The notes under the pieces were generated by a model, which saw only the letters and a list, made by a program, of their open reading frames with translations, had not been told where the DNA came from and did not search any database. Of a DNA stretch of 64,000 bases, positions 1 to 64,000 are shown in pieces. The DNA lies in NCBI GenBank assembly GCA_031261715.1, contig JAISJB010000001.1, forward strand, positions 124,001 through 188,000, given 5' to 3'. Position 1 is the stretch's first letter; each line of letters begins with the position of its first letter. The position numbers and the translations under genes were made by a program. Source of the stretch: Endomicrobium sp. (GTDB lineage Bacteria > Elusimicrobiota > Endomicrobiia > Endomicrobiales > Endomicrobiaceae).

Positions 1-427
1 AACCAATTTTAGTACTAGCATCAAGAATTAAAATTCCATGTGATTTATTTACATCTAAACCAAGTTCGTATTTAGAACATATCATTCCTTCAGACAGTAT
101 TCCTCTAATGACAATTGGTTTTACCTTCATTTTATTAACGATAGCCCCTATTTTAGCCAAAGGAACAATTTGACCAATCTTAATATTATTGGCTCCACAG
201 ATTATTGAATAATCTTTGAGTCCATCACTTAATTTACATAATGATAATCTGTCAGCATTTGGGTGTTTGCTAATATTTACAATTTCAGCAGTTACAATAT
301 TAGTATAATTATTATTTATTGACATAAATGTAGCTTCTAACCCAATAGAACTCATTAGTGCAACTAACTTATCAGGATTTATATTAAAATCAATAAATTT
401 TTTTAGAAAGTTATAAGATATTTTCAT
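1..427 (-). CDS. pheT: Phenylalanine-tRNA ligase beta subunit, N-terminal part (runs off the window)
   Basis: This is the first ~142 codons of the beta subunit of phenylalanyl-tRNA synthetase, which works with PheS as an (alpha-beta)2 enzyme charging tRNA-Phe. Translation from the ATG at 425-427 begins MKISYNFLKKFIDF, the usual PheT opening. From about residue 40 it shows the EMAP-like tRNA-binding (OB-fold) domain, with HPNADRLSLCKL and the ICGANN motif. The C-terminal catalytic-like and B5 domains lie outside the window. It starts about 10 nt after the pheS stop, so the two are almost certainly co-transcribed. No defect is seen in the visible part. Confidence 0.93.
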   Translation of the reverse strand, partial: MKISYNFLKKFIDFNINPDKLVALMSSIGLEATFMSINNNYTNIVTAEIVNISKHPNADRLSLCKLSDGLKDYSIICGANNIKIGQIVPLAKIGAIVNKMKVKPIVIRGILSEGMICSKYELGLDVNKSHGILILDASTKIG

Positions 428-437
428 AAACTATATT

Positions 438-1481
438 TTAAAATTGTTGTAAAAATGCTAAATCATTTGCATAAAATAAACGTATATCATCTATTTGGTA
501 CTTTATCATTGCTATTCTTTCAATACCTATACCAAAAGCATACCCTTTATACTTGTATGTATCATAATTAACAGATTTAAATACATTTGGATGTACCATA
601 CCACAACCTAAAATTTCAATCCATCCTGAATTACTGCATACACTACAACATTTAGTATTGTCACAAAAATAACATTGAATATCAACTTCAGCTGATGGTT
701 CTGTAAATTGAAAATATGACGGTCTAAAACGAATCTTTAAGTCACGTTCAAAAAACTTATGAACAAAATATTTAATAATAGTTTTAAGATCTACAAATGT
801 CACATATTTATTTACTACAAGCCCTTCAATTTGATGAAAAGTTGATGAATGAGAGGTATTTTGGGTTTCATTCCTATAAACTCTACCAGGAACAATAATT
901 TGTATTGGAGGTGACTGTTCTTCCATAACATGTATCTGAGCTGCTGATGTATGAGTTCGGAGAAGTTTTGTTTTCATTTCATCTATATAAAATGTATCTT
1001 GTATATCTCTTGCTGGATGATATTGTGGAATATTTAAAGCTTCAAAGTTGTACCAATCATTTTCTATATCATTTCCCTCAAAAATAGAAAACCCTAACAA
1101 TTTAAAAATAGTAATAATATCTTCCATAGTACTTATAATAGGATGAAAACTTCCTCTTGAAAATGGGAAATATAAAGATGTAGTTGAACAATCAATTTGT
1201 TTAGTATTGTATTTATTGTTAACATTATTTAATAAAATTTCTTGTCTTTTACTTATGATTACATTTTTTATGTGATTTTTAGCTTGATTTGCTGTTAAAG
1301 CTATTTCTTTTCTTTGATCAATTGGATACTTGACTAATGCCCGTATAATTTTAGATAATTTGCTTTTTTTACCAAGATATTCACTTGAAATTTTATTAAG
1401 TAATGTTATATTTTGACTATTTTCTATTTTTGTATAAGCTTCTGAAATTATTTGCTCAATCTCTATAATATCATTCTTCAT
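438..1481 (-). CDS. pheS: Phenylalanine-tRNA ligase alpha subunit
   Basis: Catalytic alpha subunit of phenylalanyl-tRNA synthetase, a class II enzyme attaching Phe to tRNA-Phe. The 347 residues match the usual bacterial length. An N-terminal coiled-coil region (about residues 1-95) is followed by the class II core: HPARDIQDTFY (motif 1/2 region), the Arg of PGRVYRNE, the FHQIEG motif, and motif 3 near the C-terminus, GIGIERIAM. A CxxC-type cluster (CYFCDNTKCC) sits near residue 265. It is followed directly by pheT and preceded by rplT, in the frequent infC-rpmI-rplT-pheS-pheT order. Confidence 0.97.
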   Translation of the reverse strand: MKNDIIEIEQIISEAYTKIENSQNITLLNKISSEYLGKKSKLSKIIRALVKYPIDQRKEIALTANQAKNHIKNVIISKRQEILLNNVNNKYNTKQIDCSTTSLYFPFSRGSFHPIISTMEDIITIFKLLGFSIFEGNDIENDWYNFEALNIPQYHPARDIQDTFYIDEMKTKLLRTHTSAAQIHVMEEQSPPIQIIVPGRVYRNETQNTSHSSTFHQIEGLVVNKYVTFVDLKTIIKYFVHKFFERDLKIRFRPSYFQFTEPSAEVDIQCYFCDNTKCCSVCSNSGWIEILGCGMVHPNVFKSVNYDTYKYKGYAFGIGIERIAMIKYQIDDIRLFYANDLAFLQQF

Positions 1482-1510
1482 TAATTATATTTATTCCTCA
1501 TCATCTAACT

Positions 1511-1867
1511 TTATTGTACTATTGAGCTTTTAGAAATATTAATTAATTGTTTAAAAGTAGTATTATCTAATACTGCAATGTCTGATAATAACTTTCTATT
1601 GAGTTTAATATTAGCCACTTTAAGTCCTAAAATAAATGAACTATATGACATGTTAAATTGTCGACTTGCTGCGTTAATACGTATTATCCATAAAGTCTTA
1701 AAATTAGCTTTTCTATCCTTTCTACCTATATAGGAATAAGCAAGAGATTTTGCTACTTGTTGTTTAACGATTCTCCAACGGTTTTTTTTAGAAGCATAGG
1801 ACCCTTTAGCAAATCTAAATACTTTCTTTTTTCTTTGTCTTGTATATACAGCACTCTTTACACGCAT
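1511..1867 (-). CDS. rplT: Large ribosomal subunit protein L20
   Basis: L20 binds 23S rRNA early in 50S assembly; in many bacteria it also represses its own operon. The 118 residues have the usual length. The sequence begins MRVKSAVYTRQRKKKVF and contains the conserved KGSY and WIIRINAA segments that bind rRNA. It lies between rpmI (about 50 nt upstream) and pheS (29 nt downstream), so it belongs to the infC-rpmI-rplT operon. I looked for the classical L20 repressor pseudoknot upstream of rpmI and cannot recognise one by eye. Confidence 0.97.
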   Translation of the reverse strand: MRVKSAVYTRQRKKKVFRFAKGSYASKKNRWRIVKQQVAKSLAYSYIGRKDRKANFKTLWIIRINAASRQFNMSYSSFILGLKVANIKLNRKLLSDIAVLDNTTFKQLINISKSSIVQ

Positions 1868-1917
1868 TATTTTATAAAACTCCTTAAATCAAAAAAAAAG
1901 AATAATAAGATAAAACT

Positions 1918-2124
1918 TTAGAATTTATATGGCATCATAACTTTTATTGCTTTTGTATTTGATTTTGATAATATAATAGATTTTCTAGAAATTCTGTTTT
2001 GATTACCTGAATCTCCTGTTAACAGATGTCTTTGCCCAGCTTTTTTACACTTAACTTTTTTATTATGAGTAATTTTAAAACGTTTTTTTGCACCACTATG
2101 AGTTTTCATCTTCATATTAGACAT
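1918..2124 (-). CDS. rpmI: Large ribosomal subunit protein L35
   Basis: Small basic protein of the 50S subunit. The 68 residues start with MSNMKMKTHSGAKKRFK, which contains the family signature MKTHSGAKKRF. This is followed by a Lys/Arg-rich segment and RHLL, also typical. The true start could be the Met at codon 4 or 6; the M1 ATG is preceded by a purine-rich AAGGGAAAAAA that can act as a ribosome binding site. It lies 32 nt downstream of infC. Confidence 0.95.
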   Translation of the reverse strand: MSNMKMKTHSGAKKRFKITHNKKVKCKKAGQRHLLTGDSGNQNRISRKSIILSKSNTKAIKVMMPYKF

Positions 2125-2156
2125 TTATTTTTTTCCCTTAGAAATTTATTGAGACT

Positions 2157-2693
2157 CTAAATATTTTTTTGTATATCTTTTTTAGGAGTTAACACCATAA
2201 ACATTCTGTTTCCTAGAACTGAAATTTTTGGTTCAAACGTTAATATATACTCAGCAACAGATGATTTAATTTTATTTAGTACTGCACTTCCTAAATCTTT
2301 ATGTTGAACTTCACGTCCTGAAAACATCATTGATACTTGAACTTTATTCCCATGTGCAAGAAACAAAATTATACGTTTAATTTTTATTTCTAAATCAGCT
2401 ACTCCTATTCTTGGTCTTAATCTAATCTCTTTTAATTGAACAACTTTTTGTTTTTTTTTACCTTCTTTAACCTTTCTTTCCATCTTATATTTAAACTTTG
2501 AAAAATCAACAATTTTACAAACAGATAAATCACCTTGTGAAGACACTTCAACTAAGTCTAAACCACTTTCCTTAGCTTTTGCTAAAGCTTCGTTATAATT
2601 AACTATTCCTAACATATTGCCATTAGCATCAATTAATCTTATCTTAGAAGCTTTTATAAATTGATTTATAAAAAACCTTTTCTTGTTTACAAT
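2157..2693 (-). CDS. infC: Translation initiation factor IF-3, probable non-AUG (ATT) start
   Basis: IF-3 controls start-codon selection and keeps the 30S subunit free. From the first in-frame ATG (2615) only 152 residues are made, beginning at LGIVNYNEAL, which is well inside the family's N-domain. Reading upstream in the same frame gives FFINQFIKASKIRLIDANGN, which matches the conserved IF-3 start (INxxIRaxxVRLID). The open frame reaches a TAG at 2702-2700 and contains no ATG, GTG or TTG codon. An ATT at 2693-2691 just after GGGAGGA gives 178 residues, the family's normal size; an ATA at 2669 after AAAAGG is the alternative. An AUU start is known for infC in Escherichia coli and other bacteria, where it allows IF-3 to autoregulate. 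The exact codon is uncertain; the extension itself is clear. The C-domain (GREVQHKDLG) is intact. Confidence 0.85.
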   Translation of the reverse strand: MVNKKRFFINQFIKASKIRLIDANGNMLGIVNYNEALAKAKESGLDLVEVSSQGDLSVCKIVDFSKFKYKMERKVKEGKKKQKVVQLKEIRLRPRIGVADLEIKIKRIILFLAHGNKVQVSMMFSGREVQHKDLGSAVLNKIKSSVAEYILTFEPKISVLGNRMFMVLTPKKDIQKNI

Positions 2694-2715
2694 TCCTCCC
2701 TAGACTAAAAAAATA

Positions 2716-2787
2716 TGGGCAGTGCAGGATTTGAACCTGCGACCCTTTCCTTGTAGGGGAAACACTCTCCCACTGAGCTAACTGCCC
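2716..2787 (-). tRNA. tRNA-Val (anticodon UAC)
   Basis: A full cloverleaf reads on the minus strand: acceptor GGGCAGT/ACTGCCC, D arm GCTC...GAGT, anticodon stem TTTCC/GGAAA with loop CCTACAA (anticodon TAC), T arm GCAGG-TTCAAAT-CCTGC, discriminator A. The CCA end is not encoded. It lies between obgE and infC on the same strand. The spacer of about 140 bp upstream is AT-rich without another gene. Confidence 0.97.
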
Positions 2788-2924
2788 AAAGTCAATTTAA
2801 ACTATATTTTAACATAATATTTCAATCTTGTTTCATACTAATTATACAATATTAGATACATTGGAAAAATATATGAGTTAATCCTAAAATAAACAAATTA
2901 TAAATATTTGTAACAAAATTTATT

Positions 2925-4169
2925 TTAATCGTCTGTAAAAGTAAATTGATAATTCCCAATTTGAATAATATCACCGTGTTTTGCTCCACTTTTTTTTAAT
3001 TCTGATTTTAAGCTTAATCTTTCAATTATGTTATCATAATAGTATTTTAATATATTGATGTTATTATGCTTTGTTATTAATGTATAAAATGGTTTAGTCT
3101 TTCTTCCTGTAACAATAAATTTTCCGTTTGCTATGTTAATTTGTAAATCAGCCTTATAAATATATTGTTTAATATTAATATTACTTTTATTGTGTATATT
3201 GTTTATTGTTTGTATTTTCTCTAAACTTTTAACTATTTCCTTAATTAAACTATTAATACCTTGATTTGTTACTGTAGAAACTTCAATTATTTTATTATAC
3301 TGTTGCTTGACTAAATATTTTTTAAACTGATTGATAAATTTATTTTGCGAGCAACATAAATCAATTTTATTTAATACTATTATAATTACTTTATCTTGTA
3401 TTTCTTTTGAGTATTGTGTTAATTCAGAGTTGATTATATTATATTTTAGATATATATTCTCATCTTTATTATAATCTATTACATATAGAAGAACTTTAGT
3501 ACGATAAATATGTTTTAAAAATTTTAACTTTCTTTCCTTCATTATAGCTGGAATATCTACAACTATAAAATTTTTAACATTATTTCTTAACACTCCTAAA
3601 TTAGGAAATAAAGTTGTAAATGGATAATCTGCTATTTTGGGTTTAGCATTAGAAATTTTGGAAAGTAGAGAAGATTTTCCAGAATTTGTTAAACCAATTA
3701 TTCCCACATCTGCTATTAAACGTAAATCAAGTTTAACTTTACTTGACTCACCTTGACTACCTCTTTCAGCAATTAGTGGATTCCTTTTATAAGTTGCATT
3801 TCCTCGACCGCCACTACCTCCCTTAGCAATTAATAGTTTCATTCCAAGTGTAGTAACATCTGCTATTAAATGTTCATTTTTCCAAATCATAGTTCCTAAA
3901 GGAACTTTAATTATTGTATCTGTTCCAGATTTCCCTGACTTATTATATTTATTTCCTTGTGTTCCATTTTCTGCAATAAATTGTAAATTTTGTGTAAGTT
4001 TTGATAATGTATTATTGCAAAGATCACTTTCGAAATAAATATCTCCACCTCTACCTCCATGTCCTCCAGTAGGTTCTTTATGAGTACTATATTTCTGTTT
4101 ATCAAAATATAATCCTCCACTTCCACCATTGCCAGCTTTAAGATAAATAATGACTTCATCTATAAACAT
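2925..4169 (-). CDS. obgE: Obg-family GTPase (ribosome assembly/stress), altered switch II
   Basis: GTPase associated with 50S maturation and the stringent response. I place the start at the internal ATG at 4169 (MFIDEVIIYLKAG), the family's normal opening. The longer open frame to 4277 overlaps rpmA and adds an unrelated hydrophobic stretch. Domains: glycine-rich Obg fold (about 1-157; GNGGSGG, GGHGGRGGD), G domain with P-loop GLTNSGKSS, switch I YPFTTL, NKID, and a C-terminal OCT domain ending near IGNYQFTF. The oddity is G3/switch II: the usual DIPG followed by a GlxEGAxxGxGLG loop is replaced by DIPAIMKERKLKFLKH, so the motif glycine is alanine and about six residues are missing. Function may be weakened or altered. 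It is cotranscribed with rpmA and rplU, a conserved trio. Confidence 0.95.
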   Translation of the reverse strand: MFIDEVIIYLKAGNGGSGGLYFDKQKYSTHKEPTGGHGGRGGDIYFESDLCNNTLSKLTQNLQFIAENGTQGNKYNKSGKSGTDTIIKVPLGTMIWKNEHLIADVTTLGMKLLIAKGGSGGRGNATYKRNPLIAERGSQGESSKVKLDLRLIADVGIIGLTNSGKSSLLSKISNAKPKIADYPFTTLFPNLGVLRNNVKNFIVVDIPAIMKERKLKFLKHIYRTKVLLYVIDYNKDENIYLKYNIINSELTQYSKEIQDKVIIIVLNKIDLCCSQNKFINQFKKYLVKQQYNKIIEVSTVTNQGINSLIKEIVKSLEKIQTINNIHNKSNINIKQYIYKADLQINIANGKFIVTGRKTKPFYTLITKHNNINILKYYYDNIIERLSLKSELKKSGAKHGDIIQIGNYQFTFTDD

Positions 4170-4176
4170 ATAAATA

Positions 4177-4425
4177 TTAAAAAACACTAATATAATGCTT
4201 ATTACGTGCTTTTCTAATAAATTGTACGGTACCAGTAATTTTAGCAAAAAGAGTATTATCTTTCCCCATTCCAACATTTTTCCCAGGATGATATTTTGTC
4301 CCTCTTTGTCGTACTATAATAGCACCTGCTACTACTTTTTGATTCCCATATATTTTAACTCCAAGTCTTTGTCCATGAGAATCACGTCCATTTGTAGATG
4401 ATCCTTGAGCTTTTACATGGGCCAC
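4177..4425 (-). CDS. rpmA: Large ribosomal subunit protein L27
   Basis: L27 reaches the peptidyl-transferase centre through its N-terminal tail. The 82 residues begin [16 protein letters not shown] and contain [11 protein letters not shown], both characteristic. There is no Firmicutes-type N-terminal extension ending in a Prp cleavage site, which is useful taxonomically. The histidine after MA is kept. It sits between rplU and obgE with short spacers, in the standard order. Confidence 0.97.
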
Positions 4426-4471
4426 TTGTATTTCAACCTCCTTTTGATTATATTTACATACTATACTAAAG

Positions 4472-4795
4472 TTATTTATTTAAATTAATGCTAAGTACTT
4501 TTAGCTCTATTAAATGTTGTCTATGTCCTTGAAGTTTCTTATATCCTTTTTTAGGTTTCTTTTTAAATATTATAAGTTTTGACCCCTTTTTTTTAGATAC
4601 TAAAATAGTTGTAACAGTCGCTCCTTTTACTATTGGTCTTCCAATAATACTTTCTTTGTTATCATTTACTAATAAAAGCACTTTATCTATAAGTATATTT
4701 TGTCCAATTCTAACATCAGTATTTTGCTCTACTATAAAGTTACTTCCTTCTTCAACTTTATACTGTTTCCCTCCAGTTTCAATAACTGCATACAT
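4472..4795 (-). CDS. rplU: Large ribosomal subunit protein L21
   Basis: Structural 50S protein. The 107 residues start [17 protein letters not shown], the family hallmark, and end with [12 protein letters not shown], the 23S rRNA-binding part. It is the first gene of the rplU-rpmA-obgE unit and is divergent from the aminotransferase gene. A GGAGGGGTATGTCAA leader provides a strong ribosome binding site before the ATG at 4795. Confidence 0.97.
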
Positions 4796-4825
4796 TTGAC
4801 ATACCCCTCCAATAATACTTATAAT
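4796..4825 (+). promoter_or_regulatory. Sigma-70-type promoter for the aminotransferase unit
   Basis: TTGACA (4796-4801), an 18-nt spacer and TATAAT (4820-4825) match both hexamers of the sigma-70 consensus. The transcription start would be near 4832, about 45 nt before the aminotransferase ATG at 4878. The -35 element touches the first codon of the divergent rplU, so the two units probably affect each other. Confidence 0.75.
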
Positions 4826-4854
4826 AGCTTACAAAAGGTTTATTTATTTGTCAA
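4826..4854 (-). promoter_or_regulatory. Possible promoter for rplU-rpmA-obgE
   Basis: On the minus strand TTGACA (4854-4849), a 17-nt spacer and a weak -10 TAAGCT (4831-4826) face rplU. It abuts, back to back, the opposing promoter for the aminotransferase. The -10 is poor, so the exact site is uncertain. Confidence 0.4.
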
Positions 4855-4877
4855 AATATATGAGGGAGGTATCATTT

Positions 4878-6071
4878 ATGCAAATATCTGATAAATTATT
4901 AGCAGTGAAACCTTCTGCAACATTGTACATTGATGCTAAAGTTAAGATTCTTAAGCAACAAGGAATAGATGTTATTAATTTTGGTGTAGGAGAACCTGAT
5001 TTTGACACACCTATTAATATTAAAGAAGCAGCTATTAAAGCAATTAAAGATGGTTTTACAAAGTATTGTCCTGTAGCAGGTACACTTGAATTAAAAGAAG
5101 CTATAATAAATAAACTATATAAAGATAATAATATTGCATACAAACTAGATGAAATTATAGTGTCTAATGGAGCAAAACATTCCTTATATAATGCATTACA
5201 ATCTATTCTTAATAATGGGGATGAAGTCATAATACCTGCTCCATATTGGGTTTCATACACAGATATGGTATTTTTAGCTGGCGGAATACCTGTCATTGTA
5301 AATACAAGTGATAACAATTCTTTTAAAATAACTCCAACATTGTTGACACAAGCTTGTACTAAAAAAACAAAAGTCCTTATAATTAATGCTCCATCGAATC
5401 CTACCGGTGTTATGTATACTATTGATGAACTTAAAGAAATAATGGAAATATGTAGACAGTATAATATTTTTGTGATTACAGATGATATATATGAAAAATT
5501 TGTTTACAATAATCGTTCCTTTGTATCAATAGCAAGTGTTTTTCCGAAAGATGAAATAAAAGAGCGTGTATTGATAATAAATGGTGTTTCAAAAGCTTAT
5601 GCTATGACAGGATGGAGAATAGGATATGCTGCTGGTCATAATAAAATTATAGCGGCAATGTCTACATTGCAAAGTCAATCTACTTCTAATGCTTCTTCTA
5701 TTTCTATGAAAGCTGCTGTTGAAGCTTTAAATGGAACACAAGAATATTTGCTTTACATGAAGCAAATATTTGAAGAACGAAGAAATTATATAGTAGAGAA
5801 TTTAAATACGATACAAGGTATAACTTGTAAAAAGCCACACGGGTCTTTTTATGTATTTCCTAATATTAGTAATATTATAGGTAAAACTTTACATGGTGGA
5901 AAAGTTATCAATAGTGATATAGATTTTGCTAATTATCTGTTAGATAAAGCTAGAGTTGCAGTTGTTCCAGGGTCAGCGTTTGGATGTGAAGATTATATTA
6001 GGATTTCTTATGCAACTTCAATGTCTAATATAAAAGATGGATTGAATAGATTAAAAAGTTTATTATTATAA
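4878..6071 (+). CDS. aspC: Pyridoxal-phosphate aspartate-type aminotransferase
   Basis: Fold-type I aminotransferase, class I. It transfers amino groups between aspartate (or another amino acid) and 2-oxoglutarate. I choose the ATG at 4878 (MQISDKLLAV, 397 aa) because AGGGAGG sits 8 nt before it; an ATG at 4848 lacks such a site. Seen: INFGVGEPDFDTP, the NAPSNPTG motif, DDIYEKF with the cofactor Asp/Tyr, the Schiff-base Lys in NGVSKAYAMTGWRIGY, and the substrate-carboxylate Arg in YIRISYA. This is the AspB/AspC-Igamma type common in bacteria outside the enterics. Exact substrate range cannot be told from sequence. Two tRNAs follow on the same strand. Confidence 0.9.
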   Translation: MQISDKLLAVKPSATLYIDAKVKILKQQGIDVINFGVGEPDFDTPINIKEAAIKAIKDGFTKYCPVAGTLELKEAIINKLYKDNNIAYKLDEIIVSNGAKHSLYNALQSILNNGDEVIIPAPYWVSYTDMVFLAGGIPVIVNTSDNNSFKITPTLLTQACTKKTKVLIINAPSNPTGVMYTIDELKEIMEICRQYNIFVITDDIYEKFVYNNRSFVSIASVFPKDEIKERVLIINGVSKAYAMTGWRIGYAAGHNKIIAAMSTLQSQSTSNASSISMKAAVEALNGTQEYLLYMKQIFEERRNYIVENLNTIQGITCKKPHGSFYVFPNISNIIGKTLHGGKVINSDIDFANYLLDKARVAVVPGSAFGCEDYIRISYATSMSNIKDGLNRLKSLLL

Positions 6072-6101
6072 ATCAATACAATATTAAGAGTTAAAGTATA
6101 T

Positions 6102-6175
6102 GTCCCTGTAGCTCAATTGGATAGAGCAACTGCCTTCTAAGCAGTAGGTTGTGTGTTCAAATCACGCCGGGGACG
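6102..6175 (+). tRNA. tRNA-Arg (anticodon UCU)
   Basis: Acceptor GTCCCTG pairs with CGGGGAC; D arm GCTC...GAGC; anticodon stem ACTGC/GCAGT with loop CTTCTAA (anticodon TCT, reading AGA/AGG, the preferred Arg codons in AT-rich genomes); T arm GTGTG-TTCAAAT-CACGC. Discriminator G, no encoded CCA. It follows the aminotransferase by 30 nt. Confidence 0.97.
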
Positions 6176-6191
6176 TATTCAATTTTTTTCT

Positions 6192-6265
6192 GGTGGCTAT
6201 AGCTCAATTGGTAGAGCGTCGGTTTGTGGAGCCGAAGTGTGCGGGTTCAAATCCCGTTAGCCACC
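6192..6265 (+). tRNA. tRNA-His (anticodon GUG)
   Basis: Acceptor GTGGCTA/TAGCCAC preceded by the extra G(-1) at 6192, paired with C73, the identity mark of tRNA-His. Anticodon stem TCGGT/GCCGA with loop TTGTGGA (anticodon GTG); T arm GCGGG-TTCAAAT-CCCGT. CCA is not encoded. It lies 16 nt after tRNA-Arg and is likely processed from the same transcript. Confidence 0.97.
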
Positions 6266-6296
6266 CAGACAAATAATATAAATAAGAGATAAGATT

Positions 6297-6749
6297 GTGT
6301 ATAAGCAAACCAATATTTCTTGCGGAGCAGTAATATGTAACAGTAGTAATAAGAAAAAATTAAAATTCTTATTAGTAAAATCTAGACGTAATAACAAATG
6401 GGGATTTCCAAAAGGGCACAAACAACTTGGCGAGACTGATCTTGTAACGGCTACTCGTGAAGTTTATGAAGAAACTGGTTTAAAAAAAATAAAATTTTAT
6501 AAATATTTCAAGCAACAAGAAAAATATATAATTATAGATAATGAAGATAATATAATGAAAAAATGCAATATATATTTTATTGCATTAACATTAGTACAAA
6601 ATGTTAAACCCATTGACAAATGTGAAGTATTGAAGTTAAAATGGTTTACAGTAGTTGAAGCAAATAAAATTCTGTATTTTAAAAGTCAGAAAGATATTTT
6701 GCAAAAGGCGTACAATTTTATAATAAAAGGATGGTTTAAAGATGAGTAA
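6297..6749 (+). CDS. NUDIX hydrolase, probable diadenosine-tetraphosphatase type
   Basis: Hydrolase cleaving nucleoside-diphosphate-X compounds; the family includes Ap4A hydrolases. The NUDIX box is complete: GHKQLGE, then about seven residues, then REVYEETGL (residues ~42-64). A preceding KWGFPKG, as in asymmetrical Ap4A hydrolases, points to that subgroup. 150 aa, with GTG (6297) as the only reasonable start before ISCGAVIC; a purine-rich AAGAGATAAG lies upstream. It overlaps the next gene by 8 nt, so the two are co-translated. Substrate is inferred. Confidence 0.85.
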   Translation: MYKQTNISCGAVICNSSNKKKLKFLLVKSRRNNKWGFPKGHKQLGETDLVTATREVYEETGLKKIKFYKYFKQQEKYIIIDNEDNIMKKCNIYFIALTLVQNVKPIDKCEVLKLKWFTVVEANKILYFKSQKDILQKAYNFIIKGWFKDE

Positions 6750-7461
6750 TCCATTTTTAAAGGATGATGTATTTAGAGCGCCTACATTTAACAATGAAGT
6801 TATGACAAGAACAGGAACTATAAATAAAAGTCTAATTTTATGGTTTTGTCTTATTATGGGGGCTGTGTATTCATGGACACACATTACAATAGTATCTAGC
6901 TTATTATTTCCAATATCAATATTAACTTTAATTTTAGCTACTATTATTATAATCAAAAAAAAGCATTCTGGATTGTTAGCACCATTTTATGCATTATCTG
7001 AAGGATTGATGCTTGGTGTCATTTCTTTTTATTTTGATAATAATACTGGTATAGTTCTTAATGCAATTCTATTAACATTATGTGTTTTACTTTGTATGTT
7101 ATCATGTTATAAATTAGGACTACTTAAGGCTACTACAAGATTTAAAAAAGTTATAATACTTTCAACCTTTTCTATAACACTTGTTTATTTTGTAGATTTT
7201 GTTTTGAATATTTTTGGCATTAGAAACATTTCATATATACATAGTGCTTCTAATTTAGGTATACTAGCTAGCTTAATAATAGTAGTTATTGCTGCTTTTA
7301 ATCTAATTATAGATTTTGATTTAATAGAAAATGGAGTTCTTAACAAAGTTCCAAAACATATGGAATGGTATAGTTCTTTTGCGCTTATGACAACTGTTAT
7401 CTGGTTGTACTTAGAAATATTAAAACTATTCTTTAAAATTCGTAATACAGATAGTAAATAA
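6742..7461 (+). CDS. YccA/Bax-inhibitor-1-like integral membrane protein
   Basis: 239-residue polytopic membrane protein with about seven hydrophobic segments after a short soluble N-terminus (MSNPFLKDDVF). The opening 'NP-L---F' followed by MTRTGTINKSLIL, and the APFYALSEGLMLG segment, resemble the bacterial Bax inhibitor-1/YccA family (BaxI_1-type, COG4760). The function of this bacterial subgroup is not established; related proteins are linked to membrane-protein quality control or ion leakage. The last conserved segment carries FNLIIDFDLIENG, with acidic residues typical of the family. Translationally coupled to the NUDIX gene. Confidence 0.8.
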   Translation: MSNPFLKDDVFRAPTFNNEVMTRTGTINKSLILWFCLIMGAVYSWTHITIVSSLLFPISILTLILATIIIIKKKHSGLLAPFYALSEGLMLGVISFYFDNNTGIVLNAILLTLCVLLCMLSCYKLGLLKATTRFKKVIILSTFSITLVYFVDFVLNIFGIRNISYIHSASNLGILASLIIVVIAAFNLIIDFDLIENGVLNKVPKHMEWYSSFALMTTVIWLYLEILKLFFKIRNTDSK

Positions 7462-7468
7462 AAACAAA

Positions 7469-7543
7469 CGGGGATGACGGGATTTGAACCCGTGGTCTCT
7501 GCCTTGACAGGGCAACGTGTTAACCAAACTACACTACATCCCC
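7469..7543 (-). tRNA. tRNA-Asp (anticodon GUC)
   Basis: Minus-strand cloverleaf: acceptor GGGGATG/CATCCCC, D arm GTGT...ACAC, anticodon stem TTGCC/GGCAG with loop CTGTCAA (anticodon GTC), T arm ACGGG-TTCAAAT-CCCGT, discriminator G. No encoded CCA. Its 3' end lies 7 bp from the stop of the converging membrane-protein gene. Confidence 0.97.
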
Positions 7544-7598
7544 AACTATTATGCAAATTATAATAATAAAATAATCTATAAAAAGCAAATAGATAGTA

Positions 7599-8540
7599 TT
7601 ATTTTTTCCTTTTCATTACTTTTATAACAGTATCTATAATATTTAAAGAAGTCAATTTAAATTTTTGTAATAATTCAGCAGGTTTACCTGATTCACCGAA
7701 ACTATTCTCTATACCGATAGTTTCAAGTGGAACTGGGATATGTTTTGTTAAAACTTCAGATATAGCTGATCCTAATCCTCCATAGATCTGATGTTCTTCA
7801 ACAGATACAATTGCTTTACATTTTTGTGCAGCTTTAATAATTATACTTTCATCTATAGGTTTAATTGTATGGAAATTTATAACCATGGAACTAATGCCTT
7901 TTTGAATTCTTAGTATGCTGGCTGCTTGCAATGATTCATATACCATATTTCCACACGACATAATGGCGACATCACTGCCATTATGCATAACGTTTGCTTT
8001 CCCAAAAATAAATGGGGTTTCTTGTGTTGTTATAATAGGAGTAGTTTCTCTACTGTATCTTATATATATCGGCCCATTTATTTGTCTACTGGCTATAACT
8101 GCCTTTTTAGTTTCAATAAAATCACATGGACATATTACTTTCATATTAGGAATACATCGCATTATAGCGATATCTTCTAAGGCTTGGTGTGTTGCCCCAT
8201 CTGCTCCTACTGTAATCCCAGAATGTGATCCTCCTATTTTAACATCTAAGTTTGAATAACAAATAGTGTTTCTTATATGTTCCCAAGCTCTACCGGAAAC
8301 GAAAATACTATAAGTTGCAATAAATGGAACAAATCCTACAATAGAAAGTCCAGAAGCTATTCCTACCATATTGTTTTCTGCGATTCCAACATTAAGAAAT
8401 CTATTTGGAAATAAGGTTGCAAATTCATTTAAAGCTACTGATGAAGTAGTATCTGCTCCTAATACAAATACTGTATTGTCTAGTTTCCCAAGTTCAACAA
8501 GAGCTTCTCCAAACCCAAATCTAGTTGCTTTTTTTTCCAT
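7599..8540 (-). CDS. tktB: Transketolase, C-terminal subunit
   Basis: C-terminal half (pyrimidine-binding plus C-terminal domain) of a split transketolase, which moves two-carbon units in the non-oxidative pentose-phosphate pathway using thiamine diphosphate. 313 aa. Seen: the catalytic glutamate in VGIAENNMVGIASGL, followed by SIFVSGRAWEHIRNTICY, the THQALEDIAIMR loop, and the C-terminal domain with EEHQIYGGLGSA. This matches the C-half subunit family found as two-gene transketolases in many anaerobes. The N-half is not adjacent; it lies at 50786-51601. Active enzyme needs both subunits, so expression must be matched from two loci. Confidence 0.93.
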   Translation of the reverse strand: MEKKATRFGFGEALVELGKLDNTVFVLGADTTSSVALNEFATLFPNRFLNVGIAENNMVGIASGLSIVGFVPFIATYSIFVSGRAWEHIRNTICYSNLDVKIGGSHSGITVGADGATHQALEDIAIMRCIPNMKVICPCDFIETKKAVIASRQINGPIYIRYSRETTPIITTQETPFIFGKANVMHNGSDVAIMSCGNMVYESLQAASILRIQKGISSMVINFHTIKPIDESIIIKAAQKCKAIVSVEEHQIYGGLGSAISEVLTKHIPVPLETIGIENSFGESGKPAELLQKFKLTSLNIIDTVIKVMKRKK

Positions 8541-8691
8541 ATGTATAAATTGTTCCTCTCTTTATTATAAATAAAATAAAATAAAAAACTATATTAGCTA
8601 TGACTTGCAAATTACTATGTTTTTAGTTTTAGAAATAATTATAAAAATTATCAAAGATAATAAATATAACATAAAAACATATACATTAATA

Positions 8692-9381
8692 TTATACCAT
8701 ACTATAAGTTTTAATAACTTGTAAACTGTTATTAAAATTATAGATAATAGGACTTGCAGTTGGAATATTTAAATTTACTATATCATTATCACTTATGCTA
8801 TTTAAATATTTTATCAATGCTCTTAAACTGTTGCCATGAGCAACAATAATAATATTTTTACCAGCTTGTAGTTGCGGTATAATGTTTTTTTTCCAAAATG
8901 GAATCACTCTTGCTACTGTATCTTTTAAACATTCAGTTAAAGGTATTTTATCATTTTGTATATTAGAATATTTTACATCTTTTCCAGGATATCTAATATC
9001 ATCTTTAGTTATAGGTGGTGGAGCTATATTGTAACTTCTACGCCATATTTGTACTTGTTTATCACCATATTTTTTTGCTATTTCAGTCTTATTTAAGCCT
9101 TGTAAAGCTCCATAATGCCTTTCGTTTAATCTCCAATCTTTTATAACAGGTATCCACAATAAATCCATTACATTGAGTATATTCCATAGTGTCTTGACAG
9201 CTCTTTTTAATAATGATACATAGGCAATGTCAAAAGTGAAACCATTGGCTTGTAATTTTTTACCAGCTAAAATACTTTCCTCATGTCCTTGTTTTGATAA
9301 ATCAACATCTGTCCAGCCAGTAAATTTATTTTCCTTATTCCAAATACTTTCTCCATGTCTAATTAAAACAATTTTATGCAT
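8692..9381 (-). CDS. gpmA: 2,3-bisphosphoglycerate-dependent phosphoglycerate mutase
   Basis: Glycolytic interconversion of 3- and 2-phosphoglycerate in the cytosol, with a phosphohistidine intermediate. 229 aa, usual for dPGM. The N-terminal LIRHGESIWN carries the phosphorylated His, followed by FTGWTDVDLS; the central LNERHYGALQGLNK and the second His in VAHGNSLRAL are present. One change from the norm: the family's 'RRSYDxxPPP' here reads RRSYNIAPPPI. The gene is monocistronic, flanked by 150- and 94-bp spacers. The 8541-8691 spacer toward the transketolase gene holds only AT-rich DNA. Confidence 0.95.
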   Translation of the reverse strand: MHKIVLIRHGESIWNKENKFTGWTDVDLSKQGHEESILAGKKLQANGFTFDIAYVSLLKRAVKTLWNILNVMDLLWIPVIKDWRLNERHYGALQGLNKTEIAKKYGDKQVQIWRRSYNIAPPPITKDDIRYPGKDVKYSNIQNDKIPLTECLKDTVARVIPFWKKNIIPQLQAGKNIIIVAHGNSLRALIKYLNSISDNDIVNLNIPTASPIIYNFNNSLQVIKTYSMV

Positions 9382-9475
9382 TTTATATCTCTCTTATCTT
9401 TATAAATTATAGCATTAAGCTACATAATTGAATCTACTATTAATATATAATTGACAAATTATATATAATAGTTAT

Positions 9476-10651
9476 ATGAAAATAAATAAGTATTATTATA
9501 TATACACTTTTGGTTGTAAAGTAAATCAATATGAATCACAATTAATATCTGAAAACTTAAAAAAAAATAATTTTAAACGAACATGGCAAGTTGAAAAAGC
9601 TAATTTAATTATTATAAACTCTTGTACTGTAACTGAACAAGCTGATAAAAAATGTATATGTTTATTAAAAAAACTAACCAAAACTTTTCATCAAGCTAAA
9701 ATAATACTTACTGGATGTCTTAGTCAAAATAATAATATTCATTTCAAAACTTTATTTAATAATGTTAACATTATAACAGATAAAACTAAACTTTTTAATA
9801 CTTTTACAATTTCATCTTTCGATGCTCATTCAAGAGCTTTTGTAAAAATACAAGATGGATGTACAAATTTCTGTAGTTATTGTATTATACCATATATAAG
9901 AAATGTCTTATATAGTAAAAATCAAGAAACAGTAGTATCAGAAGTTAAAAACTTATTAGCACATGGATATTGCGAAATAGTATTAACTGGTATTAATATA
10001 GGGAAATATAAATATGGATTATCAAATTTATTAGAAAAACTTGTTAACATTCCTATGGATTTTAGAGTACGTATTTCATCTATAGAGTTAAATGCACTTA
10101 ACAATACAATAGCTAAAATTATGTTGAATTATCCTACTAAAATATGTAGGCATCTACATATTCCATTACAATCTGGTAGTAATGATATTTTAAAAGCCAT
10201 GAATAGACAATATTCTACAAAAGACTTTATAGTAAGAATAAATAGTATTTTTAATAAAATTCCAGATTTAACTTTAACAACTGATATTATAACAGGTTTT
10301 CCTGGAGAAACTAATCAACATCACAATGAAACATGTAACTTCATAGATAACATTAAATTTGCAAAACTTAATATTTTTAAATATTCTGATCGACATATAA
10401 CACAAGCCTCATTATTTCCAAATAAAGTCAACACAGACAGTATAAATAAACGCGCTAAAGAATTAATGGCTCTAAATATAATAAAGAAAGCACGTTTTAT
10501 TAAATATAATATAGGCTTAACTAGATCAGCAGTACAAATAGGTAATAATAAAGCTCTTACTGACAACTATATTATAACTGACATGGCTCAATCACACTCA
10601 ACAACATCAGGTATTTTTAACGTAGTAATAAAAAATACTTCTACAATTTAA
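9476..10651 (+). CDS. mtaB: tRNA (N6-threonylcarbamoyladenosine37) methylthiotransferase
   Basis: Radical-SAM enzyme adding a 2-methylthio group to t6A37 of tRNAs decoding ANN codons. 391 aa. The N-terminal UPF0004 domain has three cluster cysteines (TFGCKVNQYES, NSCTVTEQADKK, LTGCLSQ); GCKVNQYES and TVTEQADKK mark MtaB rather than MiaB or RimO. The radical-SAM cysteines are in CTNFCSYC. HIPLQSGSNDILKAMNR is conserved. The C-terminal TRAM-like part is short. No ribosome binding site precedes the ATG, and a TATAAT (9464-9469) lies only 6 nt before it, so the message may be leaderless. It converges with gcvT, 7 nt between stops. Confidence 0.92.
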   Translation: MKINKYYYIYTFGCKVNQYESQLISENLKKNNFKRTWQVEKANLIIINSCTVTEQADKKCICLLKKLTKTFHQAKIILTGCLSQNNNIHFKTLFNNVNIITDKTKLFNTFTISSFDAHSRAFVKIQDGCTNFCSYCIIPYIRNVLYSKNQETVVSEVKNLLAHGYCEIVLTGINIGKYKYGLSNLLEKLVNIPMDFRVRISSIELNALNNTIAKIMLNYPTKICRHLHIPLQSGSNDILKAMNRQYSTKDFIVRINSIFNKIPDLTLTTDIITGFPGETNQHHNETCNFIDNIKFAKLNIFKYSDRHITQASLFPNKVNTDSINKRAKELMALNIIKKARFIKYNIGLTRSAVQIGNNKALTDNYIITDMAQSHSTTSGIFNVVIKNTSTI

Positions 10652-10658
10652 CAAAATA

Positions 10659-11747
10659 TTATTTTGTACACTTAATATAAAATTTATTGTCAATTACTTT
10701 AATTGGTCTGTTTCTACCATGAATTTTAATTGTAAGATTATTACTTATAACATCAACGTTGATTAATGCCAAACCTATTGCTTTTTTTAATGTAGGAGAA
10801 AATGCTCCACTAGTAACATAACCAACAATAGTATCTTGTATACAAACTTTGTCCATTTCTCTTGCTATGCCTAAGACACACTCAAATTTAATTAACTTTC
10901 TTGAACAATTATTCTTAATATTCAATAGTGTATCTTTTCCAACAAAAGTAGCATCCCAATTGATTATACTATTAAATCCAAGGCTGATAGGATCTATATT
11001 TTCATGAAGTTCATTGCCATATAGTGGCATACAGGATTCAAGTCGTAATGTATTTCTACTACCAAGGCCACATGGAGGAATAGATAATTTAAGTAACTTT
11101 CTCCAAAGTTGTATTGCATTTTTATTTGATATAAAAATTTCAAATCCATCTTCGCCTGTATATCCTGTTCTAGCAATTTTACAAAAAGTTGAATTTAAGT
11201 TATTCAATTGAATATCTACTATTGAGAAATACTTAATCTTTTTAATATTAGTTTTAGTAAGAAATTGCAATTTGTCTATACATAAAGGCCCCTGAATGGA
11301 AATTAAACAAATCATATTGCTTATATTGTATATTCTAACATCAGTATAGATATGTTTATTATAATTATACTGTTCATGTAACCATGTGAAAACTTTACTG
11401 ATATTTCCAGAATTTACAACAACCATATATTCTTGTGTTTTATATTTATATACTATAATGTCATCTTTAATGCCACCATGCATATTTAATATCATTGAAT
11501 ATTTAGCTTTACCAATAGGTAAATTGATAATATTTCCGAGTGTGACATAATTTATAAAATGTTCAGCATCTTTCCCAGATATTATAAATGTTCCCATATG
11601 AGATATATCAAACATTCCAACATTTTCCCTTACAGAATTATGTTCATTAATAATTGAAGTATATTGTATAGGCATTAACCATTCATGAAAATTGATGAAT
11701 TTTGCTCCAAGTTTTTCGTGTTCATTATATAAACATGTTTTTTTCAT
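10659..11747 (-). CDS. gcvT: Glycine cleavage system T protein (aminomethyltransferase)
   Basis: Transfers the methylene group from aminomethyl-lipoyl H protein to tetrahydrofolate. 362 aa, normal length. Opening KLGAKFINFHEWLMPIQY, then VGMFDISHMGTF, and the folate/catalytic region around ARTGYTGEDGFEIF are all conserved; the second domain carries GRENxx-like contacts and GYVTSGAFSPTLKKAIG. The start codon overlaps the lpdA stop by 4 nt (ATGA), so the L and T proteins of the same complex are coupled. gcvH and gcvP are not in this window; they may lie elsewhere. Confidence 0.94.
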   Translation of the reverse strand: MKKTCLYNEHEKLGAKFINFHEWLMPIQYTSIINEHNSVRENVGMFDISHMGTFIISGKDAEHFINYVTLGNIINLPIGKAKYSMILNMHGGIKDDIIVYKYKTQEYMVVVNSGNISKVFTWLHEQYNYNKHIYTDVRIYNISNMICLISIQGPLCIDKLQFLTKTNIKKIKYFSIVDIQLNNLNSTFCKIARTGYTGEDGFEIFISNKNAIQLWRKLLKLSIPPCGLGSRNTLRLESCMPLYGNELHENIDPISLGFNSIINWDATFVGKDTLLNIKNNCSRKLIKFECVLGIAREMDKVCIQDTIVGYVTSGAFSPTLKKAIGLALINVDVISNNLTIKIHGRNRPIKVIDNKFYIKCTK

Positions 11748-13123
11748 TGTTGTACTTCTATTTTGTTAATTTTTTTTGTGAGTTCAGTACATTTTGAAAA
11801 CGCATCTTCATAGGCATTTAACAAAGTTTCACTGAGAGAAGGATGAAAAATTGTTTCTCTTTGAATATGTTTTATTCCACTTTTAAGTATTTGAGAAGCT
11901 ACATTTATAATTTCATCAGCATGCTCTCCAAATATCCAAAATGCTAATGGCTTTTTGCTAAACTTATCAACTGCACATTTAACAAAACCTATACGTTCAG
12001 AATCTAAAATAGCTCTAACACTAGCAGTAAATGGAAATTTACCAAGGCTTACATCTTTGTACTGTGAAAAACCTGATATTTTAACTGAAGCACTCTGTGG
12101 CATAGAAAACACAACTAATGGAATTATCGAGTTGTCAATTGTAACGCAGTTGCCTGTTACTGCATTGATAGCAGCAATAATTCCATCATTTTGTGCAGTG
12201 TAAGCAAGTAAATGTTTACCTGTAATATCTCCAACCGCGTAAATATTTTTAATATTTGTTTGGCAAAATTCATCAACCTCTATAAAGCCTAACTTATTGA
12301 TTTTAATTCCTATATTTTCTAATTTTAAATTATTATTTGGTTGTCTACCTACAGTTACTAATATCTTGTCATATTTTTTTTTACTAACTTCTTGATCTAT
12401 TTTGTTATAACAATTATTAATCACTGTAACCCCTTGTCTCATTAAATTTTTTTTTATTGATTCTGAAATTTCTATGTCCTCTTTAGATAATAAATAATTT
12501 TCATATTCAAGTAAAGTAACATTACAACCAAAGCCTGAGAAGATAGTTGCCATTTCTATCCCTATTGGACCACCACCAATTATGAGCATATTGTTAGGAA
12601 GTTCATCGATATTTAAAATATCATTAGAATTAATTATTTTACTGCCATCATATATTAATAAATCTGTTAGTGGCTTTGGTTGAGTCCCTGTAGCTATAAT
12701 GATTTTCTCAGCATGTAGTTCATATGTCAACCTTTTATCATTTTCTACGATCATTATAGTGTTTTTATTGATCAATGAAGCTGTAGCATAAATTAAATCT
12801 ATATTATATGATAGTATTACTTTTATCATCCCCTTTCTAATATTATCTATATTTTTATTTTTAATTTTAACTATATTCTTAAAATTAATTGGACTGATGT
12901 TAACATTTAAAGCATACTCATAAGCCTTTTTAATTTCTATCTTTCTTTTTAATACTGTCCATAAAAATTTAGTAGGAATACATCCATGATTTAAGCAAAC
13001 TCCACCAACCAAGGACTTCTCGATAAGAGCTACCTTTGCTCCAATTTGAGATGCTCGCACGGCTGCATTGTAACCACTAGGCCCTGACCCTATAATAATA
13101 ATATCATAATTATTTACACTCAT
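11744..13123 (-). CDS. lpdA: Dihydrolipoyl dehydrogenase (glycine cleavage L protein)
   Basis: FAD enzyme that reoxidises dihydrolipoyl groups with NAD+. 459 aa. FAD site IIIGSGPSGYNAAVRA; redox disulfide in GGVCLNHGCIPTK (usual GGTCLNxGCIPSK); NAD site IIGGGPIGIEMATIF; second FAD contact IYAVGDITGKHLLAYTA; and near the C-terminus HPSLSETL, where the usual active-site pair is HPTxSE. Because it precedes and overlaps gcvT it likely serves the glycine cleavage system, though it could also serve a 2-oxoacid dehydrogenase encoded elsewhere. Confidence 0.94.
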   Translation of the reverse strand: MSVNNYDIIIIGSGPSGYNAAVRASQIGAKVALIEKSLVGGVCLNHGCIPTKFLWTVLKRKIEIKKAYEYALNVNISPINFKNIVKIKNKNIDNIRKGMIKVILSYNIDLIYATASLINKNTIMIVENDKRLTYELHAEKIIIATGTQPKPLTDLLIYDGSKIINSNDILNIDELPNNMLIIGGGPIGIEMATIFSGFGCNVTLLEYENYLLSKEDIEISESIKKNLMRQGVTVINNCYNKIDQEVSKKKYDKILVTVGRQPNNNLKLENIGIKINKLGFIEVDEFCQTNIKNIYAVGDITGKHLLAYTAQNDGIIAAINAVTGNCVTIDNSIIPLVVFSMPQSASVKISGFSQYKDVSLGKFPFTASVRAILDSERIGFVKCAVDKFSKKPLAFWIFGEHADEIINVASQILKSGIKHIQRETIFHPSLSETLLNAYEDAFSKCTELTKKINKIEVQQ

Positions 13124-13159
13124 TTAATGTCCTCCTTGCAAATAAAATATAATAGTTGT

Positions 13160-14884
13160 TTACTTAACTTGTTTATCTTTTTCCAAACTATTTAATATAT
13201 TATTAGTTATTGTATTTATATGTACCATTTGAACATTGTTTATATGTTGTCTTCTAACTCTAAGCTCAACCAGCTGTTGCGTTATATATTTTGCATTAAT
13301 TATAATCCTGTAAGGTATTCCCATTAAATCAGAATCTTTGAGTCTATTTGAAATACTTATGTCTTTTCTATCATCAATTAAAACATCTAATTTTTCTTTA
13401 CAAAGTTGGTCATATATACATTTTATTGTTTTATTTACAACAAGAGTATTATTATGATTGATTGGAATTATTATTACTTGAAATGGAGCTATACTGTCAG
13501 GCCATATTATACCATCTTTATCATGATATTGTTCTATTACAGCCATAATAATCCTTGTAATTCCTATACCATAACATCCCATTAATAAAAAACTATTTAT
13601 ACCATTATGATTTATATATGTTCCATTCATAAGTTTAGAATAGTGTGTTCCTAATTTGAAAGTATGTCCAATTTCAATACCTTTTGAAGTATGTAGTTTA
13701 TATTGTTGACATTGAGGACATAGATCGTGCTCAGTAAATTTCCTTATATCAGCTATTATATCAACATTATAATCTCTTATATAGTTTATATTTTTTATAT
13801 AATAATTATCTTTATTAGCACCAGATATAGCATTTTTTATTTCTATTACTGATAAATCAGCTATGATTTTTATATTACTTAGTCCAACTGGTCCTAAGAA
13901 GCCTATTGCCAAGTTCAAATTTTTTATAGTTTGTATATTAGCAAGAAGTATATTATTTGTTTTCAATACTTTTTTTAATTTAGTTTCATTTATTTCATGA
14001 TCTCCTCTGACTAATACAATTATAGGCTTGTTATTAGTAATATAAATTGTAACTTTAATAAATTTTTTGATAGGTATATGAAATGATTTTACTATGTCAG
14101 CAATAGTATTGTTATTTACAATTAATACTTCTTCTCTTTCTAGTAATTCTTCATCATTGTCTTTGAGCTGTAAACATGTAACCATATCTATGGTTACACT
14201 ATAGCCACAATTACACCATGCTATTTCTTCTTCACCAGTATTTGATATTGCTATAAATTCATTTGAAAATGTACCGCCTATTTTGCCAGATGAAGCATTG
14301 ACAATTTTAAAGTTAAGTTTAAAATTAGTAAATAGTTTTGTGTAAGAAGCAACAATTATTTGATAATATTTATTTAGATCTGATTCACTATCGTGAAATG
14401 AATACGCATCTTTCATTAAAAATTCTCTTGATCTTAATAATCCAAATCTTGGTCGTAATTCGTCTCTAAACTTTAAACCAAATTGATAAAACATCATAGG
14501 TAAGTGTTTGTAAGTAATATATTTATTTTTGAGCATATCAAGTATTAATTCTTCTGCAGTTGGTACAAGACAAAATTCAGATTGTTTACGATCTTTTAAT
14601 TTAAAAAGTTCTTTTCCATAATTATTCCATCTATTTGTTTCTACAAGTAAATGTTTTGGAATAAGTAAAGGAAGTATAACTTCTTGTCCACCTATGGATT
14701 CCATTTCATATCTTATTAAATTTATTACTTTTCGTAATACTCTAACTCCTAATGGTAAAAATTCATATAAGCCAGATGCCACTTGACGTATCATACCAGA
14801 TTTTAACATCAATTTTGTAGAAACTGATTCTACATCTGATGTAATATCTTTTTGTATTGGAATAAACAACTGAGAGAAAAACAA
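13160..14884 (-). CDS. proS: Proline-tRNA ligase (bacterial type with editing insertion)
   Basis: Class II synthetase that charges tRNA-Pro and edits Ala-tRNA-Pro. 574 aa, the standard length for the bacterial form with the INS domain inserted between motifs 2 and 3. Seen: KSGMIRQVASGLYEFLPLG (N-terminus), PTAEE, motif 2 LKFRDELRPRFGLLRSREFLMKDAYSF (split here into LRPRFGLLRSREF and MKDAYSFH), GTHYSKLMNGTY after the insertion, motif 3 GCYGIGITRI, and a C-terminal anticodon-binding domain (VLIDDRKD). The INS domain (about 220-380) is present but divergent (RGDHEINETKLKK), as in AT-rich genomes. Lies between greA and lpdA. Confidence 0.95.
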   Translation of the reverse strand: MFFSQLFIPIQKDITSDVESVSTKLMLKSGMIRQVASGLYEFLPLGVRVLRKVINLIRYEMESIGGQEVILPLLIPKHLLVETNRWNNYGKELFKLKDRKQSEFCLVPTAEELILDMLKNKYITYKHLPMMFYQFGLKFRDELRPRFGLLRSREFLMKDAYSFHDSESDLNKYYQIIVASYTKLFTNFKLNFKIVNASSGKIGGTFSNEFIAISNTGEEEIAWCNCGYSVTIDMVTCLQLKDNDEELLEREEVLIVNNNTIADIVKSFHIPIKKFIKVTIYITNNKPIIVLVRGDHEINETKLKKVLKTNNILLANIQTIKNLNLAIGFLGPVGLSNIKIIADLSVIEIKNAISGANKDNYYIKNINYIRDYNVDIIADIRKFTEHDLCPQCQQYKLHTSKGIEIGHTFKLGTHYSKLMNGTYINHNGINSFLLMGCYGIGITRIIMAVIEQYHDKDGIIWPDSIAPFQVIIIPINHNNTLVVNKTIKCIYDQLCKEKLDVLIDDRKDISISNRLKDSDLMGIPYRIIINAKYITQQLVELRVRRQHINNVQMVHINTITNNILNSLEKDKQVK

Positions 14885-14916
14885 AATTATATAACCTCCT
14901 ACAATTTAATAATAAT

Positions 14917-15390
14917 TTAATTTAATGTCGCAGGTTCTATTTTAAGGATTTTAAATTTAATTGTGCCAATAGGCACAATTACTGTACAAATATCTCCAAT
15001 TTTATGATCTAAAAGTCCATTTGTTAAAGGAGAGTCTATAGATATTTTATTTATAGTAGGATCTGCTTCCTCAGAATCAACAATGGTATATTTATATGTA
15101 TTATTATTTTCATCTTGAATAGTTACATTTACACCAATATGTACTGCACTAATATCAACATTTTTACTTTCAAGAATTTCTGCACCTCTGATCTTATTTT
15201 CTACAACATCAAGTCTATTAATAATATTTGATAGTGTTTCTTTTGATGCATGGTATTCTGCATTTTCTCTTATATCGCCAAATTCTCTAGCTTTTGCGAT
15301 TTCTTCTTTTAATGTTTCTTTTCTTTTTTTAAGCATTTCCAATTCTTCAATAAGTTTATCTCTTCCTTTCTGTGTTAAATAAATTTTCAC
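14917..15390 (-). CDS. greA: Transcription elongation factor GreA
   Basis: Binds the RNA polymerase secondary channel and stimulates cleavage of backtracked RNA. 157 aa. An N-terminal antiparallel coiled coil carries the catalytic acidic tip in AREFGDIRENAEYHASKE (D and E at the tip), then the C-terminal FKBP-like domain with DSEEADPTINKISIDSPL. Start is GTG (15390) with AAAGGA 6 nt upstream. It follows the degraded gap and precedes proS, probably with its own promoter (weak TTGGTA-16-TAAAAT around 15440-15470). Confidence 0.95.
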   Translation of the reverse strand: MKIYLTQKGRDKLIEELEMLKKRKETLKEEIAKAREFGDIRENAEYHASKETLSNIINRLDVVENKIRGAEILESKNVDISAVHIGVNVTIQDENNNTYKYTIVDSEEADPTINKISIDSPLTNGLLDHKIGDICTVIVPIGTIKFKILKIEPATLN

Positions 15391-15729
15391 TTTATAATCC
15401 TTTAATTAATTTATACATTTATCAGTTTTAATTCTATATAATTTTACCATTTTAAAATAAGATACCAATTTTACGTTGTACTTTTACAAAAGTAAGACTA
15501 AAATTTGTAGCTATAGGTTTAGATAATTTCATCTGTGAATTTTTTCAATTTTATGTTACCTTATACTTCTAAACAAAAGCAGGTCAAGAAATAATTTCTA
15601 CACCTGACTTTGACTTAACAAGATTCATTGCTACACGTCTGTAATGTTGAATCTTTCTTCAAAAAATATGATAAAATTGGCATTCCTTACTCATAATATT
15701 ATATTTCATTTTGCACCCTTATAGAAAAT
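15391..15729 (-). other. Gene-free gap, possible remnant of lost gene(s)
   Basis: These 339 bp lie downstream of cdsA and before greA and hold no intact gene. In many bacteria uppS-cdsA is followed here by dxr and rseP (then proS); neither is recognisable. On the minus strand near 15590-15670 a short reading frame between stops gives RKIQHYRRVAMNLVKSKSG, which faintly resembles the C-terminal 'lRriALNLLK' segment of ISAs1/IS4-type transposases. That is too short to name. The half nearer greA is AT-rich and probably includes the greA promoter. Confidence 0.45.
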
Positions 15730-16551
15730 TTATAATTTATAACAAAGGCTTAAAATATAGTATACAGTAGGAGCAACAAATATATATGAATCAAATCTGT
15801 CAAATACACCACCATGACCAGGTATTAAACAACTGGAATCTTTAATACCACTGTCTCTTTTAATCATAGATTCTGCTAAATCAGAAAATTGCCCTATGAT
15901 AGATATAGTGCACCCTAATATCAGTGTCATACTCATAGTTAAAATTTGTTGCATCAGTAGTGTTCTAAACAATATTGATATTAACACTCCTAATATACAT
16001 CCTACTATGGAACCTTCTAATGTTTTTCTAGGACTAATGTTTTGTGTGAGTTTATGTATGCCGAATAATGAGCCTATTATATAGGCTGCAGTATCTACAA
16101 TCCATGTAACTATAATAATAAAAAAAGTAATTTCCATTCCATGAGGCAAAGTTCTAATATAGACAAGATGCATTAGAGTCATGGGAATAAAAAATATACC
16201 AAAAAATGACAATGAAATTCTGACTATCGAGGATGTAACTACTCCATTAAATATTTCAATACTAAAAAGAATCAACATCATTAACATAGTATATAGCAAT
16301 ATATTTTTATTGATATTAAATTTATTGTAATTTAATAATACAGAAAATAACACAGCCATTATCATTGATATGTTCTTATGTATATGATATTTTCTTATCA
16401 TAGTAAAATATTCATAAACACATAAAACAGATATAACAATCATCATCACACTAAATACTATATGGCCATAATATATACATGTAACAATTACAGGTATTCC
16501 TATAGAGGCAACTAATGTTCTAATTACAAAATTTTTTATATCTATACTCAT
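15730..16551 (-). CDS. cdsA: Phosphatidate cytidylyltransferase
   Basis: Membrane enzyme that makes CDP-diacylglycerol from phosphatidic acid and CTP, the branch point of phospholipid synthesis. 273 aa with about seven or eight hydrophobic segments. The family signature near the C-terminus is present: SDLAESMIKRDSGIKD followed by PGHGGVFDRFDS, with metal-binding acidic residues. VDTAAYIIGSLFG and SPRKTLEGSIVG are also conserved. It begins immediately after the uppS stop (TAA/ATG adjacent), so the two are co-translated, a classical pair. Confidence 0.95.
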   Translation of the reverse strand: MSIDIKNFVIRTLVASIGIPVIVTCIYYGHIVFSVMMIVISVLCVYEYFTMIRKYHIHKNISMIMAVLFSVLLNYNKFNINKNILLYTMLMMLILFSIEIFNGVVTSSIVRISLSFFGIFFIPMTLMHLVYIRTLPHGMEITFFIIIVTWIVDTAAYIIGSLFGIHKLTQNISPRKTLEGSIVGCILGVLISILFRTLLMQQILTMSMTLILGCTISIIGQFSDLAESMIKRDSGIKDSSCLIPGHGGVFDRFDSYIFVAPTVYYILSLCYKL

Positions 16552-17238
16552 TTATTTGTTAACTCCACCGAAACGCCTTTCTCTTTTTTGAAATTCTGAA
16601 ATTGCAATTCTCAAATCATTTTCAGTAAAATCTGGCCATAATGTGTCAGTAACATATATTTCAGAATACGCAATTTGCCAAAGAAGAAAATTTGATATTC
16701 GTAACTCTCCAGATGTTCTAATAAGCAAATCTGGATCAGGTTGTCCTGCAGTGTATAAAAAAGATGATATTGTTTGCTCTGTAGGATTCTTTATTCCATG
16801 TTTTAACATTTCTTTAAAAGCATGTACTAATTCTTGCCGTGCTCCATAGTTTAAAGCTATATTAAGTTCAAATCGTGTGTTTTTAGCCATGAACATACAA
16901 ACTTTGTTAAGTTCATCTCTAATTTCTTGAGGAAATTTTGATAAATCTCCTAGTATGCGTAAACGTATACCAGCTTTGATAAATTTATTAGTTTCATTTT
17001 TTAAAAACTGTACAAGAAGAGAAAGTAATGAATCTATTTCAATTTTTGGTCTTTTCCAGTTTTCTGTTGAAAATGCATATAAAGTTAATATTTTAATTCC
17101 TATCGTATCTGCAACTTGTACAATAGTTTTTACAGTTTCAATTCCACGTTTATGTCCCCATATCCTTGGCAAAGACTGTTTAACTGCCCATCTTCCATTA
17201 CCATCCATTATAATAGCTACATGCCAAGGTATCAACAA
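16552..17238 (-). CDS. uppS: Undecaprenyl diphosphate synthase (cis-prenyltransferase)
   Basis: Condenses isopentenyl diphosphate onto farnesyl diphosphate to make the C55 carrier for cell-wall synthesis. 228 aa, slightly shorter than average (240-250). Motifs: HVAIIMDGNGRWA with the catalytic Asp, GHKRGIETVK, YAFSTENWKRP, GARQELVHAF and the C-terminal DLLIRTSGELRISNFLLWQIAYSE with basic residues for the homoallylic diphosphate. Presence implies a bactoprenol-dependent wall or glycan pathway is retained. Confidence 0.95.
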   Translation of the reverse strand: MLIPWHVAIIMDGNGRWAVKQSLPRIWGHKRGIETVKTIVQVADTIGIKILTLYAFSTENWKRPKIEIDSLLSLLVQFLKNETNKFIKAGIRLRILGDLSKFPQEIRDELNKVCMFMAKNTRFELNIALNYGARQELVHAFKEMLKHGIKNPTEQTISSFLYTAGQPDPDLLIRTSGELRISNFLLWQIAYSEIYVTDTLWPDFTENDLRIAISEFQKRERRFGGVNK

Positions 17239-17253
17239 AAATAAAAACTCCTT

Positions 17254-17442
17254 TTATTTTTTTACTGTAATAGCATTTACAGGACAGGTTGTAGCACAGC
17301 TACCACAACCTGTGCATAGATTACTATTAATAATAAATTGACCTTCATTTTGATCTTGAGTAATGGCCATAAATTGACAATTACTAGCACAAAGTCCACA
17401 ACCAGCACAAATATTTGCATCTATTGTATATATATTGTTCAC
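17254..17442 (-). CDS. 2[4Fe-4S] ferredoxin
   Basis: 62-residue bacterial-type ferredoxin, a low-potential electron carrier. Both cluster motifs are complete: CAGCGLCASNC (residues ~12-22) and CTGCGSCATTCP (residues ~43-54), each CxxCxxCxxxC with the last Cys pairing across the fold, and the pseudo-symmetry IDANICAGC / INSNLCTGC is clear. AGGAG-like TTTTGGAGG precedes the ATG. It sits between frr and uppS, where a ferredoxin is not usual. Candidate partners are the Nfn-like proteins and the glutamate synthase encoded further on. Confidence 0.93.
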   Translation of the reverse strand: MNNIYTIDANICAGCGLCASNCQFMAITQDQNEGQFIINSNLCTGCGSCATTCPVNAITVKK

Positions 17443-17464
17443 TTAAAAACCTCCAAAATAATTT

Positions 17465-18019
17465 TTATAATGTTAATATTTCTTTTTCTTTAATATTGCT
17501 TTTCTTGTTAATTTCGTTTATATAATGCTCAGTAAGTTTTTGTGTGTCTATTTCATATTGTTTTTTCTCATCTCTTGTGACAAGTTTATTTTTTTCTAGT
17601 TTTTTTATATTATCAAGTATTGCTCTTCTTTCATTTCTTATCATTATTTTAAATGATTCACCTATTTTATTTATTTTTTTTATTAACTCTTTTCTTCCTT
17701 CCTCAGTTAATTTAGATATACAAATACGAATAATTTTATTTGCTTTTAACGGCACAAAACCAGACGTTAGTATAGCTTTTTCTATTTGATTTAAATAAGA
17801 TAGATCCCAAGGTATAATTTCTATTGTAGTTATATTTGTAACATTAATAGTAGCAAGATTTCTTATTGGGACAAATGAATCATGAAGTTTGACTTTTATC
17901 CCATTTACAAGAGCAGTACTAGCTCGTCCAGTTTTTATTGAAAATAACTCGTCCTTAAATCTTGTTAAAATTTTTTGCATATTTACTTCTGTTTGTAATA
18001 ATAAAGATTTGTTTTGCAT
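17465..18019 (-). CDS. frr: Ribosome recycling factor
   Basis: Splits post-termination ribosomes with EF-G. 184 aa, the normal size (185). Seen: FKDELFSIKTGRASTALVNGI (in pieces: IKTGRAST, LVNGIKV), PIRNLATINV, LTEEGRKELIKKI and the C-terminal three-helix bundle. It follows pyrH by 11 nt, the standard order rpsB-tsf-pyrH-frr. Confidence 0.96.
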   Translation of the reverse strand: MQNKSLLLQTEVNMQKILTRFKDELFSIKTGRASTALVNGIKVKLHDSFVPIRNLATINVTNITTIEIIPWDLSYLNQIEKAILTSGFVPLKANKIIRICISKLTEEGRKELIKKINKIGESFKIMIRNERRAILDNIKKLEKNKLVTRDEKKQYEIDTQKLTEHYINEINKKSNIKEKEILTL

Positions 18020-18029
18020 TATAATTTAG

Positions 18030-18725
18030 TTATGCCTCCACCAATGTTCCTATTTTCTTTCCACTTACTATTCTTTGCAAATTGCCATCTTCATAAAAAT
18101 TAAATACTATAACTGATATATTTGTTTGCATACATAAAGAAAAAGCTTCAGCATCCATTATCTCAAGTCTTTTATTTAATGCTTCTTTAAAAGTTAAATA
18201 ATCGAATCTGATAGCATTACTATTTTTTTTTGGATCTGTATCATATACTCCATCAACTCTTGTAGCTTTAAGTAAAAGATCAGCTTTTATTTCTGCTGCT
18301 CTTAAAGCTGCTGTAGTATCTGTAGTAAAAAATGGATTGCCTGTTCCTCCTGCAAAAATCACAATATAACCATGCTCCAGATGTTTAATAACCTTGTCAT
18401 ATTGAAAATCTTCAACGAACCCACTAACTCCATTTGCTGAAAAAATTTTGGATTTTATTCCTATTTTAGATAATGAATCATTAAGAGCTAAGGCATTCAT
18501 TACAGTGGCAATCATTCCCATTTTATCAGCAGTTACTCTATCAATAAATTTATCAGCCCCGCGCCAAATATTTCCTGCTCCTATTACTATTGCTAATTGT
18601 ACTTTACATGCAGTTGCAAGCTTAATTTCATTAACAGTTCGGAATAAACTAGATGTACTTATTAGAGACAAATTATTTGACAGTGCTTCCCCTGATAGTT
18701 TTAACAGTACTCTTTTTAATGCCAT
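18030..18725 (-). CDS. pyrH: UMP kinase
   Basis: Phosphorylates UMP to UDP; bacterial amino-acid-kinase family, usually hexameric and regulated by GTP/UTP. 231 aa. LLKLSGEAL (phosphate loop), VIGAGNIWRG, DKMGMIATVMNALALND, the UMP-binding IFAGGTGNPFFTTDTTAALRA (split: FAGGTGNP, TTDTTAALRAAE), and KATRVDGVYDTDPKK are all intact. It sits 6 nt downstream of tsf and feeds pyrimidine nucleotides to PyrG, also in this window. Confidence 0.97.
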   Translation of the reverse strand: MALKRVLLKLSGEALSNNLSLISTSSLFRTVNEIKLATACKVQLAIVIGAGNIWRGADKFIDRVTADKMGMIATVMNALALNDSLSKIGIKSKIFSANGVSGFVEDFQYDKVIKHLEHGYIVIFAGGTGNPFFTTDTTAALRAAEIKADLLLKATRVDGVYDTDPKKNSNAIRFDYLTFKEALNKRLEIMDAEAFSLCMQTNISVIVFNFYEDGNLQRIVSGKKIGTLVEA

Positions 18726-18731
18726 AATACT

Positions 18732-19328
18732 TTAATCTTCTCCAATACAGAATCGTGAAAACCTTTTTACAGAAATATTTTCTCCTAATGTAGAAATTGA
18801 ATTTAATAGTAAATTTTTTATTGTTAAAGTTTTATTATTATCTCTAATATAAATTTGATCATACAAACATACTTGACTATAAAACTTTTCCAACTTCCCA
18901 TTAATAATTTGTTCCCATATATCTTTATTAATTTTGCTTGTTGTCAGTTGATCATAATATATTTGTTTTTCTGATTCTATTACTTTCAATGGTATTTGTT
19001 GTCGTGATATATAAATCGGATTCATAGCAGCAATTTGCATAGCAATTTCTTTGACAAAGTTAATAAAGGATTCGTTCCTAGCAACAAAGTCGGTCTCACA
19101 ATTAACTTCAACAAGAACGCCTAAGCTATTATTATTATGTATATAGGAATAAATAATTCCATTATTTGTAACTCTATTAATTTTTTTTATAGATCCCGTC
19201 AGACCTTTTTTTCTTAGCAATTGACATGCTTTATCTAAATTATTATTTGATTGTTGTAATGAAAGTTTGCAAGCCATAATGCCTGCTCCTGTCATTTGTC
19301 TAAGTTTAATTATTAATTCAGTTGACAT
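18732..19328 (-). CDS. tsf: Translation elongation factor Ts (short form)
   Basis: Guanine-nucleotide exchange factor of EF-Tu. 198 aa, the short version with one core subdomain, as in several non-proteobacterial lineages; the E. coli form is 283 aa. N-terminal UBA-like region [16 protein letters not shown], then the core motif [16 protein letters not shown], conserved across EF-Ts proteins. The C-terminus ends with [12 protein letters not shown]. Overlaps rpsB by 11 nt. Confidence 0.95.
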
Positions 19329-20097
19329 TATTTATATTAGGCTCCTCTATAGTGTTATTACTTTCTGAATTTATAGTACTATCACTCTTGCTTTTTATAT
19401 TATCATTTTTATCAATAAGATACTTACCTTCTAAAACTGCATCTGCAATTGTTGAACAAAAAAGTTTTACAGCCCTTATAGCATCATCATTCCCTGGTAT
19501 AGGATAATCAATTAAATCAGGATCACAATTAGTATCACAAACTGCAATTATTGGAATTTGTAATTTTTTAGCTTCTGAAATTGCAATAATTTCTTCATTA
19601 GGATCTACAACAAAAATTAAACCAGGTAAAGCATACATATTTTTAAGACCTTCTAAAGATTTATCAAGACGTACTAACTCTTTTTCAATTTGTAAACGCT
19701 CTTTTTTAGAAAGCATTGAAAATATATTGCTTTGTTTTAAGATTTCCATATCTCTATATTTTGCAAGTGATTTCTTTAATGTATCAAAATTTGTTAGTGT
19801 ACCACCAAGCCATCTTTTTGAAACAAAATGTGCACCACAACGTGAAGCTTCTTCTCTGATAGCAAATTGTGCTTGTTTTTTTGTTCCTATAAATAAAATA
19901 TCTTTACCTTCTAGTATCAAATTTTTAACAACTTTATAATTCTTTCTTAATTCTTTTAAAGTTTGTTGTAAATCAATTATATGTATTTTACTTCTAGTCC
20001 CAAAAATATATTTCTTCATTTTTGGGTTCCATTTTCGAGTTTGATGTCCAAAATGAACTCCAGCTTCTAATAACATTTTCATTGTAATATTTACCAT
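19318..20097 (-). CDS. rpsB: Small ribosomal subunit protein S2
   Basis: 30S protein near the head/body junction. 259 aa. Conserved [47 protein letters not shown] and [11 protein letters not shown], then a low-complexity Ser/Asn tail (about residues 229-259) that is outside the fold. First gene of the rpsB-tsf-pyrH-frr-fd-uppS-cdsA block. GGAGATGTCTT leads into the ATG. A 70-bp AT-rich spacer separates it from purQ and may contain the block's promoter, but I see no convincing hexamers. Confidence 0.97.
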
Positions 20098-20167
20098 AAG
20101 ACATCTCCATTAGATTCAATTTTATAAACAATTAATGCATTAAAATTATTATTCAAATTTATAATTT

Positions 20168-20947
20168 TTATTTACAAAAATTAACAGCATTTTGAAAAAC
20201 AATTTTACCATATCCATATTCTTCCTTAACATTATTACGTACAGGATGTTGTAAAGCTAAAACGTATCTTTCAGGATGTGGCATCAAGCCAAAAACATTT
20301 CCTTGTTTGTTACATATACCAGCTATTCTGCTTATTGAGCCATTTGGATTTAAAGGATAATCTGGAATATTACCATCTTGTGAAGAATATCTCAAAACAA
20401 CCTGATGATTTATATTTAAATCATCTATGAGTTGTATATTTATAGGAATGAATTTACCTTCACCATGTGCTACAGGCAAAGTTATTATATTAGGTAAATT
20501 TTTAGTCCATATACAATTAGATTCTTGCTCTATTCGTAAATAAATCCAGCGACATTCAAATTGGCCAGAATCATTATAATATAAAGTAGACACTTGGTCA
20601 CATCTATCTGAATATGGCAGTAAGCCCATTTTTACCAATACTTGAAAACCATTACATATACCTATAATTGGCTTTCCACTTAATGCAAATTTTCTTATTT
20701 GATCTCCTAATATGTTTTTTAATTCATTTGCTAATACTTTGCCAGATGATATATCATCTCCATAAGAAAAACCACCAGGCAAAACTAAAATGTCGTACTC
20801 AAACATTTTAGTTTTTGTAACTATAAGCTTATTAATATGTAAACAATCCACATGAGCTCCACAAAGTTCAAAAGCAAACTTTGTTTCATATTCACAATTA
20901 GTGCCAGCAACTCTTAAAATTAATACTTTCACTTTAGTGTTAATCAT
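20168..20947 (-). CDS. purQ: Phosphoribosylformylglycinamidine synthase, glutaminase subunit
   Basis: Class I glutamine amidotransferase supplying ammonia to PurL for the fourth step of purine synthesis. 259 aa, longer than the ~225 aa Bacillus PurQ and closer to the C-terminal domain of fused enzymes. Nucleophile Cys in IGICNGFQVLVKMG; catalytic His/Glu in MPHPERY. Also VLPGGFSYGDDISSGK, part of the glutaminase fold. It follows purL by 7 nt in the purC-purS-purL-purQ run. Confidence 0.96.
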   Translation of the reverse strand: MINTKVKVLILRVAGTNCEYETKFAFELCGAHVDCLHINKLIVTKTKMFEYDILVLPGGFSYGDDISSGKVLANELKNILGDQIRKFALSGKPIIGICNGFQVLVKMGLLPYSDRCDQVSTLYYNDSGQFECRWIYLRIEQESNCIWTKNLPNIITLPVAHGEGKFIPINIQLIDDLNINHQVVLRYSSQDGNIPDYPLNPNGSISRIAGICNKQGNVFGLMPHPERYVLALQHPVRNNVKEEYGYGKIVFQNAVNFCK

Positions 20948-20954
20948 AAATAAA

Positions 20955-23393
20955 TTACCAACTTATAGCATTTTGCCATATTTTAAATAACCCCGTAACA
21001 TTTTCATTAATACTTATTTTATGCTTTTTGCTTTCAATAATAATACTATGCTTATTATTAATATAGCCAATTTCATAACAGTGTATAATATCTTTAAAAA
21101 TATTTTTAAATTGAAGTTCGTTATTATAATCTACTTCAACAATAAATCTCCCATTAGATTCTGAAAATAATATTTCACTAGCTGTCATTGAATTATTTTC
21201 AGTTCCAATAGCATCTATATCAACATTCACTCCTAGATGTTGTGAGGAAAATGTCATTTCAATAAGTGATATTAGTAAACCACCTTCAGCACAATCATGA
21301 CATGACTTTATGAGTTTTTTACTCATTGCTTCATAAAGTTTTTGCATAATAATTTTAGATTCTTTAGGATAAACTCTTGGAACAATACCACCACTTAGTT
21401 TCCTTACATTAAATAACATAGATCCACCAAGTTCATTCCTTGTCAAACCTAATAAAAATAGTTTATTTCCATGTTGTTTTAATGACATTGTTACAGTATT
21501 ATTAACATCATCTATTATTCCCATGGCAGATATTAACAGTGCTGGTGGAATTGAATATTGCTTATTATTTATAAAATATTCATTATTTAAACTATCCTTC
21601 CCAGATATAAATGGAACACTAAACTGTTTTGACATGTCATAACAAGCTTTTGTTGCACGTACTAAACTTCCAAGTGTGTTACAATTATTAGGGTTTCCCC
21701 AACAAAAATTATCTAACAAAGCCATTTTATTGATATTTCCTCCAACAGCAACTGCATTTCTGAGACTTTCTTCTATTGAACTTGCAGCCATATGATAAAC
21801 ATCGTTATAACCATATTGTGGAGATAACCCACAAGATAAAACTATACACTTTTTAGTTTCTTTTACGATTGTATATGGGAAGATCACAGTAGCGTCACTA
21901 TGTCCACAAAGCTTAAAATTTTTACCAATAGTTAATGGTTTTATAATTGTGTGACCCTGTACTTCATAATCATATTGGTGAACAAGCCATTCTCTAGAAC
22001 AACAATTAATATTTGAAAGTAATAATTGAACTGTTTGAATAATTTCTACATTTGTCATCTCTAATGATGGTTGAATAGTATCTAATTTGATTTGATAGCT
22101 TGCTGATATTTTAGGTTTTGGAATACCATTATGTAGAAACATCATATCTAAATCAGCGATAATCTCTCCATCATAAGTTAAAGTAAGTTTTTTATCTTGT
22201 TTAAACATACCTATGAAAACAGCATCTACATCTTCTTCTTCAAATATTTTCTTAATTTTATTTTTATTTTTTTCAGGAACTACAAGTACCATCCTTTCTT
22301 GAGCTTCTGAAATCCAAATTTCCCATGGTTTTAATCCAGAATACTTTAAAGGAATTGTATCAAGATTCACAATAGCTCCAATATGTTCGCCAAGTTCTCC
22401 AATAGCACTTGATAAACCGCCTGCCCCGCAATCTGTAACTGAACTATATAGATTTAAATCTCTAGCTTTTAACATTGTATCTAATATTTTTTTTTCAATA
22501 ATTGGATTGCCTATTTGTACAGCATTAATATCAGTGTTCTGATCTAACTGTATAGAAGAGAAAGTAGCTCCGTGTATCCCATCTCTACCTGTTTTCCCTC
22601 CAATTAACAGTATCAAATCTCCTGGACATACTTTTTTATAAATTTTATTTTTTGGAATGATTCCCATACACCCACAATATACAAGTGGGTTGGCTATATA
22701 TCCATCATTAAAATAAACAGCACCATTAACAGTAGGAATGCCCATCCTATTGCCATAATCTCTTATTCCAGATATAACACCTTTCATTATTCTTTTTGGA
22801 CTATGCATCCCTATTGATAAAGCTTCAGCATGTGGAGATCCAAAGCATAACACATCTGTATTGGCTAATGGTTTAGCCCCTAATCCAACTCCCAAAATAT
22901 CTCGTATTACACCTCCTATTCCTGTTGAAGCTCCTCCATAAGGTTCAAGAGCTGATGGATGATTGTGTGTTTCAACTTTAAATGCAACACCATAGTTAGA
23001 ATCAAATTCAATAATACCAGCATTATCATTAAATATAGATAAACACCACTGTTTATTTAGTTCTATTGCAGCTTTAAAAATAGTTTCTTTTAATAAATTG
23101 TTATAAGTGAACTTAGTTGTATGATAATGAGAATTAGAATTATTTCTAGGTATTAATTCAGTATACTCTACTATCCCAGTTAAAGTTTTATGTTTACAGT
23201 GTTCACTCCATGTTTGAGCAATGGTTTCAAGTTCAATATCAGTAGGATTTCTATTAAGTTGTTTAAAATGTTTTTGAATAGCTTGCATTTCTTCTAATGA
23301 CAAAGAAAGAACATTTGTTTGACTAAAATTTACTAACTCATCATTAGATAAATTCAACAAGTCTATAGTTGTAACAATATTTTTTTTAATCAT
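20955..23393 (-). CDS. purL: Phosphoribosylformylglycinamidine synthase, synthetase subunit
   Basis: ATP-dependent synthetase making FGAM from FGAR. 812 aa. Seen: the linker region with TIAQTWSEHCKHKT; catalytic-site FKVETHNHPSALEPYGGASTG (pieces ETHNHPSA, YGGASTGIGG); GDLILLIGGKTGRDGIHGATFSS with the metal/ATP loop; DCGAGGLSSAIGE; and a second AIRS-like half with SGKDSLNNEY and CAEGGLLISLIEM. The N-terminal PurS-like domain that starts the large single-chain PurL is absent here and is encoded by the preceding separate gene, which overlaps by 4 nt (ATGA). Length is greater than the ~740 aa Bacillus subunit. Confidence 0.96.
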   Translation of the reverse strand: MIKKNIVTTIDLLNLSNDELVNFSQTNVLSLSLEEMQAIQKHFKQLNRNPTDIELETIAQTWSEHCKHKTLTGIVEYTELIPRNNSNSHYHTTKFTYNNLLKETIFKAAIELNKQWCLSIFNDNAGIIEFDSNYGVAFKVETHNHPSALEPYGGASTGIGGVIRDILGVGLGAKPLANTDVLCFGSPHAEALSIGMHSPKRIMKGVISGIRDYGNRMGIPTVNGAVYFNDGYIANPLVYCGCMGIIPKNKIYKKVCPGDLILLIGGKTGRDGIHGATFSSIQLDQNTDINAVQIGNPIIEKKILDTMLKARDLNLYSSVTDCGAGGLSSAIGELGEHIGAIVNLDTIPLKYSGLKPWEIWISEAQERMVLVVPEKNKNKIKKIFEEEDVDAVFIGMFKQDKKLTLTYDGEIIADLDMMFLHNGIPKPKISASYQIKLDTIQPSLEMTNVEIIQTVQLLLSNINCCSREWLVHQYDYEVQGHTIIKPLTIGKNFKLCGHSDATVIFPYTIVKETKKCIVLSCGLSPQYGYNDVYHMAASSIEESLRNAVAVGGNINKMALLDNFCWGNPNNCNTLGSLVRATKACYDMSKQFSVPFISGKDSLNNEYFINNKQYSIPPALLISAMGIIDDVNNTVTMSLKQHGNKLFLLGLTRNELGGSMLFNVRKLSGGIVPRVYPKESKIIMQKLYEAMSKKLIKSCHDCAEGGLLISLIEMTFSSQHLGVNVDIDAIGTENNSMTASEILFSESNGRFIVEVDYNNELQFKNIFKDIIHCYEIGYINNKHSIIIESKKHKISINENVTGLFKIWQNAISW

Positions 23394-23884
23394 TTATGTT
23401 GTTTTATTATATAATCTTGAATTAAGACATTACATAAACACGTACTTACTATAATTTTTACAGTTTCTTGTAATATTTGTCTATGACTATATAAGTAATA
23501 TTTATATCCTCTTTTAACACTAATTTTGTTCATAATACCTAAATCTTTAACAGCTTTTGTAACAGTTTCAGCCACTGTATCAGTTACTCCATTTTTATAC
23601 CAAATTTCTATACAAAAGATACTATGATCAGTTTTATTAAAACTAAATTCATTTTCTGTCAAATTATTATTTTTACAGTAATATCCTTCTGTTATCTTAT
23701 CAATTAATAACTCAGTGGCTATAATATTAATCTGTCTAATGGTCAAATTACCATCAATAGCGTATAAATACGAACTATAAAGTTTATCTATTAAAGCTAA
23801 TCCAGTAGTATTAATATCAAAAAGAATATGTTCTGCATATGAATTTCTAAAATTTATCTTTGTATATACTTCTATTTTAAACAT
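23390..23884 (-). CDS. purS: PurS-like subunit of FGAM synthase (doubled, ~164 aa)
   Basis: In three-subunit FGAM synthases PurS (~80 aa) bridges PurL and PurQ. This protein is about twice that length. It looks like two PurS-fold repeats: residues ~1-80 begin MFKIEVYTKINFRNSYAE, and a second half around IFCIEIWYKNGVTDTVAETVTKAVKDLG matches the core of PurS (the 'V--k-gv-Dp-g-ti--al--lG' pattern). That organisation equals the N-terminal domain of large single-chain PurL. The gene is overlapped by purC (8 nt) and purL (4 nt). The name is given by this position and pattern, not by strong sequence identity in the first half. Confidence 0.8.
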   Translation of the reverse strand: MFKIEVYTKINFRNSYAEHILFDINTTGLALIDKLYSSYLYAIDGNLTIRQINIIATELLIDKITEGYYCKNNNLTENEFSFNKTDHSIFCIEIWYKNGVTDTVAETVTKAVKDLGIMNKISVKRGYKYYLYSHRQILQETVKIIVSTCLCNVLIQDYIIKQHK

Positions 23885-24776
23885 AATTAAATTTGCATCC
23901 AGTTAATTTTTCATATACGTCTATATATTTCATAATAGTTTGCTTGACAATAGAATCAGGCAATTTTGGTATAGGTGGTTCTTTGTTCCACTTAATATAT
24001 TCAAGATAATTTCGAACATATTGTTTATCTAAACTATCTTGAGATTTCCCTTCTTGATATTTATCAATTTCCCAAAATCGTGATGAATCTGGAGTAAATA
24101 TCTCATCTATTAATATGATATTATTATTATATACTCCATATTCAAATTTTGTATCAGCTAAAATAAGCCCTTTAGATAAAGTATATTGACTTATTTTATT
24201 ATATAATTCAATTGACGTATTTTTTAATTTATATGCTACTTCTTGTCCTAAGATATTGATCATATCAGCAAAAGAAATATTTTTATCATGCTGTCCAGTT
24301 TCTTCTTTTGTAGATGGAGTAAAAATAGGATATTGCAATTTAGATGATTCCTTGAGGTTCTTATCTAAAGCTATATTGCATATTTTACCTGTTTTACAAT
24401 ATTCTGACCAGCCTGAACCAGAAATATACCCTCTAACTATACATTCAATATTAATTCTTGTAGCTTTTTTTACTATCATTGATCTTCCACATAAATAAGA
24501 ATATTTTTTTAGATTTTGTGGGAAAGTATTAAAATCACCTGTAACAATGTGATTTTCTATTATTGACTTTGTCATATTAAACCAAAACATAGACAATTGA
24601 TGCAAAACTTTCCCTTTGTTTAAAATTAAGGTTGGAAGTACATAGTCAAATGCTGATATTCTATCTGATGCTACAATTAGATAATTATCTACCAAATCAT
24701 ATATATTTCTAACTTTACCTTGATGAATTAAGTTAAATGGCAGATTTATATTATAATTATTATTATCGCAAAACAC
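23877..24776 (-). CDS. purC: Phosphoribosylaminoimidazole-succinocarboxamide synthase (SAICAR synthetase)
   Basis: Joins CAIR and aspartate in step 8 of purine synthesis using ATP. 299 aa, the longer (yeast Ade1-like) version rather than the ~237 aa Bacillus type. HQGKVRNIYDL (ATP loop), LIVASDRISAFDYVLP, ECIVRGYISGSGWSEY and ADTKFEYGV, LIDEIFTPDSSRFW are diagnostic. It lies between argG (7 nt) and purS (8-nt overlap), linking the arginine and purine genes in one transcription run. Confidence 0.96.
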   Translation of the reverse strand: MFCDNNNYNINLPFNLIHQGKVRNIYDLVDNYLIVASDRISAFDYVLPTLILNKGKVLHQLSMFWFNMTKSIIENHIVTGDFNTFPQNLKKYSYLCGRSMIVKKATRINIECIVRGYISGSGWSEYCKTGKICNIALDKNLKESSKLQYPIFTPSTKEETGQHDKNISFADMINILGQEVAYKLKNTSIELYNKISQYTLSKGLILADTKFEYGVYNNNIILIDEIFTPDSSRFWEIDKYQEGKSQDSLDKQYVRNYLEYIKWNKEPPIPKLPDSIVKQTIMKYIDVYEKLTGCKFNYV

Positions 24777-24783
24777 TTGTATA

Positions 24784-26007
24784 TTATTTCCTCCTATTAT
24801 CTTTTAATAAGGCTTGACATTTTGTTGTCAAGCCAAAGATATTAATAAAGCCTTCAGCATCTCTATGGTTATATACTTTATCTTCTTCAAACGTAGCAAG
24901 ATTTTTATTATATAAAGAATATTTTGATTCTCTAGATATAGGTTCTATTATTCCTTTATAAAGTTTCAATACTATCTTCCCAGTAACATACTTTTGAGTT
25001 GAATTAATAAATGCTTCAAGAGCTTCTCTTAATGGAGAAAACCATAAACCATAATATATAATTTCAGCATATTTGTTAGAAATCAATTGTTTAAAATGTA
25101 ACGTGTCTCTGTCTATAGATATAGATTCTATCTCCTTATGAGCAAAATATAATACTGTTGCAGCAGGAGCTTCATAGACGCCTCGTGATTTGATTCCAAC
25201 CAAACGATTTTCAATTATATCAATTCTACCTACTCCATTAGAGCCTGCAAGTTTATTTAATGTTGTGATGAGGTTTATAGGAGACATACGTTTATCATTA
25301 ATTGCAACTGGTATTCCTCTTTCAAATTCTATTGATACATATGATGGAGTTGTAGAAGCTAGTTCAACTGACATTGTTAATTTGAACATTGCATTATCAT
25401 AACTATTATTTAAGTCTTCTAAATTCCCTCCCTCATAAGATATATGCCATATGTTTGCATCAGAAGAATATGGTTTATCTTTTGTTACTGAAATAAGTAT
25501 ATTTCTTTTTTTTGCATATTGAATAGCCTCGGCTCTTGATTTTATTTCCCATTCTCTCCAAATAGCAATGATTTTTATATTAGGCATTAACGCTTTAAAA
25601 GCAAGTTCAAAACGTACTTGATCATTACCTTTCCCAGTTGCCCCATGACAAACCGCATCAGCATTTTCTTTTTTAACTATATCTATTATTTTGGCAGCTA
25701 TTATAGGCCTAGCAAGCGCTGTACCAAGAAGGTATTTATCTTCATAAATAGCATTAGCTTTAATCGCAGGATAAATATAATCTATGATAAATTCTTGTCT
25801 AGCATCAATTATATAAGTTTTTGATGCTCCTGTTTTTTGTGCTTTTTCATCTAAATTTTTTAATTCTTCATCTCCTTGCCCTACATTAATACAACATGCA
25901 ATAACTTCACAATGATAATGTTCTTTAAGCCAACATAGTGCAACAGAAGTATCTAGCCCACCAGAGTAAGCCATTACTACCTTTTTAACATCATTTTTGT
26001 TTTCCAT
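24784..26007 (-). CDS. argG: Argininosuccinate synthase
   Basis: ATP-dependent joining of citrulline and aspartate in arginine synthesis. 407 aa, normal. PP-loop VVMAYSGGLDTSVALCWL; ATP/citrulline region CHGATGKGNDQVRFE; aspartate site around NVGQGDEEL and KARAEAIQYA-like segment; GIKSRGVYEAPAATVL. Overlaps argD by 31 nt. Together with argB, argD and argH in this window, it shows that arginine synthesis is kept. Confidence 0.97.
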   Translation of the reverse strand: MENKNDVKKVVMAYSGGLDTSVALCWLKEHYHCEVIACCINVGQGDEELKNLDEKAQKTGASKTYIIDARQEFIIDYIYPAIKANAIYEDKYLLGTALARPIIAAKIIDIVKKENADAVCHGATGKGNDQVRFELAFKALMPNIKIIAIWREWEIKSRAEAIQYAKKRNILISVTKDKPYSSDANIWHISYEGGNLEDLNNSYDNAMFKLTMSVELASTTPSYVSIEFERGIPVAINDKRMSPINLITTLNKLAGSNGVGRIDIIENRLVGIKSRGVYEAPAATVLYFAHKEIESISIDRDTLHFKQLISNKYAEIIYYGLWFSPLREALEAFINSTQKYVTGKIVLKLYKGIIEPISRESKYSLYNKNLATFEEDKVYNHRDAEGFINIFGLTTKCQALLKDNRRK

Positions 26008-27209
26008 TTAAATGCTGCCTCCATAATTGTTATAGCAAAGTCTACATCAGCTTGTGTGATTATAAGTGGAGGTAATAATCTTATAACATTATTATGAGTA
26101 CAAGTTACAAGTAACCCATTACCAAGACAGTACTTCATAATATCTTGACCATCATCTATTGATAGTTCTATCCCAATCATAAGACCAATTCCTCTAATAT
26201 CTTTGATAATTGAATATTCTTTTTTTAGATTATGAAGCTTCTGATTCAGATATTGTGAGACAATACAAACATTGTTTAACAATTCATTGTTGATAATATT
26301 GAGTACTGCAAGACCAGCTGCACAAGATACAGGATTACCACCAAAAGTTGATCCGTGATCTCCATAGATAAATGCCTCAGCACATTTAGATGTAGCAATT
26401 GTAGCTCCCAAGGGCAATCCGTTAGCTAATGCTTTAGCCAACGTAATAATATCTGGCGTCACATTAAAGTTTTCAAATGCATAAAACTTCCCTGTACGTC
26501 CAACAGCACATTGTATTTCATCGAAAATTAAAAGAAGGTTCTTATTATCACAAATATTTCGTAATTCATGTAAAAAAGTATTATTAAATGGTATGACACC
26601 TCCTTCGCCTTGTATTGGTTCTATCATGATAGCAACAGTACGCTTATTAAGTGCTTGATATACAGAATCAATATTATTATGTTCAGCAAAAATAAATTTT
26701 TCTTGTAAAGGAAGCAAATAATTGTGAAATTTATTTTGGCCTGTAGCAGAAATAGTAGCCATAGTTCTTCCATGAAATGAATTCTTAAAACATATTATTT
26801 CATATCTATTTCCTACTTTATTTTTATTTATAAAACCCCATTTTCTAGCAAGTTTTATTGCACATTCATTTGCTTCGGCTCCAGAATTGGAAAGAAATAT
26901 TTTAGAATTTTTAAATACAGTTGTGTTATCAATAATTTTTTTGCCAAATTGCATTTGTATGGGAGCATAATATAAATTAGAAATGTGCACAAAGTAATTT
27001 AATTGCTCTTTTATAGCTTCTATAATTAACTCATTACAATGTCCTAAATTACATACACTTATTCCAGCTGTAAAATCTAAATAACGTTTATTATATATAT
27101 CCCATATAAATTGATTTTTAGCTTTTTTTATAATTAAATCACTTCTTTTATATGTTTGCATAAAATATTTATTTTCTATATTATGTATATCTTTAAGTTC
27201 TATATTCAT
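25977..27209 (-). CDS. argD: Acetylornithine aminotransferase
   Basis: PLP class III aminotransferase of arginine synthesis; related enzymes also act as succinyldiaminopimelate aminotransferase. 410 aa. Seen: FTAGISVCNLGHC, FLSNSGAEANECAIKLARKW, the cofactor-binding LIFDEIQCAVGRTGKFYAFE, Schiff-base Lys in TLAKALANGLPLGA, and GDHGSTFGGNPVSCAAG. ATGA overlap with argB upstream and a 31-nt overlap with argG downstream indicate tight coupling. Confidence 0.95.
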   Translation of the reverse strand: MNIELKDIHNIENKYFMQTYKRSDLIIKKAKNQFIWDIYNKRYLDFTAGISVCNLGHCNELIIEAIKEQLNYFVHISNLYYAPIQMQFGKKIIDNTTVFKNSKIFLSNSGAEANECAIKLARKWGFINKNKVGNRYEIICFKNSFHGRTMATISATGQNKFHNYLLPLQEKFIFAEHNNIDSVYQALNKRTVAIMIEPIQGEGGVIPFNNTFLHELRNICDNKNLLLIFDEIQCAVGRTGKFYAFENFNVTPDIITLAKALANGLPLGATIATSKCAEAFIYGDHGSTFGGNPVSCAAGLAVLNIINNELLNNVCIVSQYLNQKLHNLKKEYSIIKDIRGIGLMIGIELSIDDGQDIMKYCLGNGLLVTCTHNNVIRLLPPLIITQADVDFAITIMEAAFKWKTKMMLKR

Positions 27210-27955
27210 TTCTTTATTACTGTTCCTTTTAGTTTTCGTATTCCACTTTTATTGCCAATAATCCATACTTCTTCAACCCCTTTTTTTACAGATTGAACAC
27301 AACTTCTTACTTTTGGTATCATTCCTTTTTTAATAATTTTATCATTAATTAATTTATTTATTCTTTTAGTATGAAGTGTTTGAATTATTTTTCCTGATTG
27401 ATCAACTACTCCATCAACATCAGTTAAATACACTAATTTTTTAGCCTGAAATGATATTGCTAAAAAAGCCGCTAATGTATCTGCATTAACATTTAATACA
27501 CATCCACTACTGTTATTTGCAATTGAAGCTATAACAGGAATAAAATGGTTGTTTATTAATATTTCTATTAATTCTTTATTACATGTTTTTGGCATTCCAA
27601 CATAACCTAGTTTTTTTATTTGCCTACAAATTACACTATTCCCATCTTTACCAGACATACCAACAGCTTTAATACCACGTTGTAATAAATCTGTAGTTAA
27701 ATCTCTATTAACTTTACCACTTAAAGCCATTTCAACAATACTTATTGTATCTTTGTCTGTATATCTTAATCCATTGACAAATTGACTTTTTAACGAGAAA
27801 GTATTTAGCAAATTAGTAATTTCAAGGCCACCACCATGTACTAAGATAATATTCTGTTCCTTAGAAACATAAGATATTTCTTTGATAAATTTTTTTCTAG
27901 TATATAAATCATTAACTACACTACCTCCAAATTTAACAACTATTAATGATCTCAT
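27206..27955 (-). CDS. argB: Acetylglutamate kinase
   Basis: Phosphorylates N-acetylglutamate, second step of the arginine pathway. 249 aa, the compact form (arginine-sensitive versions are ~290-300 aa with an N-terminal helix). VKFGGSVVND (phosphate loop), LVHGGGLEI (substrate loop), LNVNADTLAAFLA, YLTDVDGVVD and the terminal KKGMIPKVRSC are all conserved. The lack of the N-terminal extension suggests it is not arginine-inhibited; that is inference. Confidence 0.94.
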   Translation of the reverse strand: MRSLIVVKFGGSVVNDLYTRKKFIKEISYVSKEQNIILVHGGGLEITNLLNTFSLKSQFVNGLRYTDKDTISIVEMALSGKVNRDLTTDLLQRGIKAVGMSGKDGNSVICRQIKKLGYVGMPKTCNKELIEILINNHFIPVIASIANNSSGCVLNVNADTLAAFLAISFQAKKLVYLTDVDGVVDQSGKIIQTLHTKRINKLINDKIIKKGMIPKVRSCVQSVKKGVEEVWIIGNKSGIRKLKGTVIKK

Positions 27956-27970
27956 TGTTATGACCCTCTT

Positions 27971-28690
27971 TTATTTACTTTTTGAATATTTACATTTAGA
28001 TTGTAACCCACAAAAATTGCATTTTTTGATATTAGGAACAAAATGTTCAGTATTAACATTTTCTGCGATTTCTAAAGATAATTTAACAGCTTTGTAAATA
28101 GAATTATCTGTTCTACTAGTATAAATTTTTATATTTTTAGATAAAAAATATATTGCTATCCTCTTAGGGTTTAGATTTAAAACATTCTTACATGCATATG
28201 CATACAAACTCAACTGCAAATCATCATCCACTTTGCTTTGACTCCATATATTCATATGAGTTTTATAATCTATAATTTCGTATATATTATTTTTATATTC
28301 ATCAATTCTATCAATAATACCAACAAATTTATATTTACCTATGTTAGAAGTAAATTGTTTTTCAACGAACAACACTTTTGAAGTAGAACGACAAAAAGAT
28401 TTATAGTAGTACTTAAGTATTGTCTTGCCACGTATGTAATACTCAAATATTTGTTGAGGTTCAATAAATCCATCATTTGTCCATATATTATTATATAACT
28501 CTATTATTTTGTCATAAGATTTTTTCTGTTGACTATGAAATTGCTCAAGAGTTTTATGAATAATATGCCCAAATGTTATATCAGCGTTAAGCGGTATATG
28601 AACATTGTCTAAATAGATTAGCTTATATTTATAAGGACAAAACAAATATGTATTAATCCTTGAATAACTTATTCTAAAATCTTGATTCAT
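27971..28690 (-). CDS. Stand-alone PD-(D/E)XK nuclease with Fe-S-type cysteines (RecB/AddB/Cas4-like)
   Basis: 239 aa, related to the RecB nuclease family (PDDEXK_1). The active site is visible: a His in FGHIIHKTLEQFH, GIIDRIDEY, and IYEIIDYKTH (the D...(D)xK part), then QLSLYAYA, the RecB 'QxxxY' motif. Four cysteines fit the [4Fe-4S] pattern of AddB and Cas4: one early (FCPYKYKL, ~residue 18) and three near the end (CNFCGLQSKC). There is no helicase attached and no CRISPR gene nearby. Role is inferred as DNA repair or recombination; exact function unknown. Lies between rsmD and argB on the same strand. Confidence 0.82.
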   Translation of the reverse strand: MNQDFRISYSRINTYLFCPYKYKLIYLDNVHIPLNADITFGHIIHKTLEQFHSQQKKSYDKIIELYNNIWTNDGFIEPQQIFEYYIRGKTILKYYYKSFCRSTSKVLFVEKQFTSNIGKYKFVGIIDRIDEYKNNIYEIIDYKTHMNIWSQSKVDDDLQLSLYAYACKNVLNLNPKRIAIYFLSKNIKIYTSRTDNSIYKAVKLSLEIAENVNTEHFVPNIKKCNFCGLQSKCKYSKSK

Positions 28691-28700
28691 TTTAAATTAA

Positions 28701-29255
28701 TTACTTGACTCTATAAAAAATTATAGCAGTATCTCCATATTGTAACATTTTAATACGTATAAGATCTTGAATATTATTAACAACTTCTTTTATATATCTT
28801 TTTGATATAATTAAAGAACTTTTTTTTACAATTTTGTATTGTAATATATTTCTTAAAGTTATATATGTAAAATTACCATTGTATGGTGGATCAAGAAAAA
28901 TGATATCAAACTTATTATTTTTTAAAATTTGAAAATTGTTTAATAAATCACATCTTATAATACTTGATTGAGCGCTAAAATTTAAAGTATTAATATTACG
29001 TTTAATATATTTAATAAGTTTATAGTTTAATTCTACAAATGTAACATGTTTTGCAGAACATGACAACGCTTCTAGTCCAACTGTTCCAATACCAGCAAAT
29101 AGATCAACAAAGTTAGATTCTTGAACTATACCTTTAATTATATCAAAAAGAGATTTTTTTACTCTAGCTAAAATAGGTCTTGTATTAGATTCACTCCTAG
29201 ATATTGTTTTTAAGTAACGTCCTTTCATTAAACCTTTAATTATCTTGATAGACAA
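28701..29255 (-). CDS. rsmD: 16S rRNA (guanine966-N2)-methyltransferase
   Basis: SAM-dependent methylation of 16S rRNA guanine 966. 184 aa, family-typical. RPILARVKKSLFDII (the 'RPT-dRvrEalFnil' N-terminal motif), SAM loop FVDLFAGIGTVGLEALS, and the catalytic DPPYNG are present. Follows tRNA-Ala by 27 nt and precedes the nuclease gene by 10 nt. In some bacteria rsmD is followed by coaD; that gene is not here. Confidence 0.93.
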   Translation of the reverse strand: MSIKIIKGLMKGRYLKTISRSESNTRPILARVKKSLFDIIKGIVQESNFVDLFAGIGTVGLEALSCSAKHVTFVELNYKLIKYIKRNINTLNFSAQSSIIRCDLLNNFQILKNNKFDIIFLDPPYNGNFTYITLRNILQYKIVKKSSLIISKRYIKEVVNNIQDLIRIKMLQYGDTAIIFYRVK

Positions 29256-29282
29256 CTTTATATTTCCTAATGTGCCAAAATT

Positions 29283-29356
29283 TGGAGCTAAGGGGATTTG
29301 AACCCCTCACCTCTTGCATGCCATGCAAGTGCTCTTCCAAAATGAGCTATAGCCCC
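29283..29356 (-). tRNA. tRNA-Ala (anticodon GGC)
   Basis: Acceptor GGGGCTA/TAGCTCC (one G-T pair), D arm GCTC...GAGC, anticodon stem CTTGC/GCAAG with loop ATGGCAT (anticodon GGC), T arm AGGGG-TTCAAAT-CCCCT, discriminator A. The G-U pair in the acceptor here is at the third position, so the tRNA-Ala identity pair G3-U70 is present. CCA not encoded. Lies 13 nt from the uhpC-like gene's stop on the same strand. Confidence 0.97.
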
Positions 29357-29369
29357 TTTCTTATTTGCT

Positions 29370-30713
29370 TTACTTATAATTTCCCTTTATCATTCCTTGT
29401 TTTTCTTTTTTCCAAGTAAAGGCAATTAAAATCATAGATAATATACAACAAAAATAACATGTTATAAATATACCATTCCAGCTATGTTTCTCTAAAATTT
29501 TACCTAATAACCCAGTCAAAATAGCTCCAAAATATCCAAACATTCCAGTAAAACCACAAGCAGCAGAAATAGATTCTTGTGCTGTTACACGTGATACATA
29601 TAATCCTCCTATAATAGTTTGAGGCCCTGCTACACAAAAACCAACTAATGCAAAAAATAAACCTATAATAAAAGGAGATGTAGTAGCATATGTATATTTT
29701 TGCATACCCCATAATCCAAATATTAAACCGATTAGATATATAATAATAACTGGAGCACAGCGTCCTTTAAAAAATTTTTCTGAACACCATCCAGATAATA
29801 ATCCTCCAAAACTACCTACCAAAGGCATAAATGTCAATAAAAAAGCTGCAGTATGATTTGCAATGCCTCGCTGTGACATAAACAGCGTGCCCCAATTAAG
29901 AGGAAACCAGCGTATAAAATATATAAATATATAACTTATTGATAATATCCATATATAAAAATTACAAAAAACATATTTTTTCAAAATTTCAAAATGTGAC
30001 ATATTTGTTTTGTTTTTTATCACTGGAGGGTCGTTACGATAAATATCAATAGGTGGTAAGCCAACAGAGGCTGGTTTGTCTGTCAGAACAAGTAATAAAA
30101 TTATTACTGTAAATAAGCCAAGTATACCAGGTAAATAGAATGCTGCACGCCAACTACCATACTTAATAGATAGTGCAACCAAGACTCCTATTAGTGAAGA
30201 CCCAATTGTATGAGATGTTGACCATAAACTCCATTTTGTTGCTCTTTCAGTTGGTGAAAACCAATAAACCAATCCTTTTGCTGCTGGTGGATAACCCATT
30301 GATTGGAATATTCCATTAACACCCCATAGTAATGCTAACAGTGAAACTGATGGAACAAATCCAAATACCAAATTTATTATGGAGGAGCCTAATAAACCAA
30401 CAGACATAAAAGCTCTTATATTACATTTATCAGCTAAGACTCCACTAACAAATTTACCAATTCCATATGTAATAAACAATGCCATTGTAATATATCCAAA
30501 TTTAGAGGCTGTAATATGATAAGTTTCCATCATAGATGGAGTAGCATAATTAATATTAGTACGTGTAAAGTAATAAATTACATAAGCAAAATACATACCA
30601 CAAAACATTCTTATGCGCCAAGATTTATATTTTTTTTTAAGTTCTTCGTCATTTTTAAAAAGTACTTCACGGTTTGGAAGTGGTTTCATCCAATTAACAA
30701 ATTTTTTTAACAT
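29370..30713 (-). CDS. uhpC: Organophosphate:phosphate antiporter (UhpC/UhpT/GlpT family)
   Basis: Twelve-helix MFS transporter that exchanges sugar-phosphate or glycerol-phosphate for inorganic phosphate. 447 aa from the ATG at 30713; an upstream ATG at 30731 is part of its GGAGG site. The N-terminal loop WRIRMFCGMYFAYVIYYFTR with conserved Arg, the signature NGIFQSMGYPPAAKGLVYWFSPTERATKWSLW (seen as GIFQSMGYPP and PTERATKWS), and the central loop fit the OPA family; within it the sequence is nearest UhpC/UhpT. Exact substrate (glucose-6-phosphate or other) cannot be told. This is the clearest hint that the cell lives inside a host supplying phosphorylated sugars. Codon use is somewhat less AT-rich than its neighbours. 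Confidence 0.9.
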   Translation of the reverse strand: MLKKFVNWMKPLPNREVLFKNDEELKKKYKSWRIRMFCGMYFAYVIYYFTRTNINYATPSMMETYHITASKFGYITMALFITYGIGKFVSGVLADKCNIRAFMSVGLLGSSIINLVFGFVPSVSLLALLWGVNGIFQSMGYPPAAKGLVYWFSPTERATKWSLWSTSHTIGSSLIGVLVALSIKYGSWRAAFYLPGILGLFTVIILLLVLTDKPASVGLPPIDIYRNDPPVIKNKTNMSHFEILKKYVFCNFYIWILSISYIFIYFIRWFPLNWGTLFMSQRGIANHTAAFLLTFMPLVGSFGGLLSGWCSEKFFKGRCAPVIIIYLIGLIFGLWGMQKYTYATTSPFIIGLFFALVGFCVAGPQTIIGGLYVSRVTAQESISAACGFTGMFGYFGAILTGLLGKILEKHSWNGIFITCYFCCILSMILIAFTWKKEKQGMIKGNYK

Positions 30714-30753
30714 TTTTATATTGTCCTCCATTATTTTACTGCATTAATTTGAT

Positions 30754-32343
30754 TTATTTGCCTTTTGTGTTTAGAATAGAATTTAGTAATCCTATAAATA
30801 TAGGGTGTGCTTGAGTTATCCGTGAAGCAAATTCTGGATGAAATTGAACCCCAATAAAAAATTTATGATTTGTCATTTCAATTATTTCAGGTAGTATATT
30901 ATTATGATATGCACTTACTATAAGCCCCTTTTTCTCTAAGAGATTTATAAATGCAGGATTCATTTCATATCTATGCCTATGTCTCTCAATTATTGTTCCA
31001 GTATTGTACAAAGAATAGGCTAATGTATGTTTCTTGATTATAGCCTTATAACTTCCTAACCTCATAGTTCCACCTCGATATGTAATATTTTTTTGATCAT
31101 CAAGAATTTTAACTACAGGATACTTTGTATTTTTATCAAATTCTGTAGAATTAGCTTCGTATAAATTTGCTACATTTCTTGAAATCTCTATGATGCTACA
31201 TTGCATTCCTAAACATATCCCAAGAAATGGAATGTTATTTTTTCTTGCAAAAGTTATTGCCTTGAGTTTACCATTTAATCCTCTATATCCAAAACCTCCA
31301 GGAACAATAATTCCATCACAATATATTAATGTGTCAATTAACTTGTTGTCTTCATCTGCATTGCAATATAATATATTTATATCTATTTGTAAGCTCATTG
31401 CTGCAATATGTAAAGATTCATCAATAGACTTATAAGCATCTTTGCATCCAGCATATTTACCTACAATAGCAATTTTAAATTTTGGCTTATGAAGTATGTT
31501 ACTATTATTAATTTGATTGAACCATGTCGTTGTAAATTTCTTTTTTGGTTTAATATGTAATTGATTTATTAGCAATAAATCAACTTTCTGAAGATAAAAT
31601 TTTTCTGGTAATAGATAAATTGATGCTATATCCAATGCTTCAATTACAGCATTTTCATGTACGTTACAAAAAAGAGATATCTTTCTTCTTAATAATTTAT
31701 TGAGCTGATGTTCTGTTCTACAAATAATCATGTCTGGTATAATTCCAATTTCTCTTAATTTATTTACAGAATGTTGTGTAGGTTTAGTTTTTAATTCTTC
31801 AGCACTTTTAATATAAGGTATAAGTGTAACATGAATATGAAAAACATCATGTGGACTTTTTTCCAATCTAAACTGTCTTACAGCTTCAAGAAAAGGTAAA
31901 CTCTCAATATCGCCAACTGTTCCTCCAATTTCTATGATATATATATCATATTTGTCCTTAAAAGATACAAATCGTTTTTTTATTTCATTTGTTACATGGG
32001 GAATGACTTGAACAGTAGCTCCATTATAACATCCTTGTCTTTCTTTATTAATTACAGTTTTATAAATATCTCCTGCAGTATTAGTATTAGCTTTAGTAGT
32101 ATAAATATTTAAGAATCTTTCATACGTGCCTAAATCTAAATCTGCTTCAGAGCCATCTTCAGTAACAAAAATTTCACCATGTTGATAAGGATTCATAGTG
32201 CCTGGATCAATATTAATGTAAGGATCAAATTTTATAATATTAACAGTTAACCCATGTAATTGTAAAAGTTTACCAATGCTAGCTCCTGAAATACCTTTCC
32301 CTAAAGAACTCACAACTCCGCCAGTTATAAATATATATTTCAT
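30754..32343 (-). CDS. pyrG: CTP synthase
   Basis: Aminates UTP to CTP with glutamine. 529 aa. Synthetase domain: FITGGVVSSLGKGISGASIG, DPYINIDPGTMNPYQHGEIFVTEDGSEADLDLG (as IDPGTMNP, QHGEIFVTEDG), EIGGTVGDIES, CRTEHQLNK. Glutaminase domain: VPGGFGYRG, LGICLGMQC with the nucleophile Cys, and the His/Glu of GVQFHPEFASR. The start codon uses the last base of the purF stop (TAATG), so the two are translationally coupled. Confidence 0.97.
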   Translation of the reverse strand: MKYIFITGGVVSSLGKGISGASIGKLLQLHGLTVNIIKFDPYINIDPGTMNPYQHGEIFVTEDGSEADLDLGTYERFLNIYTTKANTNTAGDIYKTVINKERQGCYNGATVQVIPHVTNEIKKRFVSFKDKYDIYIIEIGGTVGDIESLPFLEAVRQFRLEKSPHDVFHIHVTLIPYIKSAEELKTKPTQHSVNKLREIGIIPDMIICRTEHQLNKLLRRKISLFCNVHENAVIEALDIASIYLLPEKFYLQKVDLLLINQLHIKPKKKFTTTWFNQINNSNILHKPKFKIAIVGKYAGCKDAYKSIDESLHIAAMSLQIDINILYCNADEDNKLIDTLIYCDGIIVPGGFGYRGLNGKLKAITFARKNNIPFLGICLGMQCSIIEISRNVANLYEANSTEFDKNTKYPVVKILDDQKNITYRGGTMRLGSYKAIIKKHTLAYSLYNTGTIIERHRHRYEMNPAFINLLEKKGLIVSAYHNNILPEIIEMTNHKFFIGVQFHPEFASRITQAHPIFIGLLNSILNTKGK

Positions 32344-33737
32344 TATTTTACTTGCTCTTTTAATACTATTATATCTTTTTCAAATTTTGTTGGATATATT
32401 CCAGTAAAGCAAGCACTACAAAAAGTTTGCTTATTATTAGTTTTTAATGAACAAGCATTAATTAAATTGTCTAAACTTAAAAAAGTTAAACTAGTTACAT
32501 TTAAATATTGTTGAATTTCTTTAATTGAATACATAGCAGCTATTAAGTGTTGCTTTTGCGGAGTATCAATACCATAGTAACAAGAACTAATTATAGGTGG
32601 ACATGATAAAGCAAAATGTATATTGTGAGCACCTGAATCTTTTAAAATCCTTATTAATATTTTAGAAGTAGTCCCCCTAACTATTGAATCATCAATAAGT
32701 ACAATATCTTTACCACTTACTACTTCTTTTATCGGACGTAATTTTAATCTTGCTGTCATAGATCTTAAATGCTGTGACGGTTTTATAAAAGAGCGACCAA
32801 CATAATGATTTCTTATAAATCCATTTTCAAAAAGTATTTTAGATTCCCTTGCAAATCCTAAAGCTGCAAAATAGCCAGTATCAGGAACTGGCATAACAAT
32901 ATCAGCTTGTATATTTTTCATTTGCTTGGCTAAGTATGTACCCATTTTTACTCTAGCTTCTTTGATTGTTTGTCCAAACATTATACTATCAGGTCTAGAA
33001 AAATACACTTGTTCAAATATGCATGCATTTTGTTTTTTTGATTTTGCATAAATAAACGAATCCATAATGTGTCCATCTTTTATAATTATAATTTCACCTG
33101 GAGCTATATCGCGTATATATTTGCCTCCAAGAACTTCAATAGCAGAAGTTTCTGAGGCCAATATAAAAGATTTTGCTATTTTGCCTAAAACTAAAGGCCT
33201 GAATCCATTTAAGTCTTTTACACCTATCAGAATGTTATTTTTCAATATAACTAGTGAAAAAGCCCCGTGAAGTTTCCTAACAGATTTTGAAATAATAGTT
33301 TTTAAATTGCCTTTTGTCATTGCTATTAAATGTAATAGAATTTCTGTATCTGATGTATGATTAAAGATTGCTCCTTTATTTAAAAGCTTTTTTCTTATTT
33401 CAAGAAAATTAGTGATATTACCATTATGTGCTACAGCAATGTCCCCATGAATACAATTAATTTGAAAAGGTTGTGCATTTATTAAAGAACTTTTGTCAGA
33501 TGTAGTATAACGTACATGTCCTATTGCTGCTTTTCCAGGTAAAGCACTACACAGTATTTCTTCACTAAATATTCTAGAAACTAATCCCATAGCTGTAAAT
33601 GTTTTCATTGTATTTTTTTGGCCATTATTAACTGTAATGCCAGCAGATTCTTCTCCCCTGTGTTGTAATGTAAGTAGTCCAGCTGCGACTAGAACAGAAG
33701 CTTTATTATTATTTTCAATACCTATTATTCCACACAT
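32343..33737 (-). CDS. purF: Amidophosphoribosyltransferase
   Basis: First committed step of purine synthesis: PRPP plus glutamine gives phosphoribosylamine. I start it at the ATG at 33737 so that Cys is residue 2 and becomes the N-terminal nucleophile (MCGIIGI); the earlier ATG (33755) encloses its ribosome site AAAAGGA. 464 aa. HRGEESAGI, PRPP motif DIVLIDDSIVRGTT. Four cysteines at NACIFEQVYF, SSCYYGID and FCSACFTG match the [4Fe-4S] ligands of the Bacillus-type enzyme (oxygen-sensitive). No propeptide is needed in this form. Followed by pyrG with a 1-nt overlap. Confidence 0.96.
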   Translation of the reverse strand: MCGIIGIENNNKASVLVAAGLLTLQHRGEESAGITVNNGQKNTMKTFTAMGLVSRIFSEEILCSALPGKAAIGHVRYTTSDKSSLINAQPFQINCIHGDIAVAHNGNITNFLEIRKKLLNKGAIFNHTSDTEILLHLIAMTKGNLKTIISKSVRKLHGAFSLVILKNNILIGVKDLNGFRPLVLGKIAKSFILASETSAIEVLGGKYIRDIAPGEIIIIKDGHIMDSFIYAKSKKQNACIFEQVYFSRPDSIMFGQTIKEARVKMGTYLAKQMKNIQADIVMPVPDTGYFAALGFARESKILFENGFIRNHYVGRSFIKPSQHLRSMTARLKLRPIKEVVSGKDIVLIDDSIVRGTTSKILIRILKDSGAHNIHFALSCPPIISSCYYGIDTPQKQHLIAAMYSIKEIQQYLNVTSLTFLSLDNLINACSLKTNNKQTFCSACFTGIYPTKFEKDIIVLKEQVK

Positions 33738-33791
33738 TAAATATCCTTTTAACAAATATTGTTAATATAATTATAATACATTTCTTACTAA

Positions 33792-35693
33792 TTATAATAT
33801 TTTTTCTATTAAATTAAGCCATTCTTGACTGCTACTATCAGATGCCATCCTCCAATCTGCTCGCGGTGAAAGTGATAAATTTGTTATTTTTAATCCATCG
33901 GGAAGACAATTTCTTTTAAATTGATTAGCAAAAAAGCGTTTTATAAATATTTTTAAGTATTTTAATATCTTATCTTTGCTATATTTACCTTTAAAAGCTT
34001 TATAAGCAAGCATAAGTGTTTTATCCGAAGTCTGACCAAAACGCACTATATAATATAAGAAAAAATCATGCAATTCATAAGGCCCTATTATTTGTTCTGT
34101 TCTTTGTTGACTTTGTTTTATATTAAACGTTGTTGGAATTAATTCTGGGCTACTATCCGCATATAATATAGATAGTAAAACATTTTGATATTCTTTTAAT
34201 CTTTTAGATTCATAATTAACCAAATATCTAATTAAAGTTTTAGGTACTGAAGCATTTATAGCATACATTGACATATGATCACCATTGTATGTATTCCATC
34301 CAAGAGCATTTTCTGATAAATTGCCTGTTCCTAGTACCATACCATGTTCAGCATTAGCTATATCCATCAAAATTTGTGTTCTTTCACGAGCTTGTGCATT
34401 TTCATAAGTATTATTCAATTTTCCATTATGATTAATATCTCTTAAATGGTTATCTACAGCTTTACAAATATTAATATTTCTTATTTTAATTCCAGTTACA
34501 TCAACTAAATTTGACACATTTTCTTGTGATTTAATACTAGTACCTGGGCCTGGCATAGTAATTGCTATAATTCTTTTTTTATCTCTATGTAATATTTTAT
34601 AACTTCTTAAAGTTACAAGAAGAGCTAAACATGAATCAATGCCACCAGATAATCCTATTACAACATCTAGATTGGTAATTTTCAGTTTTTCTACAAGTGC
34701 TCTTGATTGCATTTGTAATATAGATTCTGCATAATTTGGTATACATTTTTTAATAAATGGATATGGCGAAATATAACGTTGAATATTAACATCTTGTATA
34801 TTTAAATTAAAGTCTACAATATGATATTTAGACGAGTCAACGTTAAAAACATTGACTCTGCGACGTTCATAAGCTAGTTTATCTACATCGATTTCATACG
34901 TAATAATATCCCTACTAACCTTAAACATTTTACTTTCTTTTAAAATATTTCCATTCTCTACTATAACTTTATATCCAGAAAAAATCATATCACTTACAGA
35001 TTCGCTACATCCAGCAGATGCATAAATATATCCTGATATTAAGCGTTTACTTTGTGCCATAATTAGAATTTTCCTATATTTACTTTTTCCAATTAATTCA
35101 TTAGAGGCAGATAGATTTACAATAATAGAAGCCCCAGCTTTTGCATGACAGTTAGAAGGGGGATTAATAACAAACATATCTTCACATATTTCAGCAGCAA
35201 CTTGTATCTTTGGATTTGTATTAGCTCTAAAAAGTATATTAGTTCCAAAGTATACTTTTTGGTTGCATAATGTAATGAATCCACATATATTTTTACCAGA
35301 TGCAAAATATCTAGATTCATAAAATTCAGAATATGATGGTATAAAAGTTTTTGGTATGATACCTAATATTTTTCCATTTTGTAGAGCTATAGCACAAGAA
35401 TATAATTTATGTTCATTATATATTGGTGCCCCAATAAAAATCAGTATATTTGTATTAATCGTATATTTCAAAATTTTTGATATTGAATTATATACTGATT
35501 GTATTAAGACTTCTGATAAAAATAGTTCACCACATGTATAACCAGTTAAACATAATTCAGGAAAAACTAAAAGTTCAATTTTGTTCTTATAAGATAATTC
35601 AATTATTTTCAATATTTCGTTAGTATTATCAGTAGTATTAGCTATTCTTATTTTGTGTGTTGCAGCTGCCACTCTTATAAATCCATATTTCAT
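33792..35693 (-). CDS. nadE: Glutamine-dependent NAD(+) synthetase
   Basis: Last step of NAD synthesis. 633 aa, two domains. The N-terminal nitrilase-like glutaminase (about 1-270) has the catalytic Glu (FPELCLTGYTC), a Lys region (PKTFIPSYSEFYE) and Cys in AAEICEDMF. The C-terminal synthetase has the PP-loop VIGLSGGIDSCLALLV, TMPGPGTS (as in the long NadE type), TGNLSENALGWNTYNGD and SPELIP. Glutaminase and synthetase motifs are complete. Lies 20 nt downstream of carB. Confidence 0.96.
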   Translation of the reverse strand: MKYGFIRVAAATHKIRIANTTDNTNEILKIIELSYKNKIELLVFPELCLTGYTCGELFLSEVLIQSVYNSISKILKYTINTNILIFIGAPIYNEHKLYSCAIALQNGKILGIIPKTFIPSYSEFYESRYFASGKNICGFITLCNQKVYFGTNILFRANTNPKIQVAAEICEDMFVINPPSNCHAKAGASIIVNLSASNELIGKSKYRKILIMAQSKRLISGYIYASAGCSESVSDMIFSGYKVIVENGNILKESKMFKVSRDIITYEIDVDKLAYERRRVNVFNVDSSKYHIVDFNLNIQDVNIQRYISPYPFIKKCIPNYAESILQMQSRALVEKLKITNLDVVIGLSGGIDSCLALLVTLRSYKILHRDKKRIIAITMPGPGTSIKSQENVSNLVDVTGIKIRNINICKAVDNHLRDINHNGKLNNTYENAQARERTQILMDIANAEHGMVLGTGNLSENALGWNTYNGDHMSMYAINASVPKTLIRYLVNYESKRLKEYQNVLLSILYADSSPELIPTTFNIKQSQQRTEQIIGPYELHDFFLYYIVRFGQTSDKTLMLAYKAFKGKYSKDKILKYLKIFIKRFFANQFKRNCLPDGLKITNLSLSPRADWRMASDSSSQEWLNLIEKIL

Positions 35694-35712
35694 TGTTTAA
35701 TCTCATTAATAC

Positions 35713-38700
35713 TTATAAACTAAGGCATCTATTTATAGAGTATAATTCATTATATGAACTATATGCATTAAAATATGCTATAACTTTTTCTAGATTAGTT
35801 AAAACAGAACATCCACATTTTACAGCTGTCTTTCTTATTGATGCATTATTGTATAATTCATTTACACTTAGGTTTTTACTAATATTTATTACGAAATCTA
35901 CTTGCCCATTAAGTATTATATCTACTGCTCTGGGCTTTCTATTCCAATGTACTATATTGATTTTATATCCTTTACTTTCAAGATATTTAGCACTTCCTTT
36001 AGTTGCATATATTGGAATATTTAATTTATATATATTATCCATGACTTCCATAAATTTAATTTTATCTTTGTCTCTACCAGTACTTAATAGTATTCCCTTA
36101 GTAGGCTTAATTATTTTTGTAGCTTCCATTGCTAACAACATAGCATGATTAAAATTTTTGCCTAGACAGCCTACTTCGCCAGTAGATGCCATTTCTACTC
36201 CAACTATTGGATCAGCTCCATCAAGGCGTTGAAAACTAAACATTGAAGCTTTAACACCAACGTGTTGTATTTCACTTTCATCTAATATTATTTTATTAAT
36301 GTGTTCATTATTCATAACCTTACATGCAATTTCTGCAAGGTTAATGTTAGATACTTTGGAAATAAAAGGAAAAGAGCGTGAAGCTCTTGCATTACATTCA
36401 ATAACTTTTATATCATTATTTTTAGCTATAAATTGAATATTAAATGGTCCATTTAAATTAAATCCCTTTACTATTTTTCTTACTGTGTCTTTTATTATGT
36501 TTACTGTTCTAGTATATATTTTTTGTGGAGGAAATACCATTGTAGCATCTCCACTATGAACACCAGCGTTTTCAATATGTTCGCTAACAAGAGAAATTAT
36601 TACCTCTCCATTTTTAGCTACTCCATCACATTCTATTTCTTTTGCATCAATTATAAATTTAGAAATAACAATTGGATAATCTACTGAAATATTTTTAGTT
36701 AATGATAAGTAATGATCTAAACTTTTTTGATCATGTGCAACATTCATTAGAGTACCTGACAAAACAAAACTTGGACGTATTAAAACAGGAAAACCGACTT
36801 TTTCTATGAATTTTGTTACTTCATCATATGAAGTTGCAGATGTCCATTCAGGTTGATTAATGTTTAACTTATCAAGTATAGCTGAAAATTTTGTTCTATC
36901 TTCAGCATTTTCAACAGTTTTGTTACTGTGTCCTAAAATGTGTACTTTAACTTTATTTAATGGACTAATTAAATTATTTGGATTTTGACCTCCCATACAA
37001 GCAACTATACCTTTAGGTTGCTCAATATCTATAATATCTAATACTCTTTCGAATGATAACTCTTCAAAATATAATCTATCTGATATACTATAATCTGTAG
37101 ATACTGTCTCAGGATTGCAGTTAATTATTATACTATCATTTTTTTTGTTTTTAAAATATTTGCTTGTCATTACAGAACACCAGTCAAATTCCAAACTACT
37201 ACCTATACGATAACTTCCACTTCCTAATGTAATCACTCCGTTTCCTTTATTATTTTTGTTGGATATATCGTTATGTATTCCATCATACGTTAAATATAAA
37301 TAATTAGATTTTGTAGGATATTCTGCAGATGTTGTGTCAATTTGTTTTACTACAGGAAAAATACCAAGTTTTATCCTTAATTTTCGTATTCCCAAAGATA
37401 ATTTTCTTATAGTTTTAATACTGAAACTATATTTAATATTTAGACATGTTGAAATTAATAGTTTTGTTAATTGGAAATCAGAAAAACCTATTGATTTTAA
37501 ATGTATTAAATAATCTTTTGAAATATTACAATAAGATTGATATACATCATGCATTGTAATTTTAGTTTTGAGATTTCTAGTAGAAGCAATAAAAAAATTT
37601 TTTAACTTTTTTTCAGTAGTTGCTATATATAATATATGGGATAAAAACCATTTATCTATTTTTGTTTTATTGTGAACATAATCAATAGATCTACCTCTTC
37701 TAAAGGTTTCATAAATAGCAAAAATTCTTAGATTTGTAGGACTTAATAATTCTTTATCAATTTGTGCATCATTGGCTGCAAAAAAAATATTTGTAGTTAT
37801 ACCGCTTTCGTTTTCATTAACCATTCTTAAAGCTTTTTGTATAACTTCACAAAAATTCTTACCTATAGCCATTACTTCTCCAACGGATTTCATTTGTGTT
37901 CCAAGATTTTTAGATACACCTGTAAATTTATTCAGATCCCATCTTGGGATTTTTAATGTAACATAATCAAGCGATGGTTCATAAAATGCTGATGTAGTTT
38001 TAGTAACAGGATTTTTAAGTTCCAATAATTCAAATCCTATAACAATTTTTGCAGCTATATATGCTATAGGATAACCTGTGGCTTTACTGGCCAATGCGCT
38101 AGATCTTGATAATCTAGCATTAATTTCAATAACAAAAAATTTATAATCAATAGGATTCAATGCATATTGTACGTTACATTCACCTACTATATTTAAACTT
38201 TGAGCTATTTGAAGTGCCATATCACGTAACATGTTATTTTCTATATTATTTATTGTTTGACAAGGTGCTATTACTATTGAATCACCTGTATGTATACCCA
38301 TAGGATCAAAATTTTCCATATTACATATAGTAATAGTATTCCCAGTTTTATCTCTCATTACTTCATATTCTATTTCTTTCCACCCATGTAATGATTTTTC
38401 AATTAAAACTTGTGGAGAATTCATTAGTGCCGATTGCACTATTTTTTTTAATTCTGTACTATTTTGTGCAAAGCCACTACCAAGCCCACCAAGTGCAAAT
38501 GCTGATCTAACTATAACAGGATAACCTATATTTTTGGCTTTCTTTAATGCTTCTGTCATGTTTGAAACTGCATAACTATTAGCTATAGGAGCATTGATAC
38601 ATTTCATATGTTGTGAAAACAACTCTCTATTTTCAGATATGTCAAGAGATTTTATTTGTGTTCCTAAAACTTTTACATTATACTTTCGTAATACTCCACT

Positions 38701-39033
38701 TTTATCAAGTTGTATAACACAATTTAAAGAAGTTTGTCCGCCAAAACTTGAAATAATAGCAGCCGGCTTTTCTGTTTGAATAACTTTAGTAACCCAGAAA
38801 GGTGTTATTGGATACAAATAAATTTTTCTATTTTTCCCTTTGTTTGTTTGTACGGAAGCTATATTAGGATTAATAATAATAACTTTTAAATTCTCTTCTT
38901 CTAAAGCCTTAACTGCTTGCGACCCAGAATAATCAAATTCTCCTGCTTGTCCAATAGACAAAGCTCCTGACCCCAATAAAATTACTTTTTGTTTTCTACC
39001 TTGTTTTGCTAACAAAAAATCTAAAATTGGCAT
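35713..39033 (-). CDS. carB: Carbamoyl-phosphate synthase large subunit, Bacteroidetes/eukaryote-like type
   Basis: Makes carbamoyl phosphate for pyrimidine and arginine synthesis. Start taken at ATG 39033 with TTGGGAGACAAT before it; the longer frame to 39075 runs into a terminator stem. 1106 aa: two ATP-grasp halves plus a C-terminal MGS-like regulatory domain (YATKGSAKYLESKG). Its motifs follow the CAD/Bacteroidetes type: AGEFDYSGSQAVKAL, INPNIASVQT, AFALGGLGSGFA, CNMENFDPMGIHTGDS, GECNVQYAL, INARLSRSSALASKATGYP and SGSYRIGSSLEFDW. The usual bacterial forms (NSNPATIMTD, TMGGSGGGI) are absent. Lateral origin is possible. Separated from carA by a permease gene. Confidence 0.96.
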   Translation of the reverse strand: MPILDFLLAKQGRKQKVILLGSGALSIGQAGEFDYSGSQAVKALEEENLKVIIINPNIASVQTNKGKNRKIYLYPITPFWVTKVIQTEKPAAIISSFGGQTSLNCVIQLDKSGVLRKYNVKVLGTQIKSLDISENRELFSQHMKCINAPIANSYAVSNMTEALKKAKNIGYPVIVRSAFALGGLGSGFAQNSTELKKIVQSALMNSPQVLIEKSLHGWKEIEYEVMRDKTGNTITICNMENFDPMGIHTGDSIVIAPCQTINNIENNMLRDMALQIAQSLNIVGECNVQYALNPIDYKFFVIEINARLSRSSALASKATGYPIAYIAAKIVIGFELLELKNPVTKTTSAFYEPSLDYVTLKIPRWDLNKFTGVSKNLGTQMKSVGEVMAIGKNFCEVIQKALRMVNENESGITTNIFFAANDAQIDKELLSPTNLRIFAIYETFRRGRSIDYVHNKTKIDKWFLSHILYIATTEKKLKNFFIASTRNLKTKITMHDVYQSYCNISKDYLIHLKSIGFSDFQLTKLLISTCLNIKYSFSIKTIRKLSLGIRKLRIKLGIFPVVKQIDTTSAEYPTKSNYLYLTYDGIHNDISNKNNKGNGVITLGSGSYRIGSSLEFDWCSVMTSKYFKNKKNDSIIINCNPETVSTDYSISDRLYFEELSFERVLDIIDIEQPKGIVACMGGQNPNNLISPLNKVKVHILGHSNKTVENAEDRTKFSAILDKLNINQPEWTSATSYDEVTKFIEKVGFPVLIRPSFVLSGTLMNVAHDQKSLDHYLSLTKNISVDYPIVISKFIIDAKEIECDGVAKNGEVIISLVSEHIENAGVHSGDATMVFPPQKIYTRTVNIIKDTVRKIVKGFNLNGPFNIQFIAKNNDIKVIECNARASRSFPFISKVSNINLAEIACKVMNNEHINKIILDESEIQHVGVKASMFSFQRLDGADPIVGVEMASTGEVGCLGKNFNHAMLLAMEATKIIKPTKGILLSTGRDKDKIKFMEVMDNIYKLNIPIYATKGSAKYLESKGYKINIVHWNRKPRAVDIILNGQVDFVINISKNLSVNELYNNASIRKTAVKCGCSVLTNLEKVIAYFNAYSSYNELYSINRCLSL

Positions 39034-39058
39034 ATTGTCTCCCAATATTAACAAATAT

Positions 39059-39118
39059 AAAAAAAGTCTTGGCAAATATTATATATATATACAAAAGATA
39101 TAAAAATATGCCAAGACT
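39059..39118 (-). terminator. Intrinsic terminator after the amino-acid permease gene
   Basis: On the minus strand a perfect 10-bp stem AGTCTTGGCA / TGCCAAGACT (39118-39109 and 39074-39065) with an AT-rich loop that can pair further is followed by TTTTTTT (39065-39059). It lies 27 nt past the permease stop and would end the carA-permease transcript before carB. It also excludes the longer carB start. Confidence 0.8.
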
Positions 39119-39144
39119 GAAATATAACAAATTACGTATTATTT

Positions 39145-40542
39145 TTATTTATTATGATTATATTCATTTTTTTGTACAAACAACTTATAAACTATATAAA
39201 TAAACAGTAGCCAAACTAAACTTAAAATTGACATACGTGTTTCTTTATTTACAAATAATAGATAGGTTGTTAATATCAGAGCTAAAATAGCTATATAATT
39301 GGAGTACGGATAAAACAACATTGGATATTTCAATTTAGATATTTCTTCATGAGTTTTGTTTTTACGTGATTTCATTTGAACCACAACTATAACTCCAAAA
39401 ATCCAAATACCAAGAGCAGTAGAAATCCCAGCAAGAATCATAAAAACATTATCAGGCATTATATAATTAAGCATAACCCCTATTAAAGAAACAAAAAATG
39501 AGAATATAATACCATTTGCAGGAATTTTATTTGAATTTAATTTACCTAGAAATTGTGGAGCATGATTTTGCAAAGCTAAATTATAAAGCATTCTGCCATT
39601 ACTAAACATTCCACTATTACAAGATGATAATGCTGCAGTTATTACAACAAAATTAATTATTGCTGCTGCTTGTTTAATTCCTAATCCAGAAAATGTTGCA
39701 ACAAAAGGACTGCCTGATACGCCACTTCCCTTTGTAATATTCATCCAAGGATAAATACACATAAGGACAAACATTGTGCCTACATAGAAAAATATCATAC
39801 CTCCTAATACTTTATTTATTGACGAAGGAATACTTTTCTCAGGATTTCTAACTTCTCCTGCTGTTACTCCAATAAATTCAATGCCTACAAAAGCTAAAAT
39901 TACCATTCCTAAAGACCTAAGAACTCCTGATATACCAAACGGAAAAAAACCACCTTTAAGAGCATATAAATTATGTAATCCTATTATTTTACCACCATTT
40001 CCTAATCCTAGGAATATCATAGCCAATCCAACAAGAACAATTAATACAATAGTAACAACTTTTATTAATGAAAACCAAAATTCTATTTCTCCAAACATTT
40101 TTATACTAAATAAATTTGCACACATTATGCATAACAACGATAGTAAACCTGGTATCCATTGAGGTAACTCAGGCCACCAAAAACTACAATATATACCAAC
40201 AGCTGTTACTTCTGTCATACTACTAACTACCCAAAGAAACCAATAAGTCCATCCTACCATAAACCCTGCACATGGACTTATAAATTTATTAGCATATGCA
40301 CTAAATGAGCCAGTTATAGGGTTTTCTACAGCTACTTCACCTAAAGCGCGCATAATAAAATATACGATACATCCACCTAATAAATATGATAGTAACAAGG
40401 ATGGTCCAGCAGATGCAATAGCACTTCCAGAGGCTAGAAATAAACCAATTCCAACTGCTCCTCCTATTGCAATTAATTGCACATGTCGTTCACTTAGACC
40501 TCGTTGTAAATTTTCACCTTCACTATCAGACTGCTTTTTCAT
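39145..40542 (-). CDS. Amino-acid permease, APC superfamily (AAT family, ProY/GabP-like)
   Basis: Twelve-helix amino acid:proton symporter. 465 aa from the ATG at 40542, chosen because AAAGGGAGG precedes it; the frame to 40581 would overlap carA. Typical family opening: LQRGLSERHVQLIAIGGAVGIGLFLASG, with the unwound-helix motif GGAVGIGLFL, then GEVAVENPITGSFSAYA, and FVGIEFIGVTAGEVRNPEKSIP. These are close to gammaproteobacterial ProY/AroP/GabP-type permeases; substrate cannot be fixed. It is less AT-rich than neighbours in places and separates carA from carB, which suggests insertion, perhaps by transfer. Ends in its own terminator. Confidence 0.88.
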   Translation of the reverse strand: MKKQSDSEGENLQRGLSERHVQLIAIGGAVGIGLFLASGSAIASAGPSLLLSYLLGGCIVYFIMRALGEVAVENPITGSFSAYANKFISPCAGFMVGWTYWFLWVVSSMTEVTAVGIYCSFWWPELPQWIPGLLSLLCIMCANLFSIKMFGEIEFWFSLIKVVTIVLIVLVGLAMIFLGLGNGGKIIGLHNLYALKGGFFPFGISGVLRSLGMVILAFVGIEFIGVTAGEVRNPEKSIPSSINKVLGGMIFFYVGTMFVLMCIYPWMNITKGSGVSGSPFVATFSGLGIKQAAAIINFVVITAALSSCNSGMFSNGRMLYNLALQNHAPQFLGKLNSNKIPANGIIFSFFVSLIGVMLNYIMPDNVFMILAGISTALGIWIFGVIVVVQMKSRKNKTHEEISKLKYPMLFYPYSNYIAILALILTTYLLFVNKETRMSILSLVWLLFIYIVYKLFVQKNEYNHNK

Positions 40543-40555
40543 TATACCTCCCTTT

Positions 40556-41710
40556 TTATAATAACTTGACAAAATAATCAATTATCCATGAAGTATCATT
40601 TGGACCACTTGAAGCTTCAGGATGAAATTGAACTGATATAAATGGTTTTGTTTTATGTATTAAGCCTTCTACAGAATGATCATTAGCATTTTCAAACCAT
40701 AAATTCCAATCAGGTTGAATAGAATGTCTTTCAACAGAATATCTATGATTTTGACTTGACATATAAGCTTTTTTTTCTGGCAGAGAGAAAACTGGTTGAT
40801 TATGACTTCTATGGCCATGAGCAAGTCTTTTTGTATCTGCTCCAGTTGCAAGAGCTAATAATTGATGTCCTAAGCAAATTCCTAAAATAGGTTTAGTTTT
40901 ATTGACATTTAAAATATTGTTACGTATTCTCTTGACTAAATCACCAGTGTTTTTAGGATCTCCTGGCCCATTACTAATAAGCCATCCATCACAATCTATA
41001 TGTGCAAAATTATTATCCCACGGTAATAATTCAACTTTACAATTTCTGTCTATAAGCATTCTAAGAATATTCCATTTTATACCACAGTCAACAACTGCTA
41101 CTTTCCTTTTTGCATATTTATTACCCATGATAATTTTGCTTTTTGTTGAGATTGATGGCATTAAATTATATTTTGATGGATCTACATATTCATTACTATT
41201 AAACTTATTTAAAAAATAAAATTTATTATGGGTTTGTATTACAGAGTCATCAGTAAAAATTTTGCCAAACAAATTTTTACTTTTGCGTACTAATTGTACT
41301 AAATATCTAGTATCAACCCCTGCAATACCAGGAACATCTTGACTTTTCATCCATGATTCAAGCGAAACTCCTCGATCATGGTGATAAGCTTCATCATAAA
41401 GATTTGATACAACAATACCCTGTGTTTTAATTGATGAACTTTCATGTCCCTTAGACATAAATAAATTTCCATTTTTTGGGATAGGAATCCCATAATTCCC
41501 AATCATGCAAAAACTAAAGACAAGTATTTGCCCTAAGTATGATGGATCTGTCATAGCTTCACTATAACCTAACATACCAGTATTAAATACCATTTCTCCA
41601 GTAACTTGTTTATTCGCTCCAATTGCAATACCTGAGAATTTAATGCCATTAGATAATTGTAAGTAAGCCTTTTTGACATTTCTAGTTAGTCTATAACTGT
41701 GTTTTACCAC
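40556..41710 (-). CDS. carA: Carbamoyl-phosphate synthase small (glutaminase) subunit
   Basis: Hydrolyses glutamine for CarB. 384 aa. N-terminal half with KAYLQLSNGIKFSG and FNTGMLGYSEAMTDPSY; class I amidotransferase half with nucleophile Cys in LGICLGHQLLA, and catalytic His/Glu in VQFHPEASSGP. GHRSHNQPV and SSQNHRYSV also resemble the Bacteroidetes/eukaryotic lineage, in line with CarB. It lies 31 nt from the glutamate synthase operon and could be read through from it. Confidence 0.94.
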   Translation of the reverse strand: MVKHSYRLTRNVKKAYLQLSNGIKFSGIAIGANKQVTGEMVFNTGMLGYSEAMTDPSYLGQILVFSFCMIGNYGIPIPKNGNLFMSKGHESSSIKTQGIVVSNLYDEAYHHDRGVSLESWMKSQDVPGIAGVDTRYLVQLVRKSKNLFGKIFTDDSVIQTHNKFYFLNKFNSNEYVDPSKYNLMPSISTKSKIIMGNKYAKRKVAVVDCGIKWNILRMLIDRNCKVELLPWDNNFAHIDCDGWLISNGPGDPKNTGDLVKRIRNNILNVNKTKPILGICLGHQLLALATGADTKRLAHGHRSHNQPVFSLPEKKAYMSSQNHRYSVERHSIQPDWNLWFENANDHSVEGLIHKTKPFISVQFHPEASSGPNDTSWIIDYFVKLL

Positions 41711-41741
41711 TTATTGAATATAACTCCATAGTTAATTTGAT

Positions 41742-42491
41742 TTAATAATTACAGTACATATTTGAATATGGATTTTTACCAACTGCTATGTATTTCCCAA
41801 ATAGCTCTAATTTTATATTAAAATTAATATTAAAAAATTTTTTATATGAATTAGTATATTTTTTTAAAAATAATATATCTGTTTTATTTATATTACTTTG
41901 CAATACTTCTTTGCCAAAAACACTTTTATCATATAAATGAGAATTATTTAAATAAATTACACCACCATGTATACCTGTTCCACAAAATTGTCCAACAATT
42001 TTATCATTTTTATCTTTAAGATTTAAGCCTAATACAATAATAGCACCACCTGCCATATATTCACCTAAAAAATCTCCAGCTTTTCCTCCTATAACTATAA
42101 TTGGAGTTTGTTCTTTATATTCTTTCATGTGAATTCCACATCTATACCCTACATTATCTCTCACGTAGATTTCACCACCTCTCATAGCATAACCAACTGT
42201 ATCTCCACAATTGCCATGTATTATTATACGCCCAGTATTCATAGTATTTCCAACAGAATCTTGACCATTTCCAAATACTTCTAATTGAGCTCCATCCATA
42301 TAAGCAGCAAGATCATTACCTGGAGTCCCATAAATTTGAATTTTTATATTATTTTCTAAACCTCTGCCTATATATCTTTGGCCACATACATTATTTAAAA
42401 CAATTTGTTTTGTCCCTGTTAAAATAGTACTATCAATCTCTTCATTTAAATGACGATAACAAGAAACATTTAAGGCGTTTATTGTTTTCAT
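41742..42491 (-). CDS. Glutamate synthase, GXGXG-domain subunit (archaeal-type GltB domain 3)
   Basis: C-terminal beta-helix domain of glutamate synthase encoded separately, structural scaffold of the ammonia channel. 249 aa with repeated G-x-G patterns: GNDLAAYMDGAQLEVFGNGQDSVGNTM, IHGNCGDTVGYAMRGGEIYV, GGKAGDFLGEYMAGGAIIVLG. The C-terminal ~50 residues are a charged tail. Last gene of the five-gene operon (gltB1-gltB2-Fd-oxidoreductase-gltB3). Confidence 0.92.
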   Translation of the reverse strand: MKTINALNVSCYRHLNEEIDSTILTGTKQIVLNNVCGQRYIGRGLENNIKIQIYGTPGNDLAAYMDGAQLEVFGNGQDSVGNTMNTGRIIIHGNCGDTVGYAMRGGEIYVRDNVGYRCGIHMKEYKEQTPIIVIGGKAGDFLGEYMAGGAIIVLGLNLKDKNDKIVGQFCGTGIHGGVIYLNNSHLYDKSVFGKEVLQSNINKTDILFLKKYTNSYKKFFNINFNIKLELFGKYIAVGKNPYSNMYCNY

Positions 42492-42503
42492 AAATTCCTT
42501 ACC

Positions 42504-43805
42504 TTATATCTTAATATTTGCTAGATCTAAAAGTCTTTTTCTTTCTGTTGTTGAGTATACATTAAAACCTACGTTACTATTTTGATGATTAGTAATATCA
42601 TAAGCTAATGAAGAAAGTTGAGTCTTATTTCTAATAAGTGCAGTATAAATGCCAGCTCTTTTGTTCTCATTAATCATTATAAAACCAACTAAATTATTGT
42701 TTAAAATGTTTAATCTACAAAGTTGATTACTTTGACATTTCATAGTAACACTTTGTATGTTTTGTAAATTAGTATTCACAACTCCTGCAGAAAGTATGTG
42801 CATGCCAAAAAATGAAATAGCATTCATTGCAAATTCGCTAAGGAATTTAGAATGATTACCTTGAGACATGTTTTCTCCTGCAATCTTACCTTGATTTGCA
42901 GCACTTGTCCATAATGCAAATACAGATTTTTTATTAGATAACAAATCTACCGATTCAACACAGTCACCAGCAGCATATATGTCTTCATTAGATGTCTGTA
43001 AATATTCATTCACAATTATACCTTTATTAACTTTTAAACCAGCTTTATATGCCAAATTAAGGTTAGGTAATACTCCAATAGCTATAATCAATATATCACA
43101 CGCTATAATATCTCCAGTTGATAAAATAACTTCAGTAACAAGGTTGTGTGTATTATTAACATTTGTTATACTAGACTTTAATTGAAACTTAATATTATGA
43201 TTTTCCATGTGTTTTTGTATAATATTAGCAGATGCTTGATCAAGATTAGAAGACATAATTCTATCTGATAAATCTATAACAGTTACGTTCTTAACTTGTT
43301 CAGCTAATCCTTCAGCAACTTTTAATCCTATTAACCCAGCTCCTAATATAACAACTTTAGATGTCCTAGTTATACTACTTTTAAGTTTGATACTATCTTC
43401 GTAAGATAAAAATGTAAAGACATTAGTATAGTTATAATCTAATCCTGCAATGGAAGGCAATATAGGGTTGCTTCCAATTGCAATAAGTAGTTTATCATAT
43501 ACTAGTATATCATTGTTATGTTTTGTTTTTGTACAAAATAAAATTTTCTTTCGTTTGATATCTATTTCTTTAACTTCTGAATTCAATAATACTTTTATAT
43601 CATGTTTAATATAGAAATCTTTATTATGATAATATATATCTTCAGGCTTTATTTTATTGTTCAAATAATAAGAAATTAATGGCCTTCCATAAGTATTAAA
43701 TGTGTCCTTAGAGATCATTGTTATGCTACTTACGCTATCTTTAGTTCTTATTTCACTAGCAGCATTTATTCCAGCTGCACTATTACCTACGATGAGATAC
43801 CTCAT
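42504..43805 (-). CDS. FAD/NAD-linked oxidoreductase of the glutamate synthase operon
   Basis: 433 aa, pyridine-nucleotide-disulfide oxidoreductase fold (NADH oxidase/rubredoxin reductase group). FAD site YLIVGNSAAGINAASEI, conserved TYGRPLISYYL, NAD site KVVILGAGLIGLKVAEGLAE, and DIYAAGDCVES near the second FAD contact. In operons of this kind the protein is thought to carry electrons from NAD(P)H through the adjacent ferredoxin to the GltB core. No redox-active disulfide near the isoalloxazine is obvious, as in nitrite-reductase-like relatives. Nearly abuts the ferredoxin gene (one nt). Confidence 0.85.
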   Translation of the reverse strand: MRYLIVGNSAAGINAASEIRTKDSVSSITMISKDTFNTYGRPLISYYLNNKIKPEDIYYHNKDFYIKHDIKVLLNSEVKEIDIKRKKILFCTKTKHNNDILVYDKLLIAIGSNPILPSIAGLDYNYTNVFTFLSYEDSIKLKSSITRTSKVVILGAGLIGLKVAEGLAEQVKNVTVIDLSDRIMSSNLDQASANIIQKHMENHNIKFQLKSSITNVNNTHNLVTEVILSTGDIIACDILIIAIGVLPNLNLAYKAGLKVNKGIIVNEYLQTSNEDIYAAGDCVESVDLLSNKKSVFALWTSAANQGKIAGENMSQGNHSKFLSEFAMNAISFFGMHILSAGVVNTNLQNIQSVTMKCQSNQLCRLNILNNNLVGFIMINENKRAGIYTALIRNKTQLSSLAYDITNHQNSNVGFNVYSTTERKRLLDLANIKI

Positions 43806-44264
43806 TTATATCTCCTTTTTATAATGTTCTTCAAGTAGCTCTATTGCATTATTTGGACACTTCTCCACACATAATGATTTACCATAATCAACACATAAAT
43901 CACATTTTGAAACAGTTTTACCATCCTTACCTAGTTTAATGGCTCCGAAAGGACATACTAAAATACATGACAAACAACTAACACACTTCTTTTTATCATT
44001 TTTAACAATACCATCATCATCTTTATACATAGCCCCAGAAATACATGCTTTAACACATTGTGGATCTGCACAATGACGACACTGCAATGCAAAATAAGAA
44101 ATCTGTTTTTCACTGATAATTTCCTCAATAAAAATAGCAGATTCTATATCTTCTTCTTTATGAGCTTTAATTATATTCTTTGATTTAGAATGTGCTGTTT
44201 TACAATATACTTCACAAAGTCTACACCCTAAACATCTTTCTTCCAATGCATAGATTTTTTTCAT
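43806..44264 (-). CDS. Four-cluster [4Fe-4S] ferredoxin-like electron carrier
   Basis: 152 aa, HycB/CooF-like iron-sulfur protein. Cysteine motifs: CLGCRLCEVYC (residues ~12-22), CRHCADPQCVKAC, CVSCLSCILVCPFGAI, and CDLCVDYGKSLCVEKCP; together these can bind four [4Fe-4S] clusters. It sits between GltB2 and the flavoprotein and is their probable electron relay. Begins 12 nt downstream of gltB2. Confidence 0.88.
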   Translation of the reverse strand: MKKIYALEERCLGCRLCEVYCKTAHSKSKNIIKAHKEEDIESAIFIEEIISEKQISYFALQCRHCADPQCVKACISGAMYKDDDGIVKNDKKKCVSCLSCILVCPFGAIKLGKDGKTVSKCDLCVDYGKSLCVEKCPNNAIELLEEHYKKEI

Positions 44265-44276
44265 ATGTTTCTTCTT

Positions 44277-45782
44277 TTATTCTCCTGCGTGTTTTACTCC
44301 AAGTATTTGTAATTCCTTAGCATTTAATCCTATACCACGCAACATAAGTCTGTTACCTCTTAAACTATCAACAGCATTAATACCCATGCCACCTAACATT
44401 TCCTGAATTTCATGGTTCCATGCAGTAATTAAATTAACAAGTCGCTTATACATAATTTCTGGATTCAATCTTTTCACAAGGAAAGGTTCCTGAGTTGCTA
44501 TACCCCAATTACATTTTCCTGTGGAACATGAATGGCACATATGACACCCTAATGCTATAAGTGCTGCAGATCCTATATAAACAGCATCTGCTCCTAAAGC
44601 AATAGCTTTAACGATATCACTGCTATTTCTTATACTACCTGCTACTATAAGTGAAACAGAATTTCTGATACCTTCTTCATTTAATCTTTGATCTATTGAA
44701 GCTAAAGCAAGTTCTATAGGTATACCAACATTATCTCGTATCCTTGTAGGAGCAGCTCCTGTTCCTCCACGCAACCCATCAATGACAATAGCATCTGCTC
44801 CAGCACGTGCAATCCCTGAAGCAATAGCAGCTGCATTATGAACAGCAGCTATTTTAACAAAAATTGGTTTGGAATATCTTGTAGTTTCTTTTAAAGAAAA
44901 GATAAGTTGTCGTAAATCCTCTATAGAATAAATATCGTGATGTGGAGCTGGCGAAATAGCATCTGACCCAATAGGAATCATCCTTGTTGCTGAAACATCT
45001 TCTCCAACTTTTTTACCTGGTAAATGTCCACCTATGCCAGGTTTTGCACCTTGTCCTATCTTAATTTCAATAGCAACGCCAGCATTTAAATATTCTTTGT
45101 GCACACCAAAGCGACCTGAAGCAACTTGTACAATTGTATTCTTACCATATTTGTAAAAAGCTTTATTTAATCCGCCCTCACCAGTATTATAACAAGTACC
45201 TAATTCTGTTGCTGCTCTGGCTAAAGCTTCGTGAGCATTTTTTGAAATTGAACCATAACTCATTGCAGAAAACATAATAGGAACATTTAGTTCTACTTGT
45301 GGTGGCATAACAGTAACTAACTTTCCTTCATTATCAAAATCAAGTTTATTTGGCTTTCTACCAATGAAAATTTTAGTTTCCATTGGTTCACGTAACGGAT
45401 CAATAGAAGGATTAGTAACTTGACTTGCATTCAGTAACAATTTATCCCAATAAATAGGAAAGGTTTTTGGTGTCCCCATGCTAGAAAGTAATACTCCACC
45501 AGATTGAGCTTGCTTATAAATTTCTTTAATGGCTTGTCTAGTCCAGTTAGTGTTTTTTCTAAACTCAAGAGGATACTCACGTATTAACAAAGCTTCAGTT
45601 GGACACAATGTAACACATCTATGACAATTAACACACTTGTTATTATTCGAATAAACTACAGCATCTTCTTCATCATAAACATGAACCATATTAGAACATT
45701 GATGTATACAAACTTTACATTGAATACATTTTTTTTCATTACGTATAACTTCAAATGAAGGAACATTAAAATCTAAACTCAT
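44277..45782 (-). CDS. Glutamate synthase, FMN/synthase subunit (archaeal-type GltB domain 2 with N-terminal Fe-S)
   Basis: Central synthase domain turning 2-oxoglutarate and ammonia into glutamate. 501 aa from the ATG at 45782 with GGAG 5 nt before it. The N-terminal ~75 residues form a 2[4Fe-4S] ferredoxin module (CIQCKVCIHQC, CVNCHRCVTLCP). The TIM barrel follows: MSYGSISKNAHEALARAA, GEGG, GQGAKPGIGGHLPG, DAISPAPHHDIYSIEDL, VIDGLRGGTGAAP, with the 3Fe-4S cysteines in CHMCHSCSTGKCNWGIAT. Overlaps gltB1 by 4 nt (ATGA). Confidence 0.94.
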   Translation of the reverse strand: MSLDFNVPSFEVIRNEKKCIQCKVCIHQCSNMVHVYDEEDAVVYSNNNKCVNCHRCVTLCPTEALLIREYPLEFRKNTNWTRQAIKEIYKQAQSGGVLLSSMGTPKTFPIYWDKLLLNASQVTNPSIDPLREPMETKIFIGRKPNKLDFDNEGKLVTVMPPQVELNVPIMFSAMSYGSISKNAHEALARAATELGTCYNTGEGGLNKAFYKYGKNTIVQVASGRFGVHKEYLNAGVAIEIKIGQGAKPGIGGHLPGKKVGEDVSATRMIPIGSDAISPAPHHDIYSIEDLRQLIFSLKETTRYSKPIFVKIAAVHNAAAIASGIARAGADAIVIDGLRGGTGAAPTRIRDNVGIPIELALASIDQRLNEEGIRNSVSLIVAGSIRNSSDIVKAIALGADAVYIGSAALIALGCHMCHSCSTGKCNWGIATQEPFLVKRLNPEIMYKRLVNLITAWNHEIQEMLGGMGINAVDSLRGNRLMLRGIGLNAKELQILGVKHAGE

Positions 45783-46870
45783 ATTTGCTCCTTTTCTAAT
45801 AAAACTATAACAGGTTCTCCTCCTTTTGGAGCCCATATTTTTTCTGGATTATTACAAATAATTCTTATTGCACTTTCTTCACTAGAAACATAAACTTTAC
45901 TTCCTTTTGTTGCTGCAATTAAAGGACGAAGTTTTATGCGATCATTTAAAGCAATCATTCCATTATTGCATCCTACAATGATAGAAAATGGCCCATTAAT
46001 TAACGCACTCGAATAGACTGAACGTAAACATTTTAAATCATTTTTAATAGTATTACCCAATTTTTCTATCTCACTCCAAAAAGGAGCAACAAGTATTTGT
46101 ATTGCTTTGTTTATAGGTAATTTATGTTTTCTAATTAATAAATCAAATAAATATGTTATTACTTCAGTGTCTGTTTGTAAATTGCAAATATATCCAGACA
46201 TTTCAACAAACCTTCTATTAGTATCATAAGATGATATTTCCCCATTATGTACTACGGACCAATCAAGTAATGTAAATGGGTGCGCTCCTCCCCACCATCC
46301 AGGTGTATTTGTTGGAAACCTTCCGTGAGCTGTCCACATATAGGCTTCATAAGTTTCTAGCATATAAAACTTTCCAATATCTTCAGGATATCCTACCCCT
46401 TTGAAGGCTCCCATGTTTTTTCCGCTAGAAAAAACATATGCACCATTATAATCTTTATTGATTTTCATTACACAGTTAAATATAAAATCATTGTCACTTA
46501 TCCTCTTGTCTTGTAATTGAGAAGTTTTTGGTACTACAAAATAACGCCAAATAATAGGTTGATTTGTTATTGTTGACAATCTTTGCGTTGGTATTGCTTC
46601 ATCCTTTGCAATGTCAAAATATTGAAAAAGTAGCTTATCTGTTTCAGTTTTTATATTAAAATCATCATAAAAAATATGCAGTGCATAAAAATTTTTATAT
46701 TCTGGATATATTCCATATGCTGCAAAACCACCGCCTAGACCATTAGAACGTTCATGCATCAGAGTTATAGATTTTATAATATCATTGCCATTAAATCTAC
46801 AACCTGTTCTATCAATTATTCCACTAATAGCACATCCAGACGGAATTCTGACTTCTCCTTCATTCAGCAT
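45779..46870 (-). CDS. Glutamate synthase, glutaminase subunit (archaeal-type GltB domain 1)
   Basis: Class II glutamine amidotransferase domain supplying ammonia. 363 aa. The likely nucleophile Cys is within SGCAISGIIDRTG, about a dozen residues after the start, so N-terminal processing or an unusual arrangement is needed, as in other separate domain-1 proteins. MHERSNGLGGGFAAYGIYP, MWTAHGRFPTNTPGWWGGAHPF and VVHNGEISSYDTNRRF carry the glutaminase pocket. First gene of the operon; TAGGAGG precedes the ATG. Promoter at 46920-46948. Confidence 0.93.
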   Translation of the reverse strand: MLNEGEVRIPSGCAISGIIDRTGCRFNGNDIIKSITLMHERSNGLGGGFAAYGIYPEYKNFYALHIFYDDFNIKTETDKLLFQYFDIAKDEAIPTQRLSTITNQPIIWRYFVVPKTSQLQDKRISDNDFIFNCVMKINKDYNGAYVFSSGKNMGAFKGVGYPEDIGKFYMLETYEAYMWTAHGRFPTNTPGWWGGAHPFTLLDWSVVHNGEISSYDTNRRFVEMSGYICNLQTDTEVITYLFDLLIRKHKLPINKAIQILVAPFWSEIEKLGNTIKNDLKCLRSVYSSALINGPFSIIVGCNNGMIALNDRIKLRPLIAATKGSKVYVSSEESAIRIICNNPEKIWAPKGGEPVIVLLEKEQI

Positions 46871-46919
46871 TCAACCTCCTAAAAATAGCTACAATAAATA
46901 GTAAAAGCGACTACAAATG

Positions 46920-46948
46920 AGTTTATAAAAACATTAAATAAATGTCAA
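46920..46948 (-). promoter_or_regulatory. Promoter of the glutamate synthase operon
   Basis: Minus strand: TTGACA (46948-46943), 17-nt spacer, TAAACT (46925-46920). Start of transcription would be near 46913, about 40 nt before the gltB1 ATG, whose TAGGAGG is strong. I see no recognisable operator. Confidence 0.65.
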
Positions 46949-46963
46949 ATTCACTATATTATA

Positions 46964-46993
46964 TTGCTTTAGATTACAATGAAGTGATAAAAT
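46964..46993 (+). promoter_or_regulatory. Possible promoter of the M42 peptidase gene
   Basis: Plus strand: TTGCTT (46964-46969), 18-nt spacer, TAAAAT (46988-46993). About 35 nt before the chosen start. Weaker match than the opposing glutamate synthase promoter. Confidence 0.45.
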
Positions 46994-47026
46994 AATAATA
47001 ATATAGATATAAAAATGGAGCTTATA

Positions 47027-48085
47027 ATGGATGATTTGCTTAGAGATTTACTTATAGTTGATGGCGTATCTGGCTATGAAGAAAATATTTCAAAAATTAT
47101 TGAATATAATCTTAGTCACATATGTAATAATAATGTTGTTCGAGATACTCTAGGAAATGTTATTGGCACACTGAAACTAGGAAAATGTACAAAAAAAATA
47201 ATGATAACAGCTCATATGGATGAAATAGGCATGGTAGTTAAATATATAAATGAACATGGCTTTATACGTTTCATTAAAGTTGGTGGAATAAACAATTCAA
47301 TATTGCCAGGTAAAAAAGTTGAAATTATAAATAAAAAAAATGAGCACATAATTGGCATTATAGGCGTTAAGCCACCACATATTATGAATGATAATGATAG
47401 CAAATATCAATTAAAATCTGAAGATATGTTTATAGATGTAGGAATGACTTCTAAAGAACAAGCATCTAAGTTTATAGATATTGGAGATCCAATAATCTTT
47501 GAACCTCAAGCTGGTATTTTATATGAATCTATTCATTATGGCAAAGCAGTAGATAATAGAATTGGTTGTTATATTATGATTAAAGTATTAGAACAACTAG
47601 TTAATAAACATGATTTAAATTTAGAAATTTGTGCTTGTGCCACTGTACAAGAAGAGGTTGGATTAAAAGGTGGACACACAGCTGCGTTTAACATAAATCC
47701 TGACTTTGCTCTTATTATAGATACTACTATAGCAGGTGACACTCCTGAAATAAAAAAAGAAACTTCATCTTTAAAATTAGGAGCTGGAGTAGCTATAACT
47801 ATTTTAGAAGCATGTGGTAGAGGAGCTATAATAACAAGCAAGGTACGTAATTTTATTCTTAATCTTGCACGTAGTAATGATATTTCATATCAAATAGATA
47901 TAATTGATGGAGGAATGACAGATGCTACTTCAATACAACTCATCAAAAGTGGTGTTTTATCAGGAATATTAAGCGTTCCTACACGCTATATTCATGCACC
48001 AATATCTGTTTTTGATATCAATGATGTTCAATCTACAATAATGATAGCAACTAAAATAATAGAACAAATTAGACTATTATTATGA
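47027..48085 (+). CDS. M42-family metallo-aminopeptidase (glutamyl aminopeptidase/cellulase-M-like)
   Basis: Cobalt/zinc peptidase forming large cytosolic TET particles that trim peptides; older annotations call it endoglucanase M. 352 aa from the ATG at 47027 (GGAG 7 nt upstream; ATG 47015 lies upstream of that site). Two-metal ligands are in TAHMDEIGMVV (His, Asp), GKAVDNRIGC (Asp), TVQEEVGLKGG (Glu-Glu), DTTIAGD and RYIHAP (His). All ligands are present, so an active enzyme is expected. Substrate cannot be told. The gene stands alone on the plus strand, converging with pta. Confidence 0.9.
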   Translation: MDDLLRDLLIVDGVSGYEENISKIIEYNLSHICNNNVVRDTLGNVIGTLKLGKCTKKIMITAHMDEIGMVVKYINEHGFIRFIKVGGINNSILPGKKVEIINKKNEHIIGIIGVKPPHIMNDNDSKYQLKSEDMFIDVGMTSKEQASKFIDIGDPIIFEPQAGILYESIHYGKAVDNRIGCYIMIKVLEQLVNKHDLNLEICACATVQEEVGLKGGHTAAFNINPDFALIIDTTIAGDTPEIKKETSSLKLGAGVAITILEACGRGAIITSKVRNFILNLARSNDISYQIDIIDGGMTDATSIQLIKSGVLSGILSVPTRYIHAPISVFDINDVQSTIMIATKIIEQIRLLL

Positions 48086-48098
48086 CATTATAAAAAAT

Positions 48099-49109
48099 TT
48101 ATTTGATTAATAATATCGCACTAGTTAGATATATGTCCTCAGTATTACTCCCTCTACTTAAATCACTAACTGGCAGTGAAAATCCTTGTATTATAGGCCC
48201 TAGTGCTTGAAAAGCTCCATAACGTTCAGCAATTTTGTACCCTATATTTCCTGAATTTAAATCTGGGAAAACTAGAATATTTGCTATTCCAGCAACAGAT
48301 GAATGAGGCGCTTTTCTTTTTCCAATTACTGGCACAACTGAAGCATCAAATTGTAATTCTCCATCAATATTAATATCTGTTGTACCTTTGAAATATGTTT
48401 TAATCAGTTCTGTTGCTTTAATAATTTTATCTAGTACTTTACTGTTGGAACTACCTTTTGTAGAAAATGATAACATTGATACGTTAACTGATTCGTTTGG
48501 AAAAATTTTCTTAAAACTTTTTATTGTTGCAACAGTTATATCCCTTAAAGTACAAGCGTTTGGTTCAGGATTGACAGCGCAATCTGTAAATAAAACTGGT
48601 TTTGTTACTAAATAATGATTTTTTGGTGGTAACATAAGAAAATATGAAGAAATTTTTTTTATTCCTTCAGCGACACCTAAAACTCTTAACCCTGCTCTAA
48701 GAACATCTGCTGTATCATATACTGCTCCACATATACAAGCATCACACTTCTTACTTTTTAAATACATCATTGAGAAATATAAAGATGTTTGTAATAAATC
48801 TAATGCTACATTTAAATGTATATTTTTTTTTGCCATTTTTGTAATAAATTTCTGAACTTCATTTTGTTCCAATAAATCTATATTTATATAAACAGTTTCA
48901 ATTCCATCGAGATCAATATTATTTTGAAACGAAATACTTTTGATTTGATTCCATTCTTTATTGCTATTAATCGGAATGATAACTTTGCCAATCTCATTAT
49001 GAATTAACTGTTGTGCTGCTTTTAGTACTCTAATATCAAAACTTTCTGGCATAATGATTCTTCCATTAGATTGTTTGGCTAATTGTAAAATATTATCTTT
49101 AATATTCAT
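48099..49109 (-). CDS. pta: Phosphate acetyltransferase
   Basis: Interconverts acetyl-CoA and acetyl phosphate. 336 aa, the single-domain form. Seen: GRIIMPESFDIRVLKAAQQL, GAVYDTADVLRAGLRVLG, NPEPNACTLRDITVATI, GELQFDASVVP, ANILVFPDLNSGNIGYK, and ALGPIIQGFSLPVSDLSRG at the C-terminus. Acetate kinase is not in the window. It overlaps the AMP-forming synthetase gene by 11 nt; together they can pass acetyl groups between acetate, acetyl-CoA and acetyl phosphate. Confidence 0.94.
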   Translation of the reverse strand: MNIKDNILQLAKQSNGRIIMPESFDIRVLKAAQQLIHNEIGKVIIPINSNKEWNQIKSISFQNNIDLDGIETVYINIDLLEQNEVQKFITKMAKKNIHLNVALDLLQTSLYFSMMYLKSKKCDACICGAVYDTADVLRAGLRVLGVAEGIKKISSYFLMLPPKNHYLVTKPVLFTDCAVNPEPNACTLRDITVATIKSFKKIFPNESVNVSMLSFSTKGSSNSKVLDKIIKATELIKTYFKGTTDINIDGELQFDASVVPVIGKRKAPHSSVAGIANILVFPDLNSGNIGYKIAERYGAFQALGPIIQGFSLPVSDLSRGSNTEDIYLTSAILLIK

Positions 49110-50763
49110 AATTATCTTTTATATTACCTTTTCTTAATTTATTTCTGATTATTTTCCCACTTATTGTTTTAGGTAATTCTTTGACAAATTCAATAATTCT
49201 TGGATATTTATATGGAGCAGTCATTTTTTTTACATGTTCTTGTAACATTGTTCTGAGTTGCATAGTAGGAGTGTACCCATCTGACAATACTATAGAAGCT
49301 TTAACTACATTTCCTCTATCATTATCAGGAACACCAATAACAGCACATTCCAATACACATGGATGTTCCATTAAAGCATTTTCAACTTCAAAAGGCCCTA
49401 TTCTATAGCCTGCACTCTTGATTATATCATCTGCCCTACCAACAAACCAAAAATATCCATCATGATCTCGATACACTATATCTCCAGTATCATAATAATT
49501 ATTATCTAGGATTGCTTTACTATTATAATAACCATCAAATAATCCTACAGGTTTAGTTTGATTAAGTCTTATGATTAACCTACCAGCTTGGCCAATTTGA
49601 CAAGTATTATTTTTGTCATCAACAATATCAATATTCCAACCAGCTGCTGGTTTTCCTATTGAGCCTGGTTTGACTTTCATCCAAGGGAATGTTGCTATAA
49701 ATACAACAGATTCAGTTTGTCCAAAGCCTTCTTTGATTTCAAGCCCAGTCATATGTTTAAATTTATAAAAAACTTCTGGATTTAATGGTTCCCCTGCAGT
49801 TTCAACATATTTTAATTTAGATAAATTGTATTTTAGTAGGTTTTCTTTAATTATATATCTATAAACAGTAGGTGGAGCACAAAATGATGTAATACTATGT
49901 TCAACTATTTTTGTGAGTAAATTCTTACTATTAAATCTTTCATAGTCATATACAAATACACATGACTCACACAACCATTGTCCATATATTTTACCCCAAG
50001 ATGCTTTTGCCCATCCCGTATCTGATACAGTGAAATGTAAGCTATTTTCATGTAAATTTTGCCAGTATTTTGCTGTTATGATATGCCCTAATGGATATGC
50101 AAAATTATGACAAACCATTTTTGGCATACCAGTAGTTCCAGAGGTAAAGTATAATAAAAAATTATCATTAATTTTTGTTGCTTCACACCCTGTTGGTCTT
50201 GTAAAATAAATTGAAAATTTATCAACTTCTTTCGAATAATCTAACCAGTTCTCAATATAGCCATTAACAGAAATTGTGAACTTTAATTTTGCTAATTTAG
50301 ATTTTTTAACTTTATTGACAACATTATAAATTCTTTCTTCTGCCAATGCAATAATTACTTGTACTTTAGCAATTATAACTCTATATAACAGATCTCTTGA
50401 GGTTAATAAATGAGTAGCTGGAATAACTAAAGCTCCTAGTTTATGTAATGCTAGTATACATATCCAATATTCATAATGTCTTCGCAATATTAACATTACA
50501 ACGTCACCTTTATGTATTCCAAGTGATTTAAAAAAATTTGCGGCTTTATTACTTTTTTCACTAATATCATTAAAAGTTAAAACTTTATTATTTCCATGAT
50601 CATCACACCATATTATTGCTTTTTTTTTAGGATTTAGTTGTGCTAATTCATCAACAACATCAAATGCAAAGTTAAAATTTTTCGGAACATAGATTTTACA
50701 ATTGTCTATGAAATCATTATAGGAATTATAACGTGTTTTTATAAGATATTTATTTAGTAACAT
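49099..50763 (-). CDS. AMP-forming acyl-CoA synthetase (medium-chain/acetate-type)
   Basis: Activates a carboxylic acid to its CoA ester with ATP, via acyl-AMP. 554 aa. AMP-binding signature LLYFTSGTTGMPKM, then GFGQTESV, YYDTGDIVYRDHDGYFWFVGRADDIIKSAGYRIGPFEVE (seen as TGDIVYRDHDG, GRADDIIKSAGYRIGP), and a C-terminal catalytic Lys in KTISGKIIRNKLRKG. Overall closest to the MACS-like group with acetate, propionate or butyrate as possible substrates. Coupled to pta by an 11-nt overlap. Substrate uncertain. Confidence 0.87.
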   Translation of the reverse strand: MLLNKYLIKTRYNSYNDFIDNCKIYVPKNFNFAFDVVDELAQLNPKKKAIIWCDDHGNNKVLTFNDISEKSNKAANFFKSLGIHKGDVVMLILRRHYEYWICILALHKLGALVIPATHLLTSRDLLYRVIIAKVQVIIALAEERIYNVVNKVKKSKLAKLKFTISVNGYIENWLDYSKEVDKFSIYFTRPTGCEATKINDNFLLYFTSGTTGMPKMVCHNFAYPLGHIITAKYWQNLHENSLHFTVSDTGWAKASWGKIYGQWLCESCVFVYDYERFNSKNLLTKIVEHSITSFCAPPTVYRYIIKENLLKYNLSKLKYVETAGEPLNPEVFYKFKHMTGLEIKEGFGQTESVVFIATFPWMKVKPGSIGKPAAGWNIDIVDDKNNTCQIGQAGRLIIRLNQTKPVGLFDGYYNSKAILDNNYYDTGDIVYRDHDGYFWFVGRADDIIKSAGYRIGPFEVENALMEHPCVLECAVIGVPDNDRGNVVKASIVLSDGYTPTMQLRTMLQEHVKKMTAPYKYPRIIEFVKELPKTISGKIIRNKLRKGNIKDNYEY

Positions 50764-50785
50764 TATTATTATACATGTATCCTTT

Positions 50786-51601
50786 TTATTCTAGTTCCTT
50801 GAGCGCTTTCATAAAGTCTTTCTCAGATAAAGACTTTCCATGCCATTCTGCTGTATTCTCCATAAAAGATATGCCTTTACCTTTTATAGTGTTAGCAATT
50901 ATACACATAGGTTTATCATCCTCTGTTTTAAATGTTGAATATGCCATATCTATTTCTTCAAAGTTATGACCATCTATTTCTACAACTTTCCATCCAAAAG
51001 CTTTATATTTATCAATTAAAGGCTCAACATTCATAATATTTTGTGTTTTACCATCTATTTGTAGTTTGTTATTGTCAATAATCGCACAAATGTTATTAAG
51101 TTTATAATGAGAGGCCGCCATAGCTGCTTCCCAAACACTCCCTTCTTGTTGTTCTCCATCTCCCATAAGAACATATATTCTATTGTTTTTATCTTGACGT
51201 TTTATACCAATAGAAATTCCTACACCAATGGATAAACCATAACCTAATGAGCCAGTAGAAACTTCTATACCTGGCAATTGTTTGTCCTTTGAAGGATGTC
51301 CTTGCAATCTACTCCCAAGTTGTCTAAGAGTAAGTAATTCACTAACATTAAAATATCCAACTCTTGCTAATATTGAATATAGCACAGGACATGCATGTCC
51401 CTTTGACAAAATGAAATAATCTCTGTTTGAAGCACTAAAATTTTTAGGATTAATTTTTAAATGTTTAAAGTATAATGATACTAACAATTCTACTGCAGAT
51501 AAACTACCACCTGGATGTCCAGAACCAGCATTATAAATCATTTTAATAATATCTTGTCTAACAGTACAAGATATTTTTTTTAAATTTAATGTATTTGTCA
51601 T
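50786..51601 (-). CDS. tktA: Transketolase, N-terminal subunit
   Basis: Thiamine-diphosphate-binding half of split transketolase. 271 aa. GHPGGSLSAVELLVSLYF, LSKGHACPVLYSIL, GSLGYGLSIGVGISIGIK, ThDP/Mg motif MGDGEQQEGSVWEAAMAASHYKLNN (as GDGEQQEGS and WEAAMAA), and DGHNFEEI. It pairs with the C-half at 7599-8540, about 42 kb away. It lies between tpiA and the acyl-CoA synthetase. Confidence 0.94.
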   Translation of the reverse strand: MTNTLNLKKISCTVRQDIIKMIYNAGSGHPGGSLSAVELLVSLYFKHLKINPKNFSASNRDYFILSKGHACPVLYSILARVGYFNVSELLTLRQLGSRLQGHPSKDKQLPGIEVSTGSLGYGLSIGVGISIGIKRQDKNNRIYVLMGDGEQQEGSVWEAAMAASHYKLNNICAIIDNNKLQIDGKTQNIMNVEPLIDKYKAFGWKVVEIDGHNFEEIDMAYSTFKTEDDKPMCIIANTIKGKGISFMENTAEWHGKSLSEKDFMKALKELE

Positions 51602-51630
51602 AATTTATAAGTTTTTAATAACCTGCCTTT

Positions 51631-52395
51631 TTATTTAAGATTTTTGATAAGTTGTGTAAATGATTTAGCTTGTAAACTTGCTCCTCCTATTAAGCCTCCA
51701 TCAATATCTGTTTCTTTCATAAGATCTGATATATTTTCACTATTAACAGATCCCCCATAAATAATTCGCATTTTATCTGCTATATTGTATCCATATTTAT
51801 CTTCACAAAATTTTCTTATAAATAAATGTACTTCTTGTGCTTGAAATGGAGTAGCAGTTTGCCCTGTTCCAATAGCCCATATAGGTTCATAAGCTATAAT
51901 TACTGATGTAATTTGATTACTTTTAACATTAGCCAAAGCATGTTCAAGTTGTGTCTTTATAATATTGAAAGTTAACTTATCGACTCTATTTTGTAATGAT
52001 TCACCTATACAGAGTATAGGAGTGATATTTTTGTTTAGGCTTACTAATATCTTTTTATTGATATCACTATCTGTTTCTTTAAAATATTGTCTACGTTCTG
52101 AATGTCCTACAATAACATAAGAACAACCAAGATCTTTTATCATTGATGTAGAAATTTCCCCTGTAAACGCTCCGTTTTCTTGCCAAAATATATTTTGAGC
52201 TCCTAACATAAGTCTTGAGTGAGCTATTGCGTGCTTAACAGCATACAATGCAGTATAGGCAGGACATATTACAATATCAATGTTATTAATATTTGCAATG
52301 TCTGTAACTAAAGTTTTTAAATCATTGATAGTCTGTATTGCTTCCTGAATAGTTTTATTCATTTTCCAATTTCCAACTATTAAAGGTCTTCTCAT
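51631..52395 (-). CDS. tpiA: Triosephosphate isomerase
   Basis: Interconverts dihydroxyacetone phosphate and glyceraldehyde-3-phosphate. 254 aa. VGNWKMNKT with catalytic Lys, VGHSERRQYF with catalytic His, AYEPIWAIGTG with catalytic Glu, GGSVNSENI and GLIGGASL phosphate-binding loops. All intact. Between tktN and the gltA-like gene with short spacers. Confidence 0.97.
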   Translation of the reverse strand: MRRPLIVGNWKMNKTIQEAIQTINDLKTLVTDIANINNIDIVICPAYTALYAVKHAIAHSRLMLGAQNIFWQENGAFTGEISTSMIKDLGCSYVIVGHSERRQYFKETDSDINKKILVSLNKNITPILCIGESLQNRVDKLTFNIIKTQLEHALANVKSNQITSVIIAYEPIWAIGTGQTATPFQAQEVHLFIRKFCEDKYGYNIADKMRIIYGGSVNSENISDLMKETDIDGGLIGGASLQAKSFTQLIKNLK

Positions 52396-52415
52396 TATTG
52401 TTATTCCTCACAATC

Positions 52416-53786
52416 TTATTTTGTATTTTTAATAAAATTTATTATAGCTTGTGCTGCTTTTTTACCCATGCCCATAGCTTCTATAACTGTACTTCCCCCA
52501 ACAATATCTCCACCGGCAAATACACCATTAATAGAAGTCATATAATTGTGATCTATTTTAATATAGCCACTTTGATCAATATGTAAATTTTTAGTCAAAG
52601 AAGGTAAAATACAATTTGGTCTCAAGCCAAGAGCTAAAACAACCATATCAGTTTTTATAATATGCTTTGAATTTATAATGTATTTAATAGATTTTTCCCC
52701 TTTGTTATATATTGATTCTACTTTTACACACTCAACTCCATTAACAGCTCCGTTGTCATCACTGATAAAGCGTATAGGGGTGGTCAATGTTATAAACTCT
52801 ACACCTTCTTCTTTAGCATGTACTTTTTCTTTTCTTCTAGATGGCATCTCATGTTCTGTACGTCTATAAATAATTTTAACGTTTTTAGCTCCTAGCCTTA
52901 TAGCTGTCCTAGCCGAATCCATTGCAGTATTTCCTCCACCAACAATAACAACATTTTTTCCAACATAAACAGGAGTATCAGCTTTATCTGGAAAGTCATA
53001 AGCATTCATTAAATTAACGCGAACTAAAAATTCATTTGCACAATATATATGTTTTAAATTTTCTCCTTCTATTCCAGGGAAAATAGGTAATCCAGAGCCT
53101 GTTCCTATAAAAATAGCTTTATATTGTTCGTGAAATAAATTATTTATTGTTTTTGTTCTACCGATTAAATTATTCAAAATTATTGTTAAACCAAATTGTT
53201 TTAAATTATTTATTTCCATATCCAAAATTTTTTTTGGTAATCTAAATTCTGGGACTCCATAACGTAGTACTCCACCTGCATCATGTAATGATTCATAAAT
53301 TATAACTTTATGTCCAACTTGCAATAAATCACTAGCACAAGATAGCCCGGCAGGCCCGGAGCCTATAATAGCAATTTTTGCATACTGCCCATTTTTATTG
53401 ATTAAATTTAGTGAATTATTCATTGTTATATCAGCAACATATCTTTCTAAATTCCCTATACAAATACTTTTATTTTTCTTAGATAAAATACAAAATTTCT
53501 CACATTGATTTTCTTGAGCACACACTCTCCCACATACAGCTGGAAAGTTATTCTTTTTTTTTATCACTGCTACAGCTTTATAAGGATTATTTTCAGCAAT
53601 ATATTTAATAAATTCTGGAATATTAACTTCAACTGGACATCCCCTTCTACACAAAGGATTAGTACACTGTAGACATCTTTTTGCTTCTTGAATCATATCA
53701 TTATGATCATAACCATAGCTTACTTCTTTAAAATCATGTATACGTTCTTGTACGGTTCTTTCATGAATTAGTGTTGTTTGTGACAT
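52416..53786 (-). CDS. gltA: NADPH-dependent glutamate synthase small-chain-like flavoprotein (GltA/NfnB type)
   Basis: FAD/NAD(P) protein with an N-terminal Fe-S domain. 456 aa. Cysteines CLQCTNPLCRRGCP and CGRVCAQENQCEKFC form the two [4Fe-4S] clusters; FAD site AIIGSGPAGLSCASDLL; RYGVPEFRLPK; NADPH site VVIVGGGNTAMDSARTAIRLG; and the C-terminal GVFAGGDIVGGSTVIEAMGMGKKAA. It may be the beta subunit of glutamate synthase or the large subunit NfnB of NADH-dependent ferredoxin:NADP oxidoreductase. Its overlap (19 nt) with the NfnA-like gene favours the Nfn (electron-bifurcating) reading. Confidence 0.88.
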   Translation of the reverse strand: MSQTTLIHERTVQERIHDFKEVSYGYDHNDMIQEAKRCLQCTNPLCRRGCPVEVNIPEFIKYIAENNPYKAVAVIKKKNNFPAVCGRVCAQENQCEKFCILSKKNKSICIGNLERYVADITMNNSLNLINKNGQYAKIAIIGSGPAGLSCASDLLQVGHKVIIYESLHDAGGVLRYGVPEFRLPKKILDMEINNLKQFGLTIILNNLIGRTKTINNLFHEQYKAIFIGTGSGLPIFPGIEGENLKHIYCANEFLVRVNLMNAYDFPDKADTPVYVGKNVVIVGGGNTAMDSARTAIRLGAKNVKIIYRRTEHEMPSRRKEKVHAKEEGVEFITLTTPIRFISDDNGAVNGVECVKVESIYNKGEKSIKYIINSKHIIKTDMVVLALGLRPNCILPSLTKNLHIDQSGYIKIDHNYMTSINGVFAGGDIVGGSTVIEAMGMGKKAAQAIINFIKNTK

Positions 53787-54616
53787 TTACACTCCTTGTG
53801 GAACTTAAATCTATCATTAGCTATTTTCTCTAAATTATTAAAAATTTTCAATCTAGAGATAACTTCATCCCAATTAATGGAATGTGCATTAAATTCAGGA
53901 CCATCTGTACAAACAAATTTTATAGACTGATCAACAGTAAGCCTACATGAACCACACATACCAGTTCCATCTAACATTATAGTATTCATTGAAACTAATG
54001 TTGGTATATTCTGCTTTTTTGTTATTTCTGAAACTGCTTTCATCATTAATAATGGCCCTACTGTATACACCATATCTATTTTATTTTGTGCTAAAGTTTC
54101 TTTTAAAACATCTGTTACAAATCCTTTATGACCATAAGTCCCATCGTTTGTAGTAAACAATATTGAATGACTTACTTTTCGTAATTCAGTTTCACATATA
54201 ATTAAACTTTTATTTCGCACTCCAACTATACTAATAATTGTATTTCCAATTTTTTTAAATTCTTTTAATACTGGTATAATTTCAGCAACTCCTATACCAC
54301 CAGCTATAGCAACTATTGTACCATGTTTAATAATATTTGTTGGATTGCCTAATGGGCCTAATATATCTTTAATATAAGCGCCTTTTGAAAGCGAAGCAAG
54401 TTCCATAGTACTCTTCCCAATTATTTGAAAAATTATTTTTATTAATCCATGTTTCTTATTAATACCAGCTATTGTTAAGGGTATACGCTCACTATATTGT
54501 TTAAGTCTTATAATAATGAATTGTCCAGCTTGTGCTATTTGTGCTATATCAGGAGCATAAATGTCATAACTAATTATTTTATCACACAGAATGATTTTGT
54601 TAAAAATTTTATACAC
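53768..54616 (-). CDS. nfnA: Ferredoxin:NADP oxidoreductase small-subunit-like protein (NfnA/SudB type)
   Basis: FAD/NAD-binding ferredoxin-reductase fold with a C-terminal [2Fe-2S] cluster. 282 aa. Seen: AQAGQFIIIRLKQYSERIPLTIAG (FAD region), LGPLGNP, IAGGIGVAEIIPVLKEF (NAD site), and cluster ligands in MLDGTGMCGSCRLTV with a third Cys in FVCTDGPEF. This fits NfnA (NfnS)/sulfide dehydrogenase subunits. A Cys/His-rich tail (KECKCHKQH) is unusual. Partner is the downstream gltA/nfnB gene, overlapping by 19 nt. The 219 bp before it hold a palindromic promoter-like element but no gene. Confidence 0.86.
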   Translation of the reverse strand: MYKIFNKIILCDKIISYDIYAPDIAQIAQAGQFIIIRLKQYSERIPLTIAGINKKHGLIKIIFQIIGKSTMELASLSKGAYIKDILGPLGNPTNIIKHGTIVAIAGGIGVAEIIPVLKEFKKIGNTIISIVGVRNKSLIICETELRKVSHSILFTTNDGTYGHKGFVTDVLKETLAQNKIDMVYTVGPLLMMKAVSEITKKQNIPTLVSMNTIMLDGTGMCGSCRLTVDQSIKFVCTDGPEFNAHSINWDEVISRLKIFNNLEKIANDRFKFHKECKCHKQH

Positions 54617-54755
54617 TACCTTCTCCTATAAATTATTTTATTACAATCATTTTCTTTTTCTCATTTAACATATTTAATTTATTACTTTATAAACCGTATT
54701 TTATTTTTCAAAAATTTTTTTCAATTTAGTAATTTCTATAAAATAATTTCATAAC

Positions 54756-54783
54756 TTGACAAATTAGATCTATCTATTATAAT
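54756..54783 (+). promoter_or_regulatory. Consensus sigma-70 promoter facing no plus-strand gene
   Basis: TTGACA (54756-54761), 16-nt spacer, TATAAT (54778-54783), all exact consensus. It reads toward the 3' end of ruvC on the opposite strand and no open frame follows. The -10 lies in a palindrome, CTATTATAATAG, which also gives a TATAAT on the minus strand that could serve nfnA. It could make an antisense RNA to ruvC-yebC or be a relic. Confidence 0.55.
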
Positions 54784-54835
54784 AGTTGATGTTAAACGTT
54801 AAAATACTTTACAATATAAATAAAATAATCTAAAA

Positions 54836-55312
54836 TTACCATTCAATGTTGTTGATATGACATATTGCTATTGCTAATGCATCTGCAATATCATCTGGTT
54901 TTAGTATTGTTTTTAAATTTAATAAATCTTTGACCATGTCTTGAATTTGTTTTTTAGAAGCATTGCCATTACCAGTTAAAGTTAATTTTATTAATTTAGG
55001 ATTATATTCAAAGAGTGGAATTTGCTGTAAAGATATAGTTAATATCATAACTCCTCTAGCTTGTGCTATAGCAAGAATATTTTTAGTTAATTTCATAAAA
55101 AACAATTCCTCTATTGCAATAATATGAGGTTTATACTGTGTAATAACAAACTGTAATTTATTATGTATTTCTGCTAAACGTACACCAACACTAGAATTAG
55201 AATGAGTTTCAATACACCCACAATCAATAAAAGTAAATTTATCTCTTGAATATGCATTAAGAACTCCCCATCCAGTTAAAGCAATTCCTGGATCTATTCC
55301 TAGAATTATCAT
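54836..55312 (-). CDS. ruvC: Crossover junction endonuclease RuvC
   Basis: Resolves Holliday junctions with RuvAB. 158 aa. Acidic triad and surroundings: ILGIDPGIALTGWGVL (Asp), IAIEELFF (Glu), and KPDDIADALAIAICH (two Asp). Also QARGVMILTI. Intact. Lies 8 nt after yebC, the common yebC-ruvC pair; ruvA and ruvB do not follow here. Confidence 0.95.
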   Translation of the reverse strand: MIILGIDPGIALTGWGVLNAYSRDKFTFIDCGCIETHSNSSVGVRLAEIHNKLQFVITQYKPHIIAIEELFFMKLTKNILAIAQARGVMILTISLQQIPLFEYNPKLIKLTLTGNGNASKKQIQDMVKDLLNLKTILKPDDIADALAIAICHINNIEW

Positions 55313-55320
55313 ATCAGATA

Positions 55321-56055
55321 TTATAAAGTACTAAAATTAGTATGTATATTTGTAACATCTTCATATTCATTTAATGCATGTAAAAAGGCCTCAAATAATT
55401 CTATATCACCATCATTTTTTCCAGTAACTTTTATTTTTGGTATCATCTTAATACTATTTTGATGTATATCTATATTATTTGTAAGCAAAGTTTGTTTTAC
55501 ATTATTCAATTCGTTTAAAGGTATAAGTAATTCATACATATGATTGATTAATTCTATATTAAAATCATTATTGATATTTGTGTTCAAAACTATATCAATT
55601 AATTTATTTTCATCAATTATAGTTTGATCAATAAGAATACAAGCTTTTTTATCAAATAACCAACTAACGCATCCATTATGTCCAAGATTACCGTGATATT
55701 TAGAAAAAATTTTTCTTAATTCTGATGCTGTTCTATTTTTATTATTAGTTAGTACTTCAATAATAACTGCTATACCAAAAGGGCCATATCCCTCATAACA
55801 TACGTCTTCAAATTGTGTTGTATTTAAATCCCTAATACTTCGTTGAATAGCATTTTTAATATTGTCCTGTGGCATATTATATTCTTTAGCATTTGCTATT
55901 GCTTTTTTTAAACGAGCATTACTTTCAATTTTTGAGCCACCTTCTTTAACAGCTATGACAATATCTCTAATAAGCTTATTAAAAATCTTACCTCGTTTAG
56001 TATCTATTAACATTTTTTTATGTTTAATTCCTGACCATTTACTATGTCCAGACAT
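55321..56055 (-). CDS. yebC: YebC/PmpR-family regulatory protein
   Basis: Cytosolic protein that in other bacteria regulates transcription or helps translation through proline stretches. 244 aa. Opening MSGHSKWSGIKHKK is diagnostic; also GKIFNKLIRDI, MPQDNIKNAIQRS, YEGYGPFGIAVIIEVLTNNKNRTASELR, with a divergent C-terminal domain. Upstream of ruvC by 8 nt; 41 nt downstream of the ATP synthase operon. Confidence 0.95.
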   Translation of the reverse strand: MSGHSKWSGIKHKKMLIDTKRGKIFNKLIRDIVIAVKEGGSKIESNARLKKAIANAKEYNMPQDNIKNAIQRSIRDLNTTQFEDVCYEGYGPFGIAVIIEVLTNNKNRTASELRKIFSKYHGNLGHNGCVSWLFDKKACILIDQTIIDENKLIDIVLNTNINNDFNIELINHMYELLIPLNELNNVKQTLLTNNIDIHQNSIKMIPKIKVTGKNDGDIELFEAFLHALNEYEDVTNIHTNFSTL

Positions 56056-56096
56056 AATATTTAATAAAATCCTTTTATCAATTAAGATATTTTTAA

Positions 56097-56399
56097 TTAT
56101 AATTTTAACAACAATATATTAGAAAGTTTATTTAAAAGTAATTTATTTTTAGCAGTTATATAATTATTTAGTAAAATCCATATATTATTGTTACATATTT
56201 CAACAAATCCGCCAGTTATATTAATTTGTGTTTCTTTAATTACTGTTTTTATTAAAACTTTGCCATTATGTAATTTTGTAATAAAATTTACATGATTTGG
56301 CAAAATAGCAATTTGTCCATTAATAGTAGGCAAAATAATACGTAATACGTCATTTTCACTGAATATAATATCTTCTATAGATAAAATTTTCAATATCAT
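56097..56399 (-). CDS. atpC: ATP synthase epsilon subunit, short C-terminus
   Basis: Part of the central stalk of F1, linking gamma to the c ring. 100 aa against the usual 130-140. The N-terminal beta-sandwich is present (LPTINGQIAILPNHVNFIT, then GGFVEI), but the C-terminal two-helix hairpin, which in many bacteria blocks ATP hydrolysis, is reduced to about 20 residues. The stop is clear at 56097, so this is not a sequencing break at the window's end. Last gene of the operon, 4 nt after atpD. Confidence 0.9.
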   Translation of the reverse strand: MILKILSIEDIIFSENDVLRIILPTINGQIAILPNHVNFITKLHNGKVLIKTVIKETQINITGGFVEICNNNIWILLNNYITAKNKLLLNKLSNILLLKL

Positions 56400-56403
56400 A
56401 GCA

Positions 56404-58623
<2,220 letters not shown>

Positions 58624-58649
<26 letters not shown>

Positions 58650-60168
58650 AATTATTAAGCTTCTTAAAATGCACTATTGTATCTTGTAATTCTCTTTGTA
58701 GGTTCTTATCTATTTCTTTTATTGTAAGTAATTTTTCAATAATTAATGTCTGTTCTTGTTTGAAAAAACATATTAACTGTTGTTCAACTTTATTAAGTAT
58801 AGAAATATCTATGTCATCAAATAAACCTGATGTAACAGAAAAAATTGATAATATTTCAGAAACTTCGTCATATGGTTTATACTGTGATTGTTTTAATATT
58901 TCAATAATTTTTTCTCCTCTTTGTAAAATCTTTAATGTATTCTTATCTAAATCATTGCCTAATTGAGTAAATGCTTGTAATTCTCTGAATTGGGATAATT
59001 CTAATCTAATAGGAGCTGCTAGTTGTTTCATAGATTTGGTTTGTGCTGAACTACCAACACGTGATACAGATAATCCCACATTAATAGCAGGGCGTATTCC
59101 TGCATTAAATAAATCTGTTTCTAAATATATTTGTCCGTCAGTGATAGATATAATATTGGTTGGAATATATGCAGATAGATCATTTTCTTGCGTTTCAACA
59201 ATTGGTAGTGCTGTTAAAGTTCCTCCTCCTTTTTTTTCAGATAATTTAGCTGATCTTTCTAATAGTTTTGAATGAAGATAAAAAATATCGCCTGGATATG
59301 CTTCACGCCCTGATGGCCTTCTTATAAGCAATGAAATTTGTCTATATGCCCAAGCATGTTTAATTAAATCATCATAAACAACTAAAGCATCATCTCCTTT
59401 ATCCATAAAATATTCTCCTATTGCACATGCCACTAAAGGAGCAATATATTGCATTGAAATGTGATCTGAGGCAGTTGCTGCAACTATAATAGTGTACTTA
59501 AGAGCTCCATGTTCTATAAGTTTAGCTACAATAGAAGCTAAGCTTGATTGCTTTTGGCCTATAGAACAATATATACATATAACATTTTTATTATTTCTAA
59601 TATCTTGCTGTTGATTAATTATAGTATCTATTGCTATAGCCGTTTTTCCTGTACCTCGATCTCCAATAATAAGTTCGCGTTGCCCTCTTCCGATAGGGGT
59701 CATAATATCAATAGCTTTAATACCAGTTTTTAAAGGAGTATCAATTGCACTTCTTTGAGTTATATTAGGAGCTAATCTATCAATAGGATAACAAAGTGCT
59801 TGATTTTGTTGTAATATCTTACCATCTATTGCTTGTCCTAACGGATTGAGAACTCTACCTAATAAATCATTAGACACATTAATACTTAGTACTTCACCTG
59901 TAGCTTTTACTTTCATCCCACATGTTATGTGTTTTATAATTTTTAGTAAAATTATTGAAACATAGTCTTCATCAATATTGATTACTAAACCTATAGAACC
60001 CTCATCAAAAATTACTTTTTCATAATAACCAACATTCAAAAGACCTGAAGCTTTTACAATTTCATCTCCAATACTTTCAACTATACCAAAACTTATAAGC
60101 TCTGTAGGTGATGTTTTAATTAAATATAATTTTTCTTCAATTTTTTGTATTATCTCTTCTGGTTTCAT
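58624..60168 (-). CDS. atpA: ATP synthase alpha subunit
   Basis: Non-catalytic nucleotide-binding subunit of F1. 514 aa. P-loop IGDRGTGKTAIAID, preceded by TGIKAIDIMTPIGRGQRELI; YDDLIKHAWAYRQISLLIRRPSGREAYPGDIFYLHSKLLERSAKL (as RRPSGREAYPGD); and the signature NVGLSVSRVGSSAQTKSMK. C-terminal helical domain is complete. 7 nt after atpH. Confidence 0.97.
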
Positions 60169-60175
60169 AATTTAT

Positions 60176-60538
60176 TTACTTACTCTTTATTTGTTTTACA
60201 ATTCTTGTTATTAAAGTTGTTATAGTACAATCATAAATAGAGTAATTATATTCAATGTATATTCCTCCTATAATTTTCTTATCATTACGTATGCACCTAA
60301 CTTTATGATTTGAAAACATATTAATAATTTTATATTTATCATTGTCATTTAATATTCCAGCAAAGTATATAAAAACTGTTTTATTTTTTATTTCTTTGCA
60401 TAATAATGATTTAAATCGTTTAAGTTCTCTTATTGATAAATGAGAACAAATCCAATTTAAGCCATTGTCAGATAATTCGTTATGTTTAACAATAGATTGT
60501 ATAATGTTATTAATTTGTATTTTGGTCATATTGTACAT
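60176..60538 (-). CDS. atpH: ATP synthase delta subunit, shortened N-terminal domain
   Basis: Peripheral-stalk subunit (OSCP homologue) fixing F1 to the b subunits. Only 120 aa (or 117 from the Met at codon 4) against the usual 175-185. The C-terminal domain is recognisable in KKIIGGIYIEYNYSIYDCTI (the 'liGGi-i-igd-v-DgS' motif). The N-terminal helical bundle that binds the alpha subunits is cut to some 45 residues. Upstream is atpF, overlapping by up to 29 nt, so the missing part cannot simply be read from a longer frame. Position between atpF and atpA supports the identity. Confidence 0.82.
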   Translation of the reverse strand: MYNMTKIQINNIIQSIVKHNELSDNGLNWICSHLSIRELKRFKSLLCKEIKNKTVFIYFAGILNDNDKYKIINMFSNHKVRCIRNDKKIIGGIYIEYNYSIYDCTITTLITRIVKQIKSK

Positions 60539-61028
60539 GAATTTGTTTTAAAGCTCGCACAATCAATTGATGTTTTTCTGGTTCACTAAATAAATCAGAT
60601 AAAATTTTTTTTATCATTGTTTCAGCAACATTTACTGATAAATGTTCAATATCCCTTCTCATATTGTTGAATTCTTCATTAGATACATTTACAGCTTCGT
60701 CTATTATTTGTTTAGCTTGGTTATTAATATCTATTAAAGCTTTTTGCTTGAGTTTTTCTATATATTGTTGTGTTTCAAATAATAATTTACTTGCATCTTC
60801 TTGAGCATTGTTTATAATCTTGCTTTTTTCTTGCTTGATACTGTTCATAACTAATTTTATATGTTTAGCAGTCATTATAGATTTCTTTATTTGTAATTGT
60901 CTTTTATATAGAATTTTATGTAACGGTTTATAAAAAAATTTTTTAACTATAAATGCAATAATTAGAAAATTAATTATTTGAAATACAAATATACGTATAT
61001 CAAAACTAAATCTTTGTAATATGTTCAT
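60510..61028 (-). CDS. atpF: ATP synthase b subunit
   Basis: Peripheral-stalk membrane subunit. I start at ATG 61028 (MNILQRFSFD) with AAGGAATGT before it; the earlier ATG (61058) lies inside atpE. 172 aa. One membrane helix (~10-32, IRIFVFQIINFLIIAFIV), then a long charged coiled coil, typical of b. Between atpE (10 nt) and atpH (overlap). Confidence 0.9.
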   Translation of the reverse strand: MNILQRFSFDIRIFVFQIINFLIIAFIVKKFFYKPLHKILYKRQLQIKKSIMTAKHIKLVMNSIKQEKSKIINNAQEDASKLLFETQQYIEKLKQKALIDINNQAKQIIDEAVNVSNEEFNNMRRDIEHLSVNVAETMIKKILSDLFSEPEKHQLIVRALKQIHVQYDQNTN

Positions 61029-61038
61029 ACATTCCTTT

Positions 61039-61269
<231 letters not shown>

Positions 61270-61989
61270 TTAATTGTGATGATTATATGTGAATATATGC
61301 ATAAATACTATTGTAAGTATTACAAATATTACTGCTTGAACAACTGATACCATAAATTCTAAACATATAAAAGGAATAGGTATTATCAATGGAGCTAAAG
61401 AATATATTGTAGTTAAAACTTTTTCTCCAGCCAGCATGTTACCATATAAACGAAAAGAAAATGAAATTAGTTTTGCTATTTCATTAAATATTTCTAAAAG
61501 CCCTACAAACATAAAAATAGGGAAATATTGAAAATTAATAAATTTATTTAAATATTTTTTGATTCCAATATATTTAATACTTAAATAATGAGTTGCAATA
61601 ACAGATATTAATGACAATGCAAGTGTTAGATTTAAATCACTTGTAGCAGTTTTCAATATATGTACACTATGGCGATTTTGATAAAATTTCATTAAATCAA
61701 AGCCTGGTAGTTGAGCTGTAAAATTATTAATTAATATAAAAATGAAAAATGCAAATATCAATGGCATTATTGAGTGTAACCTATGACGTGAATTTGTTAT
61801 TTTGATAATAATATCTTCAAAAAAAACTACACTGTATTCTAATATAATTTGAAAATTATTTGGCATTATTTGCATTTTACGTTTTATGCTCCATATTAAT
61901 AACATTATTATGCAATCAACTATTAGAGTAGTTACAACTGTATTTGTAACTGGAAATCCGTTTAATTTTAATAACATATTAGAATACAT
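61270..61989 (-). CDS. atpB: ATP synthase a subunit
   Basis: Stator membrane subunit forming the proton half-channels. 239 aa with about five or six hydrophobic helices. Essential Arg is in SFSFRLYGNMLAGE; also NNFTAQLPG and the final helix with SVVQAVIFVILT (the conserved Gln near the C-terminus). First gene of the atpB-E-F-H-A-G-D-C operon; no atpI is seen. Ribosome site before either ATG (61989 or 61977) is poor. Confidence 0.95.
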   Translation of the reverse strand: MYSNMLLKLNGFPVTNTVVTTLIVDCIIMLLIWSIKRKMQIMPNNFQIILEYSVVFFEDIIIKITNSRHRLHSIMPLIFAFFIFILINNFTAQLPGFDLMKFYQNRHSVHILKTATSDLNLTLALSLISVIATHYLSIKYIGIKKYLNKFINFQYFPIFMFVGLLEIFNEIAKLISFSFRLYGNMLAGEKVLTTIYSLAPLIIPIPFICLEFMVSVVQAVIFVILTIVFMHIFTYNHHN

Positions 61990-62028
61990 ATTAATATTAC
62001 TATATTTAAAATTTAATTATTTTTGATT

Positions 62029-62058
62029 ATTGTACTTAATTAATATATTATCAGTCAA
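62029..62058 (-). promoter_or_regulatory. Promoter of the ATP synthase operon
   Basis: Minus strand: TTGACT (62058-62053), 18-nt spacer, TACAAT (62034-62029). Transcription would start near 62022, some 30 nt before atpB. It lies between the argH stop and atpB. Confidence 0.6.
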
Positions 62059-62066
62059 TTATCTAA

Positions 62067-63404
62067 TTATTTTTCATATTGCAATTTTTGTTTTAAAATA
62101 TCAATTTGATGCAAAACAGATATTTTAGAAGTTCCTCCATAAGAATTTTTCATATTAACTATTTTATCTATATTCAAGTAATTAAATATGTCTTGTTCGA
62201 AAACTTGCGAAAATTTTTTGTATTCTTGCAATGAAAGATTATTAAAATCTTTTGATGTTTGTTGACAATATAAAACTATATTTTGTACTATTCCATGAGC
62301 CTGTCTAAATGGAACATTGTGCAATGATAGATAATCAGCTATTTCTGTTGCTAAAATAAACCCTTTTTCTGTACTTTGTAAAGTTTTGCGCTTAATAAAT
62401 TTTATACTTCGAAACATGTCATCTATTATACAAAGACAATCTGTAGTATTATCTAATGCATCAAATAAACAAGCCTTATCTTCTTGTAGATCTCTATTAT
62501 AAGCTAGAGGTAAGGCTTTCATTACTGTAATAATTGATATTAAATTTCCTAGAACTCTACCAAATCTGCCTCTAATAACTTCAGCGTAATCAGGATTACG
62601 TTTTTGTGGCATTATAGATGACCCAGAAGTAAATTTACTATCTATAGTAATATAACAAAATTCAGGATTTATCCATAAAATTATTTCTTCACATAATCTA
62701 GTTAAATGTATAAACATAACCACTATACAAAATATAAATTCTATAACAAAATCTCGATCGCTTACTGCATCTAAAGAATTGTTACTAATATTTTTAAAAT
62801 GTAACAATCTAGCAGTGTAATGTCTGTCTATATTAAATGATGTTCCAGCTAAAGCTGCACTTCCTAATGGTAAAACATCAATTCGTTTATAACAATCTAC
62901 GAAACGTTCTTTATCACGTTGCATCATCCATGCATAAGCAAGTATATAGTGAGAAGCCAAAATAGGCTGAGCATGTTGTAAATGAGTAAATCCTGGCATA
63001 ATAACATCAATATTTTCAATAGCCTTATTGATAAGAGTATTTTGAAAATGTGTTATTTTATTTTTAATATTTTTAAGTTCTTTTTTAAGATACAATCTTA
63101 AATCAGTGGTCACCTGATCATTTCTACTTCTAGCAGTATGCATTTTACCCCCAACACTTCCTATCCTATTAATAAGCTCTTTTTCTATTGCATAATGTAT
63201 ATCTTCATCGACAGGCAACTTCCATCCATTATGTAAATCATCTAAAATTGCTTCTAACCCAAGAATAATTTTTTTAGCATCTGATTTACTTATAATCTTA
63301 GATTTGCAAAGCATTTTAGTATGTGCTATAGAGCCTACAATATCAGCTTCTGCAAGTCTCTTATCAATATCAAACGAACTAATAAATTGATTAACACTTT
63401 TCAT
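62067..63404 (-). CDS. argH: Argininosuccinate lyase
   Basis: Last step of arginine synthesis: argininosuccinate to arginine and fumarate. 445 aa. Fumarase/aspartase-family signature FTSGSSIMPQKRNPD with the catalytic Ser loop; MHTARSRNDQVTTDLRLYL; TFTHLQHAQP-type GFTHLQHAQPILASHY with the catalytic His. Complete. Not adjacent to the argB-argD-argG group. AAGGAG lies 12 nt before the ATG. Confidence 0.96.
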   Translation of the reverse strand: MKSVNQFISSFDIDKRLAEADIVGSIAHTKMLCKSKIISKSDAKKIILGLEAILDDLHNGWKLPVDEDIHYAIEKELINRIGSVGGKMHTARSRNDQVTTDLRLYLKKELKNIKNKITHFQNTLINKAIENIDVIMPGFTHLQHAQPILASHYILAYAWMMQRDKERFVDCYKRIDVLPLGSAALAGTSFNIDRHYTARLLHFKNISNNSLDAVSDRDFVIEFIFCIVVMFIHLTRLCEEIILWINPEFCYITIDSKFTSGSSIMPQKRNPDYAEVIRGRFGRVLGNLISIITVMKALPLAYNRDLQEDKACLFDALDNTTDCLCIIDDMFRSIKFIKRKTLQSTEKGFILATEIADYLSLHNVPFRQAHGIVQNIVLYCQQTSKDFNNLSLQEYKKFSQVFEQDIFNYLNIDKIVNMKNSYGGTSKISVLHQIDILKQKLQYEK

Positions 63405-63475
63405 AGATTTTATTTACTCCTTATTTATTATAGTTTGTATTTAAATTATATTTAGCAATAAAAGTACAATAATTC

Positions 63476-64000
63476 CTATAATTCAATTGGAGTTCCAGTT
63501 GACATTACTAAATTTTTAAACTCTCTCATAAGTTTTATTGTTATTGGGCCTGGTTTACCAGACAAAATATATTTGAAATTTACTTTAACTACAGGTATGA
63601 GTTCTATAATAGTTCCAGTAATAAAACATTCATCTGCATTGTAAAGATTGTATATATTGATTCTTGTTTCTTTAACAATAAGATTTAATTTGTTTCTAGA
63701 AAGTTCTATAACTGTTTCTCTAGTTATTCCATCAAAGCAACCTTCAACAATAGAAGGGGTATACATGATTCCGTTTTTAATAATAAAGATATTGCTTGAA
63801 CTACATCCAATTATGTATCCTTCAGAATTTAATAAAATAGAATCATGAACATTGTGTTGTATGGCTTCCATTTTATATAACATATTATTTAAATAATTAA
63901 TTGATTTAATATGAAAATCTAAAGAATCATGTCTTACGTTCTTTAAAGGAAGTGTAATAACATTAATTCCATTAATATATAACGATTGTGTATATAAACA
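63476..64000 (-). CDS. ilvE: Class IV aminotransferase, probable branched-chain aminotransferase (N-terminus outside window)
   Basis: PLP fold-type IV enzyme; the last 174 residues are in the window, open in frame to the edge. Schiff-base Lys in HIKSINYLNN, then NSEGYIIGCSSSNIFIIKNG (family: EGxxxNxF), EGCFDGITRETVIELS, ADECFITGTIIELIPVVKV (the TGTaaEi-PV motif), and GPITIKLMREF. These are nearer to archaeal-type IlvE than to D-amino-acid aminotransferases, but the two subgroups cannot be separated without the N-terminus. The conserved Glu before the SSSN loop is Cys here. Confidence 0.85.
   Translation of the reverse strand, partial: CLYTQSLYINGINVITLPLKNVRHDSLDFHIKSINYLNNMLYKMEAIQHNVHDSILLNSEGYIIGCSSSNIFIIKNGIMYTPSIVEGCFDGITRETVIELSRNKLNLIVKETRINIYNLYNADECFITGTIIELIPVVKVNFKYILSGKPGPITIKLMREFKNLVMSTGTPIEL

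Follow-up and report, generated by a model that had tools for sequence, protein, structure and literature searches.

The window, a 64,000-nt stretch of the genome of Endomicrobium sp. (GenBank assembly GCA_031261715.1, contig JAISJB010000001.1, positions 124,001 to 188,000), carries on its minus strand the operon infC–rpmI–rplT, with a tRNA-Val gene immediately upstream. The genome comprises 483,639 bases in 5 contigs, and its owner is a termite symbiont, a reduced endosymbiont of the family Endomicrobiaceae in the phylum Elusimicrobiota. Its nearest named relative by IF-3 is an Endomicrobium sp. MAG, at 72% identity. A genome this small is in keeping with the Endomicrobiellum endosymbionts of flagellates (PMC11257099), from which a genus assignment may be inferred, and a plasmid search with the window as query returned remote matches only. 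The features discussed below are as follows.

2715–2788, minus strand: tRNA-Val(TAC), found by ARAGORN, at the site of an L20-leader-like element in relatives
2700–2702, minus strand: in-frame TAG, the upstream bound of the infC frame, read from the sequence
2695–2699, minus strand: Shine–Dalgarno sequence GGAGG, 4 nt upstream of the GTA
2691–2693, minus strand: ATT, start candidate of the earlier note, rejected here (variable position, 1 nt from GGAGG)
2688–2690, minus strand: proposed initiation codon GTA (GTC, GTA, ATA or ATC in 66/66 family sequences, ATG in the related family f10)
2667–2669, minus strand: ATA, alternative start candidate, rejected here (homologous codon varies in relatives)
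2613–2615, minus strand: first ATG in frame, within the N-domain of IF-3 (IF3_N profile positions 1–18 lost)
2157–2690, minus strand: infC coding sequence from the proposed GTA start, which is placed by comparison; IF-3 of 177 residues plus stop (TIGR00168, PF05198, PF00707)
1918–2124, minus strand: rpmI (L35), ATG start, downstream in the operon, named from a reading of the protein
1511–1867, minus strand: rplT (L20), ATG start, downstream in the operon, named likewise

The identity of the infC product is clear: the full frame matches the IF-3 family TIGR00168 over its full length at 181.6 bits, against a cut-off of 60, and its PF05198 and PF00707 domains both score above cut-off. Where its translation begins is less obvious. 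The frame reads TAG (2702–2700) GGA GGA ATT (2693–2691) GTA (2690–2688) AAC AAG AAA AGG TTT TTT ATA (2669–2667) AAT CAA TTT, and no ATG, GTG or TTG occurs between that TAG and the ATG at 2615–2613. A protein begun at this ATG would lose positions 1–18 of the IF3_N profile, with the score falling from 89.1 to 61.4 bits, so that no canonical codon stands at or upstream of the conserved N-terminus. The earlier note had described both the missing start codon and the conserved residues upstream of the first ATG, and both descriptions hold. A canonical start further upstream is ruled out by the in-frame TAG and the tRNA-Val gene, which ends directly upstream of infC and leaves no space for a distant start, and a sequencing error by the many independent genomes described next.

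A non-canonical codon conserved across Endomicrobiaceae

For comparison, the infC 5′ ends of family, class and phylum members were brought into register at the conserved Asn of the NQF/NQY motif. The family set comprises 66 infC sequences, two of which come from one contaminated genome (G071). Codon changes were counted on an IF-3 protein tree made without the start-region codons; because this tree was quick and many of its forks are weakly supported, the counts are approximate minima.

The codon eight positions before the conserved Asn, GTA 2690–2688 in the window, is GTC in 37 sequences, ATA in 15, GTA in 13 and ATC in one. It has changed at least 14 times, always inside this set of four and never to ATG, GTG, TTG, GTT or ATT, so that infC keeps a non-canonical codon here in 66/66 family sequences. 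The start that the earlier note had proposed, AUU or else AUA, is probably wrong. Neither of its codons is conserved: the codon homologous to ATT 2693–2691 has changed at least 33 times and appears across the family as GTC, ATC, TGT, GCC, ATT, GTT, AGT, GCT, TTC, ACC, CTC and GAC, and ATA 2669 corresponds to ACT, ACA, ACC, ATC, ATT or GTA in relatives. At the level of single bases, counted over 67 rows in which one contig appears twice, the second base of the GTA-position codon is T in all rows and the third is A or C in 67/67, through at least 12 changes. The base at −1 of the proposed start (window region 2694–2691) is T or C in 67/67 rows through at least 14 changes, a pyrimidine kept although its codon otherwise varies freely across the family.

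Could this position simply hold a conserved valine or isoleucine? Two observations argue against it. First, several genomes (G012, G013, G020, G022 and G033) carry an in-frame stop 2–5 codons upstream, as in TAG GAG GGT GCC GTC GAA in G012, which excludes a valine read from an upstream start in those genomes and leaves them no alternative start candidate. Second, codon choice at the position is skewed. Valine codons downstream in the same genes are GTT (41%), GTA (35%), GTG (17%) and GTC (7%); GTC is thus the rarest downstream but the commonest at the start position, and GTT and GTG, together 58% of downstream valine codons, are absent there. By a rough hand estimate, the chance of avoiding GTT and GTG over about 14 changes, taken as independent draws with a 42% chance each, is about 5 × 10⁻⁶. 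The in-frame upstream ATGs found in some relatives (for example, G047, G052, G053 and G055) were also rejected as starts: they precede the conserved Shine–Dalgarno sequence and are unshared, and other genomes have a stop there.

Canonical and non-canonical infC starts in other lineages

Families outside Endomicrobiaceae allow this placement to be checked. In f10, of the same class, all five sequences have ATG at exactly the GTA position in an ungapped alignment (ATG GAT TTC AGA AAA ... AAC CAA). The earlier note had named an ATG at the same site in a related genome as an observation that would refute its proposal; one does exist, at the GTA position and not at the ATT. Within the same order, GTA occupies this position in f2, f5, f6 and one f4 genome, and in a second f4 genome an ATA lies one codon-step from it; f7, of the same class, has ATA two codons closer to the Asn. 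Canonical codons recur in f9 (GTG) and f11 (ATG) and, in a reading by eye of the rest of the phylum, in f16 (TTG) and f13 (ATG), whereas f12, f15, f18, f20 and f23 apparently use ATT or ATC. Canonical codons can therefore serve infC and do so in related families (f9, f10, f11, f13 and f16), although not in Endomicrobiaceae; that several families apparently have ATT or ATC and others ATG or TTG indicates that the device has been lost or gained several times within the phylum. Loci of other Elusimicrobiota families in which infC apparently begins with ATT or ATC are L135–L145, L139, L126, L128, L142 and L098.

Further afield, we surveyed infC in Bacillota-type genomes (about 30) and Poribacteria-type genomes (28). 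Most have ATT, ATC or ATA after a strong Shine–Dalgarno sequence and lack a canonical start, so non-canonical infC starts are widespread. This survey gave no clear GTA or GTC start, three loci (L225, L243 and L248) being ambiguous, with GTA or GTC after ATC or ATA. At the Poribacteria-type loci L242–L267, infC has a conserved ATA after GGGGGTGTGAAA, likely another non-canonical IF-3 start. The E. coli record, our positive control, annotates infC from ATT, with thrS directly upstream.

infC stands alone among the conserved reading frames compared

Relaxed initiation throughout the genome is not supported. The comparison covered 325,727 bases of the window genome and, from its reduced sister G074, 269,977 bases; an open reading frame was flagged if in each genome its alignment extended 5′ of the first canonical codon by at least 6 codons. 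Nine of 217 non-overlapping conserved reading frames were flagged. In eight of these, sorted by eye, the alignment apparently spills into the upstream region and a plausible canonical start exists, ATG in nearly all; in infC alone of the 217, one must read into the conserved protein to meet a canonical codon. A check for an odd initiator tRNA found a single CAU tRNA by ARAGORN on the main contig. Predicted RNA structure around the infC start is ordinary (z −0.35), no terminator was found downstream of tRNA-Val, and promoter-like matches upstream of infC were uninformative.

A proposed GUA start with probable self-repression

We infer from these comparisons both that infC initiates at GUA 2690–2688 and that IF-3 represses this initiation, and we give the combined reading a probability of roughly 0.78. 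Under this model, the GGAGG 4 nt upstream would set initiation at the GUA, which the initiator tRNA would read with a mismatch at the third position. Because IF-3 would destabilize 30S complexes on mismatched codons such as this one, free IF-3 would repress its own synthesis, and infC translation would rise as IF-3 falls. Selection against escape from IF-3 would be expected to leave just this pattern, a codon that changes repeatedly yet never becomes canonical. IF-3 thus probably limits its own production through the infC start; the suggestion of the earlier note that this self-control is retained is the best-supported reading of the locus, the device having been kept in a reduced genome, with GUA rather than AUU as its codon.

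The alternative that retains most weight, although we consider it unlikely, is that GUA or GUC is a weak constitutive start that fixes a low level of IF-3 with no feedback from IF-3 itself. A weak start alone would likewise conserve a non-canonical codon, and residues of the C-domain are changed in the endosymbiont IF-3. The window protein is identical to that of E. coli at 73 of 173 residues. At the positions that we chose as presumably involved in codon discrimination (R99, K110, R112, R116, R131, R133, R147 and R168, E. coli numbering), it keeps R99, K110 and R133, has the replacements R112K and R147K, and is changed at R116, R131 and R168. Given this divergence and the last three changes, codon discrimination is not assured. 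The R131 position is serine in nearly the whole family and so does not reflect endosymbiont decay. Against a merely weak start, it is infC of all genes that bears the non-canonical codon, such infC starts recur in distant phyla, and feedback has been demonstrated in E. coli (Butler et al. 1986, 1987, as cited in PMC5472188).

Initiation at AUU 2693–2691, with self-control as in E. coli, is less probable still. E. coli infC does start at AUU, other families of the phylum and Bacillota have ATT or ATC infC starts, and GGAGGA directly adjoins the AUU on its 5′ side. The same adjacency counts against it, however: GGAGG is only 1 nt from the ATT (the tight spacing that the earlier note had pointed out), compared with 4 nt from the GTA. 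Among the strong Shine–Dalgarno sites of the window genome, a spacing of 1 nt does not occur, and of the short spacings 4 nt is the most frequent (8 genes); in E. coli infC, the AUU stands well downstream of GGAGG. Across the family, the Shine–Dalgarno bases are strongly conserved (G at −9 in 66/66 and at −6 in 66/67), with distances to the GTA-position codon of mostly 4–5 or 7–8 nt by a simple matching score. Further, the codon homologous to the AUU is GCC, GCT, TGT, AGT, ACC, GAC, TTC or CTC, among others, in close relatives.

It is very improbable that ribosomes begin at an out-of-frame UUG (2692–2690), stop at once at UAA and re-initiate at the GUA. The sequence ATTGTAA does contain UUG-UAA overlapping the GUA, an arrangement shared by a few relatives (L053, L091 and L047), but most others have no UUG there (GTC GTC, TGT ATA or GCC GTC), and the UUG lies 2 nt from GGAGG. 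Least credible is a truncated IF-3 begun at the internal ATG 2615–2613, the first canonical codon, or at AUA 2669, which AAAAGG precedes by 6 nt: relatives conserve the amino acids encoded upstream of either codon, the ATG lies within IF3_N and the ATA is not conserved.

One feature counts against initiation at GUA with self-repression as set out above, since repression of non-canonical codons alone leaves the exclusion of U from the third base unexplained. The base after the start codon is G in 59/66 sequences (60/67 rows), and GUU or AUU at the start would therefore create an out-of-frame UUG one base downstream, beside the same Shine–Dalgarno sequence. We hypothesize that third-base U may be avoided to prevent such a start. 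Consistent with this idea, the next base is T, C or A after the ATT starts that we read elsewhere in the phylum, and G after two ATC starts; the idea is confounded by conservation of the second residue, and U is also missing from the seven rows in which A comes next. More broadly, the infC start may follow a rule [AG]U[AC] throughout the order, with GUA and GUC as genuine start codons, G excluded as an escape from IF-3 and U as creating UUG. We offer this rule tentatively, at somewhat less than even odds.

The leader upstream of infC

Most of the relatives that we tested, among them members of other families of the order, have a second likely control in front of infC. There, the Rfam model L20_leader (RF00558) finds matches of 28–43 bits, with E values down to 1.5 × 10⁻⁵; these scores do not reach the gathering score of 58.7. 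No match to this model was obtained in the window region, which was tested as L001. The genomes with a tRNA-Val gene near infC and no L20_leader match are the window genome, G072 (L053), G074 and G051. The presence of the tRNA and the absence of the match suggest that one likely control was lost or replaced and the start-codon device kept; the L20-leader-like element thus seems to have gone during genome reduction. Among reduced genomes, tRNA-Val(TAC) near infC is seen in the window (2715–2788) and at L053, L085, L086 and L046.

Near this region, obgE (2925–4166, minus strand) encodes a G3/switch II segment that reads DIPAIMKERK-LKFLKHI, without the glycine of DxPG and about six residues that are present in G074. 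ObgE of L053 is also altered at G3/switch II, and the GTPase site of ObgE may be eroding in the window genome.

Discussion

Feedback through a non-canonical infC start is textbook knowledge, and the documented codons that we found are AUU, AUC and AUA. According to Butler et al., as cited in PMC5472188, E. coli infC starts at AUU, IF-3 rejects such codons and thereby limits its own synthesis, and a change of AUU to AUG abolishes the control; Sacerdot et al. 1996, cited in the same source, is a further reference for the self-repression. The window gene resembles E. coli infC in its lack of a canonical start, its strong Shine–Dalgarno sequence, its operon and a third codon base unable to pair with C34 of the initiator tRNA. 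The two differ in the codon, which is AUU in E. coli, GUA here and GUC, GUA, AUA or AUC in the family, and in what lies upstream, a tRNA-Val gene here and thrS in E. coli. Repression is demonstrated in E. coli and is read here from sequence comparison.

Two other systems are close. In Streptomyces, infC starts with ATC, and the GTC start of sigR, described as the first documented GTC start, is repressed by IF3 (PMC5472188). GUC, the commonest codon in Endomicrobiaceae, would likewise be a conserved start after a strong Shine–Dalgarno sequence with IF-3 as the proposed repressor; sigR, however, encodes a sigma factor, and its GTC was established by mutation and Western blot, whereas that of Endomicrobiaceae is proposed from comparison. 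The window itself has GTA, the GTC being found in 37/66 relatives. In S. aureus, an AUA start of infC was mapped by Ribo-Ret ribosome profiling (PMC13009471). It shares with the window a non-canonical codon and a strong Shine–Dalgarno sequence, and 15/66 Endomicrobiaceae sequences also have AUA; the S. aureus start differs from GUA or GUC and is known from experiment. The surveyed Bacillota and Poribacteria genes resemble the window in having ATT, ATC or ATA after a strong Shine–Dalgarno sequence and differ from it in showing no clear GTA or GTC. In the literature searched, Streptomyces sigR is the only precedent for a GTC start, and none was found for GTA, or for GTC or GTA in infC. The mechanism is thus of a known kind, and the choice of codon appears new for infC within the literature searchable. 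If the proposed start is correct, GUA would be a start codon undocumented for any bacterial gene in that literature.

Start callers restricted to ATG, GTG and TTG will misplace the IF-3 start in these genomes, and a cultured relative, Endomicrobium proavitum, with ATA as its predicted infC start, makes our reading of the start codon testable. For the organism, the device persists in a 484-kb genome despite a tRNA gene replacing the upstream leader. For the family, the retention of GUC, GUA, AUA and AUC through repeated codon changes, without reaching AUG, GUG, UUG, AUU or GUU, is strong evolutionary evidence for selection against escape from IF-3, and it makes Endomicrobiaceae a natural record of mismatched codons that still work.

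What the first reader, a model, noticed from the sequence alone, without database searches (positions are those of the whole stretch)
2925..4169. ObgE with a damaged switch II (DxxG to DIPA and a shortened loop)
The G1, G4 and OCT regions are intact but G3 reads DIPAIMKERKLKFLKH where Obg proteins have DIPG followed by a GxxEGAxxGxGLG loop. The motif glycine is Ala and about six residues are gone. This is the catalytic and conformational switch of an essential GTPase, so either hydrolysis is lost with binding kept, or the lineage uses a different switch.
Basis: partly seen in the sequence, partly recalled or inferred. Interest (0 to 1): 0.55.

Follow-up and report, generated by a model that had tools for sequence, protein, structure and literature searches.

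The report
Obg protein with an eroded switch
In a bacterium with a very small genome, the ribosome-assembly protein Obg has lost the glycine and most of the flexible loop that normally make it a GTP-driven switch, although its gene is still intact; the nearest relative has lost the same glycine, so this looks like real evolutionary erosion and not a sequencing error.

Summary
The obg gene (2925-4169, minus strand, 414 codons, next to rpmA and rplU) reads DIPAIMKERKLKFLKH where relatives read DIPG[IL]IEGAHxGKGLGxEFLRH: the G3 glycine is Ala and six residues are missing. Of 41 genus genomes, 38 have an Obg; 36 keep the glycine, the exceptions being the window and its sister G049 (Pro, full-length loop). 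In a phylum screen an Obg anchor with any codon at that place matches 309 of 340 genomes, with a Gly codon 308; the one lost is the window's. The nine other GTPase domains that PF01926 finds in this genome, and seven read in G049, keep DxxG. The same pair has altered the Obg tip that touches the peptidyl-transferase centre. The gene is under purifying selection (rough dN/dS 0.36) but is among the faster genes. Best reading: a genuine Obg orthologue whose switch II is degenerating stepwise during genome erosion; nucleotide binding probably kept, hydrolysis and switching probably weak or lost. Published E. [quoted passage not shown] The functional part is inference: no biochemistry, and the structure prediction failed.

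The parts
2925..4169 (-). obg coding sequence, 414 codons plus stop
   Evidence: Obg by Pfam and NCBIfam TIGR02729
3510..3557 (-). degenerate G3/switch II, DIPAIMKERKLKFLKH (residues 205-220); DxxG Gly is Ala208; six residues missing
3672..3695 (-). G1 / P-loop GLTNSGKS (residues 159-166), one invariant Pro changed to Thr
3612..3626 (-). switch I YPFTT (residues 182-186), intact
3360..3371 (-). G4 NKID (residues 267-270), intact
4068..4106 (-). loop 1 of the Obg fold (FDKQKYSTHKEPT, residues 22-34), rewritten as in G049
3759..3800 (-). loop 3 of the Obg fold (NATYKRNPLIAERG, residues 124-137), four residues shorter, conserved Arg139 (E. coli numbering) is Leu
2937..3128 (-). OCT / DUF1967 C-terminal domain (residues 348-411), weak match
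4177..4425 (-). rpmA (ribosomal protein L27), next gene upstream
   Evidence: PF01016 122.2 bits
4472..4795 (-). rplU (ribosomal protein L21), upstream of rpmA
   Evidence: PF00829 105.3 bits

Best explanation
This is the orthologous, still intact Obg of a bacterium with a severely reduced genome, in which the GTP switch is degenerating step by step. Shown: the G3 glycine is lost in the window species (Ala) and in its sister G049 (Pro), most simply in their common ancestor; the window species has also lost six codons of the glycine-rich loop behind it, so none of the five glycines of that segment is left; the 50S-contacting tip has changed in the same pair; the reading frame is intact and selected. 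Inferred: the protein still folds and binds guanine nucleotide and Mg2+, but without the glycine's contact to the gamma-phosphate and without the mobile loop GTP binding no longer flips switch II, and hydrolysis is slow or absent. The cell keeps it as a nucleotide-bound or nucleotide-indifferent 50S factor whose regulation by GTP, GDP or ppGpp has become unnecessary.
For: Orthology: TIGR02729 over cut-off, gene order rplU-rpmA-obg, the only Obg found in the genome. Shared loss: Gly in 36 of 38 genus Obgs, Ala in the window, Pro in G049; G049 groups with the window in 7 of 7 protein trees of six or seven taxa (support 0.996-1.000). Specificity: 9 of 9 other PF01926 domains in the genome keep DxxG, 7 of 7 read in G049 do. 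Selection: open frame, codon-position identities 0.69/0.80/0.59, NG86 dN/dS 0.36. Kept residues: switch-I Thr, DxxG Asp, NKID. Precedent (papers, passages): Ras G60A has drastically impaired intrinsic GTPase (PMC4867591); in E. [quoted passage not shown]
Against: No activity was measured; the structure prediction was poor (pLDDT 41.6). The genome is 79% complete, so a second Obg could be unseen. The basic 50S-contact residues R24 and R139 are also changed, so 50S binding itself may be weaker and the gene may be losing function altogether. Obg is not uniquely accelerated: 4th of 41 window proteins in stem rate, 10th of 41 in dN/dS. The excess of lost invariant sites in switch II holds for the window (6 of 11 against 5 of 60) but not for G049 (3 of 11 against 8 of 60). 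Lack of RelA/SpoT is nearly genus-wide (39 of 41 genomes without a match), so it does not explain why only two species changed.
Confidence: 0.62

Rival explanations
1. The gene is on its way out: Obg is becoming dispensable in the most reduced members of the genus, and this is an intermediate of gene loss with little remaining function.
For: Obg is damaged in other small genomes too: in G020 it lies in two frames with a stop, in G052 loop 1 lacks six residues; G002, G008 and G021 show no Obg; loops 1 and 3 and switch II are all hit in the window.
Against: Frame open over 414 codons and in G049; dN/dS near 0.36, similar in the three domains; most invariant residues outside switch II kept (55 of 60). 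G002, G008 and G021 are 78, 52 and 52% complete, so absence there is weak. A survey reports obgE in over 99% of symbionts and parasites (PMC12641178, passages).
Confidence: 0.2
2. A different but working switch: the basic KERK loop or a nearby residue replaces the glycine-rich loop, so the protein still cycles with GTP.
For: The new loop is rich in Lys/Arg and nucleotide-contacting motifs are kept.
Against: The sister has a different residue (Pro) and a loop of normal length without the basic run, so no new design is conserved; no structural support could be obtained.
Confidence: 0.12
3. Assembly or sequencing artefact.
For: The genome is a draft in 5 contigs, 79% complete, and reads were not available.
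Against: The change is a Gly to Ala substitution, an exact in-frame loss of six codons and further substitutions in an open frame; the sister genome lacks the same Gly.
Confidence: 0.03

Closest known systems
Obg / ObgE / CgtA (TIGR02729; solved 1lnz, 1udx, 5m04, 4csu)
   Same: Obg fold, G domain, OCT domain, G1, switch-I Thr, G4, operon with rplU and rpmA
   Different: No G3 glycine, switch II loop six residues shorter, loop 1 rewritten, loop 3 four residues shorter; the five solved chains whose alignments were printed all have the Gly
Ras G60A (laboratory mutant of the equivalent DxxG glycine)
   Same: Gly to Ala at DxxG
   Different: A point mutant of a eukaryotic G protein with loop length unchanged; known here from passages of PMC4867591
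PseudoGTPases (for example degenerate septins, PMC10731463, seen only as a listing with the start of the abstract)
   Same: Natural loss of catalytic G-motif features in a retained protein
   Different: Eukaryotic cytoskeletal proteins; loss of hydrolysis is not shown here
YchF (nearest other Obg-like GTPase in this genome)
   Same: G domain with DIAGIIKGASNGEGLG switch II
   Different: Switch II intact in the window genome and in G049

Membership tests
Obg/CgtA orthologues | N-terminal Obg fold (PF01018) | tested here: met
   141.4 bits, full profile 1-155
Obg/CgtA orthologues | NCBIfam equivalog score | tested here: inconclusive
   TIGR02729 333 over 280.25 and NF008956 328.7 over 300, but NF008955 376.7 under 406 and NF008954 285.4 under 377
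Obg/CgtA orthologues | C-terminal OCT domain | tested here: inconclusive
   PF09269 31.2 over 27; TIGR03595 29.1 under 37.65
Obg/CgtA orthologues | Gene order rplU-rpmA-obg | tested here: met
   L21 and L27 immediately upstream
Canonical Obg GTPases | G1, G2 and G4 motifs | tested here: met
   GLTNSGKS (one invariant Pro changed), PFTT, NKID
Canonical Obg GTPases | G3 DxxG with glycine | tested here: not met
   DIPA; Gly in 36 of 38 genus Obgs and 308 of 309 caught in the phylum
Canonical Obg GTPases | Glycine-rich switch II loop of normal length | tested here: not met
   16 instead of 22 residues from D to H, no glycine
Canonical Obg GTPases | GTP hydrolysis stimulated by 50S | not testable with these tools
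   needs purified protein
PseudoGTPase | Loss of a catalytic G-motif residue | tested here: met
   G3 glycine absent in two sister species
PseudoGTPase | Retained under selection | tested here: met
   open frame, rough dN/dS 0.36
PseudoGTPase | No measurable hydrolysis | not testable with these tools
   needs an assay

The most novel reading that the evidence does not exclude
A natural separation-of-function Obg: an essential bacterial ribosome-assembly 'GTPase' that has lost its GTP switch and reshaped its peptidyl-transferase-probing tip, yet still does its essential job. That would show in nature that Obg can work as a non-switching factor.
Probability: 0.33. Interest if true: 0.65.

Novelty: new variant of a known kind. 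Interest (0 to 1): 0.45.

Why it matters
Obg is kept in nearly all bacteria and is called an essential GTPase, yet whether its essential job needs GTP hydrolysis is unsettled. A lineage that keeps obg under selection while discarding the DxxG glycine and the switch II loop is a natural test case: if the protein still matures 50S subunits without hydrolysing GTP, the switch is a regulatory add-on. It also shows in which order an assembly factor comes apart during extreme genome reduction.

Tried and rejected
Sequencing error: rejected because the sister genome has lost the same Gly and the frame is open. Decay of all GTPases in the genome: rejected, since the 9 other PF01926 domains found keep DxxG. 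A second, normal Obg: none found, but the assembly is 79% complete. Loss of alarmone synthesis as the cause: RelA/SpoT matches in only 2 of 41 genus genomes, so the loss is too widespread to explain a change in two species; kept as permissive context only. 'Obg is exceptionally accelerated': it has the longest stem of seven GTPases (0.51 against 0.28-0.42), but my wider control weakened this: 4th of 41 window proteins in stem rate and 10th of 41 in dN/dS (the top dN/dS row probably compares non-orthologues). Fisher test: the region was chosen after seeing the data, and the deleted columns are probably one event, so p = 0.001 is only descriptive; G049 alone is not significant (p 0.36). Rows dropped there: six (one broken, two partial or split and its duplicate, two further duplicates), and window and G049 were kept out of the reference set.

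Dead ends: AlphaFold2 on an alignment of three sequences gave pLDDT 41.6 and was not used; no fold search was run. The first pattern search had a gap of the wrong length and found nothing; corrected. A paper search for CgtA with G216A found none. I recall laboratory mutants of Caulobacter CgtA in the G motifs but read none and do not use them. No call names the window's organism.

Full report
What is there. The gene at 2925-4169 on the minus strand encodes 414 residues starting MFIDEV. It follows rplU and rpmA (L21 105.3 bits, L27 122.2 bits), the usual bacterial order (recalled). It is an Obg by Pfam and NCBIfam (PF01018 141.4 bits, TIGR02729 333 bits over a cut-off of 280.25), and its best solved relatives are the Obgs of 1lnz, 1udx, 5m04 and 4csu. 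The genome has 483,639 bases in 5 contigs, is 79% complete, and shows one Obg. G3 reads DIPAIMKERKLKFLKH; other members of the genus read DIPG[IL]IEGAHxGKGLGxEFLRH with small variations. Aligners place the six-residue gap either after DIPAIM or after DIPAIMKERK; in both, none of the five glycines of the segment is left.

How unusual it is. Of 41 genus genomes (own included), 38 have an Obg; G002 and G021 show only weak YchF-like hits and G008 none, at 78, 52 and 52% completeness. I read G3 in all 38: Gly in 36, Ala in the window, Pro in G049 (DMPPIIQNSHIGKGIGCKFLKH, loop length normal). In 340 genomes of the phylum, an Obg pattern anchored on switch I at the usual spacing and open at the glycine codon matches 309; requiring a Gly codon it matches 308, and the genome that drops out is the window's. 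The 31 genomes not caught by the anchor, G049 among them, are not covered by that count.

Is it real and specific? G049 groups with the window species in trees of Obg, Der, MnmE, FeoB, YchF, IF2 and LepA (support 0.996-1.000 in 7 of 7 trees, each of six or seven chosen genomes), so the glycine was most simply lost once, before or apart from the loop deletion. In the window genome the 9 other domains that PF01926 finds keep DxxG (two in Der; MnmE, FeoB, YchF, IF2, EF-G, LepA, EF-Tu); GTPases outside that model, such as Ffh and FtsY, were not looked at. YchF keeps a switch II loop of normal length. In G049, 7 of 7 readable domains keep it. These protein names are mine from the sequences. The damage is specific to Obg among those tested.

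Selection. Between window and G049, Obg codon positions are 0.69, 0.80 and 0.59 identical; NG86 gives dN 0.31 and dS 0.86 (ratio 0.36, with another alignment, 0.357), and by domain 0.39 (Obg fold), 0.36 (G) and 0.28 (OCT) (ratios taken from its values). dS is high and the window has 28% G+C, so these are rough. Of 86 window ORFs, 43 had reciprocal best matches in G049, G050 and G046, and 41 had at least 80 shared columns; among these 41, Obg is 10th in dN/dS and 4th in stem acceleration. It is a fast gene under purifying selection, not a free-running pseudogene. Of 71 columns invariant in 48 reference Obgs, the window has lost 6 of 11 in switch II and 5 of 60 elsewhere; G049 3 of 11 and 8 of 60; three other small genomes 0 of 11, 1 of 12 and 1 of 12 in switch II.

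The other end of the protein. In E. coli ObgE, three tip loops of the Obg fold touch the peptidyl-transferase centre, and mutations in loops 1 and 3 (K27E/K31E, R136G/R139G) nearly abolished 50S binding (PMC4028186, passages). In 45 reference Obgs of this phylum R24, R25, K27, K81 and R139 are basic in 42-45, while K31, R76, R82 and R136 mostly are not. The window has Asp for R24, Lys for R25, keeps K27 and K81, and has Leu for R139 in a loop 3 four residues shorter; G049 keeps R24, K27 and K81, has Lys for R25 and Ile for R139. Both replaced the two glycines after position 31 (Lys-Glu, Arg-Glu). G052, another small genome, lacks six residues of loop 1 but keeps switch II. So Obg is eroding at several places in the smallest genomes of this genus, and in the window's pair at both functional ends.

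Mechanism. Kept residues argue for nucleotide and Mg2+ binding; the lost glycine and loop argue against switching and hydrolysis. Ras mutants including G60A are described as drastically impaired in intrinsic GTPase (PMC4867591, passages). In E. coli, of the three nucleotide-binding-dead alleles of a toxic ObgE variant, two (N283I, D286Y) supported viability and one (G166V) did not; [quoted passage not shown] Normal ObgE is slow, about 0.027 per minute, and about 120-fold faster with 50S (PMC4028186). A switch-dead Obg is therefore plausible and may be tolerable. The step from sequence to lost activity is inference.

Organism. No call names it. A genus of 41 held species of 0.2-1.4 Mb, relatives in the same family of 1.0-2.4 Mb, low G+C, and my recollection of what such a partial 16S looks like fit Endomicrobiellum, flagellate endosymbionts of termite guts in Elusimicrobiota (PMC11257099, abstract, passages and sections 10 and 14). 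That paper's main text does not contain 'GTPase'. I hold this at about 80%.

Novelty. The listings of searches for Obg with switch II and DxxG, pseudoGTPase and Obg in reduced genomes (12 of 14 shown) show no title or abstract beginning that reports an Obg without the glycine; of those papers I read passages of two (PMC6912228; PMC12641178). PMC12641178 reports obgE in over 99% of symbionts and parasites, counting presence and not motifs in the passages seen. I rate this a new variant of a known kind. By descent it is an Obg; because the G3 features were tested and not met, I do not file it as a canonical Obg GTPase.

Noticed in passing
all 41 genus genomes: No listed match to the Era model (E up to 1e-20) reaches beyond model position 193 of 270; the matches lie in frames that look like Der or MnmE, although 28 genomes pass the cut-off by adding tandem domains. 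Era, normally near-universal, may be missing from the whole genus.
   Followed up: partly
41 genus genomes: RelA/SpoT synthetase domain matched in only 2 of 41 genomes (G018, G004), so (p)ppGpp signalling seems nearly gone in the genus.
   Followed up: partly
L053 (G052:C2:20000-30000), obg: Obg with normal switch II but six residues of the peptidyl-transferase-probing loop 1 missing.
   Followed up: partly
L035 / L054 (G020:C2, about 19177-20431): Obg lies in two overlapping frames with one stop (residues 1-83 and 67-412), in a 200 kb genome: a broken gene or an assembly slip.
   Followed up: no
L061 (G024:C147:3664-4684): Obg in two frames with residues about 212-264 missing, in a 2.1 Mb relative of the same order; possibly an assembly fault.
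   Followed up: no
window 39148-40581 (-): Amino acid permease (PF00324) that is 96% identical to G049 and 86% to G050 but 45% to the G046 match over shared columns, far above the rest of the window; perhaps spread by transfer or a paralogue in G046.
   Followed up: partly
window 29373-30743 (-): Major facilitator transporter (PF07690), 87% identical to G049 and 69% to G050 but 51% to G046; the next most alike gene between the two sisters.
   Followed up: no
G000, G049, G050, G046, G020: A short GTPase of about 195-264 residues (probably YsxC/EngB, name from length only) is seen in 7 of 11 relatives but has no full-length match in these small genomes.
   Followed up: no
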